64,000 bases of DNA, from assembly GCF_010682065.1 (NCBI RefSeq), contig NZ_JAAGWG010000001.1:62001-126000 (forward strand), in the 5' to 3' direction. The translations under genes were made by a program, and so were the position numbers. Of the stretch, positions 1-64,000 are shown one piece after another. The DNA comes from Blastococcus saxobsidens (GTDB taxonomy: Bacteria; Actinomycetota; Actinomycetes; Mycobacteriales; Geodermatophilaceae). The notes below the pieces were generated by a model, which saw only the letters and a program-made list of their open reading frames with translations, was not told the DNA's origin and searched no databases. The first letter of the stretch is position 1; each line of letters begins with the position of its first letter.

Positions 1-103
1 GGGGTTGCCGCACCGGGCGGCGACGTGGTGCACGGAGCCGACCTCCGACACCGGACTCCCGGCGTCCGGTACGGGGAGCACGGCGCTGGGAGGCGACCGA
101 TGA
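1..103 (+). CDS. C-terminal end of an upstream ABC transporter ATP-binding subunit (partial)
   Basis: An open frame enters from the window edge (codons from base 2) and stops at TGA 101-103, which overlaps the ATG of the next gene in an ATGA junction. The visible tail, about 33 residues, contains HRAATWCTEP, which resembles the Cys-containing C-terminal segment of DppD/OppD-type ATPases. The four-base overlap with an OppF-like gene fits the usual oppD-oppF order. Only the tail is visible, so the identification rests mainly on context. Confidence 0.55.
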   Translation, partial: GLPHRAATWCTEPTSDTGLPASGTGSTALGGDR

Positions 104-1137
104 GCAGCGACGTGCTGGTGAGCGTGCGCGGTCTCGAGGTGCACTTCCCGGTGCGGGGGGAGGGCATCCGCAAGAAGGGCGCCGGGGTGCTGCGCGCCGT
201 CGACGGCGTGGATCTCGACATCCTGCGCGGCGAGACGCTGGGCCTGGTGGGGGAGTCCGGCTGCGGGAAGTCCACCCTCGGCAACGCCGTCCTCCGGCTG
301 ATCCCCTCCACCGGCGGGTCGGTCCACTTCGCCGGCACCGACGTCACCTCGGTGGGCGGCAAGGGGCTGCGCGAGCTGCGCCGCCGGGCCGGGATGGTGT
401 TCCAGGACCCGTTCGCCTCGCTCGACCCGCGGCGCACCGTCGCCCAGACGGTGAGCGAGCCGCTGGAGGTGCACGGGCTGCGCTCCGGCCGGCGCGAGCG
501 GGCCGCCCGGGTGGGGGAGCTGCTCGAGCTGGTCGGCCTGGACCCGGCCGTGGCGGGCCGCTACCCGCACGAGTTCTCCGGCGGTCAGCGGCAGCGCGTC
601 GGCATCGCGCGTGCGCTGGCCGGCGAACCGGACTTCCTGGTGTGCGACGAGGCGATCGCCTCCCTCGACGTGAGCGTGCAGGCGCAGGTGCTCAACCTGC
701 TGCGCAGGCTGCAGAAGCAGCTCGGGCTCACGCTGCTGTTCATCTCGCACGACCTGTCGGCGGTGCGGCACATCTCCGACCGGATCGCGGTCATGTACCT
801 CGGCCGGATCGTGGAGATCGGGCCGGCGTCGGCGGTGGGCTCGGACCCGCAGATGCCCTACACGCAGGCGCTGCTCTCGGCGGTGCCCCTGCCGCACCCG
901 GCTCTGGAGCGGGAGCGGAAGCGGATCGTGCTGCGCGGCGACGTGCCCTCGCCGTCCGCCGTCCCCTCGGGGTGCCGGTTCCGCACCCGCTGCCCGTACG
1001 TCTTCGAGCCGTGCGACGACGTCGACCCCGCGTTGCAACCGGCCGGGGCGGCCGGTCAGCAGGCGGCCTGCCACCTGCACGGCGTCGTCGGCACGCCGGT
1101 GGAGCGCACCCCCGAAGGCGTCACCGCCGAGCCCTGA
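100..1137 (+). CDS. Oligopeptide/dipeptide ABC transporter ATP-binding protein (OppF/DppF type)
   Basis: This 345-residue ATPase would power uptake of peptides or similar solutes as the second ATPase of a Dpp/Opp transporter. Walker A (GESGCGKST), the signature SGGQRQRVGIARAL, Walker B (FLVCDEAIASLD) and the H-loop (LLFISHDLSAV) are all present. The C-terminal oligopeptide-binding-type extension carries CRFRTRCPYVFEPC, with Cys spacing typical of this family. The ATG at 100 is chosen because it follows GGGAGG and overlaps the upstream stop; an in-frame GTG at 25 would only add a low-complexity leader. The permease and binding-protein genes must lie upstream of the window. Confidence 0.92.
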   Translation: MSSDVLVSVRGLEVHFPVRGEGIRKKGAGVLRAVDGVDLDILRGETLGLVGESGCGKSTLGNAVLRLIPSTGGSVHFAGTDVTSVGGKGLRELRRRAGMVFQDPFASLDPRRTVAQTVSEPLEVHGLRSGRRERAARVGELLELVGLDPAVAGRYPHEFSGGQRQRVGIARALAGEPDFLVCDEAIASLDVSVQAQVLNLLRRLQKQLGLTLLFISHDLSAVRHISDRIAVMYLGRIVEIGPASAVGSDPQMPYTQALLSAVPLPHPALERERKRIVLRGDVPSPSAVPSGCRFRTRCPYVFEPCDDVDPALQPAGAAGQQAACHLHGVVGTPVERTPEGVTAEP

Positions 1138-1144
1138 CCGCGGG

Positions 1145-2368
1145 TCAGACGGCCTCGCCGACGAGGCGCGGCCGGGCGGCGGCCAGCCCGATGGCCAGCT
1201 GGCCGGCGACGACGACCAGCAGCAGCACGAGCCCGGACGTCCAGGCGTGGGTGGAGTCGTGCAGCAGGCCGACGGCGAGCGGCCCGGTGGCCGCCACGAG
1301 GTAGCCGACGCTCTGCGCGGACGCCGACAGCCGCCCGGTCTGCCCGACGTCGCGGGTGCGCTGCAGGACCAGCGTCATCGCCAGCGGGAACGAGATGCCG
1401 GTGCCCAGCCCGCACAGCAGCGCCCACAGCAGCGGCGCGACCGCCGGGGCGACGAGCAGGCCGGTCAGGCCCGCGAGGATCGGGACCGTGCCCACCAGCA
1501 CCCAGCCGCCCTGACCGGGCCGCCGGGCGGCCAGCGGGGGGACGACGAGCGACATCGGGACCCCGAGGAGAGCCGCCAGCGCGACGTAGGCGCCCGCGGC
1601 GACGGCGGAGACTCCCGCCTCCGTCTGGAGCACGTCGGGCAGCCAGGTGAGGATCGCGTAGAACGCCAGGGACTGCAGGCCGAAGAACAGCGTGACGGCC
1701 AGGGCGACCCGGTCGCGGAGCACCGCCGTGCGGGCCCCCTGCGGCGCGGCTGCCGGCCGGGGGGCGCCGCGCCGGGCGCGGGCCAGGGCGGCCACCGATC
1801 CCAGCGCGACCAGCACCAGGACGCCCCACAGCAGCAGCCCGGTGACGGCGCTCCCGCCGGCGTCGGCCAGCGGCTGGGCGAAGCCGGCGCCGAGGCTGGC
1901 CGAGGCCGCCATCGAGGCGGTGATCATGCCCAGCACCAGGGCGCTGCGGCTGCCGTACTCGGCGCGCGCGACGGCGGGGAGCAGCACGTTGGCGACCGCC
2001 ATGCCGCCGGTCAGCACGACCGTGCCGACGTACAGCCCGGGGACGCCGAGCAGGCGCAGCAGGATGCCGACCACGATGACGGCGACACCCAGCAGGACGG
2101 CGCGGTGGAGGCCCAACCGCGAGGCGAGCGCCGGGGCGAACGGGGAGACCAGGCCGAAGCACACCAGCGGCAGGGCGGTGACGACGGCGAGCGCGCCGGT
2201 GGACAACGCGAGCTCGTCGCCCAGTTCGCCGAGCAGCGGGCCGACGGCGGTGAACGGCGCGCGCGTGCACAGCGCCACCAGCACCAGTGCGACCGCGGGC
2301 AGCGCGATCACCCAGCGGGGGCGCCGGCGGGTGGCCGCATCGTGGTCCGTCCTGCTCCCCGCCGTCAT
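1145..2368 (-). CDS. MFS transporter, CynX/NimT-like
   Basis: A 407-residue polytopic membrane protein with about twelve hydrophobic segments. The N-terminal half carries RAPFTAVGPLLGEL and a VSPFAPALASRLG loop, which recall the cyanate/2-nitroimidazole transporter (CynX/NimT) branch of the major facilitator superfamily. A basic Ala/Pro-rich loop near residues 200-215 probably separates the two six-helix halves. It converges on the ABC transporter gene with 7 bases between stops and is monocistronic. The substrate cannot be read from the sequence; efflux of a small organic anion or drug is possible. Confidence 0.8.
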   Translation of the reverse strand: MTAGSRTDHDAATRRRPRWVIALPAVALVLVALCTRAPFTAVGPLLGELGDELALSTGALAVVTALPLVCFGLVSPFAPALASRLGLHRAVLLGVAVIVVGILLRLLGVPGLYVGTVVLTGGMAVANVLLPAVARAEYGSRSALVLGMITASMAASASLGAGFAQPLADAGGSAVTGLLLWGVLVLVALGSVAALARARRGAPRPAAAPQGARTAVLRDRVALAVTLFFGLQSLAFYAILTWLPDVLQTEAGVSAVAAGAYVALAALLGVPMSLVVPPLAARRPGQGGWVLVGTVPILAGLTGLLVAPAVAPLLWALLCGLGTGISFPLAMTLVLQRTRDVGQTGRLSASAQSVGYLVAATGPLAVGLLHDSTHAWTSGLVLLLVVVAGQLAIGLAAARPRLVGEAV

Positions 2369-2563
2369 GCCTCCATGCTGACCGTCGCCGCGCGGGCTCC
2401 CGACGCCGGGTGGGTGCGGGCCCGGAGCGACTTCGGGGAAGTGGCGCTCCGCGGGGCGCGCCAGGCCGCGAGTTACCCGAAGTCGCCGCCCAGGGCGGTG
2501 CCAGGTGCCACGGGACGCCGGGCGGCGGGAGGGTGGACCCGCGCACTAGCCTCGACGGCGCCA

Positions 2564-2650
2564 GGAGGGCTCGCCTAGTGGCCGATGGCGGCGGTCTTGA
2601 AAACCGCTATGGGGTAACACCCATCGTGGGTTCGAATCCCACGCCCTCCG
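2564..2650 (+). tRNA. tRNA-Ser (anticodon UGA)
   Basis: The acceptor stem pairs 2564-2570 (GGAGGGC) with 2643-2649 (GCCCTCC), and G2650 is the discriminator. The anticodon stem is GCGGT/ACCGC (2591-2595 with 2603-2607), with loop CTTGAAA and anticodon TGA at 2598-2600. A long variable arm follows (TATGGGGTAACACCCATC region), as expected for a class II serine tRNA. The T-arm is GTGGG-TTCGAAT-CCCAC. CCA is not encoded. Its last 20 bases and the next three are repeated exactly at 4242-4264. Confidence 0.97.
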
Positions 2651-2653
2651 CTC
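2631..2653 (+). repeat. attachment-site-like repeat, left copy (tRNA-Ser 3' end)
   Basis: These 23 bases cover the T-loop, the 3' T-stem, the 3' acceptor strand and three bases past the tRNA. They recur without mismatch at 4242-4264 in the same orientation. Site-specific integrases commonly use tRNA 3' ends as attB, and integration leaves this kind of duplication. Confidence 0.75.
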
Positions 2654-2951
2654 TGATCAGCACGTTCGCACAGGCTCGACCGGGAGGCGGCCCAGCCGTG
2701 CGGCCACTTCGGCGCCAAGTAGCCGGCCGGTCGGCCGCAGCAGGACGCAGCGCTCACCTCGGGCCACTGGCGGCTCTGCATGCCGAGAACGCTGATGTAC
2801 CGGTCAGTCCGCTGACGGGCGTTCGAGCTCTTGGGCGGCGTGGCGAGCTCGGACGTCGTGTGGACGGGCGGACGGTCCCGGCCTGGGACACGCCTGGGGG
2901 TTCGGTCAGCAGCTGCTAGACAGGCGCTCTGAGTAGAGGCACTATCAAGAC
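2654..2951. other. Non-coding stretch downstream of tRNA-Ser
   Basis: About 300 bases without a convincing reading frame: open frames here are short and lack ribosome sites. The stretch lies inside the putative mini-island and probably holds the promoter for the PadR gene; CACTATC just before the GTG at 2952 could be a -10 element of a short-leader transcript. I see no integrase remnant. Confidence 0.4.
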
Positions 2952-3329
2952 GTGCCGACCGGACCGCAGCCCAGCGAGTGGCTCCGCGGGGTCCTCGAGC
3001 TGTGCGTCCTGCGGGTCATGGCTGATGGGCCCACCTACGGCTATGCCATCGCCGGTCGCCTGGCCGACTCGGGCTTCGGCGACATCAAGGGCGGCACGCT
3101 CTACCCGCTGCTGGCCCGGCTCGAGAAGAACGAGCTGGTCATCGTCGACTGGCGGACCGGTGACAGCGGTCCGGGGCGCAAGTACTTCACCCTCACCGAC
3201 GCCGGCCGCGCCGAGCTGGAGCACGGCCTCACCCAGTGGGAGGCGTTCTCGGCCCGGGTCGGCGTCCACCTCGCCGCGGGCGGCGACACCTTCGTCCACT
3301 CCACCCACTCCTCGAGGAGTTCAGCATGA
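2952..3329 (+). CDS. PadR family transcriptional regulator
   Basis: A 125-residue winged-helix regulator. The N-terminal half has the PadR pattern LELCVLRVMADGPTYGYAI, then IKGGTLYPLLARLEKNELV and a wing ending in GRKYFTLTDAGRAELE. The C-terminal part is short, as in subfamily-2 PadR proteins. The start is GTG with no strong ribosome site, which suggests a short-leader mRNA. The stop overlaps the start of the downstream membrane protein gene (ATGA), a pairing often seen for PadR regulators with HAAS/DUF1700-like membrane proteins, so the two probably act as a unit. Confidence 0.88.
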   Translation: MPTGPQPSEWLRGVLELCVLRVMADGPTYGYAIAGRLADSGFGDIKGGTLYPLLARLEKNELVIVDWRTGDSGPGRKYFTLTDAGRAELEHGLTQWEAFSARVGVHLAAGGDTFVHSTHSSRSSA

Positions 3330-4096
3330 GCGAGTCCCCCGGCGTGCAGGCCGCACCGCAGGAGGTCTGGGAGCGTCCGTTCGTCCGGGCCCACCAGGAG
3401 TGGTGTAGTGCGTTCGTGCTCGAGCTGCGGCTGCGGGACGTCCCGGGTCCGGTGATCGGGGAGCGCCTGGGCGAGGTGGAGGGCCACTGCACGGAGACCG
3501 GTGAACCTCCCTCGGCAGCGTTCGGTGATCCCACCGACTACGCCCGCGAGATCGATGCGGAGAGCTCTCCCGAGCGCGTGTCGGGGGTGTGGGCCATCGC
3601 CGCTCTCGGCGCCGGTCAGGTGCTGGCCATGCTCGTCGGCACCGATGCGATCCGGCACTGGGCCAGTGGTGAGCCACTGACCTACAACCCGGTGCAGCTC
3701 GGCTGTCTCGCCGTGGTCGCGGCCGCGCTGCTGTGCCTCCCTCGAGTGCTGCGCCCGCTGATGGCGCACCCTTGGGTGGTGGGCACCGCCCTCTTCGCCG
3801 TGGTCACCGCGGCTGGTGTCGGAGCCGCAGCTGCCGGTGGGACTTCGTCGACCGTTGTTCCGGTATCACCGGCAGTGATCGCGATCGGCCTCTTCGCGGT
3901 GGTGCTCGCCCTGTCCTGGCTCGAGTACCGCGAGCTGGCTGGTGACTCCGCCGACGATCTCGTCACCTCACCTCTCACCCCTGAGCCGCGAGCGAACACG
4001 GCAGCCCGGCGATCAGGCTGGAGCACCTTCCTGCCGCCCCTGATGATCCCCATCTACTACCTTGCGGTGGGGCTCCTCTCCTGGGTCTTCGGCTGA
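3326..4096 (+). CDS. Membrane protein with N-terminal HAAS/DUF1700-like region
   Basis: 256 residues. The first ~85 residues are soluble and predicted helical (FVLELRLRDVPGPVIGERL, then GDPTDYAREI), resembling the HAAS-type domains found next to PadR regulators. About six hydrophobic segments follow, from around residue 88 to the C-terminus. ATG 3326 follows an AGGAG at 3314-3319 and overlaps the padR stop by four bases; the frame is open further upstream, but that part is the shadow of padR. The function is unknown. The family usually senses or buffers PadR-controlled membrane stress responses; that role is inference here. Confidence 0.72.
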   Translation: MSESPGVQAAPQEVWERPFVRAHQEWCSAFVLELRLRDVPGPVIGERLGEVEGHCTETGEPPSAAFGDPTDYAREIDAESSPERVSGVWAIAALGAGQVLAMLVGTDAIRHWASGEPLTYNPVQLGCLAVVAAALLCLPRVLRPLMAHPWVVGTALFAVVTAAGVGAAAAGGTSSTVVPVSPAVIAIGLFAVVLALSWLEYRELAGDSADDLVTSPLTPEPRANTAARRSGWSTFLPPLMIPIYYLAVGLLSWVFG

Positions 4097-4593
4097 CGCA
4101 CGTCAACCAGTCCGACGACCTGCCGCGTCGAGGCGACAGCGTTCCGCCGCCCGTTGTCGGACTGGCCTCGATCTGATCACCTGCCGTCGCTGAGTCGCGC
4201 ACGACGCGTGCCACCAGCCAGGGCGACTCGCGCGAAGTGCCTTCGAATCCCACGCCCTCCGCTCCGCGTCCCAGCAGGACGCCACTCCGGGCCCACCCCG
4301 TGCCGGGGCGCGTCCCGCCCCCGCGGGGTGAGCCCCGACACGCCGCCCCCGGAGGTCGTCGACCCGCCTCCGCGACGCCGGACACCGGGTTTCCGCAGGT
4401 CGCGACGCCGCATGTCGACAAGGCGGCACCCCGGGGAAGGGGTGACCGTGCGGGATGCGGCCCTGCGGCAACGGTTCGGTGACGGGCGGTCAGAGTGCGG
4501 GTCGGGACTGCCGAGTACGGGGGTTCGCAGCCTTAGCGTTCTCCTTGTTCGCGGGACTTCCCCACCGCGGCGATAGGTGCTGAGGAGAGCTTC
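4097..4593. other. Intergenic stretch containing the right att repeat
   Basis: About 500 bases with no supported gene. It holds the exact copy of the tRNA-Ser 3' end at 4242-4264, and from there on GC-rich sequence leading to the next gene. The reading frames crossing it are typical high-GC artefacts. The promoter of the gene at 4594 should lie in the last 100 bases. Confidence 0.5.
4242..4264 (+). repeat. attachment-site-like repeat, right copy
   Basis: Exact 23-base copy of 2631-2653, beginning at the T-loop TTCGAAT and running through the acceptor strand and three bases beyond. No tRNA body precedes it, so it is a fragment created by integration or kept from an excised or decayed element. 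Confidence 0.75.
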
Positions 4594-5424
4594 GTGACCA
4601 TGGGCGCGATGGTGCTGTGGCCGGCGGCGGCGACGATGGGCTTCCTGCTCATGACGGCGGTGGTCGTCGTCCTGGGGGCCGGGTCGACGGCCCGCTACGA
4701 GTTCGAGCGCAACGGGGCCCGTGCGCCCCGGCCCGCGGCGGCGCCCTCGCCGATCGGCAACCATCCCGCCGGCCGCCGTGCCGCGGCCCGCCCCGCCGGT
4801 GCTCCCGCCGACTCGGCGCAGCAGCCGCAGGCCGTCGCCGTCGCCGTCCGCCCCGCCCCCGCCCCGGCCGGCGAGCCGGCCTGGTGGCTCGTGGGGGAGA
4901 CCGCGCAGGTGCTGGCCGGGCCGTTCGACGACCGGGTCGACGCCGACTGGGCCGCCCTCGGCGGGAACCTCACCGCGGTGAGCGTGTTCGGGGCCCGCCG
5001 CGCCGACGGCACCGTGGCCCCGCGCCCCTCTCCGGCGGACCGCACGTGGATGGTGGAGCTCGGCGACCAGCTGGACCGGCTGCCGGACGACTGGGACGCG
5101 CTGCTCAGCGACACCGACCCGCTGACCACGCTCGTGGTGGAGGTCGCCGCGGCGCTGGTGGAGGCCGGCCTGCCGCTCTACGACGCCGCCCAGGGCGCCC
5201 CGGCCGGGGGAGTCTGCCTGGCCCCGGAGACCAGCTGCGACGGCGTGCTGGTCAGCTGGCGCACGCACGACCGGATGAGCGTCCAGGCCTCGCGGGGCGC
5301 CGACGCCGACGCCGTGGTCCAGCAGCTGATGAACCTCGCCGTCGCGGACACGCTGGCGCAGCTCGGGTTCGTCGTCCAGACCCTCGGGGACGGCGGCTGC
5401 GCGCTGGTGACGGCGCTGCGCTGA
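4594..5424 (+). CDS. Membrane-anchored protein with Pro/Ala linker, unknown function
   Basis: 276 residues. One N-terminal transmembrane helix (residues 6-29, ATMGFLLMTAVVVVLGAG) is followed by a disordered Ala/Pro/Arg-rich linker to about residue 90 and a globular C-terminal domain of about 180 residues beginning PAWWLVGETAQVLAGPF. The domain has two Cys (GGVCLAPETSC) near residues 209-217 and one near the end. GTG 4594 is preferred because AGGAG at 4583-4587 lies at good spacing; ATG 4600 is possible. I do not recognise the domain. It precedes a diguanylate cyclase gene by 87 bases. Confidence 0.72.
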   Translation: MTMGAMVLWPAAATMGFLLMTAVVVVLGAGSTARYEFERNGARAPRPAAAPSPIGNHPAGRRAAARPAGAPADSAQQPQAVAVAVRPAPAPAGEPAWWLVGETAQVLAGPFDDRVDADWAALGGNLTAVSVFGARRADGTVAPRPSPADRTWMVELGDQLDRLPDDWDALLSDTDPLTTLVVEVAAALVEAGLPLYDAAQGAPAGGVCLAPETSCDGVLVSWRTHDRMSVQASRGADADAVVQQLMNLAVADTLAQLGFVVQTLGDGGCALVTALR

Positions 5425-5511
5425 GGGGTCTTCCCGCGGATCGCAAGCCCCTCGTCACCCGATGGGGCCAGGAAGCTTCGGAGCGGCCCCCGTGGTGCCG
5501 ATGCAGAACGG

Positions 5512-6555
5512 GTGAGGATCCCGTCGTCGCTGCGAGCGCGCGAGCCGCGCGCCGCCGCCCGGACCGCGGCGATCGTGCTGCTGGTCTGCGCCGGGATGCT
5601 GAGTCTGGTCGGGCTGCTGGGGCCCGCCGCCGTGGGAGATGCCAGCCGCGGCGTCGTCTGGAGCTGCGTCGCCGGCCTGCTGCTCGTCGCGGGGGTCCTG
5701 GAGCGCACACCGCCCCAGTTCCTGGACCGCATCGGCGCCTTCCTCGCCCTGGCCATCGGCGGCGTGACCGTCCTGGCCACGCTGGCCCTGATGGGCGGTG
5801 GGACGTCGACCCGCGCGCAGGCGTTCCTCGCCTTCGTGGTGGTCTACGCCGGCTTCCACCTCCGCTCGGCGGCCGCGGTGATCGCCACGACGTACTCCGT
5901 GGCGGCGGGTGGGGTCATGCTGCTGGGCTCCGCCGAGTCGTTCCGGGCCGCGTTCACCGAGTGGGTGTTCTTCGGCGCCATGCTGGCCGTCATCGGTGGC
6001 CTGCTCATCCGGTCGACCAGCAAGCAGGAACGGCTGGTCGCCGCGCTGAAGCGGCAGGCCGACGTCGACGCGCTCACCGGCCTGGTGACGCGGCGCGTCC
6101 TGGACGAGGAGCTCACCCGGGCGCTGGCGCGGACGAGCAACCTCGAGGGCACCGCGCTCCTGCTCATGGACGTCGACGAGTTCAAGTCCATCAACGACGT
6201 GCACGGTCACCTCGCCGGTGACGACGCGCTTGTCCACCTCTCCACGATCATCCGGCGGCAGACCCGCGCCAGCGACGCCGTCGTCAGCCGGATGGGCGGC
6301 GACGAGGTCGCGATTCTGCTGCGCCGCTGCTCGCAGGAGACCGCCGTCCGCCGTGCCCAGCAGCTGCTCGACGCCGTGCGCGGTGAGCCGCTGACGCTGC
6401 CCGACGGCACCCTCTACGGCCTGTCGATCAGCCTGGGCGTGGCCCACGTCGAGCGCAGCACCGGTGACCTGCGGACGCTCTACGCCGCCGCCGACGCCGC
6501 CCTGTACGCCGCCAAGCGCGGTGGCCGCGGTCGCGTCGAGGTCGCCGCCGCCTGA
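5512..6555 (+). CDS. Membrane diguanylate cyclase (GGDEF domain)
   Basis: 347 residues. Five to six hydrophobic segments occupy residues 15-170 and probably form the sensory part. A GGDEF domain follows (DVDALTGLVTRRVLDEELTRAL to the end). The signature is RMGGDEVAILLRR, the GGDE[F/V] form that is usually active, and the nucleotide-binding LMDVDEFKSIND and SISLGVA motifs are intact, so synthesis of c-di-GMP from GTP is expected. An RxxD inhibitory-site-like RASD lies six rather than five residues before GG, so feedback inhibition is uncertain. Start GTG 5512 has no strong ribosome site. It stands alone, not in an operon with the other GGDEF genes of the window. Confidence 0.88.
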   Translation: MRIPSSLRAREPRAAARTAAIVLLVCAGMLSLVGLLGPAAVGDASRGVVWSCVAGLLLVAGVLERTPPQFLDRIGAFLALAIGGVTVLATLALMGGGTSTRAQAFLAFVVVYAGFHLRSAAAVIATTYSVAAGGVMLLGSAESFRAAFTEWVFFGAMLAVIGGLLIRSTSKQERLVAALKRQADVDALTGLVTRRVLDEELTRALARTSNLEGTALLLMDVDEFKSINDVHGHLAGDDALVHLSTIIRRQTRASDAVVSRMGGDEVAILLRRCSQETAVRRAQQLLDAVRGEPLTLPDGTLYGLSISLGVAHVERSTGDLRTLYAAADAALYAAKRGGRGRVEVAAA

Positions 6556-6673
6556 CCCTCCGGCCCGTCGCGGGCAGGCTGCCGGCGCCGGCGACGGAGC
6601 GAGCCCTGCGCACGGCTCACCGAGCGGCGACTGGGCTCGTCCGGGGATCCCTGCCGCTGCCTACAGTGACGCG

Positions 6674-7312
6674 GTGCCCGCCCAACTGCTGCCCTTCCTC
6701 GCCGTGGTGGTCGTCCTCACCCTTGCTCCGGGTCCGGACATGGCCCTCGTCCTGCGCAACGGGGTGCGGGGCGGCGTCCGGGCGGCGTGGTGGACGGGGC
6801 TGGGGTGCTGCGCGGGCATCGCGGTGTACGCCGCTGCGTCGGCGGTCGGCCTGGCGGCGATCCTCGCGGCGTCGGCGACGGCCTTCATGGTCGTCAAGTT
6901 CGTCGGGGCTGCCTACCTCGTCTACCTGGGCGTGACGACTCTGTGGCATGCGCGGACCCAGCCGGAGGTTCCCACCGCGTCCACCGCGTCGACGCCGACC
7001 CCCGCGCCGGTGACGGGCCGGCGCCCGGCCTTCCGTCAGGGCCTGGTGAGCAATCTGCTCAATCCCAAGATCGCGCTGATCTTCCTGACGCTCATCCCGC
7101 AGTTCGTGTCCCCGGGAGAGCCGGCATCCACGACCGGCGTCCTGGCGGCCGTGTTCCTCGCCCTCGCGGTCCTCTGGTGGCGGCTCTTCTCGCTCGCGGT
7201 GGGCTCGTTGGGCCGGGTGCTGTCCCGGCCGCGCGTGCGCATCGCCGTCGAGCGGGTCACGGGCGCGGTGCTCATCGGCCTGGGTGTGCGGGTGGCGCTG
7301 GCCGACCACTGA
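6674..7312 (+). CDS. LysE/RhtB family exporter
   Basis: 212 residues with six hydrophobic helices. The N-terminus LLPFLAVVVVLTLAPGPDMALVLRNGVRGG carries the family APGPD motif, and the second half has FRQGLVSNLLNPKIALIFLTLIPQF, the characteristic NPK signature. The family exports amino acids such as homoserine, threonine or lysine; the substrate here is not determinable. GTG 6674 is taken as start because it opens directly on the first helix. The frame is open another 210 bases upstream, but with a composition unlike the family. A Thr/Pro/Ala-rich loop separates the two halves. Confidence 0.88.
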   Translation: MPAQLLPFLAVVVVLTLAPGPDMALVLRNGVRGGVRAAWWTGLGCCAGIAVYAAASAVGLAAILAASATAFMVVKFVGAAYLVYLGVTTLWHARTQPEVPTASTASTPTPAPVTGRRPAFRQGLVSNLLNPKIALIFLTLIPQFVSPGEPASTTGVLAAVFLALAVLWWRLFSLAVGSLGRVLSRPRVRIAVERVTGAVLIGLGVRVALADH

Positions 7313-7324
7313 CGGCGCGAGGGG

Positions 7325-8440
7325 TCAGCGCAGCCTGCGGGCCGCGGACACCAGGGTGCGGGGCGTCAGCCGGCCGTCGGCCAGCCCGAGGGCGACGACG
7401 GTGTCGAACACCCGCTGGTCGTCCCCCGCCGCGCGGAAGACGGCGTCCATCAGCGCGGTCCGGCGGCTCAGCCGGGACGCCACCGACGAGTGCCGCAGGT
7501 GCCGGCCGAGGCGGCTGCCCAGCGCCCGCCGGTACGCCTCGCCCGCTCCGGCGCCCGCGGCCGCCGCCCGGCCGGCCAGCGCGCCGGAGAGCACCGCGTA
7601 GAAGATCCCCTCGCCGGTGAGCGGGTTGATCAGCGAGGCGGCGTCCCCGGCCAGCAGCACCCGGCCGTCGGGCTGGCGCGGCCGGCCGGTGCTCAGCGGC
7701 AGCCGGTGGGCCTTGAGCCCGGCGGGGGAGACCCCCGGCAGCAGTCGGTGCAGCCCCTCCACCAGGCCGGCGCGGGTCGCCCCGGCAGACACCAGCTCGC
7801 CGTAGCCGACGTTGGCCCGCCCGTCGCCGAGCGGGAAGGACCACGCGTACGCCGGCCAGCGCTGCTCGGTGGTGACGATGACCTGGACGCCGTGCTGACC
7901 GGGGGGCTCGGGCGCGTAGCCGCGCAACGCCACGGCCACCTGGGAGGGCAGGCCGCGCGGGACGTGCAGCGCCCGGCGGACCACCGACTCGGCGCCGTCG
8001 GCACCCACCAGCACGCCGGCGGTGAGCGCGGAGTCGACCTCGACGTGCCCGGGCGCCGCGCGCACCTTCCGCACCTGCTCCCGGCGCAGCACCGCCCCGG
8101 CGTCCTGCGCCGCGGCGATCAGCCGGGCATCCAGCACCGAGCGGGGGATCACGTAGGAGGGCCGCTCGGTGGCCCGCTCCACGGTCGTCCCCCGCGGCGA
8201 GGTGAGCCGCAGCCGCGGGACGGCGGGGTAGCCGTCGGTGACGGCGGCCGGGTCGACCCCGAGCCCGGCGAGGACGTCGAGCGCCTCGGCGGCGATCCCG
8301 TCACCGCAGACCTTGTCGCGGGGGAACGCGGCCCGGTCGAGCACCAGCACGCGGGCCGAGGGATCGGACTGCCGCACGGCCAGGGCGCACGCAGCCCCGG
8401 CCGGGCCCCCTCCCACGACGACGACGTCCCAGTGCTCCAC
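7325..8440 (-). CDS. FAD-dependent oxidoreductase, geranylgeranyl reductase family
   Basis: 371 residues. The N-terminal dinucleotide fold is DVVVVGGGPAGAACAL. The family motif PRDKVCGDGIAAEALDVLAGLG and a second FAD segment (GRVLLAGDAASLINPLTGEGI) match the geranylgeranyl reductase family, which saturates polyprenyl chains of quinones, lipids or carotenoid-type compounds. The start is GTG 8440. A short gap (27 bases) to the hydrolase gene in the same orientation suggests co-transcription. With menB also in the window a link to menaquinone side-chain saturation is tempting, but that is inference. Confidence 0.85.
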   Translation of the reverse strand: MEHWDVVVVGGGPAGAACALAVRQSDPSARVLVLDRAAFPRDKVCGDGIAAEALDVLAGLGVDPAAVTDGYPAVPRLRLTSPRGTTVERATERPSYVIPRSVLDARLIAAAQDAGAVLRREQVRKVRAAPGHVEVDSALTAGVLVGADGAESVVRRALHVPRGLPSQVAVALRGYAPEPPGQHGVQVIVTTEQRWPAYAWSFPLGDGRANVGYGELVSAGATRAGLVEGLHRLLPGVSPAGLKAHRLPLSTGRPRQPDGRVLLAGDAASLINPLTGEGIFYAVLSGALAGRAAAAGAGAGEAYRRALGSRLGRHLRHSSVASRLSRRTALMDAVFRAAGDDQRVFDTVVALGLADGRLTPRTLVSAARRLR

Positions 8441-8467
8441 GGCGCTGAGGCTAGGGAGCGGGGGCGA

Positions 8468-9403
8468 TCACTGCGCGACGGGGCGCGGGACGCCGTCCCA
8501 GTTCTGCGCCAGGAGCCGCCGCCAGCTGTCCAGATCGTGCGCCGCGGGCTCGGTGGTGGTGACGAAGTCCAGCAGCACGTCGCAGAACCGGTCGGGCTCG
8601 TCGAGGTGCGGCCAGTGGCCGGACTCCTGGAAGACCTCCACCCGGGCGCTGGGCACCAGTTCCCCCACGGTCCGGGCGTGCTGGGCCGGCACGATCGGGT
8701 CGCGGGCCCCCCAGACGACGAGCATCGGGATGGCGTCGGCCAGGTAGAGCCGGTCCAGGGCGGTGACGGCCTGGCCGCGGGCGTCCACCACGCCGCGCAG
8801 CGTGCGCAGGAAGGCCCGGCGAGCCTCGGCGTCCTTGAGGGCCAGCAGCGCGTCCACCGCCTGGGCGAGGTCGCCGACCCGCTTCAGGCCGGTGACCCGG
8901 CCGACGGTCTCCACGGCCTGCAGCCCGCTCCGCAGCGGGCCGGAGACGCCGGCCAGCGCGGTGACCACGAGCTCGGCCCCGGGCAGCGTCGCCGCCCGCA
9001 GCCCCGCGGACAGCTCCGGGCCCAGGCCGCCGCTGCCGACGAGCGCCAGCCGCTGGCAGCGCTCGGGGAACTGGTAGGCGAACTGCAGCGCGATGCCGCC
9101 GCCGAGCGAGTGGCCGACCACGGTGGCCCGCTCGATGTCGAGCACCGAGAGCAGGTCGCGCATGCCGTTGGCGTAGGCGGCCAGCGAGTAGTCCCCGCGG
9201 GGCTTGTCGGAGTTGCCGTGGCCGAGCAGGTCCGGCGCGATGACGGTGTGGGTCTCGGCGAGCCGGTCGATCACCTTGGCCCAGGTCTGGCAGTTGTTCC
9301 CGATACCGTGCAGGAGCAGCAGCGCGGGGCCGTCGCCGGCCCGGATGAAGGCGCGCTTGTGCCCGTGGACCACACGGGTCTCGGCCACCTGGCGTGTCGG
9401 CAT
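8468..9403 (-). CDS. Alpha/beta hydrolase
   Basis: 311 residues with a complete alpha/beta hydrolase fold: oxyanion-hole HGIGNN near residue 33, DLLGHGNSDKP, nucleophile elbow GHSLGGG near residue 98, a C-terminal acid in WGARDPIVP and the catalytic His in ESGHWPHLDEP. This resembles the lipase/epoxide-hydrolase/meta-cleavage hydrolase group common in actinobacteria. The substrate cannot be assigned. It lies upstream of, and in the same direction as, the flavoprotein gene, with 27 bases between them. Confidence 0.85.
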   Translation of the reverse strand: MPTRQVAETRVVHGHKRAFIRAGDGPALLLLHGIGNNCQTWAKVIDRLAETHTVIAPDLLGHGNSDKPRGDYSLAAYANGMRDLLSVLDIERATVVGHSLGGGIALQFAYQFPERCQRLALVGSGGLGPELSAGLRAATLPGAELVVTALAGVSGPLRSGLQAVETVGRVTGLKRVGDLAQAVDALLALKDAEARRAFLRTLRGVVDARGQAVTALDRLYLADAIPMLVVWGARDPIVPAQHARTVGELVPSARVEVFQESGHWPHLDEPDRFCDVLLDFVTTTEPAAHDLDSWRRLLAQNWDGVPRPVAQ

Positions 9404-9457
9404 GCCACCAGTGCACCACGATTCGTGTTGCTGATGGGTTACGGCTACCCCGGCGGA

Positions 9458-10030
9458 TCAGGACGACGAGGGCGCGGTCCACTTCCGCGGCGGGTGCTCG
9501 TAGCCCGCCGCGAACGACAGCAGCCCGGGGGCGTCGGCGACCACGCCCAGGGCGTCCAGGCGCCGCCCGTCGAGGTAGCCGTCGTCGACCATGCGGCGCA
9601 GCTGGGCCAGCAGCGGCTGCCAGAAGCCGTCGACGTCGAGCAGCGCCGTCGGCTTGGCGTGCAGGCCGAGCATCCCCCAGGTCCAGGCCTCGAACAGCTC
9701 CTCGAGCGTGCCGGCGGCGCCGGGCAGCGCCACGAAGGCGTCGCCGAGGTCGGCCATCAGGGCCTTGCGCTCGTGCATGGTCTGCACGACCTCCAGCCGC
9801 GGCAGGCCGGGGTGGGCCAGCTCGTCGTCGACGAGGTGCTGCGGGATGACGCCGACGACCTCCCCGCCGGCGGCCAGGGCCGCATCGGCGACGACGCCCA
9901 TCATCCCGACGCGGCCGCCGCCGTAGACGATCCCGACGCCGGCCCGCGCCAGGCCGGCGGCGAAGGTGGCCGCTGCCTCGGCGTGCGCCGGCGGGCCGGC
10001 GTGCGACCCGGTGAAGACGGCGATGCGCAT
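9458..10030 (-). CDS. LOG family protein (Rossmann-fold nucleotide-binding)
   Basis: 190 residues of the LOG/TIGR00730 family, whose members hydrolyse nucleoside 5'-monophosphates, including cytokinin ribotides, to base and ribose phosphate. The N-terminus RIAVFTGSHAG, the GGGRVGMMGVVADAAL loop and the C-terminal GTLEELFEAWTWGMLG motif are present. The usual PGGxGTxxE reads PGAAGTLEE, so the second glycine is alanine; the catalytic Arg and Glu are retained (ERKALM region and GTLEE). Its stop is 10 bases from the start side of the MaoC gene, probably in one transcript. Confidence 0.85.
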   Translation of the reverse strand: MRIAVFTGSHAGPPAHAEAAATFAAGLARAGVGIVYGGGRVGMMGVVADAALAAGGEVVGVIPQHLVDDELAHPGLPRLEVVQTMHERKALMADLGDAFVALPGAAGTLEELFEAWTWGMLGLHAKPTALLDVDGFWQPLLAQLRRMVDDGYLDGRRLDALGVVADAPGLLSFAAGYEHPPRKWTAPSSS

Positions 10031-10040
10031 GGAGGCCGGC

Positions 10041-10499
10041 TCAGCCGCCGTAGTAGCGGTAGACCGGCTCGGCGATGCAGACCGGCTTGTCGCCGCCCTC
10101 GCGCTCGATGACGCAGGAGAAGGTCAGCTGCTTGCCGCCGGTGATCTCCTCCACGTTCGCCAGCGTTGCGGTGAGCCGCACCCGGGAGCCCACCGGCACC
10201 GGGGAGGGGAAGCGCACCTTGTTCAGGCCGTAGTTCACGCCCATCACGGTGTCGGTGACCAGCAGCACCTGGCCGAACAGCGGGACCAGCAGCGACAGCG
10301 TCAGGTAGCCGTGGGCGATCGGCCCGCCGAACGGGCTCTCCTTGGTCGCGCGCTCCACGTCGACGTGGATCCACTGGTGGTCGCCGGTCGCGTCGGCGAA
10401 GAGGTTGACGTGCTCCTGCGTCACCTCGTACCAGTCGCTGGTGCCGAGCTCGGTCCCGATCAGGTCGTTCAGCTCGGCCATGGTCGTGGTCGTGGTCAT
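10041..10499 (-). CDS. MaoC-like (R)-specific enoyl-CoA hydratase
   Basis: 152 residues of hot-dog fold. The hydratase-2 motif is visible as FADATGDHQWIHVDVERA, containing the D-x(4)-H catalytic pair, followed by FGGPIAHGYLTLSL. The protein resembles mycobacterial HtdZ-type single-domain hydratases acting on 2-enoyl-CoA. ATG 10499 follows GGAGGG at good distance, which decides against the internal ATG at residue 7. It is the upstream gene of the short MaoC-LOG pair. Confidence 0.87.
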   Translation of the reverse strand: MTTTTTMAELNDLIGTELGTSDWYEVTQEHVNLFADATGDHQWIHVDVERATKESPFGGPIAHGYLTLSLLVPLFGQVLLVTDTVMGVNYGLNKVRFPSPVPVGSRVRLTATLANVEEITGGKQLTFSCVIEREGGDKPVCIAEPVYRYYGG

Positions 10500-10630
10500 G
10501 CGCGCGCCCTCCGGGAGCCGTGTGTACCTACGGATGCTCCGCCTCTGCTTACCAGGGGGAGCAGAGACGGAGCATGTGCGGGCGCCCTCCGGCCCGGCGT
10601 CCCGGCCGGCGGCCGGGTTGACTGGAGGTC

Positions 10631-11110
10631 GTGCTCACCTCGACCGACGGCTGGACCCTCTGCGCCCAGGGGCACCGGCACTGGGGCCGGGCGGGTGCGG
10701 CCGGGCTGCTCATCCACCGCGAGGGCCCCGAGGGCCCGGAGCTGCTGCTGCAGCACCGCGCGCTGTGGTCGCACCACGGCGGGACCTGGGGGACGCCCGG
10801 CGGCGCGCTGCACGCCGGGGAGGCGGCGGACGCCGGGGCGCTGCGCGAGGTGCGCGAGGAGCTTGGCCTGACCGCCGGCGACCTGGTCCTGGGCGCGCAC
10901 TCGGTCGACGACCACGGCGGCTGGGCCTACACGACCGTGCTGGCCAGCCCCGCGCGTCCGATCGAGGCCGGCGACCTGATGCTCGACGGCGAGAGCGACG
11001 GCGTGGCCTGGGTGCCGGTGGCCCGGCTCGGCGAGGTGGAGCTGCACCCCGGGCTGGCCGCCTCGCTCGGCCGGCTGCGTCCGTTGCTCGATGCAGTTGC
11101 GGACGAATAG
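10631..11110 (+). CDS. Nudix hydrolase
   Basis: 159 residues with an intact Nudix box: G-x5-E-x7-REVREELGL starting at about residue 58 (GGALHAGEA then AADAGALREVREELGL). The box binds Mg2+ and hydrolyses nucleoside diphosphates linked to another group. The substrate is unknown; MutT-like sanitising or NADH/ADP-ribose hydrolysis are options. The gene ends in UAG (11108-11110), which shows that UAG still works as a stop codon in this genome. Confidence 0.88.
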   Translation: MLTSTDGWTLCAQGHRHWGRAGAAGLLIHREGPEGPELLLQHRALWSHHGGTWGTPGGALHAGEAADAGALREVREELGLTAGDLVLGAHSVDDHGGWAYTTVLASPARPIEAGDLMLDGESDGVAWVPVARLGEVELHPGLAASLGRLRPLLDAVADE

Positions 11111-11195
11111 TTTCCGAGTGGCTGGGCAACCCCCTCCCGATGTCCCCGCCCGGTAGCGGGCGGGGTGGCACGACCGCATCGCGAAGGAGCCGGCC

Positions 11196-12044
11196 CTGTC
11201 CCGCCACGCAGCCAGCACCGGACGCCACGGGGCCATCGGCTTCGGCGGCGGCCGCCACGAGCGACGCGCGCGCCCCGACCGTCGCAAGGGGATGCTCCTC
11301 GCGCTGGCCCTGCTCTGCGCCGGGCTGCTGGTCGCCGTTCCGCTGACGTTCATGCTGCTCGGCGGCGGCGACGCGGGGAGCGACGACTCGTCGTCCTCCC
11401 GTGACTCCGACGGTGTGTTCACCGGGGCCGACCCCGACCTGCCCGACGTCCCCGATGGTTCCGGCGGGGCGGCGGCCCTGACGACCGAGGCCGCGCGCAC
11501 CCCCGCGCCGGGGGAGACGCCGGTGGACCCGGCCGGGAACAGCGGTCCCGGATCGGACGCCGCCGGCAACGGCGGCGCGGGCGGCAGCGGATCCGGCGGT
11601 TCGGGCTCCGGCGGCTCCGGTTCCGGCGGCTCGGGCTCCGGCGGTTCGGGATCCGGCGGTTCGGGCTCCGGCGGTTCGGGATCCGGCGGTTCGGGCAGCG
11701 GCGCGGCCGGCTCGGGTGGGTCCGGCTGGACCGGCGGTGGCTCCGGCGGCGGCGGAGGGACGGCGGCCGGTGCGCCCGCTCCGGCCCCCAGGCCCGCTCC
11801 GGCACCGGCTCCCGCCCCGGCCCCCGTGCCCGCCCCGGCCCCCGCGCCGCAGCCCACGCACCCCGCGCCCAAGCCGACGCCGAAGCCCCCGCCGCCCCCG
11901 AGCACGGACGCCAACGGCGTCCCGTGCCCCTGCAAGCTGGTCAACGACGTGCTGGTCGCCCTCTCGACGCTGACCAACCCCGTCACCGACGGGCTCGGCG
12001 ACACGGTGGACGGGGTGACCGGCGGGCTGCTCGGCCGCAAGTGA
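11196..12044 (+). CDS. Single-pass membrane/secreted Gly-Ser- and Pro-rich protein, probable CTG start
   Basis: Order of parts: an Arg-rich cytoplasmic N-terminus, one transmembrane or signal helix (LLALALLCAGLLVAVPLTFMLL), an acidic Ser/Asp stretch, seven near-perfect SGGSG units, a Pro/Ala-rich wall-spanning-like stretch, and a C-terminal segment with CPC and LVNDVLVALSTLTNPVTDGLGD. Length from CTG 11196 is 282 residues. The first ATG (11292) sits at the helix itself and touches a purine run with no spacing. The frame upstream is open to a TAG at 11154 with no ATG, GTG or TTG, whereas CTG 11196 follows GAAGGAG at normal spacing. The function is unknown; the architecture suits a cell-wall-exposed protein. 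Confidence 0.6.
   Translation: MSRHAASTGRHGAIGFGGGRHERRARPDRRKGMLLALALLCAGLLVAVPLTFMLLGGGDAGSDDSSSSRDSDGVFTGADPDLPDVPDGSGGAAALTTEAARTPAPGETPVDPAGNSGPGSDAAGNGGAGGSGSGGSGSGGSGSGGSGSGGSGSGGSGSGGSGSGGSGSGAAGSGGSGWTGGGSGGGGGTAAGAPAPAPRPAPAPAPAPAPVPAPAPAPQPTHPAPKPTPKPPPPPSTDANGVPCPCKLVNDVLVALSTLTNPVTDGLGDTVDGVTGGLLGRK
11592..11696 (+). repeat. 15-bp tandem repeat encoding SGGSG
   Basis: Seven tandem 15-bp units of the form TCCGGCGGTTCGGG[C/A] with a few synonymous changes. Each encodes Ser-Gly-Gly-Ser-Gly, and unit loss or gain keeps the frame, so linker length can vary between strains. Confidence 0.85.
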
Positions 12045-12088
12045 GACGGCCGGCGCCGCGAGCCGACCCTGCGGGTTAGGTTCGAGCC

Positions 12089-12976
12089 ATGACCGCGCGC
12101 GACGACGTCTCCGAGATCTTCGACAGCTCCGCCTGGGCCCCGGTCGAGGAGTTCGACTTCGCCGACATCACCTACCACCGCGCGGTCGACGCCGGCGTCG
12201 TGCGGATCGCGTTCGACCGCCCCGAGGTGCGCAACGCCTTCCGGCCGCAGACCGTCGACGAGCTGATCACCGCGCTGGAGCACGCGCGCCTGTCCACCGA
12301 CGTCGGCTGCGTGATCCTCACCGGCAACGGCCCGAGCCCCAAGGACGGCGGCTGGGCCTTCTGCTCCGGCGGCGACCAGCGGGTGCGCGGGAAGTACGGC
12401 TACGAGCACGCGCAGGGCTCGAGCGGCCGGCTGCACATCCTGGAGGCGCAGCGGTTGATCCGCTTCATGCCCAAGGTCGTCATCTGCGTCGTCCCCGGCT
12501 GGGCGGCCGGCGGCGGGCACAGCCTGCACGTCGTCGCCGACCTGACCCTGGCCAGCGCCGAGCACGCCCGGTTCAAGCAGACCGACGCCGACGTCGGCAG
12601 CTTCGACGGCGGCTTCGGCTCGGCGTACCTGGCCCGCCAGGTCGGCCAGAAGTTCGCCCGGGAGATCTTCTTCCTGGGCGACGAGTACACCGCCGAGGAC
12701 GCGCACGCGATGGGCATGGTCAACCGCGTCGTCCCGCACGCGGAGCTGGAGGCCACCGCGCTGGAGTGGGGGAAGAAGATCGTGGCCAAGAGCCCGACCG
12801 CCCAGCGGATGCTCAAGTACTCGTTCAACCTGATCGACGACGGGCTGGTCGGCCAGCAGCTGTTCGCCGGTGAGACCACGCGCCTGGCCTACATGGCCGA
12901 GGAGGCGGTCGAGGGCCGCGACGCCTTCCTGGAGAAGCGCGACCCCGACTTCACCCGTTTTCCCTGGCATGTGTGA
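12089..12976 (+). CDS. menB: 1,4-dihydroxy-2-naphthoyl-CoA synthase
   Basis: 295 residues, the length expected for actinobacterial MenB, which closes the second ring of menaquinone from O-succinylbenzoyl-CoA. Crotonase-fold motifs are clear: FDRPEVRNAFRPQTVDEL, the oxyanion segment GWAFCSGGDQ followed by RVRGKYGYEH, VPGWAAGGGHSLHVVADLTLA and the Asp-containing TDADVGSFDGGFGSAYLAR. It ends in the conserved FTRFPWHV type of tail. It stands without other men genes in the window. Confidence 0.95.
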   Translation: MTARDDVSEIFDSSAWAPVEEFDFADITYHRAVDAGVVRIAFDRPEVRNAFRPQTVDELITALEHARLSTDVGCVILTGNGPSPKDGGWAFCSGGDQRVRGKYGYEHAQGSSGRLHILEAQRLIRFMPKVVICVVPGWAAGGGHSLHVVADLTLASAEHARFKQTDADVGSFDGGFGSAYLARQVGQKFAREIFFLGDEYTAEDAHAMGMVNRVVPHAELEATALEWGKKIVAKSPTAQRMLKYSFNLIDDGLVGQQLFAGETTRLAYMAEEAVEGRDAFLEKRDPDFTRFPWHV

Positions 12977-13012
12977 GGGCCAAAGTGGCCATAAAGGCCC
13001 CATGAGGAGGTC

Positions 13013-13348
13013 GTGGTGATCGTCGAGGTGGTGACGGGCGCGCAGGAGCAGCCCGAGGCACGGGTGGTCGACGTCGATGAGCTCAACCGGCTGCACCTGG
13101 CGCTGGGGGCGGTCACCGACGAGGAGGCCACCGAGGCGCTGGAACGGTCGGGGCTGGGCCGGCTGCAGGACGCGGAGACGGCGTTCATCGACGTCGCCGC
13201 GCTGCGGGCTGCCGCCGAGCCGCAGTCCAGCGCCCCGGGGTGGGCGAGCCGGTGGGACGAGATGATCGCCGGGGCCCGCGCCCGCGGCTGGCTGTCCGCC
13301 GACGGCGCGAGCCTGCAGGTGCACGTGGAGAGCGCGGCCAGCGGCTGA
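13013..13348 (+). CDS. Small protein of unknown function
   Basis: 111 residues, acidic and mainly helical, with no membrane segment and no recognised domain. Codon use is typical of the neighbourhood. A strong GAGGAGG at 13004-13010 precedes two GTGs (13013 and 13016). Spacing favours the second, which would shorten the protein by one residue. It lies 36 bases after menB and may share its transcript. Confidence 0.6.
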   Translation: MVIVEVVTGAQEQPEARVVDVDELNRLHLALGAVTDEEATEALERSGLGRLQDAETAFIDVAALRAAAEPQSSAPGWASRWDEMIAGARARGWLSADGASLQVHVESAASG

Positions 13349-13373
13349 CCTGCGTGAACTCGCGGTGGCCGAA

Positions 13374-13431
13374 ACCGAACTCGTCGGTAAGTTGTGCGCC
13401 GAAGATCGTTGTGGTGACTCCACCGAACGGT
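13374..13431. promoter_or_regulatory. Possible TetR operator (two ACCGAAC-containing inverted repeats)
   Basis: ACCGA-N5-TCGGT lies at 13374-13388 and ACCG-AA-CGGT at 13422-13431. Both contain ACCGAAC, and both sit between the small gene and the TetR gene starting at 13476. Autoregulation by that TetR protein is a reasonable guess, but only repeat symmetry supports it. Confidence 0.3.
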
Positions 13432-13475
13432 CACTATGTCCCGGTGCAGATGATCAGCCGCGTCGGAGCGGCATC

Positions 13476-14066
13476 GTGAGCGGCGCGCCTGGACGCCCGC
13501 TCAGTGCGGAACTCTCGGAACAGTTGCTCACCGTCGCCGTCGACATCCTGGCCGACGAGGGCTGGGGCAGGCTCAACAGCGACCGGATCGCCGCCCGCGC
13601 GCGGGCCGGCAAGGCGGGCATCTACCGCCGCTGGCCCACCATGGCAGCGCTTGCCCGGGCGGCGGTGAGCCGCTTCCACCTCGTCGAGGTGCCGGAGGAC
13701 GGCGGATCGCTGCGGGCCGACCTGCTGGGCCTGCTGCAGCGCTGGACCCAGCCGCTGGACCGCGAGGAGCGGGCGGTGGCCAGCCTGGTCGGCGCGGCGT
13801 GCCACGACGAGGAGCTGCGGGCCGGGCTCGACGAGGCGCTCGTGCGTCCGCTGACCCGCGCGGTCGAGGAGCTGGGCGTGCGGGCCGAGGCGCGCGGCGA
13901 GGGCATCCGGCCGGAGCGGCTGCGCCTGCTCACCGCGATGCTGGAGGCCTTCTGGTGGCAGCGCTACCGGCTGGTCGACCCGCTGACGCCCGAGCAGGTC
14001 GAGCTGGTGGTGGACGAGGTCCTCACGCCGCTGCTGCGCAAGGAAGGCGAGCCGGTCGCCGCCTGA
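13476..14066 (+). CDS. TetR family transcriptional regulator
   Basis: 196 residues. The N-terminal helix-turn-helix reads LLTVAVDILADEGWGRLNSDRIAARARAGKAGIYRRWPT, the canonical TetR DNA-binding domain, and a helical C-terminal dimer/ligand domain of the TetR_C_16-like type follows. GTG 13476 places the start just before this domain; the frame runs back to 13365, but that part covers the putative operator region. It converges on a second TetR gene, with a short CAGCCGGT tandem repeat between them. Ligand and targets are unknown. Confidence 0.85.
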   Translation: MSGAPGRPLSAELSEQLLTVAVDILADEGWGRLNSDRIAARARAGKAGIYRRWPTMAALARAAVSRFHLVEVPEDGGSLRADLLGLLQRWTQPLDREERAVASLVGAACHDEELRAGLDEALVRPLTRAVEELGVRAEARGEGIRPERLRLLTAMLEAFWWQRYRLVDPLTPEQVELVVDEVLTPLLRKEGEPVAA

Positions 14067-14081
14067 GCCGGGCTCAGCCGG

Positions 14082-14810
14082 TCAGCCGGTCAGCCGGTCG
14101 GCCGGCCGGGGGCTCCGGGCGGGCACGACGCGCGCGGTGGTGCGGCTGGGTGCGCCCAGCAGTCCCGCGGCCTGGGCCAGACCGGTCAGCAGCCGGTCGG
14201 CCAGCTCCCTGAGGTCGTCGGCGAGCGCGCAGGTGTCCAGGCCGCCGGCCACCAGGGCGCGGTGCTCGACGATCAGCGCCCGGGTCGCCGAAAGCCACAC
14301 CGCCGCGGTGACCGATGCCGCGGTGTGGGGGTCGCGCGGGTTGCCGGCCGCGTCGGTGTGCGACTGGCCGGTCCACGCGTCGTGCAGGGCGGCGGTGAGC
14401 TGCCGCTCGCTCTCGAACACGAGCTCCCGCTCACGCACCTGCAGCGTGTCGGAGGCCTTGATCGCGCGCGCGTAGGCCTGCCGCTCGGCGGCGCCCAGGA
14501 CGTCGACCATGCCCGGCACCTGGTCCACCAGGTACGACCGCAGGGCCTCCAGCGGGCAGCTGCCGGGGGCCCGGTCCCGCACCGCGTCCGCCGGTCCGGA
14601 CACCCACGGCGTCCGGCCGTCGAAGAAGAGCTCTTCCTTGGTGGGGAAGTGGTTGAACACGGTCTGGACGGCGACATCGGCGCGGCGGGCGATGTCGGCG
14701 GTCGTCACGGTGTCGAATCCGTGTGCGTCGAACATCTGCTGGGCCACGCTCCGGATGTGCGCCCGCGTCCGTGCCTTCTTCATCGCCCGGCGGTCGCTGA
14801 GATCACCCAC
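14082..14810 (-). CDS. TetR family transcriptional regulator
   Basis: 242 residues, N-terminal HTH TRAHIRSVAQQMFDAHGFDTVTTADIARRADVAVQTVFNHFPTKEELF. The gene is divergent from the alcohol dehydrogenase gene at 14994 with 183 bases between starts, so control of that dehydrogenase is plausible. The start is GTG 14810 or ATG 14783, nine codons later; neither has a clear ribosome site. The last ~20 residues are low-complexity Arg/Pro-rich. Confidence 0.83.
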   Translation of the reverse strand: MGDLSDRRAMKKARTRAHIRSVAQQMFDAHGFDTVTTADIARRADVAVQTVFNHFPTKEELFFDGRTPWVSGPADAVRDRAPGSCPLEALRSYLVDQVPGMVDVLGAAERQAYARAIKASDTLQVRERELVFESERQLTAALHDAWTGQSHTDAAGNPRDPHTAASVTAAVWLSATRALIVEHRALVAGGLDTCALADDLRELADRLLTGLAQAAGLLGAPSRTTARVVPARSPRPADRLTG

Positions 14811-14993
14811 GGTCGAAGCTTAGGCACGTTCAGTATCCGAATGCACCCCGACTGGCCGCCCGGTATGTACTTCCCGCCGAGCCCGTGCCCGGGCCCGTGC
14901 GGGACGCCCCCGGCCACCAGGCACGATGGCGGACGGTGACCGCGTCCGGACGGGACGGAGGTCCCGCCCCCACCACCCCGAGGAGGACGCCCG

Positions 14994-16109
14994 GTGCTCA
15001 CCAGAGCGGCTGTGCTGCGCGAGCCGGAGACCGAGTACGAGATCGTCGAGCTCGAGGTGCGCGAGCCCGGGCCCGGCGAGGTCCTGGTCGAGATGGCGTA
15101 CTCGGGCCTGTGCCACTCCGACGAGCACCTGCGGCACGCCAACCCCGGCGGCCGGTACCCGATCGTCGGCGGACACGAGGGCTCCGGCGTCGTCCAGGCG
15201 GTGGGCCCGGGCGTGACCGGCGTCGTCGCGGGCGACCACATCGTCACCAGCTTCCTGCCGGCGTGCGGGCACTGCCGGTTCTGCGCCTCGGGCCGGTCGA
15301 ACATCTGCGACAAGGGCGCCACGATCGCCACCGGTCTGCTGCCGGGCGGGCAGTACCCCTACCGGCTCGACGGCGAGGAGCTGGGCGGCTTCTGCATGGT
15401 GGGCGCCTTCGCCCGGCACACGCTGCTCAGCGAGTTCTCCTGCGTGAAGATCGACCCCTGGCTGCCGCTGGACACCGCGGCGCTCACCGCGTGCAGCGTG
15501 CCCACCGGCTGGGGTTCGGCCGTCTACGCCGGCGGCACCCGGCCGGGCGACGTCGTCGTCGTGGTGGGGCTCGGCGGGGTCGGCGTGAACGCGGTGCAGG
15601 GCGCGGTGCACGCCGGCGCGATGCACGTCATCGGCGTCGACCCGGTGGCGATGAAGCGCGAGTTCGCCGAGTCGCTGGGCGCCACCCGCACCGTGGCCTC
15701 GACCGACGAGGCGGTGGACCTGGCCCGCGAGCTGTCGCGCGGCACGGGCGCCGACGTCGTCGTCGTCACCGTCGGGAAGATGTCGGCCGAGGTCTACAAG
15801 GGCGCCGCCGCGTGCCTGGGCAAGGGCGGCACGCTGGTGCTGACCGCGCTGGGCGACCGGCCCTCGGACGGCTCGGTCACCCTCAACGGGCAGATCACCA
15901 CGGTGTTCGAGCACCGGGTGCAGGGCTCGATGTTCGGCTCGTGCAACCCGTTCACCGACATCCCCCGGCTGCTGCGGATGCACGAGGAGGGCCGGCTGGA
16001 GCTCGACCGGCTGATCACCCGCCGCTACTCCCTGGACGAGGTCAACCAGGGCTACCGCGACCAGGCCGCCGGCGAGACCGTCCGCGGCCTCCTCGTCCAC
16101 GCCGACTGA
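14994..16109 (+). CDS. Zinc alcohol dehydrogenase, NDMA-dependent type
   Basis: 371 residues of the medium-chain dehydrogenase family. Catalytic-zinc ligands are in SGLCHSDEHLRH and GGHEGSGVV; the structural-zinc lobe is CGHCRFCASGRSNIC. The nucleotide fold is VVGLGGVGVNAVQGA. The pattern CDKGATIATGLLPGGQYPYRLDGEELGGFCMVGAFARHTL resembles the actinobacterial NDMA-dependent alcohol dehydrogenases, which hold NAD(H) tightly and pass electrons to a dedicated, often mycofactocin-linked acceptor. No mycofactocin gene is visible nearby. A divergent TetR gene lies upstream. Confidence 0.88.
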   Translation: MLTRAAVLREPETEYEIVELEVREPGPGEVLVEMAYSGLCHSDEHLRHANPGGRYPIVGGHEGSGVVQAVGPGVTGVVAGDHIVTSFLPACGHCRFCASGRSNICDKGATIATGLLPGGQYPYRLDGEELGGFCMVGAFARHTLLSEFSCVKIDPWLPLDTAALTACSVPTGWGSAVYAGGTRPGDVVVVVGLGGVGVNAVQGAVHAGAMHVIGVDPVAMKREFAESLGATRTVASTDEAVDLARELSRGTGADVVVVTVGKMSAEVYKGAAACLGKGGTLVLTALGDRPSDGSVTLNGQITTVFEHRVQGSMFGSCNPFTDIPRLLRMHEEGRLELDRLITRRYSLDEVNQGYRDQAAGETVRGLLVHAD

Positions 16110-16114
16110 CCCCC

Positions 16115-16179
16115 GCTTTTCCGCGGAAAAGCACCGTGCTTCTCCGCGGAAAAGCACCGGTGCTTTTCCGCGGAAAAGC
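16115..16179. repeat. Tandem 18-bp palindromes GCTTTTCCGCGGAAAAGC (three copies)
   Basis: Copies at 16115-16132, 16138-16155 (one mismatch) and 16162-16179, separated by ACCGT and ACCGGT. Each copy is a near-perfect palindrome. The same core occurs in two other gaps nearby (16908-16970 and 18974-19021). Positions at gene ends suit transcription termination or a small repeated element. Confidence 0.85.
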
Positions 16180-16187
16180 GGGTGTGT

Positions 16188-16215
16188 CCCGGCAGAAGGT
16201 GCACTTTCTGCCGGG
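16188..16215. terminator. Long hairpin between adh and HAD genes
   Basis: CCCGGCAGAA (16188-16197) pairs perfectly with TTCTGCCGGG (16206-16215) around GGTGCACT, part of which can pair further. It lies 20 bases before the ATG of the HAD gene and has no T-run. It may end the adh transcript or act as an operator or leader hairpin of the HAD gene. Confidence 0.5.
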
Positions 16216-16234
16216 AGTGGGCAGGGCAGGGCGC

Positions 16235-16903
16235 ATGAGTGAGCCGCGCATCGCCGTCCTGGACGTGGACGGCACCCTCGTCGACACCAACTACCAGCAC
16301 GCCCTGGCCTGGTACCGGGCGCTCCGGTCGCTGGGGGAGACGTTCCCGGTCTGGCGGATCCACCGGCTGATCGGCATGGGCGGCGACCGGCTGCCGGCCG
16401 CGCTCGGAGGGGACGACGTCGAGGCGCGGATCGGCGACCAGGCCCGGGAGCGGTGGACCGAGGAGTTCGACAAGGTCATCGACGAGGTCGAGCCGCTGCC
16501 CGGGGCCCGCGCGCTGATCGAGGCGCTGCGCGAGCGCGGGCACCGGGTCGTGCTGGCCAGCTCGGGCAAGGGCAAGCACGTGGACCACGCGCTGGACCTG
16601 CTCGGGGTGCGGGACCTGGCCGAGGCGTGGACCACCAGCGAGGACGTCGAGTCGAGCAAGCCGGCGCCGGATCTGCTGCAGGTGGCGCTGAAGAAGCTGG
16701 GCGAGCCCGTGGACGCGCCGAGCGTGATGATCGGCGACTCGGTATTCGACGTCGAGGCGGCGAAGAACGCGGGGATGCCGGCGATCGTGGTGCGCTCCGG
16801 CGGGTTCGGCGACGACGAGCTGCGCGAGGCCGGCGCCCTCGACGTCTTCGACACCCCGGGGGACCTCGCCGCCGCCCTGGACCGCCTCGACATCACCGCC
16901 TGA
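16235..16903 (+). CDS. HAD family hydrolase (phosphoglycolate phosphatase/beta-phosphoglucomutase-like)
   Basis: 222 residues with all four HAD motifs: DVDGTLVDTN (motif I nucleophile Asp), VLASSGKGKH (II), KPAPDLLQVALKKL (III) and MIGDSVFDVEAAKNAG (IV). A helical cap sits between motifs I and II. Such enzymes dephosphorylate small phosphoesters. ATG 16235 is chosen because the protein opens directly on motif I; the frame is open for 1.3 kb upstream through adh, a high-GC artefact. Both flanks carry the palindromic repeats. With glucosyl-3-phosphoglycerate synthase two genes away, a role in that pathway is conceivable but unproven. Confidence 0.87.
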   Translation: MSEPRIAVLDVDGTLVDTNYQHALAWYRALRSLGETFPVWRIHRLIGMGGDRLPAALGGDDVEARIGDQARERWTEEFDKVIDEVEPLPGARALIEALRERGHRVVLASSGKGKHVDHALDLLGVRDLAEAWTTSEDVESSKPAPDLLQVALKKLGEPVDAPSVMIGDSVFDVEAAKNAGMPAIVVRSGGFGDDELREAGALDVFDTPGDLAAALDRLDITA

Positions 16904-16907
16904 CCCT

Positions 16908-16970
16908 GCTTTTCCGCGGAAACTCACCCCTGTTTTTCCGCGGAAGAGCAGGGGTGGGTATCCGCGGAGG
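16908..16970. repeat. Palindrome cluster between convergent genes (TTTTCCGCGGAA core)
   Basis: Two clear copies of the TTTCCGCGGAA core (16911-16922 and 16934-16945) and one weak copy (TATCCGCGGAGG, from 16959) fill the gap between the convergent HAD and GDPD genes. CCCCTG (16927-16932) and CAGGGG (16949-16954) frame the second copy, forming a long hairpin that could work as a bidirectional terminator. Confidence 0.75.
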
Positions 16971-16973
16971 AGC

Positions 16974-17822
16974 TCAGCCGGTCCGGCCGTAGGCGCCGGG
17001 GGCGCGGCCGAGCCGGCGGAGCACCTCGTCGGGGCGGTCGGTGATCAGCGCGTCGACGCCGAGCGAGACCAGGAAGTCGATGTCGGCGGGGGTGTTCGCC
17101 GTCCAGACGTGCATCTCCTTGCCCGCGGCGTGCGCCTCCGCCACGTAGGACGGGTCGGACCGCAGCAGGGCCACCCCCGGCCCGACGGCGGTCATCGAGC
17201 CGGTCAGCAGCTCGCTGCGCACCGGCCGGAGCCGCTTGCCGATCAGCTGCACCGTCGGCACGCCCGGCGCCAGCGCGCGCACCCGGCGCACCGCGAGCTG
17301 GGAGAAGCTCATCACCCGGAACGCGGGCTTGCCGGCCCACTCGGCGGGCCGGTCGCCGTCGAGCAGGCCGTAGCGGCGCAGGCAGCGGATGAGCTCCTGC
17401 TCCACGCGGGCCGCGTGCCGGGTGGGGTGCTTGGTCTCGATGGCCAGCCGGACGGTGCCCGGCGTCGACGTGACGTACTCCAGCAGCCGCTCGAGGGTGA
17501 GCACCCGGCCGTTCTCGACGTCGGGCTCGTCGGTGACGGCGACGATCTCGTCGTCCTTCCACGGGGTGCGCCGGCCGCGCCGCGCGCCGAACTGGAACTG
17601 CTCCATCTCGGCCAGCCGCATCGTGGAGACGACACCGCGGCCGTTGGAGGTGCGGTGCACTCGCCGGTCGTGCACGCACACGAGCACGCCGTCCCGGGTC
17701 ATCCGGACGTCGCACTCGACGGCGTCGGCGCCGATGTCGGCGGCGTGCCGGTAGGCGGCCAGGGTGTGCTCGGGCGCCTCCACGGTGGCGCCGCGGTGGG
17801 CGACGACCTCGGGGCCGCTCAC
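16974..17822 (-). CDS. Glycerophosphodiester phosphodiesterase
   Basis: 282 residues of the GDPD TIM-barrel family, splitting glycerophosphodiesters into glycerol-3-phosphate and alcohol. The N-terminal catalytic motif VVAHRGATVEAPEHTLAAY, ADAVECDVRMTRDGVLVCVHD (metal Glu/Asp and second His) and the C-terminal HVWTANTPADIDFLVSLGVDALITDRPDEV are all present. There is no signal peptide, so it is cytoplasmic. It converges on the HAD gene and is co-oriented with the glycosyltransferase upstream, 85 bases away. Confidence 0.93.
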   Translation of the reverse strand: MSGPEVVAHRGATVEAPEHTLAAYRHAADIGADAVECDVRMTRDGVLVCVHDRRVHRTSNGRGVVSTMRLAEMEQFQFGARRGRRTPWKDDEIVAVTDEPDVENGRVLTLERLLEYVTSTPGTVRLAIETKHPTRHAARVEQELIRCLRRYGLLDGDRPAEWAGKPAFRVMSFSQLAVRRVRALAPGVPTVQLIGKRLRPVRSELLTGSMTAVGPGVALLRSDPSYVAEAHAAGKEMHVWTANTPADIDFLVSLGVDALITDRPDEVLRRLGRAPGAYGRTG

Positions 17823-17907
17823 CGGCGGAGGCAGGGGGACGCTGCGGGGCGGGCGACGCGCACGTCGCAGATGATCCCCGGGGTCGGCGCGCTGCGCGAC
17901 CGAGGGG

Positions 17908-18882
17908 TCACCCGGCGAGACGGGCCCGGTACTCCGGCACGGTGATCAGCGGCGGTCGCTCGTCGACGGCGACCGGGCTGCTGCGGGGGAGGAACCCGCT
18001 GCCGTCGTGCCGGAACTGGGTGAGCAGCCCGCTGGGCTGGCGGGTGCAGGCGGCGCGGGCCAGCACGGTGGCCAGCACCTGGCCGGCCATCTCGCCCAGC
18101 GCCTCGACCGGCTGCGAGGTGTGCCGGCGGACGCCGAGGTCGACCTGGGCCAGCGAGGACAGCCCGCCCAGGGCCAGCAGGTCGACCAGCAGGCCGACCT
18201 CCACGCCGTAGGCGGAGACGAACGGCACCTGCTCCAGCGCGGAGCGGCGCCCGGCGTACTCGCCGCCGAGCGGCTGGACGACGCCGGCGAGCTCGGGCCA
18301 CAGGGCGTTGAGCAGCGGGCGCGCGGTCAGCTCGGTGACCCGCCCGCCGCCGGCCGGGACGACGGTGCCCTCGACCTCGAGCGGCCGGGTGTAGCAGCCC
18401 TTCACGTACCGCACCTGCGGATCGGTGAGCAGCGGGGCGAGCAGGCCGGGCACGTAGTGGGTGACGTCGCCGAGCAGGTCGGCGTCGAGGAAGACGACGA
18501 GGTCGCCGGTGGTGGCGGCCAGCGCCTTCCACAGCGCCTCGCCCTTGCCGCGGCGGGTGCCGTGCTCGGGGAGCACGTCGGTGGTGGCGACGACGTCGGC
18601 GCCGGCGGCGCGGGCGACCGCGGCGGTGGCGTCGGTGGAGTCGGAGTCGATGACGAGCAGCTCGTCGACGAGCGGGGTCCGGCCCATCCAGTGCTCGCGG
18701 ACGGTGGCGACCAGCCGGCCGACGGTCGCCTCCTCGTTGCGGGCGGGCAGCACGACGCTGACCCGGTGGCCGCCGCGGCGCTTGGCGCGCAGCAGGCCCA
18801 CGGGGTCCAGATCGGCCAGCGAGGTCGCGGTGGTGGTGCGCTCCTCGAACCAGGCACGGGCGTCGGGTCTCACGTCGTCCAC
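17908..18882 (-). CDS. gpgS: Glucosyl-3-phosphoglycerate synthase
   Basis: 324 residues, GT81/GT2-like fold. VSVVLPARNEEATVGRLV, ELLVIDSDSTDAT, RRGKGEALWKALAATTGDLVVFLDADL and the acceptor-side YVKGCYTRP with PLGGEYAGRRSALEQVPF are diagnostic of GpgS, which transfers glucose to 3-phosphoglycerate, the first step to glucosylglycerate and, in mycobacteria, to methylglucose lipopolysaccharides. GTG 18882 is chosen: GAAGG lies about 8 bases upstream, whereas the frame's earlier starts add a 29-residue basic leader absent from the family. No dedicated GpgP phosphatase is recognised beside it. Confidence 0.88.
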   Translation of the reverse strand: MDDVRPDARAWFEERTTTATSLADLDPVGLLRAKRRGGHRVSVVLPARNEEATVGRLVATVREHWMGRTPLVDELLVIDSDSTDATAAVARAAGADVVATTDVLPEHGTRRGKGEALWKALAATTGDLVVFLDADLLGDVTHYVPGLLAPLLTDPQVRYVKGCYTRPLEVEGTVVPAGGGRVTELTARPLLNALWPELAGVVQPLGGEYAGRRSALEQVPFVSAYGVEVGLLVDLLALGGLSSLAQVDLGVRRHTSQPVEALGEMAGQVLATVLARAACTRQPSGLLTQFRHDGSGFLPRSSPVAVDERPPLITVPEYRARLAG

Positions 18883-18973
18883 TGTCGACCTTCGGTGCGG
18901 TACCCACCAGACCGGGGTGCGGCTGTTCACCGGATGGTCACGGCGCCGTCCCCGAGGCGTCCCACGCACAGCC

Positions 18974-19021
18974 CCGGTGAGTTTCCGCGGAAAAGCTCCG
19001 GTGAGTTTCCGCGGAAAAGCT
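18974..19021. repeat. Two exact 24-bp tandem repeats with GTTTCCGCGGAAAAGC core
   Basis: CCGGTGAGTTTCCGCGGAAAAGCT occurs twice, back to back (18974-18997 and 18998-19021). The palindromic core is shared with the clusters at 16115 and 16908. The pair sits between the 5' end of gpgS and the 3' end of the next minus-strand gene. Confidence 0.85.
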
Positions 19022-19024
19022 GGG

Positions 19025-21607
19025 TCAGGGGGTGGGGACGGGGGAGCCGGCGAGCAGCGCGGCCAGGTCCTCGACGGTGAGGTCGTGCGGCAGGGCGCGG
19101 CCGTGCAGCAGCTGGAGGCCGGCGGCGACGGCGCCGTCGCGCTGCTCGGCGGTGGAGATGCCCCCGGCGACGGAGACCAGCCCGAGATTGGTCGTGGTGC
19201 GGCCGATCGCGGCCAGCACCACCAGCGCGCGCTCGGTGTCGTCGCGGGTGGCCAGGGCGGGCAGGTCCACGCGCACCATGTCCAGCGGCACCCGGGCCAT
19301 CAGGCCGAACAGGCTGTAGCCCATGCCGTAGTTGTCCAGCAGGAGCCGCACGCCGGTGCGCCGGACGGCCTCGAGCTCGGGGACGAGCGCCGCCGAGGAC
19401 GTCAGCAGCGTCTCCTCGGTGAAGGAGATCACCAGCCGCCCGGCGGGGAGGCCGGACGCCGTCAGCGCGCCGGCGACCATCTCGGCCAGCCCCTCGGCGG
19501 CGACCATGCCCGCAGGCAGGCTGACGGCCACGCAGACGCGGTCGTCGGCGAGCCCGGCGACCGCCCGGGTGGCCGCGTGCAGCAGCCACAGCTGCAGCTC
19601 CGTGGCGCGGCCCTGGCGGTCGGCGAATCCCCACAGCGCCACGCCGCTGACGGTGTCGTGCAGCGGGTGGGACCAGCTGGGGACGGCGTGGACGAGCTCG
19701 ATGCGGCCCTCGGGCGTGCAGGCGGCGTCCAGCCGGACGTCGAACGTGCCCTCGGCGACGACGTCGTGGAAGTCCGCCTTGGTCTCCACGCCGGAGAGGT
19801 CCTCGTCGCCGGCCAGCCGCACGCAGCCCTTGCCGGCCTGCTTGGCGGCCCGCAGCGCGCTGTCCGCGGCGCGGAAGGCGGCCTGGCCGCCCATCGACTC
19901 CAGCGTGCAGACGCCGACGCTGGCACCGACGGCGAACGTGGTGCCGTCGGTGCGGAAGGGCATCGCCATGATGTCGACGATCCGCTGGGCGACGTCCTCG
20001 CCGTCGGCGACCGAGCCGCTGAGCACGACGGCGAACTCGTCGCCGCCGAGGCGGGCGACCAGGTCGTCGTCCCGCACGACGGTGTGCAGCCGGCGGGCGA
20101 CCTCCACCAGCAGGTGGTCGCCGGACTCGTGCCCGGCGACGTCGTTGACGGCCTTGAAGCCGTCGAGGTCGAGGACGAGCAGGCAGCGGGGGTCTGCGGA
20201 GACGCGGCCGAGCTCGCGGAAGAGCAGCGCGCGGTTGGGCAGCCCGGTGAGGTGGTCGGTGTAGGCCATCCGCTCGAGCTCGCGCTCGCGGGTGCGCCGG
20301 GTGGTGACGTCGCGCAGGTAGAGGACGCGCCGGGTGCCGCCGGGGCGCTCGGAGGAGGTGACCTCCAGCTCGCGGGGCTCGGTGCCCTGGCCCGGCACGC
20401 GCAGGTGCAGGGGGGTGGCGTCGCCGGCGGCCTGGGCGAGCGACGCGGTGCGCACCGGCTCGCGGTCCTCGGGCACGAGCAGGTCGAGCAGCGAGACGCC
20501 GTCGGACGGCTCGCCGTCGATGCCGAGCAGGCTGCGGGCGGCGGGGGAGGCGAACAGCAGCCGGAAGTCGCCGTCCATGATCGCGATGCCGTCGGAGCTT
20601 GACTCGATGAGCTCGCGGAAGTCCTCCTCGCTGCGCACGAGGTCCTCGGTGACCCGGCCGTCCTCGCGGATGCGCAGCACCAGCCGGACGGCCATGAGGA
20701 CGAAGATCAGGCAGCAGCCGAGCTCGGCGGCCATGCTGACGTGCTCGCCCTGCAGGACGCCCCACACCATGGCCGCCGGCACGCCGAGGATGGCGGCGAC
20801 GACGAGCGAGAGCCCGGCGGGGCTCACCTGCGGGGCGGCGGCGCGGGCGCTGCGGTCGGTCGGGCCGAGCGGCGCACGGTGGGCGGCCAGGCCGGCGCAC
20901 AGCAGCGAGGCGGCGACGGCGTAGTCCGAGACCGCCGTCCAGCCCCAGCTGGGGTCGACGATGGCCATCGCCTCGGCGCCGGCGGCGCACGCCTGGAGCG
21001 AGACGCCGGCGATCAGCGTGGTGGCCGAGCGGCGCATCGCCGCGGTGGAGACGGTGCACAGGGCGCCGACGCCGCCGAGCATGACGGCGGCGTAGGCGCC
21101 GTAGACGAGCACGAGCGAGCGCAGGTCCTCCGGCGCGTTGGCCGGGCTGACCAGCGGGGTGCGCAGCAGCTCGGTGATCACCAGGATCGCGGAGACGACG
21201 ATGGCGGCGTCGACGACGAGCGCGCTCCACCGGGTGCGGCTGACGGTGCGGGCCAGCATCGCGCAGGTGATCAGCGGGGAGGTGGCGCCGGCCAGCAGGA
21301 CGACGTCGTCGACCCCGAAACCGTCGAACGCCGGGCCCGGGAAGGCGCCGGCGAGGAACTGGGCGACGGCGAAGCCGAGGGCGCCGATGGCCGGCGGCCA
21401 CCAGGGCCGGGCGGCGCGGCGGTCCATGATCCGCAGCCGGCGCAGGACCAGCACCGCGCAGCTGGTGGCGATCGAGCCGAGGACGAGCTCGTCCCACTGC
21501 ATGCCGGTGCCGTCGGGCGCGCTGAACGGCACCGTCAGCGCGAGGCCGACGATGCCGAGGACGACGGTCCAGCGGAGCTGGGACGGGAGTTCCCGCAGCC
21601 AGGTCAT
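19025..21607 (-). CDS. Membrane PAS-GGDEF protein with degenerate EAL domain
   Basis: 860 residues: about nine hydrophobic helices (residues 10-325), a PAS domain (residues ~345-460, DFRELIESSSDGIAIMDGDF), a GGDEF domain and an EAL-like domain. The cyclase site is complete: RLGGDEFAVVLSG with an RxxD feedback site (RDDD) five residues ahead. In the EAL-like part the EAL motif is lost (GVALWG), DDFGTGxS reads LDNYGMGYS and KxD reads RVD, so phosphodiesterase activity is unlikely. ATG 21607 overlaps the upstream gene's stop (ATGA). The protein probably makes c-di-GMP, with the dead EAL domain as a sensor or partner surface. Confidence 0.88.
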   Translation of the reverse strand: MTWLRELPSQLRWTVVLGIVGLALTVPFSAPDGTGMQWDELVLGSIATSCAVLVLRRLRIMDRRAARPWWPPAIGALGFAVAQFLAGAFPGPAFDGFGVDDVVLLAGATSPLITCAMLARTVSRTRWSALVVDAAIVVSAILVITELLRTPLVSPANAPEDLRSLVLVYGAYAAVMLGGVGALCTVSTAAMRRSATTLIAGVSLQACAAGAEAMAIVDPSWGWTAVSDYAVAASLLCAGLAAHRAPLGPTDRSARAAAPQVSPAGLSLVVAAILGVPAAMVWGVLQGEHVSMAAELGCCLIFVLMAVRLVLRIREDGRVTEDLVRSEEDFRELIESSSDGIAIMDGDFRLLFASPAARSLLGIDGEPSDGVSLLDLLVPEDREPVRTASLAQAAGDATPLHLRVPGQGTEPRELEVTSSERPGGTRRVLYLRDVTTRRTRERELERMAYTDHLTGLPNRALLFRELGRVSADPRCLLVLDLDGFKAVNDVAGHESGDHLLVEVARRLHTVVRDDDLVARLGGDEFAVVLSGSVADGEDVAQRIVDIMAMPFRTDGTTFAVGASVGVCTLESMGGQAAFRAADSALRAAKQAGKGCVRLAGDEDLSGVETKADFHDVVAEGTFDVRLDAACTPEGRIELVHAVPSWSHPLHDTVSGVALWGFADRQGRATELQLWLLHAATRAVAGLADDRVCVAVSLPAGMVAAEGLAEMVAGALTASGLPAGRLVISFTEETLLTSSAALVPELEAVRRTGVRLLLDNYGMGYSLFGLMARVPLDMVRVDLPALATRDDTERALVVLAAIGRTTTNLGLVSVAGGISTAEQRDGAVAAGLQLLHGRALPHDLTVEDLAALLAGSPVPTP

Positions 21608-23520
21608 GGCGTTCCCGCCGGGGGCGGAGCGCCGAGGGCGGCGCTGTCGAGTGCGGCGGCGTCGACCGTGCGCCAGGCGCCGGCGGCGAGCTGCTCGGCC
21701 TCCAGCGGCCGGGAGAAGGCGTAGCCCTGGACGAAGCGGTGGCCCATGTCGCGCAGCAGGGCGAGCTGGCCGGGCGTGGAGACGCCCTCGACGACGACCG
21801 GCAGGCCGAGGCTGGCGCCCAGCTGGAGGACGGTGCGGCACAGCGCCTGGCGCTGCAGGTCGGTCTCGACGCCGGCGAGGAAGTGCTGGTCCATCTTGAG
21901 CAGGTCCACCGGCATGCCGACGAGGTAGGCCAGCGACGACCAGCCGGTGCCGAAGTCGTCGACGGCGACGCGGACGCCGAGCTCGCGCAGGGTCTGCAGG
22001 TCGGCGGCGACGTGCGCGTCGAGCAGCATCGACTCGGTGATCTCGACGATCAGCCGGGAGGCGGGCAGGCCGCCGGCCTCCAGGGCGGCGACGACGTCGG
22101 AGACGAGTTCGCCGCTGCGCACCTGGCGGGCGGAGACGTTGACCGCGACGGACAGCTCGTCGTCGGTGGTGGAGGCGACGGTGCGGCAGGCCTCGCGCAG
22201 CACCCAGCGGCCGAGCTCGCTGATGAGCGGGGACTCCTCGGCCAGCGGCACGAACTCCTGCGGGGAGACGTCGCCGAGCTCGAGGTGCCGCCAGCGCAGC
22301 AGCGCCTCGACGGAGACGGTGCGGTGCAGCGCGACGTCGACGACGGGCTGGAACGCCAGCCGCAGTTCGCCGCGGGCCAGCGCCCCGGCGAGGTCGGCGG
22401 CCAGCGTGCTGCGCCGGTCGCGGGCGATGCGCAGGGCCTCGTCGTAGCGGTGCACCGAGCCGAGGCCGGCGGAGCGGGCGCTGTGGAGGGCCAGGTCGGC
22501 GCGGCGCAGGGCCTCGCCGGGGTCGACGTCGGAGGCCAGGCCGGTGACGCCGGCGGTCGCGGTGAGCGGTCCGGCGGGGGTGGCCAGCCAGCCGATGGTG
22601 GCGACGAGCCGGGTGGCGACGACCTCGGCGTCGGAGACGGTGCCGTCGACGAGGACGACGAAGTCGCCGTCCTTGCCGCGGGCCAGCCAGTCCTCGCCGC
22701 GCAGCTCGCGGGCGAGCCGCGAGGTGAGCACCCGCAGCACGGTGGACTCGGTGCCGGGCGGGGTGGCCCCGGTCAGGCCGTCGACCGACACCAGGGCCAG
22801 GGCGACGGGTGAGGTGTCGACCCCGCGTTGGACGGCGGCCAGCCGGCGGACGAGCGCGGTGCGGTTGGGCAGCCCGGTGACGGGGTCGGTGAGGGAGAGC
22901 TCGAGCAGCTCGGGGTCGGTGCCCCGGCCGCGGGAGGTGACGTCGCGGCAGTACAGGACGATCGCGCCGACGTCGGGGTCGGTGCGCAGGTCCCGGACGG
23001 TGGCCTGGACCAGGCGCCACTGCCCGTCGCCGGTGCGCACCCGCACGGTGCGGACGGCGAACTCGCCCTTCTCGCCGGGCGGAGTGCCGGTGGCGCCGAA
23101 GAGACCGGCCCGGTCGTCGGGGTGGACGGCGTCGGGCAGCGAGAGCCCGGCGACGTCGTCGGCGTCGCGGCCGAGCAGCGTGGCGACGGCGGGCGAGGCG
23201 AAGGTGATCCGCAGCTGCTGGTCGAGGATGACGACGGGGTCGACGCTGCTCTTCACGAGCGTGCGGAACGCCGCCTGGCTGCTGCGGAGGTCGGTGGTGA
23301 GCCGGGACTGGCGGCGGGAGAGCACGGTGATCGCGGCGGTGAGCGGGACCAGCGCGAGGAGGGCGACCAGCCGGAGCGCGAGGGAGCCGGGCAGCGCGAC
23401 GAGGACGACGGCGACCAGCGCGATCCCCAGCGACAGCGCGGCGAGGAGCCCGGTGCGCCGGCGGGGCGGCGCGGCCGGGTGCGCAGCCGTCGGCTGCCCC
23501 AGGTCGGGGGCGGTGGTCAC
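21604..23520 (-). CDS. Membrane PAS-EAL c-di-GMP phosphodiesterase with degenerate GGDEF domain
   Basis: 638 residues: two transmembrane helices (residues ~24-65), a PAS domain (~80-195), a GGDEF-like domain and a C-terminal EAL domain. The GGDEF signature is replaced by GKDGDF, so it should not be a cyclase. The EAL domain is complete: SVEALLRWRH, NVSARQ, EITESMLL, VDDFGTGWSSL, LKMDQHFL and VEGVSTPGQL. Hydrolysis of c-di-GMP to pGpG is expected. The stop overlaps the next gene's ATG by four bases, so the two proteins are translationally coupled and have opposite predicted activities. Confidence 0.9.
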   Translation of the reverse strand: MTTAPDLGQPTAAHPAAPPRRRTGLLAALSLGIALVAVVLVALPGSLALRLVALLALVPLTAAITVLSRRQSRLTTDLRSSQAAFRTLVKSSVDPVVILDQQLRITFASPAVATLLGRDADDVAGLSLPDAVHPDDRAGLFGATGTPPGEKGEFAVRTVRVRTGDGQWRLVQATVRDLRTDPDVGAIVLYCRDVTSRGRGTDPELLELSLTDPVTGLPNRTALVRRLAAVQRGVDTSPVALALVSVDGLTGATPPGTESTVLRVLTSRLARELRGEDWLARGKDGDFVVLVDGTVSDAEVVATRLVATIGWLATPAGPLTATAGVTGLASDVDPGEALRRADLALHSARSAGLGSVHRYDEALRIARDRRSTLAADLAGALARGELRLAFQPVVDVALHRTVSVEALLRWRHLELGDVSPQEFVPLAEESPLISELGRWVLREACRTVASTTDDELSVAVNVSARQVRSGELVSDVVAALEAGGLPASRLIVEITESMLLDAHVAADLQTLRELGVRVAVDDFGTGWSSLAYLVGMPVDLLKMDQHFLAGVETDLQRQALCRTVLQLGASLGLPVVVEGVSTPGQLALLRDMGHRFVQGYAFSRPLEAEQLAAGAWRTVDAAALDSAALGAPPPAGTP

Positions 23521-23762
23521 CTGGGAGTTGTCGGCGTCCGCGGGTGGCTTGCTGCAGCGCAGTTACCGGATCGTCACCCGGACGGGGGACGTGCGCCGTC
23601 GCGGCACCTCCCCGGCCCCCGGGGAGACCGCGGAACGGCGTCCCGCCGCGGTCTTGCGGATCTCTTGCGGTTCCCCGGAGGGCAGCCTGCGGTTCGTCGG
23701 CGAACGTCGTCGGTGTGAGGGGTGGAGCCACCGCCCCGGACAGCACCGAAGGGACACCGACC

Positions 23763-24383
23763 GTGTCGATCCGCAGCAGCAAGGCCGCCGAGAGCGGTAC
23801 CACCGCGAAGGTCCTGGGCTCGCTCGGGGTCCTCGGCATCGCCGCCGCCGTCGCCGGCATGGGCACCTTCGGCACGTTCACCGACACCACCACGCCCGTG
23901 GAGGCCGACGTCGACACCGGCGTCCTGTCCGTCAGCCTGGGCCGGGCGGCCAACAACGCGACGGTGCCGCTGATCCCCGGCGGCCTCGTCCCCGGCGACA
24001 CCTTGGCCACGCCGTTCGACCTCAGGAACGACGGCACGCTCGCCTGGAGCTCGGTGAGCTTCGAGTCCGCGGCCAGCCGGTCCAGCCTGCTCGACACCGA
24101 CCGCGTGAACGGGCTGCAGATGGTCGTCCAGTCCTGCTCCTCGCCGTGGACGGTGACCGGCCCCGGCGCGTACGGCTGCGGTGGCACGGTGACCGACTTC
24201 TACACCGGACCGGTGGTCATGGACGAGGTGCTCGAGGGCGCCGCCAGCCTGGCCCCCGGCCGGGTGGACCACCTGCTGGCCACCATCGTGTTCCCCCAGT
24301 CCGCCGGCAACGCGTTGCAGGGCCAGGTCACCGACCTGGCGATCACCTTCACCGCGGTGCAGCGCGACGGCACCGACCGCTGA
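23763..24383 (+). CDS. Camelysin/TasA-like secreted protein (SipW-type signal peptide)
   Basis: 206 residues. The N-terminus is KVLGSLGVLGIAAAVAGMGTFGTFTDTTTPVEADVDTGVLSVSLG: a hydrophobic core followed by the TFGTFTDT-type junction found in CalY/TasA (peptidase M73 family) proteins. The rest is a beta-rich, Thr/Ser/Val-rich domain with two Cys (SCSSPW and GCGG), probably disulphide-bonded. In Bacillus these form matrix fibres; whether this one does is unknown. GTG 23763 is chosen as it opens the signal peptide and follows GAAGGGACAC. No signal peptidase gene is adjacent. A strong terminator follows at 24403. Confidence 0.75.
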   Translation: MSIRSSKAAESGTTAKVLGSLGVLGIAAAVAGMGTFGTFTDTTTPVEADVDTGVLSVSLGRAANNATVPLIPGGLVPGDTLATPFDLRNDGTLAWSSVSFESAASRSSLLDTDRVNGLQMVVQSCSSPWTVTGPGAYGCGGTVTDFYTGPVVMDEVLEGAASLAPGRVDHLLATIVFPQSAGNALQGQVTDLAITFTAVQRDGTDR

Positions 24384-24402
24384 CCCTGGTCGACCGTCCC
24401 CT

Positions 24403-24449
24403 CCGACGACAGCACCCGCTCCCACGGGGGGAGCGGGCGCTGTCGTCGG
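24403..24449 (+). terminator. Strong intrinsic-type terminator hairpin
   Basis: CCGACGACAGC-A-CCCGCTCCC (24403-24423) pairs with GGGAGCGGG-C-GCTGTCGTCGG (24429-24449): 20 pairs with a single mismatch and a five-base loop. There is no T-run, as is common in actinobacteria. It lies 19 bases after the stop of the camelysin-like gene. Confidence 0.85.
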
Positions 24450-24512
24450 TGTGTGGGGGGTACCTCCGGCCCGGCGCTTTACGCCGTAAGCGGCACCGGG
24501 CAGACTCGCCAC

Positions 24513-24779
24513 GTGACCGAGCCGTCCGTCTCCACGGTCGGGGCCGAGCTGGCGCAGGCCGTCGAGGATCTGGCGACGGCCCGTGCCGACTACGGACGTC
24601 TCGAGGCGGCGCTGCGGTCCCGCCTGGACATCGGGATCGCGATGGGCATCCTCATGGAGCGGCACCGGCTGCCCCAGGAGCAGGCGTTCGACGTGCTCCG
24701 CTCGGCCAGCCAGCGGCAGAACGTCAAGCTCAGCGAGATCGCGGCGCGCATGGTGTCCACCGGATCGCTCGAGGCGTAG
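24513..24779 (+). CDS. ANTAR domain protein
   Basis: 88 residues: a short helical lead (VGAELAQAVEDLATARADYGRLEAALRSR) and a complete ANTAR RNA-binding domain (LDIGIAMGILMERHRLPQEQAFDVLRSASQRQNVKLSEIAARMV). ANTAR domains bind paired hexaloop RNA hairpins and act as antiterminators. No GAF, PAS or receiver domain is attached, so regulation must come from elsewhere or by oligomerisation through the lead helix. GTG 24513 gives this compact form. It ends in UAG (24777-24779). Confidence 0.85.
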   Translation: MTEPSVSTVGAELAQAVEDLATARADYGRLEAALRSRLDIGIAMGILMERHRLPQEQAFDVLRSASQRQNVKLSEIAARMVSTGSLEA

Positions 24780-24875
24780 CCCCGGCACCGTGGTGCGGAG
24801 GCCGCAGGGAGCGCTCCTCCGGCGATCGGACGGCGCGAAGTCGCGGGCAGCGGCCGGGAGCGCCACGATGCGGGC

Positions 24876-25148
24876 ATGGTCTCGCGGAAGCCTGATCCGA
24901 TGCCGGTCCCCCGAGCCGAGGGGGAGCGCGGCGGAGTCGACCGCAGGCGGGTGGCCCTGCTGCTGGAGACGGCGGAGGTGCTGGCCGAGCGGGCGCGACG
25001 GACGGACGACGCCGCGCAGGCGCAGGTGCTGCTGCGGCGGGCCGCCCAGCGCCGGGCGCAGGCGCAGCGGCTGGCCGCCGCGGGTCGCGCCCCGGAACCG
25101 CGCCGCCTGACGGGTGCGGCCTGGCCCGGCCGCCTTGCGCCCTCCTGA
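24876..25148 (+). CDS. Small helical protein, unknown function
   Basis: 90 residues, basic. The centre is a single amphipathic helix rich in Ala, Arg, Glu and Gln (RRVALLLETAEVLAERARRTDDAAQ and on to about residue 70), likely coiled coil. Third codon positions are almost all G or C, which supports real coding. The end overlaps the next gene's assumed GTG start by 35 bases. No family is recognised. Confidence 0.5.
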   Translation: MVSRKPDPMPVPRAEGERGGVDRRRVALLLETAEVLAERARRTDDAAQAQVLLRRAAQRRAQAQRLAAAGRAPEPRRLTGAAWPGRLAPS

Positions 25149-26496
25149 GCCGACGTCCGGGAGCCGCCTGACCGGCGGCCCGACCGAGAGCTCGCCGGGG
25201 CGCCGGCACCGGTTGGTCTACCTGGCGCTGGCGCTGGGCGTGCTGCTCACCCGGCTGCCGTTCCTGGCGGGCACGGGTCTGGGGCGGGATCCCGACGCCT
25301 GGCGGTTGTGGCTGGCCGGCCGGATCGCCGCCGACACCGGCTCCTACGTCCCGTCCCGACCGCCGGGGTACCCGGCGCTGGAGCTGGTGGCGACGGCGTT
25401 GCAGGGGGTGCCCTGGGAGGTGTTCGCCGCACTGACCACGGGGGCGACGGCGGTGGCCGTGGTGGCGATCGCCGCGCTGGCGCGGGATCTCGGGGTCCGC
25501 TGGTGGCCGGTGGTCGGGGCCGGGCTCGCACTCACCCACGTCGTCCTGGTCACCAGCACCGCGTTCATGGACTACGCCTGGGCGCTGGCCGCGCTGGGCT
25601 GTGCCCTGCTGGCGGCCCGGCGGCGCCGGCCGGTGGCGGCCGGAGCGCTGCTCGGGCTGGCGGTGGCGTGCCGGCCGAGCTCCGCGGTGGCGGCGGTGGC
25701 GCTGCTGGTCGTCGCGGCGCTGCTGCCCTGGTGGACGCTCCGCCGGGTGCTCGTGGCCGGTGCCGCGGCCGCCGCGGTGGTGCTCGCCTTCTTCGCCGTC
25801 CCGCTGGCGACCTACGGGCCGGACCTGCTGTCGGCGGCGCCGGAGCCCTTCCGGCTGGAGCGCACGGTGCAGCACGTCGGGGCCGGGGTGGCCGGGGTGG
25901 CCGGCGCGGTGGGCCTGGCGCTGGTCGCCGGTGCCGCGGCGTTCCGGTGGGCGCGCGGCGGCCGGCCGGCGCCGGACGGCGAGCGGCGCGCCTGGCGAAC
26001 CGCGCTGGCGGCGGGGATCGTCGCGCAGCTGGGCGCCTACCTGCTGCTGCCCGTCGACGCCGCCTACCTGATCCCGGCGGTCGCGATGGTCTGGCTGCTG
26101 GCCGGGATGCTGCTGCGCCGGGCGGAGCTGGCCGTTCTGGTCGCCGCGGCGGTGGCCGGCAGCCTCGTGCCCGGGCTGGGCGTGCCGTCGGCGGCGGAGG
26201 TGGCGGCCGACCGGCGGGCCACGCTCGAGGAGACGACGGCGATGGTCGAGGCCGTCGAACGGCTGCCGGCCGGCTCGCTGGTCGTCGTCCGGGGGCGGCT
26301 GCCGCAGCTGCTGGCGCTGGCCGGCGCCGAGGTGCTCCCGAGCCTGGACCCGGCGGGGACGGCGGCACGCGTGACCCTGGACGGCGGCCAGGTCGTCACC
26401 TACGCCTACCGGCCCAGCGACCGGGAGAATCCGCGGGTGTACCGGCTGCCCGGCGTCTCCGGCGCTCCGGAGCACCTGCCGGTCCTGCCGGTCTGA
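25114..26496 (+). CDS. Polytopic membrane protein, GT-C-like glycosyltransferase fold
   Basis: 460 residues with about ten hydrophobic helices from residue 34 to 365 and a soluble C-terminal domain of ~90 residues. The first extracytoplasmic loop carries GRDPDAWRLWLAG, an acidic D-P-D motif in the position where GT-C (ArnT/PMT-type) enzymes keep their catalytic acid. PSRPPGYPALEL follows, like the loop of polyprenyl-sugar-dependent transferases. A substrate is not assignable. GTG 25114 overlaps the preceding gene; a start nearer residue 34 is possible. The next gene encodes an SGNH-like protein. Confidence 0.7.
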   Translation: MRPGPAALRPPEPTSGSRLTGGPTESSPGRRHRLVYLALALGVLLTRLPFLAGTGLGRDPDAWRLWLAGRIAADTGSYVPSRPPGYPALELVATALQGVPWEVFAALTTGATAVAVVAIAALARDLGVRWWPVVGAGLALTHVVLVTSTAFMDYAWALAALGCALLAARRRRPVAAGALLGLAVACRPSSAVAAVALLVVAALLPWWTLRRVLVAGAAAAAVVLAFFAVPLATYGPDLLSAAPEPFRLERTVQHVGAGVAGVAGAVGLALVAGAAAFRWARGGRPAPDGERRAWRTALAAGIVAQLGAYLLLPVDAAYLIPAVAMVWLLAGMLLRRAELAVLVAAAVAGSLVPGLGVPSAAEVAADRRATLEETTAMVEAVERLPAGSLVVVRGRLPQLLALAGAEVLPSLDPAGTAARVTLDGGQVVTYAYRPSDRENPRVYRLPGVSGAPEHLPVLPV

Positions 26497-26551
26497 GCTC
26501 CTCCCCCACGTCACCGCGACGGGTCGAGCGCGATCCGCGTACCTTCCGGTC

Positions 26552-27295
26552 ATGTTCGGGGGACTGCCGCCGGCCCCGCGCTGGGCCTGGATCGTGATGG
26601 CGCTGAGCGTCGTGGCGATCGCGGTGATGTCCTACCTGGTGGTCAACCGGCCGCCGCCGCCGGGCTTCACGGCCCCCGCCGCGGCCGAGGCCCCGGCCGC
26701 GGCCGACGAGGCGCCTGCCGAGGAGCTCGAGGAGCTGCGGCTGCTCGTGATCGGGGACGGGACCACGGCGACGGCGGCGGACGAGCCCGGCTGGCCGCAG
26801 CTGCTGGCCGACGACCTCCGGGAGGACGGCCGGCCGGTCGAGCTCACCGTGCAGGCCGCCACGGGCGCCGGCTACCTGAAGACGCCGCCCGGTGGCGCGA
26901 CCTTCGGGAGTCTCGCCGAGGCCGGGGGATCGGAATTCGACGTCGTGGTGTTCTTCGGCTCGCGGGACGACATCGAGGCCGCACCCGAGGTCCGTGCCGC
27001 GGCGGAGTCGGTGTTCGCGGCCGCGCAGGCGGCGGCACCGGAGGCCGAGCTGCTCGCCATCGGCCCGGCCTGGCCGACGGCGGACCCGCCCGGCTACATC
27101 GAGACCAACCGGGACGCCGTCGCCGCCGCGGCGGCGGACGCCGGGGTCCGGTTCGTCGATCCCCTCGTGGCCGGATGGCTGGCCGATCCGGCGCGCGCGG
27201 AGCCCGGCCGGGTGGCCCCGACGCCCGCCGGGCACCGGTACCTCGCCGACCAGGTCAGGCCGCTGGTGGAGGAGCTCGTCCCGGCGGACGGCTGA
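26552..27295 (+). CDS. Membrane-anchored SGNH-hydrolase-like protein lacking catalytic residues
   Basis: 247 residues: one N-terminal transmembrane helix (residues 11-29), a Pro/Ala/Glu-rich linker and an SGNH-type domain from about residue 63. The order of blocks matches GDSL/SGNH hydrolases (LLVIGDG, ATGAGYL, FFGSRDD, AIGPAWP, TPAGHRYLADQV). The Ser of GDS is Gly, the Asn of GxND is Arg, and the usual D-x-x-H-P reads G-R-V-A-P, so the whole catalytic set is missing. It is likely a binding or scaffolding protein at the membrane face, next to a GT-C-like protein. Confidence 0.7.
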   Translation: MFGGLPPAPRWAWIVMALSVVAIAVMSYLVVNRPPPPGFTAPAAAEAPAAADEAPAEELEELRLLVIGDGTTATAADEPGWPQLLADDLREDGRPVELTVQAATGAGYLKTPPGGATFGSLAEAGGSEFDVVVFFGSRDDIEAAPEVRAAAESVFAAAQAAAPEAELLAIGPAWPTADPPGYIETNRDAVAAAAADAGVRFVDPLVAGWLADPARAEPGRVAPTPAGHRYLADQVRPLVEELVPADG

Positions 27296-27387
27296 CCGCT
27301 CGGACCGCGGGCGAAAAGGCGGGGCACAACCGGGTCGGGCGACGCGGCGGGCCTGTCGCCGCGCAACGGTCGGCACGAGGTGGCAGA

Positions 27388-30300
27388 GTGCCAGGAGTGA
27401 AGACCTGGCTCGAGAGCTGGCCGGTGTACCGGCAGCTGACCGGCTCGGACCCGTTGGGGCGCGGCAAGGCCGCCCGCAGCAAGGCGACCGAGGCGACGGT
27501 GTCGCGTACCGCGACGGCTGACCGCGTGGTGAAGAGCGTCTGCCCGTACTGCGCCGTGGGCTGCGCGCAGAACGTGTACGTGAAGGACGAGAAGATCGTC
27601 CAGATCGAGGGCGACCCGAACTCCCCGATCAACCGCGGTCGGCTGTGCCCGAAGGGCAGTGCCAGCAAGCAGCTGGTCACCAGCCCGTCGCGCGTCACGA
27701 CGGTCAAGTACCGCCGTCCCCACGGGACGGAGTGGGAGGACCTCGAGCTGGACACGGCGATGGAGATGATCGCCGACCGCGTCCTGGACGCCCGCCGCAA
27801 GGGCTGGCAGGACACCGACGACGCGGGCCGGACGCTGCGCCGGACCATGGGGCTGGCGAGCCTCGGAGGGGCCACCCTCGACAACGAGGAGAACTACCTC
27901 ATGAAGAAGCTGTACAGCGCCCTGGGCGCTGTGCAGATCGAGAACCAAGCACGCATATAGCACTCTGCGACGGTGCCCGGTCTGGGTGCCTCGTTCGGTC
28001 GTGGCGGTGCCACGAACTTCCTGGAAGACCTCGCGAACTCCGACTGCATCGTCATCGAGGGTTCGAACATGGCCGAGTGCCACCCGGTGGGCTTCCAGTG
28101 GGTCGGTGAGGCCAAGGCGCGCGGCGCGAAGATCATCCACATCGATCCTCGCTTCACGCGGACCAGCGCGATCGCCGATCTGCACGTCCCGCTGCGCATC
28201 GGCACCGACATCGCGTTCCTCGGCGGCCTGATCAACTACGTGCTGAGCAACGAGCTGTACTTCAAGGACTACGTCGTCGCCTACACGAACGCCGCGGCGC
28301 TGGTCGGCGAGGAGTTCGTCGACTCCGAGGACCTCGACGGCCTGTTCTCCGGCTACGACGCCGAGAACCGGCAGTACGACCAGGACACCTGGAAGTACGA
28401 GCCGGAGGAGAGCGAGCACTCCGGCTCGGACAACCCGGCCGAGGCGGCCGAGCAGGACCGCACGGAGAACGACCCGGCGGTGCAGGGCTCCGACCGCGCG
28501 CAGGCCGCCGGCAGCGGCGGTCCGCCGATCGCCAGCAAGCCCAAGCGCGACGAGTCGCTGCAGCACCCGCGCTCGGTGTTCCAGATCCTCAAGCGGCACT
28601 TCGCCCGCTACACCCCGGAGATGGTGTCCGAGGCCTGCGGCATCGAGCCGGAGGTGTTCGAGCAGGTCGCCAGGTGGGTGACCGAGAACAGCAACCGCGA
28701 CCGGACGACGGCGTGGGTGTACTCGGTGGGCTGGACGCAGCACAGCGTCGGCGCGCAGTACATCCGCACCTGCTCGATCCTGCAGACGCTGCTGGGCAAC
28801 ATCGGCCGTCCGGGCGGCGGGATCATGGCGCTGCGCGGGCACGCGAGCATCCAGGGCTCGACGGACGTGCCCACGCTGTTCAACCTGCTGCCCGGCTACC
28901 TGCCGATGCCGCACGCCCACCAGCACTCCTCGCTGGAGGAGTTCGTGGCCGACGCCGCCGGCAAGGCGGGGTTCTGGGGCAACAAGCGCGACTACATGAC
29001 CAGCCTGCTCAAGGCCTGGTGGGGCGAGCACGCTCGGGAAGAGAACGACTTCGCCTTCGACTACCTGCCGCGCATCGACGGCGACCACAGCTCCTACCGG
29101 ACGATCGCCGACATGATCTCCGGCAAGGTCAGCGGCTACTTCCTGGTCGGTGAGAACCCCGGTGTCGGCCACCCGAACAGCCGGATGAACCGGTTCGGCC
29201 TGGCCAACCTGGACTGGCTCGTCGTCCGCGACCTGCAGATGATCGAGTCGGCGACCTTCTGGAAGGAAGGCCCGGAGCACGAGACCGGCGAGCTGAAGCC
29301 GGAGACGATCGCCACCGAGGTCTTCTTCATGCCTGCGGCCACGCACGTGGAGAAGGAAGGCACCTTCACCCAGACCCAGCGGGTGCTGCAGTGGCGGCAC
29401 AAGGCGGTCGAGCCGCCGAACGACGCCCGCAGCGACCTGTGGTTCTACTTCCACCTCGGCCGCATCCTGCGCGAGCGGCTGAAGGACTCCACCGACCCGC
29501 GGGACCGCCCGCTGCTCGACCTCACCTGGGACTACCCGACCGAGGGCGAGACGGCCGACCCGAGCGCAGCCGCCGTGCTGCGCGAGATCAACGGCTACGG
29601 CCCCCACGGTGAGCTGCTGAACTCCTACATGCAGATGAAGTCCGACGGCTCGACCAGCGGCGGCTGCTGGATCTACACCGGCGTCTACGCCGACGGGGTC
29701 AACCAGGCCGCTCGCCGCAAGCCGGCCAAGGAGCAGGGCCCGGTCGCCTCGGAGTGGGGCTGGGCGTGGCCCCTGAACCGGCGGATGCTCTACAACCGCG
29801 CCTCGGCCGACCCGGACGGCAAGCCGTGGAGCGAGCGCAAGAAGTACGTGTGGTGGGACGAAGACGCCGGCGAGTGGACCGGCCTGGACGTGCCCGACTT
29901 CGAGAAGAAGAAGCGGCCGGACTACGTGCCACCGGACGGCGCCAAGGCGCAGGACGCGCTGGCCGGAAACGACCCGTTCGTCATGCAGGGCGACGGCAAG
30001 GCGTGGCTGTACGCGCCTGCCGGGCTGGTCGACGGCCCGCTGCCGACGCACTACGAGCCGGCCGAGTCGGTCGTGGAGAACCCGCTGTACAAGCAGCAGG
30101 CCAACCCGACGCTGGAGCAGTTCGACGGGCCGTGGAACCGGGCCAACCCCGCGCGCAGCGAGGTCTTCCCGTTCCAGGTGACCACCTACCGGCTCACCGA
30201 GCACCACACCGCCGGTGGCATGAGCCGCACGCTGCCCTACCTCGCCGAGCTCCAGCCGGAGTTCTTCGTGGAGATCAGCCCGGAGCTGGCTCGCCTGCGT

Positions 30301-30690
30301 GGGCTCTCCAACGGCGAGTTCGCCACGCTGGTCAGCGCGCGCACGGCCATCGAGGCGAAGGTGCTGGTCACCGAGCGGATGCGGCCGATCAAGCTGCGCG
30401 ACGGCACCGTCGTCCACCAGATCGGCATGCCGTACCACTGGTCCTACGCGGGCATCTCCACCGGTGACGCCGCCAACGACCTGCTGGGCATCGTGATGGA
30501 CGCCAACACCCACATCCAGGAGTCGAAGGTCAGCAGCTGCGACATCGTGGCCGGGCGCCGTCCGCGGGGTCCGGAGCTGCTGGAGTTCGTCGAGGCCTAC
30601 CGGAAGCGGGCCGGCGTGCAGTCGGGCCGGGTGGGCGTGAACGGCCGCGAGCCCGTGGACGCCGACGCCGGTCAGGGATCGAAGCTGTGA
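27388..30690 (+). CDS. fdhA: Formate dehydrogenase catalytic subunit, selenoprotein with UAG-encoded selenocysteine
   Basis: Read through the in-frame UAG at 27958-27960 the gene encodes 1100 residues, a normal length for a molybdo/tungsto-bis-MGD formate dehydrogenase oxidising formate to CO2. The N-terminal [4Fe-4S] motif is CPYCAVGC...RLCPKG. UAG falls at residue 191 in NQARI-[UAG]-HSATVPGLG, exactly where E. coli FdnG has selenocysteine followed by the catalytic His, and a SECIS hairpin follows. The frame is identical on both sides. GTG 27388 has GAGG seven bases upstream; GTG 27397 is the alternative. There is no Tat signal, so it is cytoplasmic. An acidic insert of about 60 residues follows near residue 335. 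Standard annotation would split it into two genes. Confidence 0.95.
27958..27990 (+). promoter_or_regulatory. UAG selenocysteine codon with bacterial SECIS element
   Basis: UAG (27958-27960) is followed after 11 bases by a stem GGTGCCC (27972-27978) / GGGTGCC (27984-27990), seven pairs including two wobbles, closing the pentaloop GGTCT (27979-27983). E. coli fdnG/fdhF SECIS apical loops carry the same GGUCU bound by SelB, and the 18-base distance from stop codon to loop equals that in fdhF as I recall it. The whole element lies inside the coding sequence. Confidence 0.93.
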
Positions 30691-30718
30691 CGATTCAGCA
30701 CGACGAGAGGAGGCCGGC

Positions 30719-31786
30719 ATGACCTCCATCAGCTCGGCGAGCCCGGGTCTGGCGATGCCGGACCCGAAGAACCGGCTGTTCGGGCCGCTGCCCGACGTGT
30801 CGGCGGAGGCCGGTTACGAGGAGGACCACCCCAAGCGGGTCGGCTTCTTCACCGACACCTCGGTCTGCATCGGCTGCAAGGCCTGCGAGGTGGCCTGCAA
30901 GGAGTGGAACACGCTCCCGATGGACGACTCGCACGGCGAGCGGGACGCCCTCGGCCTGTCGGGGATGTCCTACGACAACACCGGCATGCTGGGCGCCAAC
31001 TCGTGGCGGCACGTGGCGTTCATCGAGCAGTCACGCGCGGTCGACCTGCCGATGCCGACTCATCGCCGCCCCGGCGACGACCGGAGTGCCGGGGGAGACC
31101 TGCCGGCGCCGGACAGCGGTGACCTGGACTCCACCGCCAAGGCGCAGGCCAGCGTGCTCAACGCCGAGGCGCTCTCGGAGTTCGACCCGCAGACCGGGCA
31201 GACCGGCGCGGACAAGCAGATCCGCTGGCTGATGAGCTCCGACGTCTGCAAGCACTGCACGCACGCGGGTTGCCTCGACGTCTGCCCGACCGGTGCACTG
31301 TTCCGCACCGAGTTCGGCACCGTCGTCGTGCAGGGCGACATCTGCAACGGCTGCGGCTACTGCGTGGCGGCCTGCCCCTACGGCGTGATCGACCAGCGCA
31401 AGGACGACGGCCGGGTCTTCAAGTGCACGATGTGCTACGACCGGCTGACCGACGGGCTGCAGCCGGCGTGCGCCACCGCGTGCCCGACGCAGTCCATCCA
31501 GTTCGGTGACCTCGACGAGCTGCAGGAGCGCGCCGACGCACGGCTGGCGACGCTCAAGGCGCAGGGCGTGGAGACCGCGCGGCTGTACGGCCGGGACGAG
31601 AACGACGGCGTAGGCGGGGACGGGGCGTTCTTCCTGCTCCTCGACGAGCCGGAGGTCTACGGACTGCCGCCGGACCCGATCGTCACGACCCGGGACCTGC
31701 CGGCGATGTGGAAGGCGGCCGGCAAGGCCGCGGCGATGATGGTCGGGGTCGCCGTGACGGCGATCCTCGGCTCGCGGAGGCGCTGA
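30719..31786 (+). CDS. fdhB: Formate dehydrogenase iron-sulfur subunit
   Basis: 355 residues. Four [4Fe-4S] clusters can be traced: CIGCKACEVACKEWN, CKHCTHAGCLDVCPTGAL, CNGCGYCVAACPYGV and CTMCYDRLTDGLQPACATACP. A C-terminal hydrophobic segment (AAAMMVGVAVTAILGS) may anchor the subunit to the membrane. It relays electrons from the catalytic subunit to the NrfD-type membrane partner. It lies 28 bases after fdhA, with GAGAGGAGG just upstream, and one base before the next gene. Confidence 0.94.
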   Translation: MTSISSASPGLAMPDPKNRLFGPLPDVSAEAGYEEDHPKRVGFFTDTSVCIGCKACEVACKEWNTLPMDDSHGERDALGLSGMSYDNTGMLGANSWRHVAFIEQSRAVDLPMPTHRRPGDDRSAGGDLPAPDSGDLDSTAKAQASVLNAEALSEFDPQTGQTGADKQIRWLMSSDVCKHCTHAGCLDVCPTGALFRTEFGTVVVQGDICNGCGYCVAACPYGVIDQRKDDGRVFKCTMCYDRLTDGLQPACATACPTQSIQFGDLDELQERADARLATLKAQGVETARLYGRDENDGVGGDGAFFLLLDEPEVYGLPPDPIVTTRDLPAMWKAAGKAAAMMVGVAVTAILGSRRR

Positions 31787-31787
31787 C

Positions 31788-32834
31788 ATGACCGGCGGGA
31801 TCACCAGCCCGGACGCTGGGTGGCGGCAGGCCGATCGCGGCCCGGCGACCCAGCAGAAGACGGGCAAGAAGCGCCGCAAGCGTGGCGGAGGCCGGGGTCG
31901 CGGCGAGGTCGCGATGGTCGACGACGTCGAGTTCACCTCGTACTACGGCCGGCAGATCGTCAAGACGCCGGTGTGGAAGTCGCCCGACGTGCCGCTGTAC
32001 CTGTTCCTCGGTGGGGCGGCCGGCTCCTCGGCGATCCTCGGTGCGCTCGCGGACTTCACCGACCGGCCGACGCTGACGAAGGTGTCCCGGCTGACCGCCG
32101 GTGGTGGCTCGATCCTGTCCGTGGTCTTCCTGATCCACGACCTGGGCCGGCCGTCGCGGTTCCTGCACATGCTGCGGGTGTTCAAGCTGACCTCGCCGCT
32201 GTCGGTGGGCACCTACATCCTGGCGCCGTTCAGCGCGGCGGCCGGGGCGACGGCGGCGGTGGAGCTGCTGGGCTGGTTCCCGCGGCTCAAGCGCTTCGGG
32301 GGTGCGGTGGCGGCGCTGTTCGGTGGGCCGCTGGCCACCTACACGGGCGTGCTGCTGGCCAACACCGCGGTGCCGTCGTGGCATGCGGCGCACACCCAGC
32401 TGCCGTTCGTGTTCGGTGGCTCGGCGATGGCCGCCGGCGGTGGCATCACGATGATGTTCACGCCGGTGGACGAGGCCGGGCCGTCGCGCAAGATGGCGGT
32501 GGCCGGGGCCGCGATCGAGCTGGCCGCGATGCACAAGGTGGAGAACGACCACGGCATCGAGAGCGAGCCGTACCACGAGGGGCGCCCGGGCAAGTTCATG
32601 CAGGCGGCCAAGGCGTGCACTGCGGTGGGCGCCGGGCTGACCGTGGTCGCCGGACGCACCCGCGCCGGGGCGATCGCCTCCGGAACGCTGCTGGCCGCCG
32701 GGTCGCTGCTCACCCGCTTCGGCGTCTTCGAGGCCGGCATCGCCAGCACCAAGGACCCGAAGTACGTCGTCATCCCGCAGCGCGAGCGGCTGGCCGCCCA
32801 GCAGAACGAGCACTCCTCGACGATCACCCGCTGA
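31788..32834 (+). CDS. NrfD/PsrC-type membrane subunit of formate dehydrogenase
   Basis: 348 residues. A basic, Lys/Arg/Gly-rich N-terminus of ~45 residues precedes TSYYGRQIVKTPVWKSPDVPLYLFLGGAAGSSAILGALAD, a good NrfD start. About eight hydrophobic helices follow. FLIHDLGRPSRFLHMLRVFKLTSPLSVGTY is the family's quinone-site region. It would pass electrons from the Fe-S subunit to menaquinone in place of the cytochrome b FdhC/FdnI. It starts one base after fdhB and ends the operon at a hairpin. Confidence 0.9.
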   Translation: MTGGITSPDAGWRQADRGPATQQKTGKKRRKRGGGRGRGEVAMVDDVEFTSYYGRQIVKTPVWKSPDVPLYLFLGGAAGSSAILGALADFTDRPTLTKVSRLTAGGGSILSVVFLIHDLGRPSRFLHMLRVFKLTSPLSVGTYILAPFSAAAGATAAVELLGWFPRLKRFGGAVAALFGGPLATYTGVLLANTAVPSWHAAHTQLPFVFGGSAMAAGGGITMMFTPVDEAGPSRKMAVAGAAIELAAMHKVENDHGIESEPYHEGRPGKFMQAAKACTAVGAGLTVVAGRTRAGAIASGTLLAAGSLLTRFGVFEAGIASTKDPKYVVIPQRERLAAQQNEHSSTITR

Positions 32835-32836
32835 CC

Positions 32837-32860
32837 GGTCCGGCGCCTGGGCGCCGGACC
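32837..32860. terminator. Hairpin terminator between convergent genes
   Basis: GGTCCGGCGCC (32837-32847) pairs with GGCGCCGGACC (32850-32860) over 11 bases with a minimal loop. It lies between the stop of the NrfD gene (32834) and the stop of the converging zinc-ribbon gene (32866), so it can serve both. Confidence 0.75.
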
Positions 32861-32865
32861 GCCGG

Positions 32866-33663
32866 TCAGATGAGGCCGCTGTCGAGGGACTGCTGCCAGG
32901 ACATCTCGTCGATCACGGCGCGCTTCTCGACGTCGTCGAAGCGCACCTTCTTCCAGGTGTGCCCCTGCTCGGTGCCGGCCGTGGCGCTGCGGTGCCACTC
33001 GCCCTTGCGGGTCAGGAACCAGGAGCGGCCGTGGTAGCCGGAGCCGGTGAACAGCCAGCCGGAGAGGCTGGTGAGCCCGTTGCGCTGCTTCTGGAGCTCG
33101 CGGGCGTAGGGGAGGAGGTACAGGCAGACGTCGGTGAAGTCGGTGGCGCGCAGGCCGCGGAGCACGTGGACGGCGGAGCGGATCTCCTGCTGGGTGCGCT
33201 TGGCGTCGCGGGTGTAGAGGATCCAGACGGCGTCCTCGTCGGCGAGCTCGAGCAGGGTGGTGCGCTGCCGGAGGCGCTCGGCCTCGGCGGCGGCTGCTTC
33301 TTCCTCGCGGCGGCGCTCCTCGGCGGCCGCGGCCGAGCGTGCGCGCACGCGGGCGAGGGCGAGGTCACGGTCGCAGACCCGCCAGCCCTGCCAGAGGTCG
33401 GAGTGGTCGGCGCAGACCATGCGGGAGCACTCGGTGCACTCGCCGACGGCGGGGTCGCCGCAGCGGCATCGTGCCGAGCCGATCCTGTCGTCGCTGGATT
33501 GGACGTAGACCTTGCCGCACCGGCGTTCCGTCACGGTGGCAATGGGCGACGGAGCGACGCCGACGGCGACGGGCTGGCCGGCCGGGACGAGGGCGTCGCA
33601 GCGCCAGTACCCGGGCAGGATCTGCGTGCGTGCGTCCGTCGCCCCACAGGAGGGGCATGGCAT
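32866..33663 (-). CDS. Zinc-ribbon/coiled-coil protein, paralogue 1
   Basis: 265 residues. N-terminal Cys pairs (CPSCGATD, WRCDAL, RRCGKVY, CRCGDPAVGECTECSRMVCADH) suggest one or two zinc ribbons and a B-box-like site. An Ala/Glu/Arg coiled coil follows (residues ~108-140), then an unassigned C-terminal domain with SWFLTRKGEWHRS and a final acidic tail. The function is unknown. A second copy at 39935-40732 differs at about 19 of 265 positions by eye. It converges on the formate dehydrogenase operon. Confidence 0.8.
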   Translation of the reverse strand: MPCPSCGATDARTQILPGYWRCDALVPAGQPVAVGVAPSPIATVTERRCGKVYVQSSDDRIGSARCRCGDPAVGECTECSRMVCADHSDLWQGWRVCDRDLALARVRARSAAAAEERRREEEAAAAEAERLRQRTTLLELADEDAVWILYTRDAKRTQQEIRSAVHVLRGLRATDFTDVCLYLLPYARELQKQRNGLTSLSGWLFTGSGYHGRSWFLTRKGEWHRSATAGTEQGHTWKKVRFDDVEKRAVIDEMSWQQSLDSGLI

Positions 33664-33924
33664 GCGCGAAGCCTAGGAGCGGGCTGGTGCGCGCCGACCC
33701 CGTCTGTGGCACGTGTCGGTCACGCTCCGGCTCGTCCGTCCCAGGCCTCACAGGCGTGCCATCCGAGTTGCAGGATGCCGGTGGCAGTGGGAGGCGCGAG
33801 GACCTCGTGGGCGTCGACACCGTGGAGGACGCCGTTGGAGGGTCGTCCAGGGTTTGTCGTGGCGTGCCGCGGTGCCCGGCGGTATCCCGTCGCTCGACGT
33901 GCGCGCCCGGCGCATGGGGAGCGG

Positions 33925-33956
33925 CGCAGGGCGCCCCTCCCGGAGGAGAGGCGCCC
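33925..33956 (-). terminator. Hairpin terminator downstream of amt
   Basis: CAGGGCGCC (33925-33933) and GGCGCCCTG (33948-33956) form nine perfect pairs, with CTCC/GGAG pairing inside the loop. It lies 35 bases beyond the amt stop in the direction of its transcription. Confidence 0.7.
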
Positions 33957-33990
33957 TGGGTTGTGGTGGTGCGGCGGCCGACCGCCGTCC

Positions 33991-35340
33991 CTACGCCTGC
34001 CGGGCCGGCTCCGGCCCGGGCTTGACGTCGAGGCCGAGGTCCAGGTGGTGCTCCTGCTCCGCGTGGCCGCGGGGCTGGTGCGCGAGGGCCTCGGGGTTCT
34101 CGTAGGCGCTCTCGGCGTGCAGGGCCTTGTCCAGGCCCTCCCGCTCCTGCTCGTCGGTGACGCGGATCCCGATGGTCCGGTCGAGGACCTTCGCGATGAC
34201 GAACGTGAGCGTGAACGTCCAGGCACAGGTGGCCAGCAGCGCCACGGCCTGCCGGCCGAGCAGCCCGGGGTCGCCGCCGTAGAGGAGGCCGGTCTCGCCG
34301 ATCGGCGCGTCGGGGTGGGCGAGCAGCCCGATGGCGAGCGCACCCACGATCCCGCCGACCAGGTGCAGCGCGACGACGTCCAGCGCGTCGTCGTAGCCCA
34401 GCCGGTGCTTGAGCAGGACGGCGAAGTAGCAGACGACCCCGGCCCCGGCACCGATGAGCAGCGCGCCGATCGGTGAGACGACGCCGCACGACGGCGTGAT
34501 GGCGACCAGTGCCGCGATCGCGCCGGAGCAGGCGCCGAGCGTGGTGGCGTGCCCGTCGCGGAGCTTCTCGACGACCAGCCAGGCGCAGGTGCCGGCGCAG
34601 GCGGCGGCGAGGGTGTTGAAGATGGCCACCGCGGCGTCGTTGTCCGCCGCGCCGAGGGCGGAGCCGTCGAAACCCAACCAGCCGGTGAGCAGCAGGCCGA
34701 CGCCGACGATGACGAACGGCAGGTTGTGCGCCTTGGGCTGGACCGGCCAGGTGCGGCGCTTGCCCAGGACGATGGCGAGCGCCAGGGCGGCGATGCCGGA
34801 GTTGACGTGGATGGGCGTGGAGCCGGCGTAGTCGACCGCGCCGACGACGTTGGCCAGCCAACCGCCGGTGGTGGTGTCGCTGTCGAAGGCGAACACCCAG
34901 TGGGCCACGGGCAGGTAGCACAGGGTCACCCAGAGGGCGGCGAAGACCATCCAGGCGCCGAACTTCATCCGGTCGGCCGCCGCGCCGGCGATGATCCCGA
35001 TCGTGAGGCCGGCGAAGCCGAGGTGGATCGTCGCCAGCGCCAGGGGCGGCAGGGCGGCGCCCTCGTCCGGGGTGAGCAGCTGCCCCAGGCCCGCGTACTC
35101 GAGCGGATTGCCGAGCACCCCGGCGCCGCCCAGGGAGTCGCCGAAGACGGCGGAGTAGCCGAAGGCCACCCAGACGAAGGCGGTCAGGGCGAAGGCGCCG
35201 AAGACCATCATCATCATGTTGGTCGTCGTCCGGCGGGACACCATGCCGCCGTAGAAGAGGACGAGCCCCGGCAGCATGAGGATGACGGCGATGATCGCCG
35301 TCAGCAGCCATGCCGTGTTGCCCGCGGTCGTGGGGTCCAT
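33991..35340 (-). CDS. amt: Ammonium transporter
   Basis: 449 residues, about eleven helices. MDPTTAGNTAWLLTAIIAVILMLPGLVLFYGGMVSRRTTTNMMMM is the typical Amt/MEP start; the pore region shows WMVFAALWVTLCYLPVAHWVF, and GGIVGALAIGLLAHP lies near the end. ATG 35340 is chosen because GGAGG lies six bases upstream; an earlier start would overlap the operator region. The cytoplasmic tail is rich in His/Glu/Pro. No glnK gene follows. Two operator-like repeats (35381-35432) lie just upstream and match those in front of the glutamine synthetase gene. Confidence 0.95.
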   Translation of the reverse strand: MDPTTAGNTAWLLTAIIAVILMLPGLVLFYGGMVSRRTTTNMMMMVFGAFALTAFVWVAFGYSAVFGDSLGGAGVLGNPLEYAGLGQLLTPDEGAALPPLALATIHLGFAGLTIGIIAGAAADRMKFGAWMVFAALWVTLCYLPVAHWVFAFDSDTTTGGWLANVVGAVDYAGSTPIHVNSGIAALALAIVLGKRRTWPVQPKAHNLPFVIVGVGLLLTGWLGFDGSALGAADNDAAVAIFNTLAAACAGTCAWLVVEKLRDGHATTLGACSGAIAALVAITPSCGVVSPIGALLIGAGAGVVCYFAVLLKHRLGYDDALDVVALHLVGGIVGALAIGLLAHPDAPIGETGLLYGGDPGLLGRQAVALLATCAWTFTLTFVIAKVLDRTIGIRVTDEQEREGLDKALHAESAYENPEALAHQPRGHAEQEHHLDLGLDVKPGPEPARQA

Positions 35341-35380
35341 GTGCGCCTCCAGGGGGTTCCAGCCCGGGCGCACCGACACC

Positions 35381-35432
35381 TTCGATGCGCTATCGGAATA
35401 GTGCGGAGGCGCCGTTCCGATGGCTTATCGAA
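35381..35432. promoter_or_regulatory. Paired 18-bp operators upstream of amt
   Basis: TTCGATGCGCTATCGGAA (35381-35398) and TTCCGATGGCTTATCGAA (35415-35432) are inverted-repeat sites; the second is in opposite orientation. Their starts are 34 bases apart. With the two sites at 36214-36265 they give a consensus TTCGAYRMSYYATCGRAA. They lie 41-92 bases before the amt start and are probably bound by the adjacent TetR protein. Confidence 0.7.
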
Positions 35433-35447
35433 TCGATGTCGCTCTGG

Positions 35448-36185
35448 TTACGTCTCGTCCAGGACCGCCATCGCGCCCCGCTCGGCGTCGGCCGCGCGGG
35501 CCGGGTCGACGAGCAGGGCGCGGACCGCCGTCCCCGCCGCGAGCCGGGCGGCGTCGGCCGGCCCGCCGAGCGCGGCACCCCGCTCGGCGGCGTCCGGCGT
35601 CGGGCTGCGGAACCGGTGCTGGATCCCTTCGGTCTGAGCGAGGCAGGCGAGGGTCGCGGTCCGCGCGTCGCCGGGCACGAAGTCACCCGACCGCATGCCG
35701 GCCTCGACGACGGCCTCGATCTCGGCGCGCAGCCGGCCGTAGTCGGCGAGGATCTCGGCGAAGAACTCCGGCTGCGCGTGCGCGGCGCGCTCGAGGTCGT
35801 AGAAGTCGAGGGCTCCCCGGCACATCTGCAGCACGTCGGCGTAGAGGACGGCGTACAGGTGCTCGGGCGGGGGAGTGGCGGCAGCCGCCAGCCGGTGCGC
35901 GACCTCGAGGGACTCCCGGTTGGCGCCGGTCAGCGCCCGCAGCAGGTCCTCCTTGGAGCGGAACCAGTAGTAGACCGAGGACTGCCCCAGGCCGACCGTG
36001 CGGGCGATCTCGGACATCGTCGTCGCGACGTAGCCTCGGTCGGCGAACAGCCGGGCCGCGGCGTCGAGGATCTCCTGCCGTGGATCACCCGCCGGCGCCG
36101 CACCGGTGCGTCGGGGCCGTCCGACCGTGCGCGGCCGGTCGGTGGTGGTGTCGGGGCCGGCGCTGGGTGTCACGGGATCCTCCAC
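35448..36185 (-). CDS. TetR family regulator of the amt / glutamine synthetase block
   Basis: 245 residues. A disordered Thr/Pro/Arg leader of ~35 residues is followed by a canonical HTH (ILDAAARLFADRGYVATTMSEIARTVGLGQSSVYYWFRSKEDLL) and a helical ligand domain. It is divergent from the glutamine synthetase gene and lies between the two operator pairs, one before amt and one in its own divergent promoter. This arrangement points to local control of ammonium uptake and assimilation plus autoregulation. GTG 36185 is the assumed start; GTG 36173 is possible. The ligand is unknown. Confidence 0.85.
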   Translation of the reverse strand: MEDPVTPSAGPDTTTDRPRTVGRPRRTGAAPAGDPRQEILDAAARLFADRGYVATTMSEIARTVGLGQSSVYYWFRSKEDLLRALTGANRESLEVAHRLAAAATPPPEHLYAVLYADVLQMCRGALDFYDLERAAHAQPEFFAEILADYGRLRAEIEAVVEAGMRSGDFVPGDARTATLACLAQTEGIQHRFRSPTPDAAERGAALGGPADAARLAAGTAVRALLVDPARAADAERGAMAVLDET

Positions 36186-36213
36186 GGGCGGAAGTTAACA
36201 CGGGTGCAATGGT

Positions 36214-36265
36214 TTCGATGCCCCATCGGAATACCGGACGGGCATCTTTCGACGAGTCATCGAAA
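36214..36265. promoter_or_regulatory. Paired 18-bp operators in the tetR-glnT divergent promoter
   Basis: TTCGATGCCCCATCGGAA (36214-36231) and TTCGACGAGTCATCGAAA (36248-36265) match the amt-upstream sites at 11 invariant positions of 18. Their starts are again 34 bases apart. The second site ends 21 bases before the glnT ATG, so binding there would block transcription initiation or early elongation. Confidence 0.7.
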
Positions 36266-36286
36266 CACGTCGTCGAGGAGGACACC

Positions 36287-37654
36287 ATGACCGCCACCAT
36301 CGGAACCGGAACCCAGGACGTCGAGGCCGTCCGCGCCCGGCTGGAGGCGGCCGGCGTCCGCTACGCCCTGGCCGGCTTCAGCGACCTGCACGGGCGGCTG
36401 AAGGGCAAGGTCGTCCCGCTGTCGCACCTGTCCAACATGGCCGGGGGCTCGGAGCTCTTCACCGGTGCCGCGGTCGACGGGGTGCCCCAGGAGATCAGCG
36501 ACGAGGAGGTGGCCGCCGTCCCCGACCTCGAGCGCGGGTTCCAGCTGCCGTGGAAGCCGGAGGTGGCCTACTTCCCCTCCACCCTCTACACCGAGGGCAA
36601 GCCGTTCGAGGCCGGCGCCCGGCACATCCTGCAGCGCCAGGTGGCCGCGGCGGCCGAGCTCGGGTTCACCTTCAACCTCGGCATCGAGACGGAGTTCTTC
36701 GTCCTCAAGGACGGCGAGAACGGCCCCGAGGAGGTCTCGGAGCGCGACACCGCGGCCAAGCCCTGCTACGACCTGACGACGACGCTGGACAACTTCGGCT
36801 GGCTCACCGAGCTCGTCGAGGCGATGGACACCCTCGGCTGGGACGTCTACTCCTTCGACCACGAGGACGCCCGCGGCCAGTTCGAGATCGACTTCATGTA
36901 CGCCGACGCCCTGACCAGCGCCGACCGGGTGGCCTTCTTCCGGATGATGGCCGGCGAGATCGCCCGCAAGCACGGCTACTTCGCCTCGTTCATGGCCAAG
37001 CCGTTCGCCGACCGCACCGGCTCGGGCGCGCACTTCAACATGTCGCTGGCCGACCGCGAGACCGGCACCAACCTCTTCGCCGAGGGGGAGGATCCCAAGG
37101 GCGTGGGCGTCACGGCGCTCGGCTACTCCTTCATCGCCGGCGTGCTGCGGCACGCGAAGGCGATCAGCGCCGTCATCGCCCCGACGGTGAACAGCTACAA
37201 GCGGCTGGTGCGCGGGGGCTCGACGTCGGGCTCGACGTGGGCGCCGGTGTTCGTGAGCTACGGCGACAACAACCGCACCAACATGATCCGCATCCCGCTG
37301 GCCGGGGGCCGGGTGGAGTGCCGGGCGGCGGACATCAGCTGCAACCCCTACCTGGGCGCGGCGATGATCCTGGCCGCCGGCCTGGAGGGGGTGCGCGAGC
37401 AGCTGGACCCGGGGGCGCCGCACACCGAGAACATGTACTCCTACACCGAGGCGCAGGTGGCCGAGCTGGGCGTGGGGATGCTGCCCCGCGACCTGTCCGC
37501 GGCGATCGACGAGTTCGAGGCCGACTCGCTGTCCCGCGAGGTGTTCGGCGAGGCGCTGTACAACTCCTTCATCGACTACAAGCGCGCCGAGTGGGACTCC
37601 TACCAGTCCCACATCTCCACCTGGGAGACGGAGCGCTACCTCAAGTTCTTCTGA
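36287..37654 (+). CDS. glnT: Glutamine synthetase, type III (GlnT-like)
   Basis: 455 residues. GS motifs are present: FSDLHGRLKGKVVPL in the N-terminal beta-grasp, the metal-site GIETEFFVL, FDHEDARGQFEIDF, the His-loop GSGAHFNMSL, NSYKRLVRGG and the substrate-Arg region RIPLAGGRVECRAADISCNPYL. The pattern and length match the GlnT/type III group, which is distinct from GlnA-I and usually not adenylylated at the GlnA site. It may make glutamine or act on a related amine. ATG 36287 follows GAGGAGG. Paired operators and an adjacent TetR imply substrate- or nitrogen-dependent control. Confidence 0.82.
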   Translation: MTATIGTGTQDVEAVRARLEAAGVRYALAGFSDLHGRLKGKVVPLSHLSNMAGGSELFTGAAVDGVPQEISDEEVAAVPDLERGFQLPWKPEVAYFPSTLYTEGKPFEAGARHILQRQVAAAAELGFTFNLGIETEFFVLKDGENGPEEVSERDTAAKPCYDLTTTLDNFGWLTELVEAMDTLGWDVYSFDHEDARGQFEIDFMYADALTSADRVAFFRMMAGEIARKHGYFASFMAKPFADRTGSGAHFNMSLADRETGTNLFAEGEDPKGVGVTALGYSFIAGVLRHAKAISAVIAPTVNSYKRLVRGGSTSGSTWAPVFVSYGDNNRTNMIRIPLAGGRVECRAADISCNPYLGAAMILAAGLEGVREQLDPGAPHTENMYSYTEAQVAELGVGMLPRDLSAAIDEFEADSLSREVFGEALYNSFIDYKRAEWDSYQSHISTWETERYLKFF

Positions 37655-38646
37655 TGGCGGCGACGCTGGACCTGGGCAGGTTCGCGCTGGAGTCCGGCGC
37701 GAACCTGCCCGCCCGGCTCGTGCACGCCACGCACGGCACGCTCGACGCCGACGGCGGCAACGCCGTGCTGGTGCCGAGCTACTACACGGGCACTTCCGAC
37801 AGCTACCTGCCGTGGATCGGCCCGGGGCGGGTGCTGGACACCGAGCGGCTGTTCGTCGTCGTGGTGGACATGCTGGGCAACGGGGTGTCGACGTCGCCGT
37901 CCAACGCCCCGGCGGGGGTGGGCGGGCCGGACTACCCGGTGGTGACCGTCCGGGACCAGGTGCGGGCCCAGCGCCTGCTGCTGGACTCGCTCGACGTGGA
38001 CCGGCTGCGGCTGGTCGTGGGCTGGTCGATGGGGGCGATGCAGGCCTACGAGTGGGCGGTCACCTTCCCCGACGACGTCGACGCGCTGCTGCCGATCTGC
38101 GGAGCCGCCCGCTGCTCGCCGCACAATCGCGTCTTCCTGGAGGGGGTGCGGGCGGCGCTGACGGCCGACCCGGCGTTCGACGGCGGGCGGTACGCGGCAC
38201 CGCCGGTCGCCGGGCTGGAGGCGTTCGGGCGGGTGTACGCGGGCTGGGCGTACTCCCGGGACTTCTTCCACTCCGGCACCTACCGCGAGCTGGGGTACCC
38301 GAGCGTGCAGGCGGTGCTCGACGGCTGGGCGGCCGACCACGCGGCCCTGGACGCCAACGACCTGCTGGCGATGATGGACACCTGGCTGAGCGGCGACGTC
38401 GGCCGGGACCGGCCGGGTGGCTACGAGGCAGCGCTGCGCAGCATCCGGGCCCGGACGATCGTGATGCCGTCGACGACGGACGCCTACTTCACGCCGGCCG
38501 ACTCCGAGGTCGAGGCGTCGCTGGTGCCGGGAGCGGAGCTGCGCCCGCTCGAGTCGGAGCTCGGGCACATCGCCGGGCGGCCGGGCGTCCGGGCAACCGA
38601 GACGGCCGTGATCGCCGGGGCGGTGCGCGACCTGCTCGGCGGGTGA
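37654..38646 (+). CDS. Alpha/beta hydrolase, homoserine O-acetyltransferase (MetX)-like
   Basis: 330 residues. GNAVLVPSYYTGTSDSY, FVVVVDMLGNGVSTSPSN and the nucleophile elbow VGWSMGAMQAYEWAV are typical of the MetX-like branch. The acid lies in STTDAYFTPADSE and the catalytic His in SELGHIAGRPG. Family members acetylate or hydrolyse small substrates. The ATG shares a base with the stop of glnT (TGATG), so the two are translationally coupled. A role in processing a product or precursor of the GlnT reaction is likely but not proven. Confidence 0.85.
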   Translation: MAATLDLGRFALESGANLPARLVHATHGTLDADGGNAVLVPSYYTGTSDSYLPWIGPGRVLDTERLFVVVVDMLGNGVSTSPSNAPAGVGGPDYPVVTVRDQVRAQRLLLDSLDVDRLRLVVGWSMGAMQAYEWAVTFPDDVDALLPICGAARCSPHNRVFLEGVRAALTADPAFDGGRYAAPPVAGLEAFGRVYAGWAYSRDFFHSGTYRELGYPSVQAVLDGWAADHAALDANDLLAMMDTWLSGDVGRDRPGGYEAALRSIRARTIVMPSTTDAYFTPADSEVEASLVPGAELRPLESELGHIAGRPGVRATETAVIAGAVRDLLGG

Positions 38647-38844
38647 GCGGCCGCGGCCGGGTGGGCGCGGGGCCGCCGCCGCACCGACAGGTGAGCGCGG
38701 AAAGGTGCTGCTCAGGCAGCGGTTGCCCTTGACGGGATTGCGCCCCATGTGGCTTCCTGGCGGCCCCTCCGACGGCGCCGCGGCGCGGTCGGAGGTCTGA
38801 GAGCAGGGCCGAGAAGTCCGGCCGACCGGCGAGGGGTGCCCACG

Positions 38845-39894
38845 ATGCAGGCGGTTCCCCGAACAGGCTTCGTCTCCGTACCGGGCATGGACGTGGTCCC
38901 GGACGCGCACTGGGACAAGGTCATCGGCGAGGTGGGCCCGCTCGAGACGTACCTGAGGTGCGCCTATCACCGCGTCTCCGCCCACGCGGAACCGCCGGGA
39001 ACCCGGCCGGTGCTGCTCCTCCACAGCGACGGCGGGGCCGAGATCGCCCTGCCGCTGCTGCTCCGCCCGCTACCGGACGGCAGCGGGTGGGACGCGACCA
39101 GCGCGTACGGCTACGGCGGGCCCGTCGGCACGGCCTCCCGGGCGACGGCGGCGTTCGGAGAGGCCCTCGACCGGTGGGCCCGGGAGAACAGGGTCGTGAC
39201 GACCTTCCTCCGCCTGCACCCGCTGGTGGGCAACGTGGCGCTGGTGCCCGCGGGTGCCGAGCTCGTGTCGCCCGGCCCCACCGTCGCCTGGGACGTCACA
39301 CCCGGTCGGGACCTGGCGGCCGCACAGCACGCGCACCACCGTCGGGCTGTCGCCCGTGCGCGGAAGGCCGGGGTGACCGTGCGGATCGTGGAGGCCCCGG
39401 AGACGCTGGACCGGTTCCGGGAGCTGTACGAGGAGACGATGCGGCGCCAGCGTGCGGACACCTTCTACCTCTTCCCTGACGCCTACTGGGCCGCGCTGGA
39501 GGCCGAGCGGCACGAGCTCGGCGTGGTCGTCGTCGAGGGGTGGCTGGACGGCGAGGTGGCCGCGGCCCTGCTGTGCTTCGCGGGCGGGCCGTGGCTGCAC
39601 TACCACCTCGGCGGGTCCTCCGACGCCGGTCGCACGGTCGGGGCCTCACACCTCTGCTTCCTGTCGGCGGCGACGTGGGCGCAGTCCAGAGGCATGAGCC
39701 GGTTCCACCTGGGTGGCGGCACGGCGGGGGGCGCGGAGTCGCCGTTGTTCGTGTTCAAGAGACGGTTCGACCCCGGCTCAGAGCCGTTGGCCTTCTCCGT
39801 CGCGAAGCTGGTGCACGACCCGGCGCGTCACGCGGCGCTGGCCGGCACCGATTCGACCGCCGGCTTCTTCCCGCCGTGGCGCAGCCCGGCCTGA
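38845..39894 (+). CDS. FemAB/GNAT-like acyltransferase
   Basis: 349 residues. DATSAYGYGGPVGTASRATAAFGEALDRWARE, HHRRAVARARKAGVTVRIVEAPETLDRFRELYEETMRRQRADTFYLFPDAYW and LHYHLGGSSDAGR...FHLGGGTAGGAESPLFVFKRRF match the peptidoglycan-bridge (FemX) / BioF2-like group of GNAT-fold proteins in polysaccharide and wall loci. ATG 38845 starts a compact protein; the open frame upstream is Arg-rich. About 200 bases separate it from the preceding gene, with a CCTCCGAC/GTCGGAGG hairpin in that gap, so it is probably a separate unit. Confidence 0.75.
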   Translation: MQAVPRTGFVSVPGMDVVPDAHWDKVIGEVGPLETYLRCAYHRVSAHAEPPGTRPVLLLHSDGGAEIALPLLLRPLPDGSGWDATSAYGYGGPVGTASRATAAFGEALDRWARENRVVTTFLRLHPLVGNVALVPAGAELVSPGPTVAWDVTPGRDLAAAQHAHHRRAVARARKAGVTVRIVEAPETLDRFRELYEETMRRQRADTFYLFPDAYWAALEAERHELGVVVVEGWLDGEVAAALLCFAGGPWLHYHLGGSSDAGRTVGASHLCFLSAATWAQSRGMSRFHLGGGTAGGAESPLFVFKRRFDPGSEPLAFSVAKLVHDPARHAALAGTDSTAGFFPPWRSPA

Positions 39895-39934
39895 GCCGGC
39901 CGTCCCTCATCGCACCGGCGATGGCCGGCAGGCC

Positions 39935-40732
39935 TCAGACGATGCCGCTGTCGATCGACTGCTGCCAGGACATCTCGTCGATGACCGCGCGCTTCTCGAC
40001 GTCGTCGAAGCGCACCTTCTTCCAGGTGTGCCCCTGCTCGGTGCCGGCCGTGGCGCTGCGGTGCCACTCGCCCTTGCGGGTCAGGAACCAGGAGCGGCCG
40101 TGGTAGCCGGAGCCGGTCAACAGCCAGCCGGAGAGGCTGGTGATCCCGGTCCGCTGCTTCTGCGGGTCGCGGGCGTAGGGGAGGAGGTAGAGGCAGACGT
40201 CGGTGAACTCGGCGGCGGTCAGGCCGCGGAGCACGTGGACGGCGGAGCGGATCTCCTGCTGGGTGCGCTTCTGGTCGCGGGCGTAGAGGATCCAGACGGC
40301 GTCCTCGTCGGCGAGCTCGAGCAGGGTGGTGCGCTGCCGGAGGCGCTCGGCCTCGGCGGCGGCGGCCTCCTCCTCGCGGCGGCGCTCCTCGGCGGCGGCG
40401 GCCGAGCGTGCGCGCACCCGGGCGATGGCGAGGTCGCGGTCGCAGACCCGCCAGCCCTGCCAGAGGTCGGAGTGGTCGGCGCACACCATGCGGGAGCACT
40501 CGGTGCACTCGCCGACGGCGGGGTCACCGCAGCGGCATCGTGCCGAGCCGACCCTGTCGTCGTCGCTCTGGACGTAGACCTTGCCGCAGCGACGTTCCGT
40601 CACGGTGGCAATGGACGACGGAGCGACGCCGGCGGCGACAGGCTGGCCGGTTGGGACTAGGGCGTCGCAGCGCCAGTACCCGGGAAGGATCTGCGTGCGT
40701 GCGTCAGTCGCCCCACAAGAGGGACATGGCAT
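39935..40732 (-). CDS. Zinc-ribbon/coiled-coil protein, paralogue 2
   Basis: 265 residues, the near-identical twin of the protein at 32866-33663: the same zinc-ribbon Cys pattern, coiled coil and C-terminal domain, with substitutions mostly conservative and concentrated in the linker and in the ARDPQKQRTGITS region. DNA identity also extends some 25 bases upstream of the start (GGCATGCGCGAAGCCTAG). Both copies have the same orientation and are 7,069 bases apart. The function is unknown. Confidence 0.8.
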   Translation of the reverse strand: MPCPSCGATDARTQILPGYWRCDALVPTGQPVAAGVAPSSIATVTERRCGKVYVQSDDDRVGSARCRCGDPAVGECTECSRMVCADHSDLWQGWRVCDRDLAIARVRARSAAAAEERRREEEAAAAEAERLRQRTTLLELADEDAVWILYARDQKRTQQEIRSAVHVLRGLTAAEFTDVCLYLLPYARDPQKQRTGITSLSGWLLTGSGYHGRSWFLTRKGEWHRSATAGTEQGHTWKKVRFDDVEKRAVIDEMSWQQSIDSGIV

Positions 40733-41037
40733 GCGCGAAGCCTAGAAGCGCTGGATGCGGCTGCAGCTGTGGAACCATCACGTGTCGGCCGCGTCCCAGC
40801 ACGTACGTCACAGCCGCCACGGCTGATACCTGACGACTCCGCCACCCGCTCGCTGGGGCCGCGCCAGCGGGCCCTCTAAACCCCGTAGGACCGCCCACGT
40901 CCAAGAATTGTCCGCATGGCTATCCGCGAAAGATCAAACTGCCGGCGCGGGCCCTGTGACGAAGCCGGCAATCGGGGAGGTTAGCCGCCGACCCTTGGCG
41001 CCCAGCGACGGGACGTCCTCAGTAGCGCCCGCCCACT
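40733..41037. other. Non-coding stretch left of the IS element
   Basis: About 300 bases without a supported gene, more mixed in composition than the flanks. A CGCTGG/CCAGCG inverted repeat lies near 40852-40870. The stretch ends at the target duplication of the IS256-type element. Confidence 0.4.
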
Positions 41038-41045
41038 TACCGCAC
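41038..41045 (+). repeat. 8-bp target site duplication, left copy
   Basis: TACCGCAC directly before the left terminal inverted repeat; the same eight bases follow the right end at 42462-42469. Eight-base duplications are typical of the IS256 family. Confidence 0.85.
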
Positions 41046-42461
41046 GGTGACGTCCCGCTGCGTGGTGGATGTAGTCCTCACCGTGCTGGGTCAGCGGTGT
41101 GGTGACTATGACGCGATCAGGGCCGGTTGCGCCACCTCCTCCTTGGACGGACTCGGCCGGTTGAGCGCGGCCATGGAGCCCTCTGAGAGGTAGCGGCGGT
41201 CGGAGACCTGCCATTCGTCGTGGGCCTCAACCAGGACGGCGCCGGCCAGGCGGAGCAAGGCTGCGGGGTTGGGGAAGACACCCACGACGTCGGTGCGCCG
41301 CTTGATCTCCTTGTTCAGCCGTTCCAGAGGATTGGTCGACCAGACCTTCTTCCAGTGCGCGACGGGGAAGCCGGTGAAGGCCAGCAGATCGTCCGCGGCT
41401 TCGCGCAGCATGGCCTCCACCTGCGGGAACTGGCGGCCGAGCATGCCGGCGATGACGTCGAGCTGGGAGCGCACGTGTTCGGCATCGGGCTGGGCGAAGA
41501 CGGTGCGGATCGCGGCGGCGACCATCTCAGCGTTGCCCTTCGGGACCCGGGCCAGCACATTGCGCATGAAGTGCACCCGGCAGCGCTGCCACGCCGCGCC
41601 GAGCAGCACCGCACTGATGGCCGCCTTCAGCCCGGCGTGGGCATCGGAGATGACCAGCTGGGTGCCACTCAGGCCGCGGGCCTTCAGCGAGCGCAGGAAT
41701 GCCGTCCAGAAGGCGCCGTCCTCGCTGTCGCCGACGGCGAAGCCGAGCACCTCCCGGTGCCCGTCGGCGGCCACCCCGGTGGCGATCACCACCGCCTGGG
41801 AGACCACCCGCCGGCTGACCCGCGCCTTGCAGTAGGTGGCGTCCAGGAACACGTAGGGAAACGCCTGCTCGGCCAGCGAGCGGTCGGCGAATGCGCTCAC
41901 TTCGGCGTCCAGATCGGCGCAGATCCGGGAGACCTCGGACTTGGAGATGCCGGTGTCGGCGCCCAGCGCCTTGACCAGGTCATCGACCTTCCGGGTCGAG
42001 ACACCGTGCAGGTAGGCCTCCATCACCACCGCGAACAGTGCCTGGTCGATTCGCCGGCGCCGTTCCAGCAGCGAGGGGAAGAACGATCCGGCGCGCAGCT
42101 TGGGGATCCGCAGTTCCAGATCCCCAGCGGTCGTGGTCAGCGTGCGTGGGCGGGAGCCGTTGCGCTGGGCGGTGCGGGCATCGGTGCGCTCGTGCGGGGC
42201 GGCGCCGATGACCGCGGTGAGCTCGGCCTCGATCAAGGCCTGGTAGATCGTGGTCGCCGCCGACCGGATCCGGTCATCGACGTCGGCAGCCTTCAGTGCC
42301 TCCAGCACCTCGAGCAGGGCAGACTGGTCCAGGGCCATCGTGTGTTGTGTCCTTCCGCGAGAACCATTGGCGTGGTCTCGCTGACCATCACACGATGGCC
42401 CCTCTACGTGATCACTCACGCGAACGGGACCTGGACTTACACCACCCGCAGGGACGTCACC
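41046..42461 (-). mobile_element. IS256 family insertion sequence, 1416 bp, apparently intact
   Basis: The left end 41046 begins GGTGACGTCCC and the right end 42461 finishes GGGACGTCACC. The imperfect inverted repeats extend about 29-32 bases (41046-41077 against 42433-42461, with GTAGTCC and GGACTTAC inside). Both sides carry the same 8-bp duplication. One full transposase gene is inside. An unbroken duplication and gene suggest recent insertion. It sits at the left edge of the lower-GC polysaccharide cassette. Confidence 0.9.
41106..42338 (-). CDS. IS256 family transposase
   Basis: 410 residues, full length for the family. The DDE triad can be placed in FLDATYCKARV, VISDAHAGLKAAI and STNPLERLNKEIKRRTDVVGVFPN, with the C/DH-type RCRVHFMRNVLARVPK between. 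ATG 42338 (MALDQSALLEVLEALK) matches family N-termini; the frame is open upstream beyond the element end, but those codons are not part of the protein. No frameshift or internal stop. Confidence 0.95.
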   Translation of the reverse strand: MALDQSALLEVLEALKAADVDDRIRSAATTIYQALIEAELTAVIGAAPHERTDARTAQRNGSRPRTLTTTAGDLELRIPKLRAGSFFPSLLERRRRIDQALFAVVMEAYLHGVSTRKVDDLVKALGADTGISKSEVSRICADLDAEVSAFADRSLAEQAFPYVFLDATYCKARVSRRVVSQAVVIATGVAADGHREVLGFAVGDSEDGAFWTAFLRSLKARGLSGTQLVISDAHAGLKAAISAVLLGAAWQRCRVHFMRNVLARVPKGNAEMVAAAIRTVFAQPDAEHVRSQLDVIAGMLGRQFPQVEAMLREAADDLLAFTGFPVAHWKKVWSTNPLERLNKEIKRRTDVVGVFPNPAALLRLAGAVLVEAHDEWQVSDRRYLSEGSMAALNRPSPSKEEVAQPALIAS

Positions 42462-42469
42462 TACCGCAC
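42462..42469 (+). repeat. 8-bp target site duplication, right copy
   Basis: TACCGCAC directly after the right inverted repeat, identical to 41038-41045. Confidence 0.85.
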
Positions 42470-42767
42470 AGGTGGTGCAAACGTCAGAAGCGCCGTTGCA
42501 ATTCGGGCCGCAAATAGCTGGAGCCAGGCGCGCCAACGTCAACAATTGACGCCCAGCCCTCACAACGCGACTAATCTCCTTACCACAATCGGCAGGTTCG
42601 TAGAGCCCGAGGAGGGCCTCAGCGCCTTCAGCCACGCGGGCCGGCCCGGGCGCGCTGGACCGTAACCCAATGGAGCACGTAGGCTGCGAGGGTGCGTCGG
42701 TCCGGCCTCGCCATGACCCGGCCAAATAAATGAACCGCGGTGGGTTCGACGAACCAGACTCGAGTGG
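42470..42767. other. Non-coding junction between IS element and glycan cassette
   Basis: About 300 bases with no convincing gene. AT content rises here (AAATAGCTGG, CAACAATTGACG, CCAAATAAATGAACC), marking the left boundary of the lower-GC cassette. GGGTTCG-A-CGAACC forms a small hairpin near 42743-42757. The promoter of the plus-strand glycosyltransferase gene should be here. Confidence 0.4.
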
Positions 42768-43874
42768 GTGCATGTGGCTCGCGACATTGTAGTGCTCCAG
42801 CCGGCAATGGCTAGCTATCGGCAGGCATTTCTCGACGCTGTAGATAAACAGCTGCCAAACGATGTCAAACTGGCGTTCCATGTCGGCGACGCTCACTTTG
42901 TCTCGACCGTAGTGACTGGAGTGCAATCTCGACTTATAAGCTCCACAGGCGCAAATCGCTACGTAGCAGGCCGGCGCATCGGCTGGCAGCGCGGCGTTAC
43001 CAGAGCGGCAATAGTCGCCGACTGTTGCGTGGTCGAACTAAACCCGCGCAACATCAACACCTGGGTGGTGTTGATCGGTCGTCGACTCCTTCGGAAGCGG
43101 ACCCTTTGTTGGGGTCACGCTTGGCCACGCCGCGGACCGGCAAGTCGGAGCGACCGCCTGCGGAAAGTTATCCGCCATTTGGCATCGGGAATCATCGTAT
43201 ACACCCAGAGACAGCAGCAGGAGATTCAGGAGGTGGAGCCTGCAGTCCGTGTTTTCGTTGCGCCAAATGCACTGTATCCGGCAAGGCAACTTCGCCCCAC
43301 TGTAAGTGTCGAACCTAAAAAGACATTCGTATGGATAGGCCGCCTAGTGGATGAAAAGAATCCACTCTTGGCGCTGGCTGCGTTTCGGCGGTTAGCAGCG
43401 CGCCACGGCGATCTCCATTTAGACATCGTGGGCGCCGGTCCGCTCAGAGACGGGCTGGAAGAGGCCGTTCAGTCATATGGCCTATCGCACATGGTGACTT
43501 TCTGGGGCCACGAAAGCGACCCGGCCGTGCTTGGTCCACTCTTCTCGCAAGCGGTAGCCTCAGTTTGTTCGGGCTATGTGGGGCTAAACGTGACCCAGTC
43601 TCTAGGGTTTGGCTGCCCGGTGATTTGGGCTCTGGACCCACTCAATGCGCCAGAGGTCTGCACGCTAGACCAGAGCAACGGCTACATATATGCAAGGGGA
43701 GATGCCGAGAGCTTGGCGGCCGCCATGGACTCCGCGCTCGAGGATCACGCCTCTCGCCGCATCGATAGGGACGAAGTTAGCGCTCGTGTCCGGAACACAT
43801 ACTCAGCAGAAGCAATGTCTGCGGGATTTCTCAGCGCAGTCCTCGCCACCGAGCGTCCTCGCTCCGGACGCTAA
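42768..43874 (+). CDS. Glycosyltransferase family 4
   Basis: 368 residues, GT-B fold. The C-terminal half has KKTFVWIGRLVDEKNPLLALAAFRRL and DLHLDIVGAGPLRDGLEE, then GLNVTQSLGFGCPVIWALDPLNAPEV in place of the standard ExxG-P-V donor motif, so the E-x7-E pair is altered. The first half is less conserved, as usual for the acceptor domain. GTG 42768 is the frame start; GTG 42774 is possible. Low GC marks it as part of the imported cassette. It is followed after nine bases by the acetyltransferase gene. Confidence 0.8.
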   Translation: MHVARDIVVLQPAMASYRQAFLDAVDKQLPNDVKLAFHVGDAHFVSTVVTGVQSRLISSTGANRYVAGRRIGWQRGVTRAAIVADCCVVELNPRNINTWVVLIGRRLLRKRTLCWGHAWPRRGPASRSDRLRKVIRHLASGIIVYTQRQQQEIQEVEPAVRVFVAPNALYPARQLRPTVSVEPKKTFVWIGRLVDEKNPLLALAAFRRLAARHGDLHLDIVGAGPLRDGLEEAVQSYGLSHMVTFWGHESDPAVLGPLFSQAVASVCSGYVGLNVTQSLGFGCPVIWALDPLNAPEVCTLDQSNGYIYARGDAESLAAAMDSALEDHASRRIDRDEVSARVRNTYSAEAMSAGFLSAVLATERPRSGR

Positions 43875-43883
43875 GCTAAGCCA

Positions 43884-44396
43884 GTGAACACAACGGGACG
43901 GCCAGAGCGTCCACTCCCCCGCGTCCTGAGGCCGCTTCGCCGAGTGGTTACTCGGCTCCGTCTCCTCCGACTCCGATTGTCGTATTACGGGCCGCTCACT
44001 CTGGGCGATGACTTTCGTATCGGCGCGGGCGCCGTCTTCGCCACCGCTGGTCCTATCAAGTTCGGCAACAGAGTTCGCGTCGCCCGCAACCTGCACCTCG
44101 AGACGTCGCTCACCGTGCACGACGATGTGCTGATCTCGAGTAATGTCGCGATCATTGGGGACGATCACCCATTCGACGCGTCGAGCACGCCAATCACTGA
44201 ATTTTCTAGAAGCCCCCTAGCGCACGTCCGGATAGGCGGGGACTGCTTGATCGGCTTTGGGGCTACTATCATCGGACCGCTAACGGTTGGCTCGGGGTCC
44301 ATTGTCGGGGCTGGGGCGGTCGTCACAAAGGATGTTCCGCCGAACTCAATTGTAGCGGGCGTGCCAGCGCGAACCTTGCGCAGTCGACGCCCCTAA
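43884..44396 (+). CDS. Hexapeptide-repeat acetyltransferase (sugar O-acetyltransferase type)
   Basis: 170 residues. After a basic N-terminus, left-handed beta-helix repeats are seen (IGAGAVFATAGPIKFGNRVRVARNLHLETSLTV, VRIGGDCLIGFGATIIGPLTVGSGSIVGAGAVVTKDVPPNSIVAGVPARTL), with the active-site loop His in IGDDHPFDASS. It probably acetylates a sugar of the repeat unit. Probably co-transcribed with the glycosyltransferase gene upstream. Confidence 0.85.
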   Translation: MNTTGRPERPLPRVLRPLRRVVTRLRLLRLRLSYYGPLTLGDDFRIGAGAVFATAGPIKFGNRVRVARNLHLETSLTVHDDVLISSNVAIIGDDHPFDASSTPITEFSRSPLAHVRIGGDCLIGFGATIIGPLTVGSGSIVGAGAVVTKDVPPNSIVAGVPARTLRSRRP

Positions 44397-44507
44397 CAAC
44401 GGCGCGCGGGCCAGGGTGATCCGGCGATGATCGTGAGCAACAGTTGACGCGGAGCCAGTCTGCCGTGAGGGCAAGTGCAAGATCCATCCCGATCCTGATC
44501 CCGGCTC

Positions 44508-45260
44508 CTATAGAAAGTCGCCGGGTAGTCGATTCCGGAACGTTTCGGTTAACCCCTCGACAAGTCGGCGTGGACCAGCATAAGCGGCGCCTGTAGACCC
44601 GCTCGCGCCAGTGAAGACCGGTGCGACACTGAACGTTCGACGATTAAGCCCAGTTCCAACTCCCGTCAATACTCGCTCAGCGACAGCATGTTCTAGGTAT
44701 CGCCCGTTCCGCTCATCCACCTGACCGGCTAGCCCCGTCAGGTGCTCGTGAAGTATCGCCGGAGTGACTGCGAAGAGCCTGCTGTCGACCTGTGTCAGGT
44801 CGCGTCGAAGGCGAACGAAGGCGTCTTGGCTGCTCACGGTATGGGGGAGAAGTAGCCCGGCGTTCCTCACGATCAATCGTCCCGTGACCTTGACCACGAG
44901 TTCATATGCGTGGCCGCATTCGGTGACATATGAGTCTAGGCGGTCAAGCATGAGAGCTTCGCCGACGCCCTTGCCAAGGCCGCTCGCAGACCGCTCCTCA
45001 AAATAGCTGATCACTTCAACGTCCCGCGCGAATCTAGCGGGAAGATGGGAGAGAAGCTCACCGACCGGGAAGCCTGAGTTCTCGATCACCAGTAGATGAT
45101 CGCCCCACCTGGCCACCCTCTTGGCCCAGAACGCAAGAGAGGCCTGGTAATCCGCGAGGCGCCTCTCGGAGGCGCGAAGAGCCAGAAAGGGTACGGATTG
45201 ATCCGGTACGACGCACGCGGTGAGAACCCACAGCCGATTATTGTGTCGGCGCATCAGCAC
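44508..45260 (-). CDS. Putative glycan-synthesis protein of unknown family
   Basis: 250 residues, soluble. The central GLGKGVGEALMLDRLDSYV and ELVVKVTGRLIVRNAGLLL recall the GKGxGE...K-x-T-G-R-x-x-x-K/R-N pattern of glycosyltransferase-like proteins in polysaccharide loci, but I cannot place it in a numbered family. It is the last gene of a five-gene minus-strand operon. GTG 45260 or ATG 45254 may be the start; the former overlaps the upstream stop by seven bases. Confidence 0.6.
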   Translation of the reverse strand: MLMRRHNNRLWVLTACVVPDQSVPFLALRASERRLADYQASLAFWAKRVARWGDHLLVIENSGFPVGELLSHLPARFARDVEVISYFEERSASGLGKGVGEALMLDRLDSYVTECGHAYELVVKVTGRLIVRNAGLLLPHTVSSQDAFVRLRRDLTQVDSRLFAVTPAILHEHLTGLAGQVDERNGRYLEHAVAERVLTGVGTGLNRRTFSVAPVFTGASGSTGAAYAGPRRLVEGLTETFRNRLPGDFL

Positions 45261-46354
45261 ACAACCTCGCCTGCGACCAACAAGTAGTTCTTCGCTACCT
45301 GCGCCGGTAGGAACCTGTCGACGCAGTAAGTGTTGTTTCTCTTGGTGAGCGAGAGGATCCTCATCGACTCTTCGGCGATCGGTATCGGTTCGGCATTCAC
45401 GATGCTAGTTCCAACCATTGAGCCGACCTCTCTCAGGCCGGGAACGTCAGTAACGAGGACTTGCACGCCCAGGCCCGCTGCCTCTACGGCGACCAGGCCG
45501 AATCCCTCGTAGCGGGATGGCACGAGCACCAGATCGGCCGCCTTCATCCACGGGCCAACCTGCTGGACCGCCCCGACGAGGTGAAGCCTTTCACCGACGC
45601 CTAGGGTGTCGGCTAGCCGCTTGATACCCATTCGCTCGGCTCCATCGCCTACGCAGACCAAGTGCACATTGTCGGGCGTAAGGCTCAAGGCGCGAATCGC
45701 AATGTCGTGGCCCTTGGCATGCTTTAGGGCTCCCACAATCACGATGACCTTAACGTCCTCACGTGAAGCGCGAAGGGCGCGTACGAACGGCGGGACGCCT
45801 GTAGTGGCTGCAAGCTGAGCTTGGAGTCGCGCAAGATTGACTGGGTTATAGATCACGTGGACCAGTTCGGAGACGCCTACGGTGTCGATCAAGTCAGCTT
45901 CAACCGCTCTACTGACAGCGATGATGGCATGTGCACGCCGATAGAGCACGCGCCTGAGGAATCGGAGCCCTTGGCGCTTTAGTCCAAGGCCCTGCAGCAC
46001 CTGCGCACTAATATTGTGCTCAGTAGCCACCACGCGGACGGGCATCCCGATGGTGGAGACGAGGGCGATGATATTTGACAAAGGCATGAAACTGAAAACC
46101 AGTACGTCCCCCCTCTTCTTGAGGTCGCAGCGTAGTCGCCATATGACCTGCAACATCGCCAACGGCTTCCAGCGCGATCGTTCTATGCGCAGGCGTCGCC
46201 AAGGCTGGTTCTCAACGTCGACTTGGCCCTGGTCGGCCCCGAACGTTACGACTGTTGTCGACCGAATGCTTGAGAACTCCGTGGCGAGGTCGATGCATAC
46301 ACGCTCGGCCCCGTAGGGTTTTAGTCGATCAATCAGCAAGAGCAACTCGGACAT
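45254..46354 (-). CDS. Glycosyltransferase family 4
   Basis: 366 residues. LLLLIDRLKPYGAERVCIDLATEF is the GT4 N-terminal glycine/acceptor region, VIVIVGALKHAKGHDIAIRAL and VHLVCVGDGAERMGIKRLAD the donor fold, and VPSRYEGFGLVAVEAAGLGVQVLVTDVPGLREV the complete E-x7-E donor-sugar motif. A retaining transfer of a hexose or similar from a nucleotide sugar is expected. It overlaps the polymerase gene by 26 bases. Confidence 0.9.
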   Translation of the reverse strand: MSELLLLIDRLKPYGAERVCIDLATEFSSIRSTTVVTFGADQGQVDVENQPWRRLRIERSRWKPLAMLQVIWRLRCDLKKRGDVLVFSFMPLSNIIALVSTIGMPVRVVATEHNISAQVLQGLGLKRQGLRFLRRVLYRRAHAIIAVSRAVEADLIDTVGVSELVHVIYNPVNLARLQAQLAATTGVPPFVRALRASREDVKVIVIVGALKHAKGHDIAIRALSLTPDNVHLVCVGDGAERMGIKRLADTLGVGERLHLVGAVQQVGPWMKAADLVLVPSRYEGFGLVAVEAAGLGVQVLVTDVPGLREVGSMVGTSIVNAEPIPIAEESMRILSLTKRNNTYCVDRFLPAQVAKNYLLVAGEVVC

Positions 46355-47657
46355 TACGGATCTCCTTTCGCACCTGCCTAGTCCCGGTGCTCGCTTGAGA
46401 CAACGCCACTAGGCAAGTCCCGATCAAGCTCCATGTTAGCCAGTCCACCTGTCCGACAGACCATGGGCGCTCAAGAACACCAATCCAAATGGGAACCGCG
46501 ACGAGGCTTAAGCTGGCGGCGCCGTAAGAGCCTAGCCTTACGCTGACCTGAGTTACAAAGATGGCAAAAAAGATCAGGCCGAGACCACCCGCGACAAAGT
46601 ACACATCGACGATCTGATTATGGAGGCTGTAGGCGCTTGCGCCTTCAATGCGCCCGCCCTCTGCGAAGCGCCGTTCCAGCGCCCCCCATCCCTGGCCCAC
46701 TATCACCGAAGCGCCTTCGGCCGTTGCTGCTAGCTGCCACAACTGCGGCCGTCCTGTGAACGAGTTCGGGGCCGCCAGAAGTGGCAGCAACAGCTCGGCT
46801 GCAACGCCGCCGAGAAGTACCAGCCATCCGAGGATCATGCCGACTCGTCGGACGGCCCAGCGTTCGATGCACCAGTAGGCTGCCGCCGCAGCTACTCCGA
46901 GGAGAGCAGTACGACTGCCGATCAGCCAGATGTCGACGCCAATCAAGAGCATGAGAGCGTCCCGCGCGCCGCGGCGCGGGACGAGGAAAAGGAAGGGGAG
47001 AGTAAGGGCGAGAACTAACGCCAGTGCATTCTCGTTCGGATAAATCCCCGTGATCAACACATCAAGCGGGCCGCATTTGTCAAAGCGGCAGGCGCGGGTT
47101 CCATGCTGCTCGCTTGTGGCGGCTAGAGCGAAAGAGGCCACGAGGACGAGCCCACCGAAAGCTATGGCCCCTAGGTGTGCGCCCCTTGAGTGTGGAACAA
47201 GCGCAACAAGCGCAACCGCAAGTGCGAGGACTAGCCATCGTTGCGACGCTAGCGGCCCCCCGGTGAGGAGGTTCCCTATCGCACCAAGACACAGAACGCC
47301 GACGATCAGGCTGCCCGTTCCATTGACGCGGAGCCTTAATCCATCGCGAATAAGGCTCTGGATCAGAATGGAGGCGCTCATGCCTGCCACGCCCAGCAGC
47401 CCCAACTTCTCGAGCATGCTCACCCAGGGAGCCTGACTGATGTCTGCGTCGCCATACAAGCCGTAGGTGATCGTAACTCCGCCTAGCAGTCGGCCGATGA
47501 GCTGCGCGATCGAAAGTGCGCCGCCGACCCCCAGGATCAGCCAAGAACTGGCGTCCCAAAGCTTGCGGTCCCTCCGAAGAATCATAAGAAGGAGGGCAGC
47601 TCCAAGGATGCTCGAAAGGCCGAACACGACTGAGGCAAGAGAACTCGGACCCATCAT
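46329..47657 (-). CDS. O-antigen polymerase/ligase-like membrane protein (Wzy type)
   Basis: 442 residues with about twelve helices. In the second half, DIWLIGSRTALLG and the large loop NSFTGRPQLWQLAATAEG...ASAYSLHNQIVDVYFVAGGLGLIFF match the O-antigen ligase/polymerase (Wzy_C) signature with Arg and His in the periplasmic loop. It polymerises lipid-linked repeat units outside the membrane. The start overlaps the flippase stop by four bases. Confidence 0.82.
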   Translation of the reverse strand: MMGPSSLASVVFGLSSILGAALLLMILRRDRKLWDASSWLILGVGGALSIAQLIGRLLGGVTITYGLYGDADISQAPWVSMLEKLGLLGVAGMSASILIQSLIRDGLRLRVNGTGSLIVGVLCLGAIGNLLTGGPLASQRWLVLALAVALVALVPHSRGAHLGAIAFGGLVLVASFALAATSEQHGTRACRFDKCGPLDVLITGIYPNENALALVLALTLPFLFLVPRRGARDALMLLIGVDIWLIGSRTALLGVAAAAAYWCIERWAVRRVGMILGWLVLLGGVAAELLLPLLAAPNSFTGRPQLWQLAATAEGASVIVGQGWGALERRFAEGGRIEGASAYSLHNQIVDVYFVAGGLGLIFFAIFVTQVSVRLGSYGAASLSLVAVPIWIGVLERPWSVGQVDWLTWSLIGTCLVALSQASTGTRQVRKEIRNVRVALAD

Positions 47658-48961
47658 GTCGTATCACCGATCTGCCGTACCGAGAATCGACTGTATAGGG
47701 CCATGGGGATAAGCTGGAATAGGAAGACGCAGGTCGCAGATGCCAGGACAGGGCCCGGCGCCCCTATGGCCACTGACAGGGCAACCGACATCGGAACGTT
47801 CGCGATGCCCATGGCGAGCACGCACACCGCCTGGAAGCGCAGCTCTTTGGGTCGCGTGAGAAGCATCGAGAATGGCATTGTAAAGCCTTGTATTACGAGC
47901 AGGAGGCCGAATACGGCAGTGAGGTTGCCGCTGAACTCGACCTCGGGACTGAGGATCGAGTTCACGGGGAACGCTGCCGCCCAGGCCCCGAGTGCCAGCA
48001 CGATCGAAAGTCCAACGGGCGTGCGCGCTAAGATCGAGAAGGTTTGCTGCCCCGGTTCAGAGGCTGCCCGGAGTCGGACCAACTGGGGCCATAGCGCCAG
48101 CCCTGCAGCCGACAATACGGAGAGGGCCGGTGTGTACAGGAGTGCGGCGAGCGCGTAGCGGGCCATCTCGTACTGGTTGTTTGTAATGTCCAAGATGATT
48201 CGGTCGGACTGCAGTGCCAGTGCTTGCGCCAGTGTGATGGCGAACATGGCGGACCCAGTACGGGCAAGAAGGGACAGGCTTCCGGGGCCGGATCGCCTGG
48301 CGGTGCGTCGGAGGATGGATACAGCGGGGAACCAGCGGCGACGGCTTGCCCAGACGATGAGTGCGAGATTGCTTAGGGCGAGGCTAATGGCGGCGGCGGA
48401 CCCTAGACTCCAGGTCGGCAAATCCGTTGCGAGGCATGCGGCGACGATGGCCGGCGTGGCGGCGGATGCAGCGCCGAGCGCCAGGATGCTGTCAATCTGT
48501 CGACCGATCGCGAGAGCGTAACGGTGGATGAGTGCCAGAGGGACGTTGATGGCGGATACGGTTACGAAGCTCGCAATGGCGGCGTCTACATCGATTGCAC
48601 GGGTTGATCCGCCCAAGAGTGATGACCAGATCTCGAAGCTGCTCGCAGTGGAGACCGTGCCAGCTAGCAGGAGGCCGATGAGGCTGACTGATCTGAGGGC
48701 GCTAGCGTAAAGGGCGATGACTTCGTGGTCCGAAGTCGGATGTTCGCTCGCCGCGGCAGCCGATGTAATCGCGGCGCCGGCCCCTAGGTCGGCGATCGGA
48801 AAGAAGGCCGTCAAACCCCATACCAAGGAGATCGCAGCAAAAACGCCAACGCTGGTCTGTTCGATGACCATGCTGGCGGTGAGAAGCGACGCGGCTGCGG
48901 TGATTGGCAGGGTAACGAGGCGTGCGCCTGCGCCCCTAAGTGAGCTTGAAGTTCTAAGCAT
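47654..48961 (-). CDS. Polysaccharide flippase, Wzx/MATE-like
   Basis: 435 residues with about twelve to fourteen helices. LVTLPITAAASLLTASMVIEQTSVGVFAAISLVWGLTAFFPIADLGAGAAITSAAA is a typical oligosaccharide-flippase N-terminus (polysaccharide synthesis family). It moves undecaprenyl-linked repeat units across the membrane. ATG 48961 is chosen because it overlaps the glycosyltransferase stop by eight bases and opens just before the first helix; the open frame reaches back to 49054. Confidence 0.82.
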   Translation of the reverse strand: MLRTSSSLRGAGARLVTLPITAAASLLTASMVIEQTSVGVFAAISLVWGLTAFFPIADLGAGAAITSAAAASEHPTSDHEVIALYASALRSVSLIGLLLAGTVSTASSFEIWSSLLGGSTRAIDVDAAIASFVTVSAINVPLALIHRYALAIGRQIDSILALGAASAATPAIVAACLATDLPTWSLGSAAAISLALSNLALIVWASRRRWFPAVSILRRTARRSGPGSLSLLARTGSAMFAITLAQALALQSDRIILDITNNQYEMARYALAALLYTPALSVLSAAGLALWPQLVRLRAASEPGQQTFSILARTPVGLSIVLALGAWAAAFPVNSILSPEVEFSGNLTAVFGLLLVIQGFTMPFSMLLTRPKELRFQAVCVLAMGIANVPMSVALSVAIGAPGPVLASATCVFLFQLIPMALYSRFSVRQIGDTT

Positions 48962-49772
48962 CACTAGAGAGCGTGTATGGCCGACCTCCAGGTCGCCACG
49001 GGGCAGGCTTTGGTGCGGGACCATAACGGAACGACCGGTCGACCCACTTGTCAATGGTTCGACTTAGTGGGCGCCACAGTCGGTACGTGCGGCTCGCGAG
49101 CGTGCCAGCATGCCGGCGACGGACTAGCTCGCCTTCATCCAGGTTACCCTTGGTCATGGTGATGCTACTAGGGTGGAGCCGGTATGCGGAAAGTTCCACT
49201 GGCACGTATACGGGCTTACCGACCCGTTGAAGTCGGAGGAGCAAATCGAGGTCCATCGCGTTTCGCAGGCTTACGTCGATGTCGCCGACGGTCTGCAGGG
49301 CGGACCTCCGCAACAGGCTGCCCGGCTGAGGTATGAAGTCCTTGCCATATCGGGCATACCGCGCGGCGAGTGATGTCGGCCGTGTTAGACCGATCGTGTC
49401 GCCTTGCTCGTTGATGTATCGAGTTCGCCCGTACACAAATGGGGCCGACGGGTTCCTGTCCAGTGCCGCCAGCGCAGTCTTAAGTGAACCTGGTGCCAGC
49501 AGGTCGTCGTCGCCCAGCCAGCTGACGTACTCGTTGCGAAGGCGGGATAAGCCATGTTGCAAGGCGGCGGAAAGGCCCGGAGTCTCGCACACTTCCTGCT
49601 GAACCTCCGCAACGAAGCGGTCCAACAAGGTGCCGATGGGTGTTCTGCTCACGACGAGAATGTCGACGGGAAGGCCCTGTCGAGTGAGTGACTCGAGGTT
49701 GTCTCTCAGCCAACTAGGCCGTTGCCCTAAGGTGGGCACCACGATGCCCACTCGGGCTGGCGTGTCGGACAT
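48954..49772 (-). CDS. Glycosyltransferase family 2
   Basis: 272 residues, GT-A fold. VGIVVPTLGQRPSWLRDNLESL opens the nucleotide-binding domain; NEYVSWLGDDDLLAPGSLKTAL holds the DDD metal motif; AMDLDLLLRLQRVG is the acceptor-side acidic motif. It is the first gene of the minus-strand operon that continues with flippase, polymerase, GT4 and the unknown protein. The gene ends in TAG. Confidence 0.88.
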   Translation of the reverse strand: MSDTPARVGIVVPTLGQRPSWLRDNLESLTRQGLPVDILVVSRTPIGTLLDRFVAEVQQEVCETPGLSAALQHGLSRLRNEYVSWLGDDDLLAPGSLKTALAALDRNPSAPFVYGRTRYINEQGDTIGLTRPTSLAARYARYGKDFIPQPGSLLRRSALQTVGDIDVSLRNAMDLDLLLRLQRVGKPVYVPVELSAYRLHPSSITMTKGNLDEGELVRRRHAGTLASRTYRLWRPLSRTIDKWVDRSFRYGPAPKPAPWRPGGRPYTLSSDA

Positions 49773-49932
49773 CGGGCGCCTTTCGTCGGCTTACCAGCGT
49801 GAATATGGCGGTGGCGCGGGTCGAGGTCGGTGTCGAGACCGGCACGCAATGGACGACCTCTACGCCGTTCGGCAAGTTGGCTGGGATGACCGTCAGCTGT
49901 GCTGGACGGGTCCGAAGGGTTGGGCGGTGTTC

Positions 49933-50946
49933 CTAGTTGTCTAGGCGAATACGGCGGCCAGAGCGTTCGTCGTCGAGGAGCTTCATGTCCGCATCAACCA
50001 TGATCCTGACGAGGTCAGGAGTGAGAACCTTAGGCTCCCACCCAAGCTCATTCTTCGCCTTGGAGTAATCTCCGATAAGTGCATCGACCTCTGTAGGGCG
50101 TTCGTAGCGGGCGTCGTAATCCACGTACTTCTCCCACTCGAGGCCAGCGTGCTCAAAAGCCATGCGGACGAAGTCCTTGACCGAGTATGCGGTGTTCGTC
50201 GCCAGCACGTAGTCGGCTGGCTCCGGTGCCTGCAGCATGCGCCACATGCCCTCGACGTACTCGGGGGCGTAACCCCAGTCGCGGACAGCCTCGAGATTGC
50301 CCATGTAGAGCTTGTCCTGGAGGCCGGCCTGAATGCGAGCTACCGCTCGAGTGACCTTGCGCGTCACGAAGGTGGCGCCTCGGCGCGGCGACTCGTGGTT
50401 GAAGAGGATGCCGTTGACTGCAAAGAGGTCGTACGCCTCCCGATAATTGCGCGTCACCCAGTACGCGTAGACCTTTGCTGCTCCGTAAGGGCTTCGCGGG
50501 TAAAACGGGGTGTTCTCATCCTGGGGAGGCGGAGTTGCGCCGAACATCTCAGAGGAGGACGCCTGGTAGATCTTCGTCCTGACGCGCGCGGCGCGCACGG
50601 CCTCGAGCAGGCGCATGGCGGCCACACCGGTGATGTCCCCGGTGAAGACCGGCTGGTCGAACGACACCCGGACGTGGGACTGGGCGCCCAAGTTGTAGAC
50701 CTCGTCCGGGTTGATGTCGCGCAGCAGGTTGATGAGGGTGACGCCGTCGTTCAGGTCGCCGAAGTGAAGGAACAGACGGCGGTCGGCGACGTGCGGATCC
50801 TGGTAGATGTCGTCGAGGCGCTCGGTGTTGAAGGACGAGGAGCGGCGCACGATGCCGTGCACCTCGTAGCCCTTGCTGAGCAGAAGCTCCGCCAGGTATG
50901 AGCCGTCCTGACCGGTGATCCCCGTAATGAGTGCCGACTTCGCCAT
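49933..50946 (-). CDS. gmd: GDP-mannose 4,6-dehydratase
   Basis: 337 residues, full length. [42 protein letters not shown] is the Gmd signature, with catalytic [10 protein letters not shown] and [19 protein letters not shown] (Y-x3-K). It converts GDP-mannose to GDP-4-keto-6-deoxymannose, the substrate of the divergent gene product. GC content is back to the chromosomal level. The stop is TAG. The 84-base gap to fcl is the shared divergent promoter. Confidence 0.97.
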
Positions 50947-51030
50947 ACCCGTGTCCCCGTTCGATGTTGTCCGTACGCTGCGGAAGCTCCGACGTAGCCT
51001 AGGGCCCGATCAACACGGGGAGAATCGACT

Positions 51031-51996
51031 GTGACTGTGACAACCCTCGACAGGGGTGCACGAACCTACGTCGCCGGACATGGCGGTCTCGTCGGTGGTG
51101 CGATCCTCCGCCACCTTCGAGACCTTGGCTTCACCGATCTCGTCACCCGGACGTCGCGCGAGCTGGACCTCCGGGACCCGGTTGCCGTCGAAACGTTCTT
51201 CGCGGAGCAGAAGCCCGCGGCTGTCGTGGTCGCGGCGGCGAAGGTCGGCGGCATTCTGGCCAACAGCACCTACCCGGCTGACTTCCTCTCCGACAACCTG
51301 CGCATCCAGGTGAACGTGCTCGACGCGGCCGCCCGTCACGGCGCCTCGAAGCTGCTCTTCCTCGGATCCAGCTGCATCTACCCGAAGTTCGCCCCACAGC
51401 CGATCCGTGAGGATTCGCTGCTGACCGGGCTGCTGGAGCCGACTAACGACGCCTACGCGATAGCGAAGATCGCCGGCGTCCTCCACGTGCAGGCCCTGCG
51501 GCGCCAGCACGGGGTGCACTACATCTCCGCCATGCCGACCAACCTCTACGGCCCGGGTGACAACTTCCACCCGACCGGGTCGCACGTGCTTCCCGCCCTC
51601 ATCCGCCGGTTCGACGAGGCGGCGCGCTCGGGGGCCCCGTCGGTCACCGTGTGGGGGACCGGCACCCCTCGCCGGGAGTTCCTGCACGTCGACGACCTGG
51701 CCCGCGCATGCGTGCATCTGCTCGAGCACTACGACGAGCCGGAGCCGATCAACATCGGCGTCGGTGACGATCTCTCCATCAGCGAGATCGCCGAGCTGGT
51801 CGCCGAGACCGTCGGCTTCGAGGGCAGTCTCGAGTTTGACGCGACGAAGCCCGATGGGACGCCGCGGAAGCTGCTCGACGTGAGCAAGATCAAGGGCCTC
51901 GGCTGGGAACCGCGGATCGGGCTGAGGGAAGGTCTGGCGGACACCTACCGGTGGTACCGCGAGCAGCTGGATGCGGGATCCCTTCAGCGGACCTGA
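51031..51996 (+). CDS. fcl: GDP-L-fucose synthase
   Basis: 321 residues. [52 protein letters not shown] and [12 protein letters not shown] (Y-x3-K) match GMER/WcaG, the epimerase-reductase that turns GDP-4-keto-6-deoxymannose into GDP-L-fucose. GTG 51031 is the start. Together with the divergent gmd it gives the full GDP-fucose route from GDP-mannose. Confidence 0.96.
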
Positions 51997-51999
51997 CGG

Positions 52000-53244
52000 T
52001 CAACCGGCGAGGCCGCGGATCCAATCCTCGTAGCTGTTGAGCGATGCCGTCCCGGTGAGGTGTTCGGCGGCGTACGCCTGGCCGTTCGCCGACATCTCCT
52101 CGGCGACGGCCGGGTTGGCAGCGATTTTCTCGATTGCATCGAGGATGGCCGCGGCGTCGCCCGCGGGAACGCGCACGCCGGCCTCCGAGGCCGCGATGAG
52201 CGCCGCGGCGCCGCTGCGCTCGTGGGTGGCGGCCACGACCGGCCGGCCGGCGGTGAAGTACGTCGTCAGCTTGCTCGGTACCGACATCTCCACGACGCCG
52301 GGCTTCTCGTGCAGCAGCAGGCAGTCAGCAGCGGCCAGCGTCGCTTCGAAGTCGCCCTCGGGCAGCGACTTCAGCATCGAGACGCGGGTGGCACCCTCGG
52401 TCCGGGCCCGCAATGCTTCCCGTTGCGACCCGTTCCCCATCAGGACGACTCGGACGTCGCTACCGCGTTTTTCCGCGAGGCGCCCGACGTCCACCAACCC
52501 CTCAAGGCCTTGCTTGGCGCCCATGTTCCCCGCGTGCAATGCGACGAAGTCGCTGGGTGGCCAGCCCAACCTGCGGCGCTGCTGCTCGCGTTCGGTGGCG
52601 CCGGCGGACGTCACGTGGGCCCAGTTGGCGATGACGCGGATCCGCTCCTCGGTCACACCGCTGGTGACCAACCGCTGGAGGAACACCGCGTGGATGACAG
52701 CGATGCCGTCCATCTGGCGCAGCAGGAAGCGCTCCAGCCAGCCGGTGACCATGGCGAGCTTGCCGCCGCTCAGGCCGGTTTCCGCAAGGGCCGCCCCGTA
52801 GAGGTCCTGGACCACCGCGGCCATCCGGTAAGGACGGAGCGGGCGCAGGAAGAGGACGGGCACAAGGCTGAGCAGCGCGGGGCTGACTACGACGACGACA
52901 TCAGCTCGCCGGCTGACGAGCTTCGCTGCGGCGCGCACGGCGAAGACAATCTCCATCCAGACTCGGGAGACGCCGCTCGGATTGCGCGGCACGGGATGAG
53001 GCACGCGGATCAACCGCACGCCGTGGTCATCGGTCTGCGGACGAGGCTTCTCGTACCCCGGATGCAGTCGCCACTCCGGATAGTGCGGATGACCGGTAAT
53101 GACCGTGACGTCGTGCCCGGAGAGGGCCAGGTGGCGGGCGAGGCCAGTTGTGTACGGCGCGATCCCGGTGGTCTCCGGCGCGTAGTTCAGGCCGATAACC
53201 ACCACCCGTAGCCGGGCGCCACTAGACTCGGCCGACGCGGACAC
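52000..53244 (-). CDS. Glycosyltransferase family 4, WcaI-like
   Basis: 414 residues. RVVVIGLNYAPETTGIAPYTTGLARHLALSGHDVTVITGHPHYPEWRL is the WcaI-type N-terminus, and VVVVVSPALLSLVPVLFL with FVALHAGNMGAKQGLEGLVDVGRLAEKRG continue the fold. WcaI-like enzymes transfer fucose or a similar sugar in colanic-acid-type assembly, which fits the adjacent GDP-fucose genes. GTG 53244 has GAAGGAG upstream at ideal spacing; the longer frame would overlap the divergent acetyltransferase gene. It converges on fcl with three bases between stops. Confidence 0.88.
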   Translation of the reverse strand: MSASAESSGARLRVVVIGLNYAPETTGIAPYTTGLARHLALSGHDVTVITGHPHYPEWRLHPGYEKPRPQTDDHGVRLIRVPHPVPRNPSGVSRVWMEIVFAVRAAAKLVSRRADVVVVVSPALLSLVPVLFLRPLRPYRMAAVVQDLYGAALAETGLSGGKLAMVTGWLERFLLRQMDGIAVIHAVFLQRLVTSGVTEERIRVIANWAHVTSAGATEREQQRRRLGWPPSDFVALHAGNMGAKQGLEGLVDVGRLAEKRGSDVRVVLMGNGSQREALRARTEGATRVSMLKSLPEGDFEATLAAADCLLLHEKPGVVEMSVPSKLTTYFTAGRPVVAATHERSGAAALIAASEAGVRVPAGDAAAILDAIEKIAANPAVAEEMSANGQAYAAEHLTGTASLNSYEDWIRGLAG

Positions 53245-53303
53245 GCTCACTCCTTCGGCTGTGCGCCTCCGGGTGAGACGCGCGTAGACCGTATCCTCAG
53301 CCG

Positions 53304-53858
53304 GTGTCACAACCCACCGTGATCGACCTTTCAGCCGCTCCCGGAGCGGGGGAGAGCTGGGACGCTCCGGCCTGGAAGGTCTACGCGTGGGGGCTGGCGG
53401 AACTGCTGTTCGTCAGCAGCTCCTGGCAGGTGAGCTCCCGGTTGCGCCGCGCCGTCCTGGTCGCCTTCGGCGCGCGCGTTGGCGAGGGAGTCATCCTCCG
53501 CCCCCGCCTCCGGGTGCGCTTCCCATGGAAGCTGACCATCGGGGCTCGCAGCTGGATCGGTGAGGGCGTTTGGCTGCACAACCAGGACCACGTGTACATC
53601 GGCTCGGACACAGTCATCTCGCAAGGCACCTTCGTCACGACGGGATCGCACGCGCACCGGCGGGACATGGCCCTCATCACCAAGCCGGTGGTCATCGAGG
53701 ACGGTGCCTGGGTGACTGCGCGATGCATCGTGCTCGGCGGCAGCCGGATCGGGGTGTCTGCGTTGGTGACCCCCGGAACCGTCGTCAACGGCCAGGTACC
53801 GGACGCGATGATCTTCGGCGCACCGGAGGGCGCTGTGCTGCGCCCTCGATTCTCATGA
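53304..53858 (+). CDS. WcaF-like acetyltransferase
   Basis: 184 residues with hexapeptide repeats. WKVYAWGLAELLFVSSSWQVSSRLRRAVLVAFGARVGEGVILRPRLRVRFPWKLTIGARSWIGEGVWLHNQDHVYIGSDTVISQGTFVTTGSHAHRRDMAL follows the colanic-acid acetyltransferase (WcaF) pattern closely, including the SH catalytic region. It is divergent from the WcaI-like gene with 59 bases between starts, so the pair probably shares a promoter region. It acetylates a sugar, likely fucose, in the repeat unit (inference from the family). Confidence 0.88.
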   Translation: MSQPTVIDLSAAPGAGESWDAPAWKVYAWGLAELLFVSSSWQVSSRLRRAVLVAFGARVGEGVILRPRLRVRFPWKLTIGARSWIGEGVWLHNQDHVYIGSDTVISQGTFVTTGSHAHRRDMALITKPVVIEDGAWVTARCIVLGGSRIGVSALVTPGTVVNGQVPDAMIFGAPEGAVLRPRFS

Positions 53859-53981
53859 CCCCATCGGGGCACGGACGAGTTCCGCTGTGGCCGCCAAGGT
53901 GAATTGCTGCTCTAAGGTCTCGCGGAGTCGAGGGCATCGGAGTCGGGCCTCTGCGCGAGCTTCGACGGAAACGGGGACGTC

Positions 53982-55379
53982 GTGGAACTGAGAGAAGTCC
54001 TGGCTGCCCTGCGCGCCGGCTGGTGGTTGCCCCTGATCGGGCTCGTGGTCGGCGGCGCGGCGGCGCTCATCGTCAGCCTTCTCCAAGCGCCGCTGTACAC
54101 GTCCTCCACGCAGCTCTTCGTCTCGACCAGGGACACGGCCTCGACCTCGGAAGCCTTCCAAGGCAGCCAGTTTTCCCAGCAGCGCGTCACCTCCTACGCG
54201 CGACTGATCACCGGGGAGGAACTTGCCCAGCGGGTCATCGACCGCCTGGGCCTGGAAGTCTCGCCCGGCGAGCTAAGCGCACGGATCACCGCGACCGCGA
54301 TGTCAAACACGGTGCTCATCGACGTGACCGTCACGGACGAGTCGCCCGAGCGGACGCAGCGCATCGCCGACGCAGTGGGTGCGGAGTTCACCGAGTTTGC
54401 GGCGGAACTCGAGACGCCGGACGGAGCGGACGTCTCACCTGTCAAGGTCACCGTCACCGACGGGGCCGAAGTGGCGAGTGCGCCCAGTTCCCCGCAGACG
54501 ACTCGCAACGTCGCTCTCGGCCTGCTGGTCGGGCTGCTCGTCGGCGCGGGGCTCGCCATTCTCCGCGTCCGCATGGACCGCACGGTCAAGGACCCGGACG
54601 AGGTCGTCCAGCTGACCGGGGTGCCGGTCATCGGCACCGTGTTGCGAGACGACGCCCTGGAGAAGCGGCACGTCGTTGACCGGAACAGCACCACCCGGAC
54701 GGCCGAGGACTACCGGCAGCTGCGCACCAACCTCCAGTTCCTCAACGTGGACCAGCCGCCCAAGGTCATCATGGTGACCAGTGCGCTTCCCTCCGAGGGC
54801 AAGACCACGGCCGTGGTCAACCTGGGGCTGGCGCTGGCCGACGCGGGCCGGACGGTGACCATCGTGGAGGCCGACCTTCGGAAGCCGAAGGTCACCCGCT
54901 ACCTGGGCATCGTCGGCGGGGTTGGCCTCACCAACGTCCTTGCCGGCACGGCGGAGGTAGAGGACGTCGTCCAGCGGTACGGCCCCTCCGGGTTGTCGGT
55001 CATCGCCTCCGGGCCGACCCCGCCCAATCCGGGCGAGCTCCTGGCTTCCAGCAACATGCATGCCTTCCTGGAGAAGCTCCGGAGTGGGAACGACTTCGTT
55101 CTCGTCGATGCACCGCCGCTTCTGCCGGTTGCCGACTCCACCGGTCTCGCGGTGTACATGGACGGGGTCCTGCTCTCCGTCCGCTACGGCAGCACCCGCA
55201 AGGAGCAGTTGCAGCAGGCAGCCGTATCGCTGGAACGGGTTGGCGCCAAGACGTTGGGGGTCATCCTCAACATCGTGCCGGCGCGTGCAGAGCTGGCCAG
55301 CGCCTATGGCTATGGCTATGGCTATGGCTACGGCTCGGAGCCGGAAGGCGGGACCAAGGGCGGCAAACGCCGGGCGTGA
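53982..55379 (+). CDS. Wzz-type chain-length protein fused to BY-kinase
   Basis: 465 residues. Residues 1-205 form a Wzz domain: two transmembrane helices (ATG side LRAGWWLPLIGLVVGGAAALIVSLL and VALGLLVGLLVGAGLAILRVRMD) around a periplasmic region. The cytoplasmic tyrosine kinase has Walker A SALPSEGKTT, Walker A' IVEADLRKP and Walker B FVLVDAPPLLPV. The tail holds a tyrosine cluster of five alternating Tyr-Gly units, the usual autophosphorylation site. It controls polymer length and export. A phosphatase gene follows two genes on. A hairpin at 55417-55444 may attenuate read-through. Confidence 0.93.
   Translation: MELREVLAALRAGWWLPLIGLVVGGAAALIVSLLQAPLYTSSTQLFVSTRDTASTSEAFQGSQFSQQRVTSYARLITGEELAQRVIDRLGLEVSPGELSARITATAMSNTVLIDVTVTDESPERTQRIADAVGAEFTEFAAELETPDGADVSPVKVTVTDGAEVASAPSSPQTTRNVALGLLVGLLVGAGLAILRVRMDRTVKDPDEVVQLTGVPVIGTVLRDDALEKRHVVDRNSTTRTAEDYRQLRTNLQFLNVDQPPKVIMVTSALPSEGKTTAVVNLGLALADAGRTVTIVEADLRKPKVTRYLGIVGGVGLTNVLAGTAEVEDVVQRYGPSGLSVIASGPTPPNPGELLASSNMHAFLEKLRSGNDFVLVDAPPLLPVADSTGLAVYMDGVLLSVRYGSTRKEQLQQAAVSLERVGAKTLGVILNIVPARAELASAYGYGYGYGYGSEPEGGTKGGKRRA
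55305..55334 (+). repeat. TATGGC hexanucleotide repeat encoding the tyrosine tail
   Basis: Four perfect TATGGC units and one TACGGC unit in tandem, each coding Tyr-Gly. Slippage would change the number of phosphorylatable tyrosines without shifting the frame. Confidence 0.85.
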
Positions 55380-55416
55380 ATCTGACATGCGCGTAAGCCC
55401 ACGCCTGCAGTGAGCA

Positions 55417-55444
55417 CCCGTGCCCGTGTGTGATGCGGCACGGG
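55417..55444 (+). terminator. Hairpin after the BY-kinase gene
   Basis: CCCGTGCC (55417-55424) pairs with GGCACGGG (55437-55444) around a 12-base loop, 38 bases after the stop. There is no T-run. It may be a partial terminator before the sugar transferase gene. Confidence 0.5.
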
Positions 55445-55518
55445 GACGGCCTGACCCCTCCCGCTGAAGTCAGCGAGCCTGTACGGTCCGGATGCCGGTT
55501 GAACGCTGAAGTTCCCTG

Positions 55519-57093
55519 GTGGCAGGCGGAACTCATCCGGGGCGTATGGCTCACGGTTCGGTGCACGGGGGTGCCCAGTTGTCGATGATCGACGCTCGCG
55601 ACGGTCTGCAGACCCATGACGAACGGTCGGTCTCGCGGGGCTGGTACTCCTACACCTCCCGTTTCCGTGGCGAGGGCACGGAGGCGCGACGTGCATGGCG
55701 CGGCGACTATGTGCGCCGCATCGTCATCGGGGATGTCGCGTGTGCGGCTGCGGCAGGCATGGCCGGCTATCTCGTCCGCTTTGGCTCGGACAGCGGCGGC
55801 ACGGCGCACGCCTCCCTCTGGGCCGCGGTCCTGCTCCCTGTGATCTGGGTCGGCGCCATGCTGATCGCCCGCAGCTACGAGGAACGCTTCCTCTGGGTGG
55901 GCGCCGAGGAATTCCGCCGGGTCTTCTTCGCGGCCATGATGCTGCTGGCCACGCTCGGCACCGTCTCGTGGGCCTTCAAGCTCGACGTCGCGCGCGGCTT
56001 CGTCATCGTCGCCGTTCCGCTGGCCGCGTCGCTCACGCTGCTCCACCGCTACACCCAGCGGCAGCTCCTGCACCGGGCGCGCGGTCGGGGCGAGCACCTG
56101 CAGACCACCATCCTGGTCGGCCACCGCAACGCCGTGGCCGCGCTGGACGAGCAGCTGGACCGCGAGGCCTTCCACGGGTACCGCGTCATCGGCTGCTGCC
56201 TGCCGACGGACCAGTTCAGCCCGCACGCGGACGCATTCAACGGGCTCCCCGTGCTCGGGGGCCTCGACGAGGTCGCCGACGTGGTGAGTCGCTACGAGGT
56301 CGACACCGTCGCCGTCCTGCCATGCCCGGAGCTCGATGGTCCGGCGCTCCGCCGCCTCGGCTGGGACCTCGAGAAGACGCGTGCGGAGCTTCTCCTGGCT
56401 CCCGCGATCACCGAGATCGTCGGCACCCGCGTCCGGATCCGCCCCGTCTGCGGGCTCCCGCTGATGCACATGGAACGGCCGGAGTTGACCGGCATCCGCC
56501 GCATCACCAAGGACCTGTTCGACAAGGCCGCCGCGAGTCTGGGCATCTTCTTCCTGCTGCCGGTGCTGATGGGCATCGCCCTGGCCGTGAAGGTCACCAG
56601 TCAGGGGCCGGTCTTCTTCCGGCAGGAGCGGGTGGGGCGGGACGGCCAGACCTTCTCCATGCTGAAGTTCCGCAGCATGGTCACCGGCGCGGACCGCATG
56701 GTCGATGAGCTGGCCGACGACAGCGACGGCAACGGCGTCCTGTTCAAGAAGAAGGACGACCCCCGCGTCACCCGGGTCGGCAAGGCCCTGCGGCGCTACT
56801 CACTCGACGAACTGCCGCAGCTGTTCAACGTGCTTCGCGGCGACATGTCGCTGGTCGGCCCCCGTCCGCCACTGCCCACCGAGGTCGAGCGGTACGGCTT
56901 CGACATGCACCGGCGATTCCTGGTGAAGCCTGGGCTCACCGGCCTGTGGCAGGTCAGTGGGCGGTCCGATCTCTCCTGGGACGACTCGGTGCGGATCGAC
57001 GTCCGTTATGTGGAGAACTGGTCCCTCATGTTCGACTTCATGATCCTCTGGAAGACCGTCGGGGCAGTTCTCCGCGGCTCAGGGGCGTACTGA
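55519..57093 (+). CDS. Undecaprenyl-phosphate sugar phosphotransferase (WcaJ/WbaP-like)
   Basis: 524 residues at the longest start: five transmembrane helices, a central nucleotide-binding-like domain, and the C-terminal bacterial sugar transferase domain. The latter shows KDLFDKAAASLGIFFLLPVLMGIALAVKVTSQGPVFFRQERVGRDGQTFSMLKFRSM, RYSLDELPQLFNVLRGDMSLVGPRPPLPTEVE and KPGLTGLWQVSGRSDLSWDD, with all phosphoglycosyl-transferase motifs. It loads the first sugar phosphate on undecaprenyl phosphate. The start is uncertain (GTG 55519, ATG 55546 or ATG 55585); none has a good ribosome site. Confidence 0.92.
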   Translation: MAGGTHPGRMAHGSVHGGAQLSMIDARDGLQTHDERSVSRGWYSYTSRFRGEGTEARRAWRGDYVRRIVIGDVACAAAAGMAGYLVRFGSDSGGTAHASLWAAVLLPVIWVGAMLIARSYEERFLWVGAEEFRRVFFAAMMLLATLGTVSWAFKLDVARGFVIVAVPLAASLTLLHRYTQRQLLHRARGRGEHLQTTILVGHRNAVAALDEQLDREAFHGYRVIGCCLPTDQFSPHADAFNGLPVLGGLDEVADVVSRYEVDTVAVLPCPELDGPALRRLGWDLEKTRAELLLAPAITEIVGTRVRIRPVCGLPLMHMERPELTGIRRITKDLFDKAAASLGIFFLLPVLMGIALAVKVTSQGPVFFRQERVGRDGQTFSMLKFRSMVTGADRMVDELADDSDGNGVLFKKKDDPRVTRVGKALRRYSLDELPQLFNVLRGDMSLVGPRPPLPTEVERYGFDMHRRFLVKPGLTGLWQVSGRSDLSWDDSVRIDVRYVENWSLMFDFMILWKTVGAVLRGSGAY

Positions 57094-57102
57094 CCGCACA
57101 AT

Positions 57103-57732
57103 GTGCCAGTGAGCAATTCCGGTGGTACGCCGCCGGCCGTCACCGTCCTGCTGGTCTGCACCGGGAACATCTGCCGCTCAGCCCTGGCCGAACGGCTCGG
57201 CCGCGCCTATCTCGACGAGCGCCTCGGCGACTTGGCGGCAGACATCCAGCTGATCAGTGCCGGGACGCAAGCCGTCGTGGCATCAGAGATGCATCCGCTC
57301 AGTGCGCTCGTGCTGGCCGGCTTCGGCGCGGATGCCGGCGCTTTCCGGGCTCAGCAGCTCACGGAGCAGCAGCCGGCGCACGCCGACCTGACCTTGACGA
57401 TGACCCGCGCCCATCGTCGGGATGTGCTGGAGATGGCTCCTCGCGGGCTGAGTCGAACGTTCACCCTCCGCGAGGCGGCAGCCCTGCTCGAGCTGGTGCC
57501 TCCGGAGGCGGGCCGTGCCGGCGGAGGCTTCCGAGAGAGCGCCGGGAGCCTGGTCGCCGCACTCGCGGCAGCCCGGTCCCGGCGAGAGGCCGGCGCTGAG
57601 GACGACGTCCGGGATCCCATCGGCAGACCGGCGGAGGTGCACGAGGAGGTCGGGGAGCTGATCGCCGGGGCCCTCCTCCCGCTGCTCGGCCGACTCGCAG
57701 AGCTGCGCGAACTCGACTCCTCGTCGGTGTAG
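57103..57732 (+). CDS. Low-molecular-weight protein-tyrosine phosphatase-like
   Basis: 209 residues. The P-loop VLLVCTGNICRSALAERL has the C-x5-R active site, and DDVRDPIGRP carries the Asp general acid in the DP motif. LTMTRAHRRDVLEMAPR and LREAAALLELVP are typical of actinobacterial members, which are longer than the 150-residue classic form. Right after the sugar transferase and near the BY-kinase it is the natural partner that dephosphorylates the kinase tyrosine tail. GTG 57103 or GTG 57109 is the start; the stop is UAG. Confidence 0.88.
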   Translation: MPVSNSGGTPPAVTVLLVCTGNICRSALAERLGRAYLDERLGDLAADIQLISAGTQAVVASEMHPLSALVLAGFGADAGAFRAQQLTEQQPAHADLTLTMTRAHRRDVLEMAPRGLSRTFTLREAAALLELVPPEAGRAGGGFRESAGSLVAALAAARSRREAGAEDDVRDPIGRPAEVHEEVGELIAGALLPLLGRLAELRELDSSSV

Positions 57733-57892
57733 ATCTGCCTGCGTGTCTGCTCTGGTCCGAATGCCTCCCGATCGGGTTGCTCAGGCCGGACCGGGGTGGC
57801 ATCCGAGGGTGCCGACGCTCTACCGTCCGGAGTGATCAGCGGGGGCGGTCGAGAGTGCCGACCTGCTGTCTTCTCTCGAACAGGAGCAGGAC

Positions 57893-59212
57893 GTGAAGAT
57901 CTCGGTCATCGGCTGCGGTTACCTCGGGGCCGTGCACGCGGCCTCGATGGCGGAGCTCGGCCACGACGTCGTCGGCATCGACGTCGACCAGCCCAAGATC
58001 GACCTGCTGTCCCAGGCCGAGGCGCCGTTCTTCGAGCCGGGCTTCGAGGAGCTGCTGGCGCGGACCCTGGCGACGGGGCGGCTGCGCTTCTCCACCGACT
58101 TCGCCGATGCGGCCGGCGCTGCGGTCCACTTCGTCTGCGTCGGCACCCCGCAGAAGCGCGGTGAGTACGCCGCCGACATGCGCTACGTCCAGGGCGCGGT
58201 CGAGTCGCTCCTCGGTGTCCTGTCGGCCGGCGAGCTCGTCGTCGGTAAGTCCACCGTGCCGGTCGGCACCGCGGCGGCCCTGGCCGAGCTGGTCTCCTCG
58301 AAGGTTCCCGGTGCCCTCCTGGCGTGGAACCCCGAGTTCCTCCGCGAGGGCTTCGCCGTCCAGGACACGCTGCACCCGGACCGCCTGGTCTACGGCCTGC
58401 CGCCTGGTCCGGACGCCGACACCGCCCGACGCCTGCTGGACGAGGTCTACGCGTCGATCGTCGAGCGGGGCACGCCCAAGGTGGAGAGCGACTACGCCAC
58501 CGCCGAGATGGTGAAGACGGCGGCCAACTCCTTCCTCGCCACCAAGATCTCCTTCATCAACGCGATGGCGGAGCTGTGCGAGGCCACCGGCGCGGACGTG
58601 AAGCTCCTGGCGGACGCCATCGGCTACGACGACCGGATCGGCCGCAAGTTCCTCAACGCCGGGCTCGGGTTCGGTGGCGGGTGTCTGCCCAAGGACATCC
58701 GCGCCTTCATGGCCCGTGCCGGTGAGCTGGGCGCCGACCAGGCACTCACGTTCCTGCGCGAGGTGGACAACATCAACATGCGGCGCCGCATCCGCATGGT
58801 GGAGCTCGCACGCGAGGTCTGCGACGGCTCGCTGCTCGGCAAGCGGGTCGCCGTGCTCGGCGCCGCCTTCAAGCCCGACAGCGACGACATCCGCGACTCC
58901 CCGGCGCTCAACGTCGCCGCCCAGCTGCAGCTGCAGGGCGCCGTCGTCCAGGTCACCGACCCGGCGGCGGGCGACAACATCCGGCGCAACTGGCCGCAGC
59001 TCGATGTGGTCGACACCGCGGAGCAGGCGGCTGACCGCGCGGACGCCGTCCTGGTGCTCACCGAGTGGAAGCAGTACCGGGAGCTGGACCCGGTGACCTT
59101 CGGCGAGCTCGTGAAGCAGAAGCGGGTGCTCGACGGGCGCAACGCCCTCGACCGCGAGGCATGGACCGCGGCGGGCTGGAGCTACCGCGCCCTGGGGCGC
59201 CGGGCCGGCTGA
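57893..59212 (+). CDS. ugd: UDP-glucose 6-dehydrogenase
   Basis: 439 residues. KISVIGCGYLGAVHAASMAELGHDVVGIDVD is the NAD-binding start; STVPVGTAAAL, NPEFLREGFAVQDTLHPDRLVYG, the central EMVKTAANSFLATKISFINAMAELCEATGAD and the catalytic Cys loop GLGFGGGCLPKDIRAF are complete. It oxidises UDP-glucose to UDP-glucuronate for the polysaccharide. GTG 57893 follows AGGAGCAGG. It converges on the LCP gene with nine bases between stops. Confidence 0.96.
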   Translation: MKISVIGCGYLGAVHAASMAELGHDVVGIDVDQPKIDLLSQAEAPFFEPGFEELLARTLATGRLRFSTDFADAAGAAVHFVCVGTPQKRGEYAADMRYVQGAVESLLGVLSAGELVVGKSTVPVGTAAALAELVSSKVPGALLAWNPEFLREGFAVQDTLHPDRLVYGLPPGPDADTARRLLDEVYASIVERGTPKVESDYATAEMVKTAANSFLATKISFINAMAELCEATGADVKLLADAIGYDDRIGRKFLNAGLGFGGGCLPKDIRAFMARAGELGADQALTFLREVDNINMRRRIRMVELAREVCDGSLLGKRVAVLGAAFKPDSDDIRDSPALNVAAQLQLQGAVVQVTDPAAGDNIRRNWPQLDVVDTAEQAADRADAVLVLTEWKQYRELDPVTFGELVKQKRVLDGRNALDREAWTAAGWSYRALGRRAG

Positions 59213-59221
59213 GGCGCGAAT

Positions 59222-60379
59222 CTAGCGGGGCACCTCGGGCAGGGCGTCGGCGGCGAACTCGTCGGCGTTCTGGCCGAGTGAGTCGTTGCGCAGGTACTGC
59301 CACATGCGCTCGCCGGCCGTCCGGTCCAGGTAGACGACGCTGGCCGGCCCCTCCATCCCGGTGCCGAGCACGGGAGCGGTGAAGAACTCGATGCTGTCCG
59401 GGGTCAGGTTGCGCAGCGAGTAGGCGAGGCCCACCAGTTCGGTGTTGCCGAGCGTGTCGTCCAGCGTCACGGCGCTGGTCACGGCGAGCAGCGCGGAATC
59501 CAGCCGCGGCGGGTCGGTGAAGGTGTCGGAGCTGAAGAGCTTTCCGAACATCGCTTGCAGGTACTGCTGCTGCCGGCGCACCCGGTCGAAGTCGCCGCCC
59601 TGCAGGCCGTAGCGCTGCCCGAGGTACCAGCGGGCCTGCTCGCCGTTCAGGTGGTTCGTCCCGGCCTCGAAGGTGTACGGCCCCCAGCTCGTCGTCTCGG
59701 CGACCACCACGTCCACGCCGCCCAGGTCGTCGGTGACCTGGATCAGCCCGTCGAAGTCGATCGCCGCGTAGTGGTCGATGCGGACCCCGGTGAGCTCCTC
59801 GACCGTCTGGATGAGCAGCGTCGGCCCACCGAAGGCGTAGGCAGCGTTGATCTTGTTCATGCCCCGGCCGGGGATGTTCACCCAGCTGTCGCGCGGGATG
59901 GAGATGACCTGGGCGTGCTGGCGGTCGGCGGAGAAGCGGGCCAGCATGATCGCGTCGGAGCGGCCGTCCGGCAGTTCGCCCGGTTCCAACTCCGCGCGGG
60001 TGTCCGACCCGACCAGCAGGAAGGTGACCGGGTCCTCGCCCGCGGCCTGTTCCGGGGTGGCGGGTGCGGGGCGGCTGTCCTCGTCGATGTCGGCGAACAC
60101 GTCGCTGACGCGGTCGATGTTGCCCGCGTAGCGCTCGGTCAGGTACCAGAAGCCGCCACCGATGATCAGCAGCAGGATGGCGGCGAGGACGCCCAGGCTG
60201 ATCAGCACCCGGCGGAGCCGGCGGCGCCGCGGTGCCGGCGTCTCCTGCTCCTCCTGCGAGAACCCGTCCAGCGGGCCGCGCCCGGCGTGCTGCCCGGCGG
60301 CGTCAGGCGCGACGGTGGACCGGCCGCTCGGGGTCGGTGACGGGTCCGCGTGCGTGGGCCCTGGCTCGTCGCTGCTCAT
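59222..60379 (-). CDS. LytR-CpsA-Psr (LCP) family glycopolymer transferase
   Basis: 385 residues. A Pro/Ser-rich cytoplasmic region is followed by one transmembrane helix (residues ~58-82) and an extracytoplasmic LCP domain: FLLVGSDTRAELEPGE, GRSDAIMLARFSADRQHAQVISIPRDSWVNIPGRGMNKINAAYAFGG and LNGEQARWYLGQRYGLQGGDFDRVRRQQQYLQAMF. Arg and Asp residues for pyrophosphate binding are present. Such enzymes attach undecaprenyl-linked glycopolymers to peptidoglycan, the last step for a wall-bound polysaccharide. The stop is TAG. Confidence 0.94.
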   Translation of the reverse strand: MSSDEPGPTHADPSPTPSGRSTVAPDAAGQHAGRGPLDGFSQEEQETPAPRRRRLRRVLISLGVLAAILLLIIGGGFWYLTERYAGNIDRVSDVFADIDEDSRPAPATPEQAAGEDPVTFLLVGSDTRAELEPGELPDGRSDAIMLARFSADRQHAQVISIPRDSWVNIPGRGMNKINAAYAFGGPTLLIQTVEELTGVRIDHYAAIDFDGLIQVTDDLGGVDVVVAETTSWGPYTFEAGTNHLNGEQARWYLGQRYGLQGGDFDRVRRQQQYLQAMFGKLFSSDTFTDPPRLDSALLAVTSAVTLDDTLGNTELVGLAYSLRNLTPDSIEFFTAPVLGTGMEGPASVVYLDRTAGERMWQYLRNDSLGQNADEFAADALPEVPR

Positions 60380-60624
60380 CCGTATCCCCCGTCCGACCTG
60401 CTGCCGACCGAGGGTACGGCGCGACGGACCGCGATCCGACCGGCCTGCTCACCTCGGGTGAGACCGAGCGGAACGAGAGGGAAGGGTCAGTCGCGGTCGA
60501 AGGTTCGGGACGTGCGGGCGAGCAGCAGTGAGCCGCCCGCTGCAGCGAAGGCAGGAGCGGCAGGCAGCGGCGCGGCGAGCGGATCGCCGTCGACGGCGAA
60601 GTTGCGCTCGGCCGACGTGGCCGC
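60380..60624. other. Gap between LCP gene and small membrane gene
   Basis: About 245 bases. On the minus strand the first part, 60498-60624, is an open continuation of the small gene at 60625-60723 beyond its TAG (about 42 codons to a TGA at 60496). I see no independent start codon for it. The LCP promoter presumably lies near 60400-60450. Confidence 0.4.
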
Positions 60625-60723
60625 CTAGTCCTCGTCGGCGAGCCGGATCCCCCGGGCGAGCACGAGGGCGAGCCCGACGGCAAGGACCATCCACACCGCT
60701 CCGACGACCACCACTGCGCTCAT
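60625..60723 (-). CDS. 32-residue single-helix membrane peptide
   Basis: ATG at 60723-60721 is preceded by AGGAAGG at ideal spacing. The peptide has one hydrophobic helix (MSAVVVVGAVWMVLAVGLAL) followed by a charged end RGIRLADED and TAG. Size and layout resemble the small bitopic membrane peptides of bacteria. Function unknown. The frame remains open after the TAG for about 42 more codons with coding-like composition. Confidence 0.5.
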   Translation of the reverse strand: MSAVVVVGAVWMVLAVGLALVLARGIRLADED

Positions 60724-60954
60724 GTGTCCTTCCTACGGGAGGAGCTCGTCGGCCCCTCGGCTCGAGTCTCGGCGTGGTTTGCCGAAACCCGACAGGAGGT
60801 TCTGTGATCACGGCCCATGCCCGGTGCGGGTGGGGTTCATGCATGCTCCCGGGACCGGTGGGGCGTGCCGTGCGGGCGTCCGGTGGCCGACGACACGTGC
60901 CTTCCCGGGCTGGAGGGCTGTCGGGCCGGAAGCCCGCCGGAGGAAGATGCAGCC

Positions 60955-61179
60955 ATGCCCGCGGACCGCTACCTGCGCCGTCTGGACGTCCCGGCCGACC
61001 CGTGCCCCTTGTGCGGGCGCCGATCCACGATGGTGGAGACCCGGGCCAGGAGAACGGGCTGGGCTCGCGTCGATCCGCGGTGGTCACCGGAGATCCGGCT
61101 GTACGCGATGTGCGACGACTGCGGTGCACGCCGTCCTCTCGACCAGGGGAGTGCCGTCCCCCGGTCCGCCGGGGGTTGA
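60955..61179 (+). CDS. Small zinc-ribbon protein
   Basis: 74 residues. Two CxxC knuckles (CPLCGRRS and CDDCGARRP) are separated by about 36 residues and suggest one zinc ribbon; the middle has ARRTGWARVDPRWSPEIRLYAM. ATG 60955 follows GGAGGAAG. No family assigned. Confidence 0.6.
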   Translation: MPADRYLRRLDVPADPCPLCGRRSTMVETRARRTGWARVDPRWSPEIRLYAMCDDCGARRPLDQGSAVPRSAGG

Positions 61180-61341
61180 TCCCGCGGCTGGGCCGGTCCG
61201 TTGCTGCGGCTCCGACGGCGGGGTCGGCAGGCGACAAGGCCCTGCCATTCTGTCCACAGGCGCGCGTGCGCCGACACCCTGATCCAGTGACTCTGCGCAT
61301 TCGATTGAGCACTACTGGTCAGTATGCGGTGAGCTGTCTGC

Positions 61342-61488
61342 GTGCCGTGGTGGGGATGGGCCCTGATCGTTTGGGCTGCCGTCGCGGTGCCGCTCGCCTG
61401 GCTGGTCGATGGCGCGATCCACGAGGCGATGCACCGCGAGCGCCCGCCCGAGGCCGATCCGCCCGACGACCCGTCGACCGGCGCCTGA
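61342..61488 (+). CDS. 48-residue small membrane protein
   Basis: GTG 61342 opens VPWWGWALIVWAAVAVPLAW, a clear single transmembrane helix, followed by LVDGAIHEAMHRERPPEADPPDDPSTGA, a charged Pro-rich tail, and TGA. A TGA lies 12 bases upstream in frame, so this is the only possible start. A weak GGTGAG lies upstream. Function unknown. Confidence 0.5.
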   Translation: MPWWGWALIVWAAVAVPLAWLVDGAIHEAMHRERPPEADPPDDPSTGA

Positions 61489-61531
61489 GACTTCGTGCCG
61501 ACGGACGGCGCGTGCGTCCACCGAGCGGTCC

Positions 61532-64000
<2,469 letters not shown>

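What the first reader, a model, noticed from the sequence alone, without database searches (positions are those of the whole stretch)
27388..30690. Formate dehydrogenase whose selenocysteine is encoded by UAG, not UGA
The catalytic subunit is one continuous frame apart from a single in-frame TAG at 27958-27960. TAG stands exactly at the Sec/Cys active-site position, between NQARI and the catalytic His of HSATVPGLG. A random nonsense mutation hitting that one codon, with all 909 downstream codons intact and the fdhB and nrfD genes intact, is very unlikely. UAG-directed Sec insertion has been reported in Geodermatophilus and Blastococcus (established); assigning this window to that group is inference. 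Automatic annotation would call this two fragments or a pseudogene.
Basis: partly seen in the sequence, partly recalled or inferred. Interest (0 to 1): 0.97.

Follow-up and report, generated by a model that had tools for sequence, protein, structure and literature searches.

The report
UAG-coded selenocysteine in formate dehydrogenase
A bacterium of the Blastococcus group appears to use the stop signal UAG, instead of the usual UGA, to insert the rare amino acid selenocysteine into its formate dehydrogenase; this code change was already published for its family, and here it is found in most of the family's genomes examined.

Summary
The FDH alpha frame 27388-30690 is open except for TAG at 27958-27960, which aligns with the catalytic Sec of solved FDHs. 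The same genome (91% complete) has a Sec cluster on another contig: selD, a tRNA-Sec with anticodon CUA (ARAGORN calls it tRNA-Pyl), selA and selB; no tRNA-Sec(UCA) was found. A SECIS hairpin follows the codon; its stem covaries and its loop is invariant in 81 sequences. Of the 80 best named FDH relatives 69 have TAG (67 titled as Geodermatophilaceae) and 11, from other actinobacterial genera, TGA. In the family, 101 genomes have tRNA-Sec(CUA) and 7, of three genera, only UCA; one of these genera has TGA in FDH. UAG-Sec in Geodermatophilaceae is in print (PMC5330540, citing Mukai 2016), so this is a new member of a known kind. Not seen in the paper listings I got: a relative, Geodermatophilus sp. 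LHW52908, also has a tRNA-Sec(UCA) beside a UGA-interrupted AhpD-like gene in a low-GC stretch, with one selA and one selB, so it may read both codons as Sec.

The parts
   Evidence: NCBIfam NF041513 formate_DH_Act 1922.5 bits (cut-off 1400), TIGR01553 953.3 bits (cut-off 814.2); PDB 1h0h_A E 1.9e-212
27958..27960 (+). UAG codon for selenocysteine
   Evidence: aligned with the Sec position of solved FDHs; TAG in 69 of the 80 best named loci
27972..27990 (+). bacterial SECIS-type hairpin: 7-bp stem, 5-nt loop GGUCU, after an 11-nt spacer
   Evidence: fold, z -1.68 and -1.62; 99.1% of cells paired, 3 of 7 pairs with changes on both sides, 0 of 500 shuffles as high; 25 of the 27 double-change cells are at one pair
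27979..27983 (+). apical loop GGUCU, invariant in 81 of 81 sequences
   Evidence: its Gly codon is GGT in 81 of 81, although GGT is 513 of 5527 Gly codons in the scanned downstream part of the 80 relative genes
30719..31786 (+). formate dehydrogenase beta (4Fe-4S) subunit
   Evidence: TIGR01582 180.7 bits, under its cut-off of 334.7; Fer4 domains over cut-off
31788..32834 (+). NrfD-type membrane anchor subunit
   Evidence: PF14589 and PF03916 over cut-off; no NCBIfam match

Best explanation
The gene encodes an actinobacterial Sec-containing formate dehydrogenase in which this UAG is recoded, not globally reassigned, to selenocysteine. SerRS charges tRNA-Sec(CUA) with Ser, SelA converts it to Sec with selenophosphate from SelD, and SelB brings it to the ribosome where the SECIS hairpin, 11 nt after the codon, marks this UAG as Sec; other UAGs remain stops. 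Shown: codon, hairpin with covariation, tRNA anticodon, selA/B/D genes. Inferred from the known bacterial Sec pathway: the enzyme steps. Not measured: Sec in the protein. The anticodon probably changed once inside the family, after the split from three genera that keep UCA.
For: Frame and position. Own-genome machinery with CUA anticodon; of 8 tRNA matches 2 are over the cut-off, the other being the window's tRNA-Ser(TGA). Named relatives: 69 loci TAG (67 with Geodermatophilaceae titles, one titled 'Bacillus', one 'Frankiales'), 11 loci of other actinobacterial genera TGA, of the best 80 of 548. Family-wide: 101 genomes with CUA, 7 with only UCA, among 108 of 112 in which a tRNA-Sec was found; FDH with one TAG in 98 of 112 genomes, 96 of them with a CUA tRNA; TGA at the Sec position in 4 of 4 genomes of genus g7, 3 of which have a tRNA-Sec found, all UCA. 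Second selenoprotein family: UGSC, 95 matches in 54 of 112 genomes, 72 with one TAG, 23 without a stop, none with TGA. SECIS covariation. SelA tree: 21 CUA rows on one side of a branch, support 100/99. UAG still a stop: the own selB ends in TAG, and so do 4 of 38 roughly picked window ORFs.
Against: No protein data. Folding energy of the SECIS alone is only mildly low (z -1.68 and -1.62), and nearly all its double changes are at one pair. Five CUA genomes (G033, G034, G079, G094, G096) show no TAG-bearing FDH match: G079 has two FDH copies broken over the Sec region, the others only partial or weak matches that I did not inspect. The three UGSC matches in UCA genomes (G066 twice, G072) have no stop, so UGSC does not test the UGA side. 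In the own genome no UGSC or AhpD-CFYU gene was found and AhpC was not searched, so FDH is the only UAG-Sec gene seen there.
Confidence: 0.96

Rival explanations
1. Pseudogene: a nonsense mutation or sequencing error turned Cys or Sec(UGA) into TAG.
For: An in-frame stop is present; a standard ORF list splits the gene in two.
Against: The same TAG in 69 of the 80 best named loci and in 98 of 112 family genomes, with the downstream frame kept; matching tRNA anticodon and sel genes; SECIS constraint.
Confidence: 0.01
2. UAG is read as pyrrolysine: ARAGORN labels the CUA tRNA as tRNA-Pyl.
For: ARAGORN output 'tRNA-Pyl'.
Against: The 92-nt tRNA matches RF01852 tRNA-Sec over its cut-off, sits between selD and selA, and in its anticodon arm differs from the UCA tRNA-Sec of sister genera only by the anticodon and one stem pair. 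The residue aligns with Sec of FDH. pyl genes were not searched for.
Confidence: 0.01
3. The Sec machinery acts at this UAG but often inserts another residue, or mostly terminates, the full-length protein being a minor, selenium-regulated product.
For: UAG competes with release factor 1; in E. coli a UAG/CUA pair gave full-length Sec enzyme plus truncated enzyme (PMC3834832, passages read).
Against: Same passages: with overexpressed sel genes the activity yield with UAG/CUA was about that of UGA/UCA. Conservation over the family implies a useful product.
Confidence: 0.05
4. Two separate proteins are made (termination at UAG and re-initiation downstream), without read-through.
For: GTG at 27973 could start a 905-aa ORF.
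Against: It would split the enzyme at the catalytic residue; UGA stands at the same place in 11 other actinobacterial loci, and in solved homologues the residue is inside one chain.
Confidence: 0.01

Closest known systems
UAG-directed selenocysteine in Geodermatophilaceae (Mukai et al. 2016, cited as ref. 56 in PMC5330540; Santesmasses et al. 2017 = PMC5330540, author name recalled)
   Same: Family, anticodon CUA on tRNA-Sec, FDH and UGSC as UAG selenoproteins, as stated in the passage of PMC5330540 that I saw.
   Different: PMC5330540 found three such genomes. Here CUA is read in 101 genomes of 9 genera, with 7 genomes of three genera of the family on UCA, and codon and SECIS data are tied to it. 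Mukai 2016 itself is not held; I know it only by recall and through citations.
Canonical bacterial Sec decoding by UGA (actinobacterial fdh-selD-tRNASec-selA-selB modules)
   Same: selA, selB, selD, FDH type; SECIS loop GGUCU also in the 11 TGA loci. Plasmid pYA7-1a of Arthrobacter sp. YA7-1 has fdhA(TGA)-Fe-S-nrfD-selD-tRNA-Sec(UCA)-selA-selB in a row.
   Different: Codon UAG and anticodon CUA; FDH operon and sel cluster are on different contigs here (C14 and C7).
Engineered UAG-Sec in E. coli (PMC3834832, passages read)
   Same: UAG plus tRNA-Sec(CUA) plus SECIS and SelB gives Sec enzyme.
   Different: Laboratory construct; here natural and widespread in a lineage.
Pyrrolysine decoding of UAG
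   Same: CUA anticodon.
   Different: tRNA-Sec family match and neighbours, SECIS hairpin at the site, UAG still used as a stop.

Membership tests
UAG-directed selenocysteine (Mukai 2016 type) | in-frame UAG at the Sec position of a known selenoprotein | tested here: met
UAG-directed selenocysteine (Mukai 2016 type) | tRNA-Sec with anticodon CUA in the same genome | tested here: met
UAG-directed selenocysteine (Mukai 2016 type) | no tRNA-Sec(UCA) in the same genome | tested here: met
   8 matches, 2 over cut-off, the second being the window tRNA-Ser(TGA); the genome is 91% complete, so a missed gene is possible
UAG-directed selenocysteine (Mukai 2016 type) | selA, selB, selD present | tested here: met
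   each with one match over the curated cut-off
UAG-directed selenocysteine (Mukai 2016 type) | SECIS element just after the codon | tested here: met
   energy alone weak
UAG-directed selenocysteine (Mukai 2016 type) | Sec found in the protein | not testable with these tools
   needs 75Se or mass spectrometry
Sec-containing formate dehydrogenase alpha (FDH-N/actinobacterial FDH) | family profile over curated cut-off, with Fe4S4, molybdopterin and dinucleotide-binding domains | tested here: met
Pyrrolysine system | pylS and pylBCD genes | not tested
   no search was made; the tRNA scores as tRNA-Sec
Global UAG reassignment | UAG not used as stop | tested here: not met
   selB ends in TAG; 4 of 38 roughly picked window ORFs end in TAG, 33 in TGA, 1 in TAA

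The most novel reading that the evidence does not exclude
A UAG-Sec code fixed in most of the family makes foreign UGA-selenoprotein genes unreadable unless they bring their own tRNA, and such a portable module exists: Geodermatophilus sp. LHW52908 (G058) has its native tRNA-Sec(CUA) with TAG in FDH and UGSC, plus, in a low-GC stretch beside transposase genes, a tRNA-Sec(UCA) and, about 315 bp away, an AhpD-like gene with TGA at the CFYU site. With one selA and one selB in the genome, one Sec machinery would serve two Sec codons, the codon acting as an address for each gene set.
Probability: 0.45. Interest if true: 0.75.

Novelty: new member of a known kind. Interest (0 to 1): 0.42.

Why it matters
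It shows that which stop codon means selenocysteine can be a lineage property that changes with the tRNA anticodon while SelA, SelB and the SECIS type stay, and that the changed state can persist across most of a bacterial family. Practically, annotation that knows only UGA-Sec would split these FDH, UGSC and AhpD-like genes, and a common tRNA finder names the tRNA as tRNA-Pyl. The family, with its UCA genera and one apparent two-tRNA genome, makes the evolution of stop-codon recoding testable.

Tried and rejected
Pseudogene, sequencing error, pyrrolysine and split-protein readings were weighed and set aside (see rivals). Rfam at gathering thresholds listed only a tRNA in the window, so the SECIS rests on my own alignment. 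UGSC and AhpD-CFYU were sought in the own genome and not found. The TAA-bearing AhpD-like match in G027 (L303) and the TGA-bearing one in G060 (L307) have Cys at the CxxC site; a further weak match with TAG (G093) was not inspected. G079 has two FDH copies with frame-breaking gaps over the Sec/SECIS region and the same right border; I treat it as uninformative. For the AhpD-like protein P0002: 170 of 394 genomes of the class have a match; in the capped list one row (G328) has a TGA that I did not inspect and the others none; 327 plasmid records match, all under 60% identity; no viral contig encodes a relative. The island tRNA matches 5 plasmid records. In some searches my SelA query was out of frame, so those SelA results are void; the single selA in G058 rests, and the SelA tree on the corrected query. 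The tree used 26 of 34 loci: 7 had no selA in the stretch held and 1 was too short. The position match of the loop with E. coli fdhF is recalled, from no call; the labels G23 and U17 do not occur in PMC3834832. Literature searches: (listings); passages seen in PMC5330540, PMC13188914, PMC10778597, PMC3834832, PMC7609411; no paper was read whole.

Full report
WHAT IS THERE. The window holds an FDH operon on the + strand: alpha 27388-30690, beta 30719-31786, NrfD 31788-32834. The alpha frame has one internal stop, TAG at 27958-27960, residue 191 of 1100. In the alignment to solved FDH alpha chains this residue falls on the X of 1h0h_A (recalled to be Sec) and on the C of 9qm0_A, whose molecule name says 'selenocysteine-containing'. 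The read-through protein scores 1922.5 bits against NCBIfam NF041513 (cut-off 1400).

THE MACHINERY IN THE SAME GENOME. The genome (G000, 4.09 Mb, 77 contigs, 91% complete) has one tRNA-Sec, C7:29997-30088 (65.8 bits to RF01852). Its anticodon is CTA; ARAGORN names it tRNA-Pyl. Its neighbours are selD (C7:28383-29291, minus), selA (30142-31410, plus) and selB (match from 31437, plus; ORF of 581 aa ending in TAG). The only other tRNA match over the cut-off is the tRNA-Ser(TGA) inside the window.

SECIS. After 11 nucleotides begins a 7-bp hairpin with loop GGUCU (27972-27990). In an alignment of the window and 80 relatives (50 distinct rows) 99.1% of cells are paired, three of seven pairs change on both sides, and no shuffle of 500 reaches the observed values; slid controls reach 61.4% paired at most. 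The signal is mostly one pair: 25 of 27 double-change cells are at 18-30, which is GU, CG, GC, UA or UG and never unpaired; three pairs never vary, and three cells are unpaired (two at 15-33, one at 17-31). The loop Gly codon is GGT in 81 of 81 sequences, whereas GGT is 513 of 5527 Gly codons in the scanned downstream parts of the 80 relative genes. The folding energy alone is not remarkable (z -1.68, -1.62).

RELATIVES. A scan of genome contigs gave 548 relatives of which the best 80 were kept. At the Sec position 69 have TAG and 11 TGA, no other codon. The 69 (67 assemblies) are L024 to L092: by title Blastococcus, Geodermatophilus, Modestobacter, Klenkia, Goekera, Trujillonella and unnamed Geodermatophilaceae (that these genera belong to the family is recalled), with one record titled 'UNVERIFIED_ORG: Bacillus sp. 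AZ43' and one 'Frankiales bacterium' MAG. The 11 are Amycolatopsis (5), Kibdelosporangium (2), Gandjariella, Actinosynnema, Rhodococcus and Actinopolymorpha. The window's genus is Blastococcus by contig-length identity of a same-genus handle with a named record.

FAMILY SURVEY. tRNA-Sec was found in 108 of 112 genomes of the family, 110 genes; I read the anticodon of all 110: 102 CTA genes in 101 genomes of 9 genera, 7 TCA genes in seven genomes of genera g5, g6, g7, and one extra TCA gene in G058, which also has CTA. The anticodon arm differs between the groups: GGCCT-CTA-AAGCC in 102, GGTCT-TCA-AAACC in 7, that is the anticodon plus one stem pair. FDH matches with exactly one TAG are present in 98 of 112 genomes (recounted); 96 of these have a CUA tRNA and two (G097, G098, incomplete) have none found. 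The other 14 are five CUA genomes (G033, G034, G079, G094, G096), and the nine genomes of g5-g7. In g7, 4 of 4 FDHs, of a more distant type, have TGA at the aligned position; in g5 no FDH match was found, and the weak match in G070 (g6) was not inspected. So in FDH I saw no genome with a CUA-only tRNA and a TGA at the Sec site, or the reverse. UGSC: 95 matches, 72 with one TAG, 23 without a stop, 0 with TGA (in L317 the TAG is the U of UGSC; the others were not inspected; the three matches in UCA genomes have no stop). AhpD-CFYU: six matches over the cut-off, all with TAG at the CFYU site. A SelA tree of 26 rows puts the 21 CUA rows on one side of a branch (100/99), with the three UCA rows of the same family next to them and two plasmid rows outside (midpoint root, one gene, many inner forks weakly supported).

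MECHANISM. The known bacterial Sec pathway explains this with one change, the anticodon. That a SelA/tRNA-Sec structure shows no contact with the anticodon, and that UAG/CUA works about as well as UGA/UCA in E. coli, is stated in passages of PMC3834832. In the window UGA is the main stop (33 of 38 roughly picked ORFs; 4 TAG, 1 TAA), so a move to UAG would shift competition from RF2 to RF1; an advantage from this is inference.

WHAT IS KNOWN. PMC5330540 (passages seen) states that three Geodermatophilaceae genomes had tRNA-Sec(CUA), as reported in its ref. 56 (Mukai 2016), with FDH and UGSC, and adds AhpC. PMC10778597 (passages) says that UAG, UAA and sense codons can mean Sec in some species. 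A 2026 review of the prokaryotic selenoproteome (PMC13188914, passages) has no occurrence of Geodermatophil- or Blastococcus in its main text. So the finding is a new member of a known kind.

THE SIDE FINDING. G058 is Geodermatophilus sp. LHW52908 (4 kb identical to L069, NZ_QVQH01000008.1). It has tRNA-Sec(CUA) on C11 beside its only selA match and its only selB match over cut-off, TAG in FDH (C70) and one TAG in a UGSC match (C67). Near the left end of C17, at 1-6 kb, GC is 59-65% against 77-82% around the C11 cluster. There lie a tRNA-Sec(UCA) of 81.8 bits and, divergently, an AhpD-like ORF with TGA at the CFYU site where six relatives have TAG. To its right are transposase ORFs (IS110 type and others); the ORF at the left contig end looks like a transposase by eye but was not tested (one search failed). 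A 7-bp hairpin follows the TGA, but its energy is no better than shuffles (z 0.22). From about 15 kb on, C17 has 70-79% GC, which speaks for integration in the host chromosome; but the tRNA lies about 1.2 kb from the contig end, so misassembly or contamination is not excluded. LHW52908 occurs in two papers that I saw as a listing only. In the listings I saw no title or abstract on two Sec codons in one bacterium; their full texts were not read.

Noticed in passing
L134:1173-1263 (minus) and L134:1579-2157 (plus), G058:C17: A second tRNA-Sec, with anticodon UCA, next to an AhpD-like gene with in-frame UGA at CFYU, in a low-GC stretch with transposase genes to its right, in a genome whose FDH uses UAG for Sec; one selA and one selB over cut-off in the genome.
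   Followed up: partly
L253, L254 (G079:C12, G079:C4): Both FDH copies of this CUA genome lack the Sec/SECIS region, with frame-breaking gaps of different left but equal right border; real loss or assembly artefact.
   Followed up: partly
L297-L302: AhpD-related CFYU genes with TAG at the Sec site in six genomes of the family, a further apparent UAG-selenoprotein family.
   Followed up: partly
L295 (NZ_CP110115.1, Arthrobacter plasmid pYA7-1a) and L296 (Tsukamurella plasmid): FDH-alpha, Fe-S, nrfD, selD, tRNA-Sec(UCA), selA, selB in a row on plasmids; the first is typed conjugative, has a Tn3 transposase beside it and TGA in fdhA.
   Followed up: partly
window 32866-33663 (-) and 39935-40732 (-): Two similar 265-aa ORFs (MPCPSCGATDARTQ...), 94% identical over 300 nt, 7069 bases apart.
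   Followed up: no
G036:C25:205-296 and G036:C168:20822-20913: Two different tRNA-Sec(CUA) genes in one incomplete genome; strain mixture or duplication.
   Followed up: no
L009:11175-11177: selB, which would carry out UAG recoding, itself ends in TAG.
   Followed up: no
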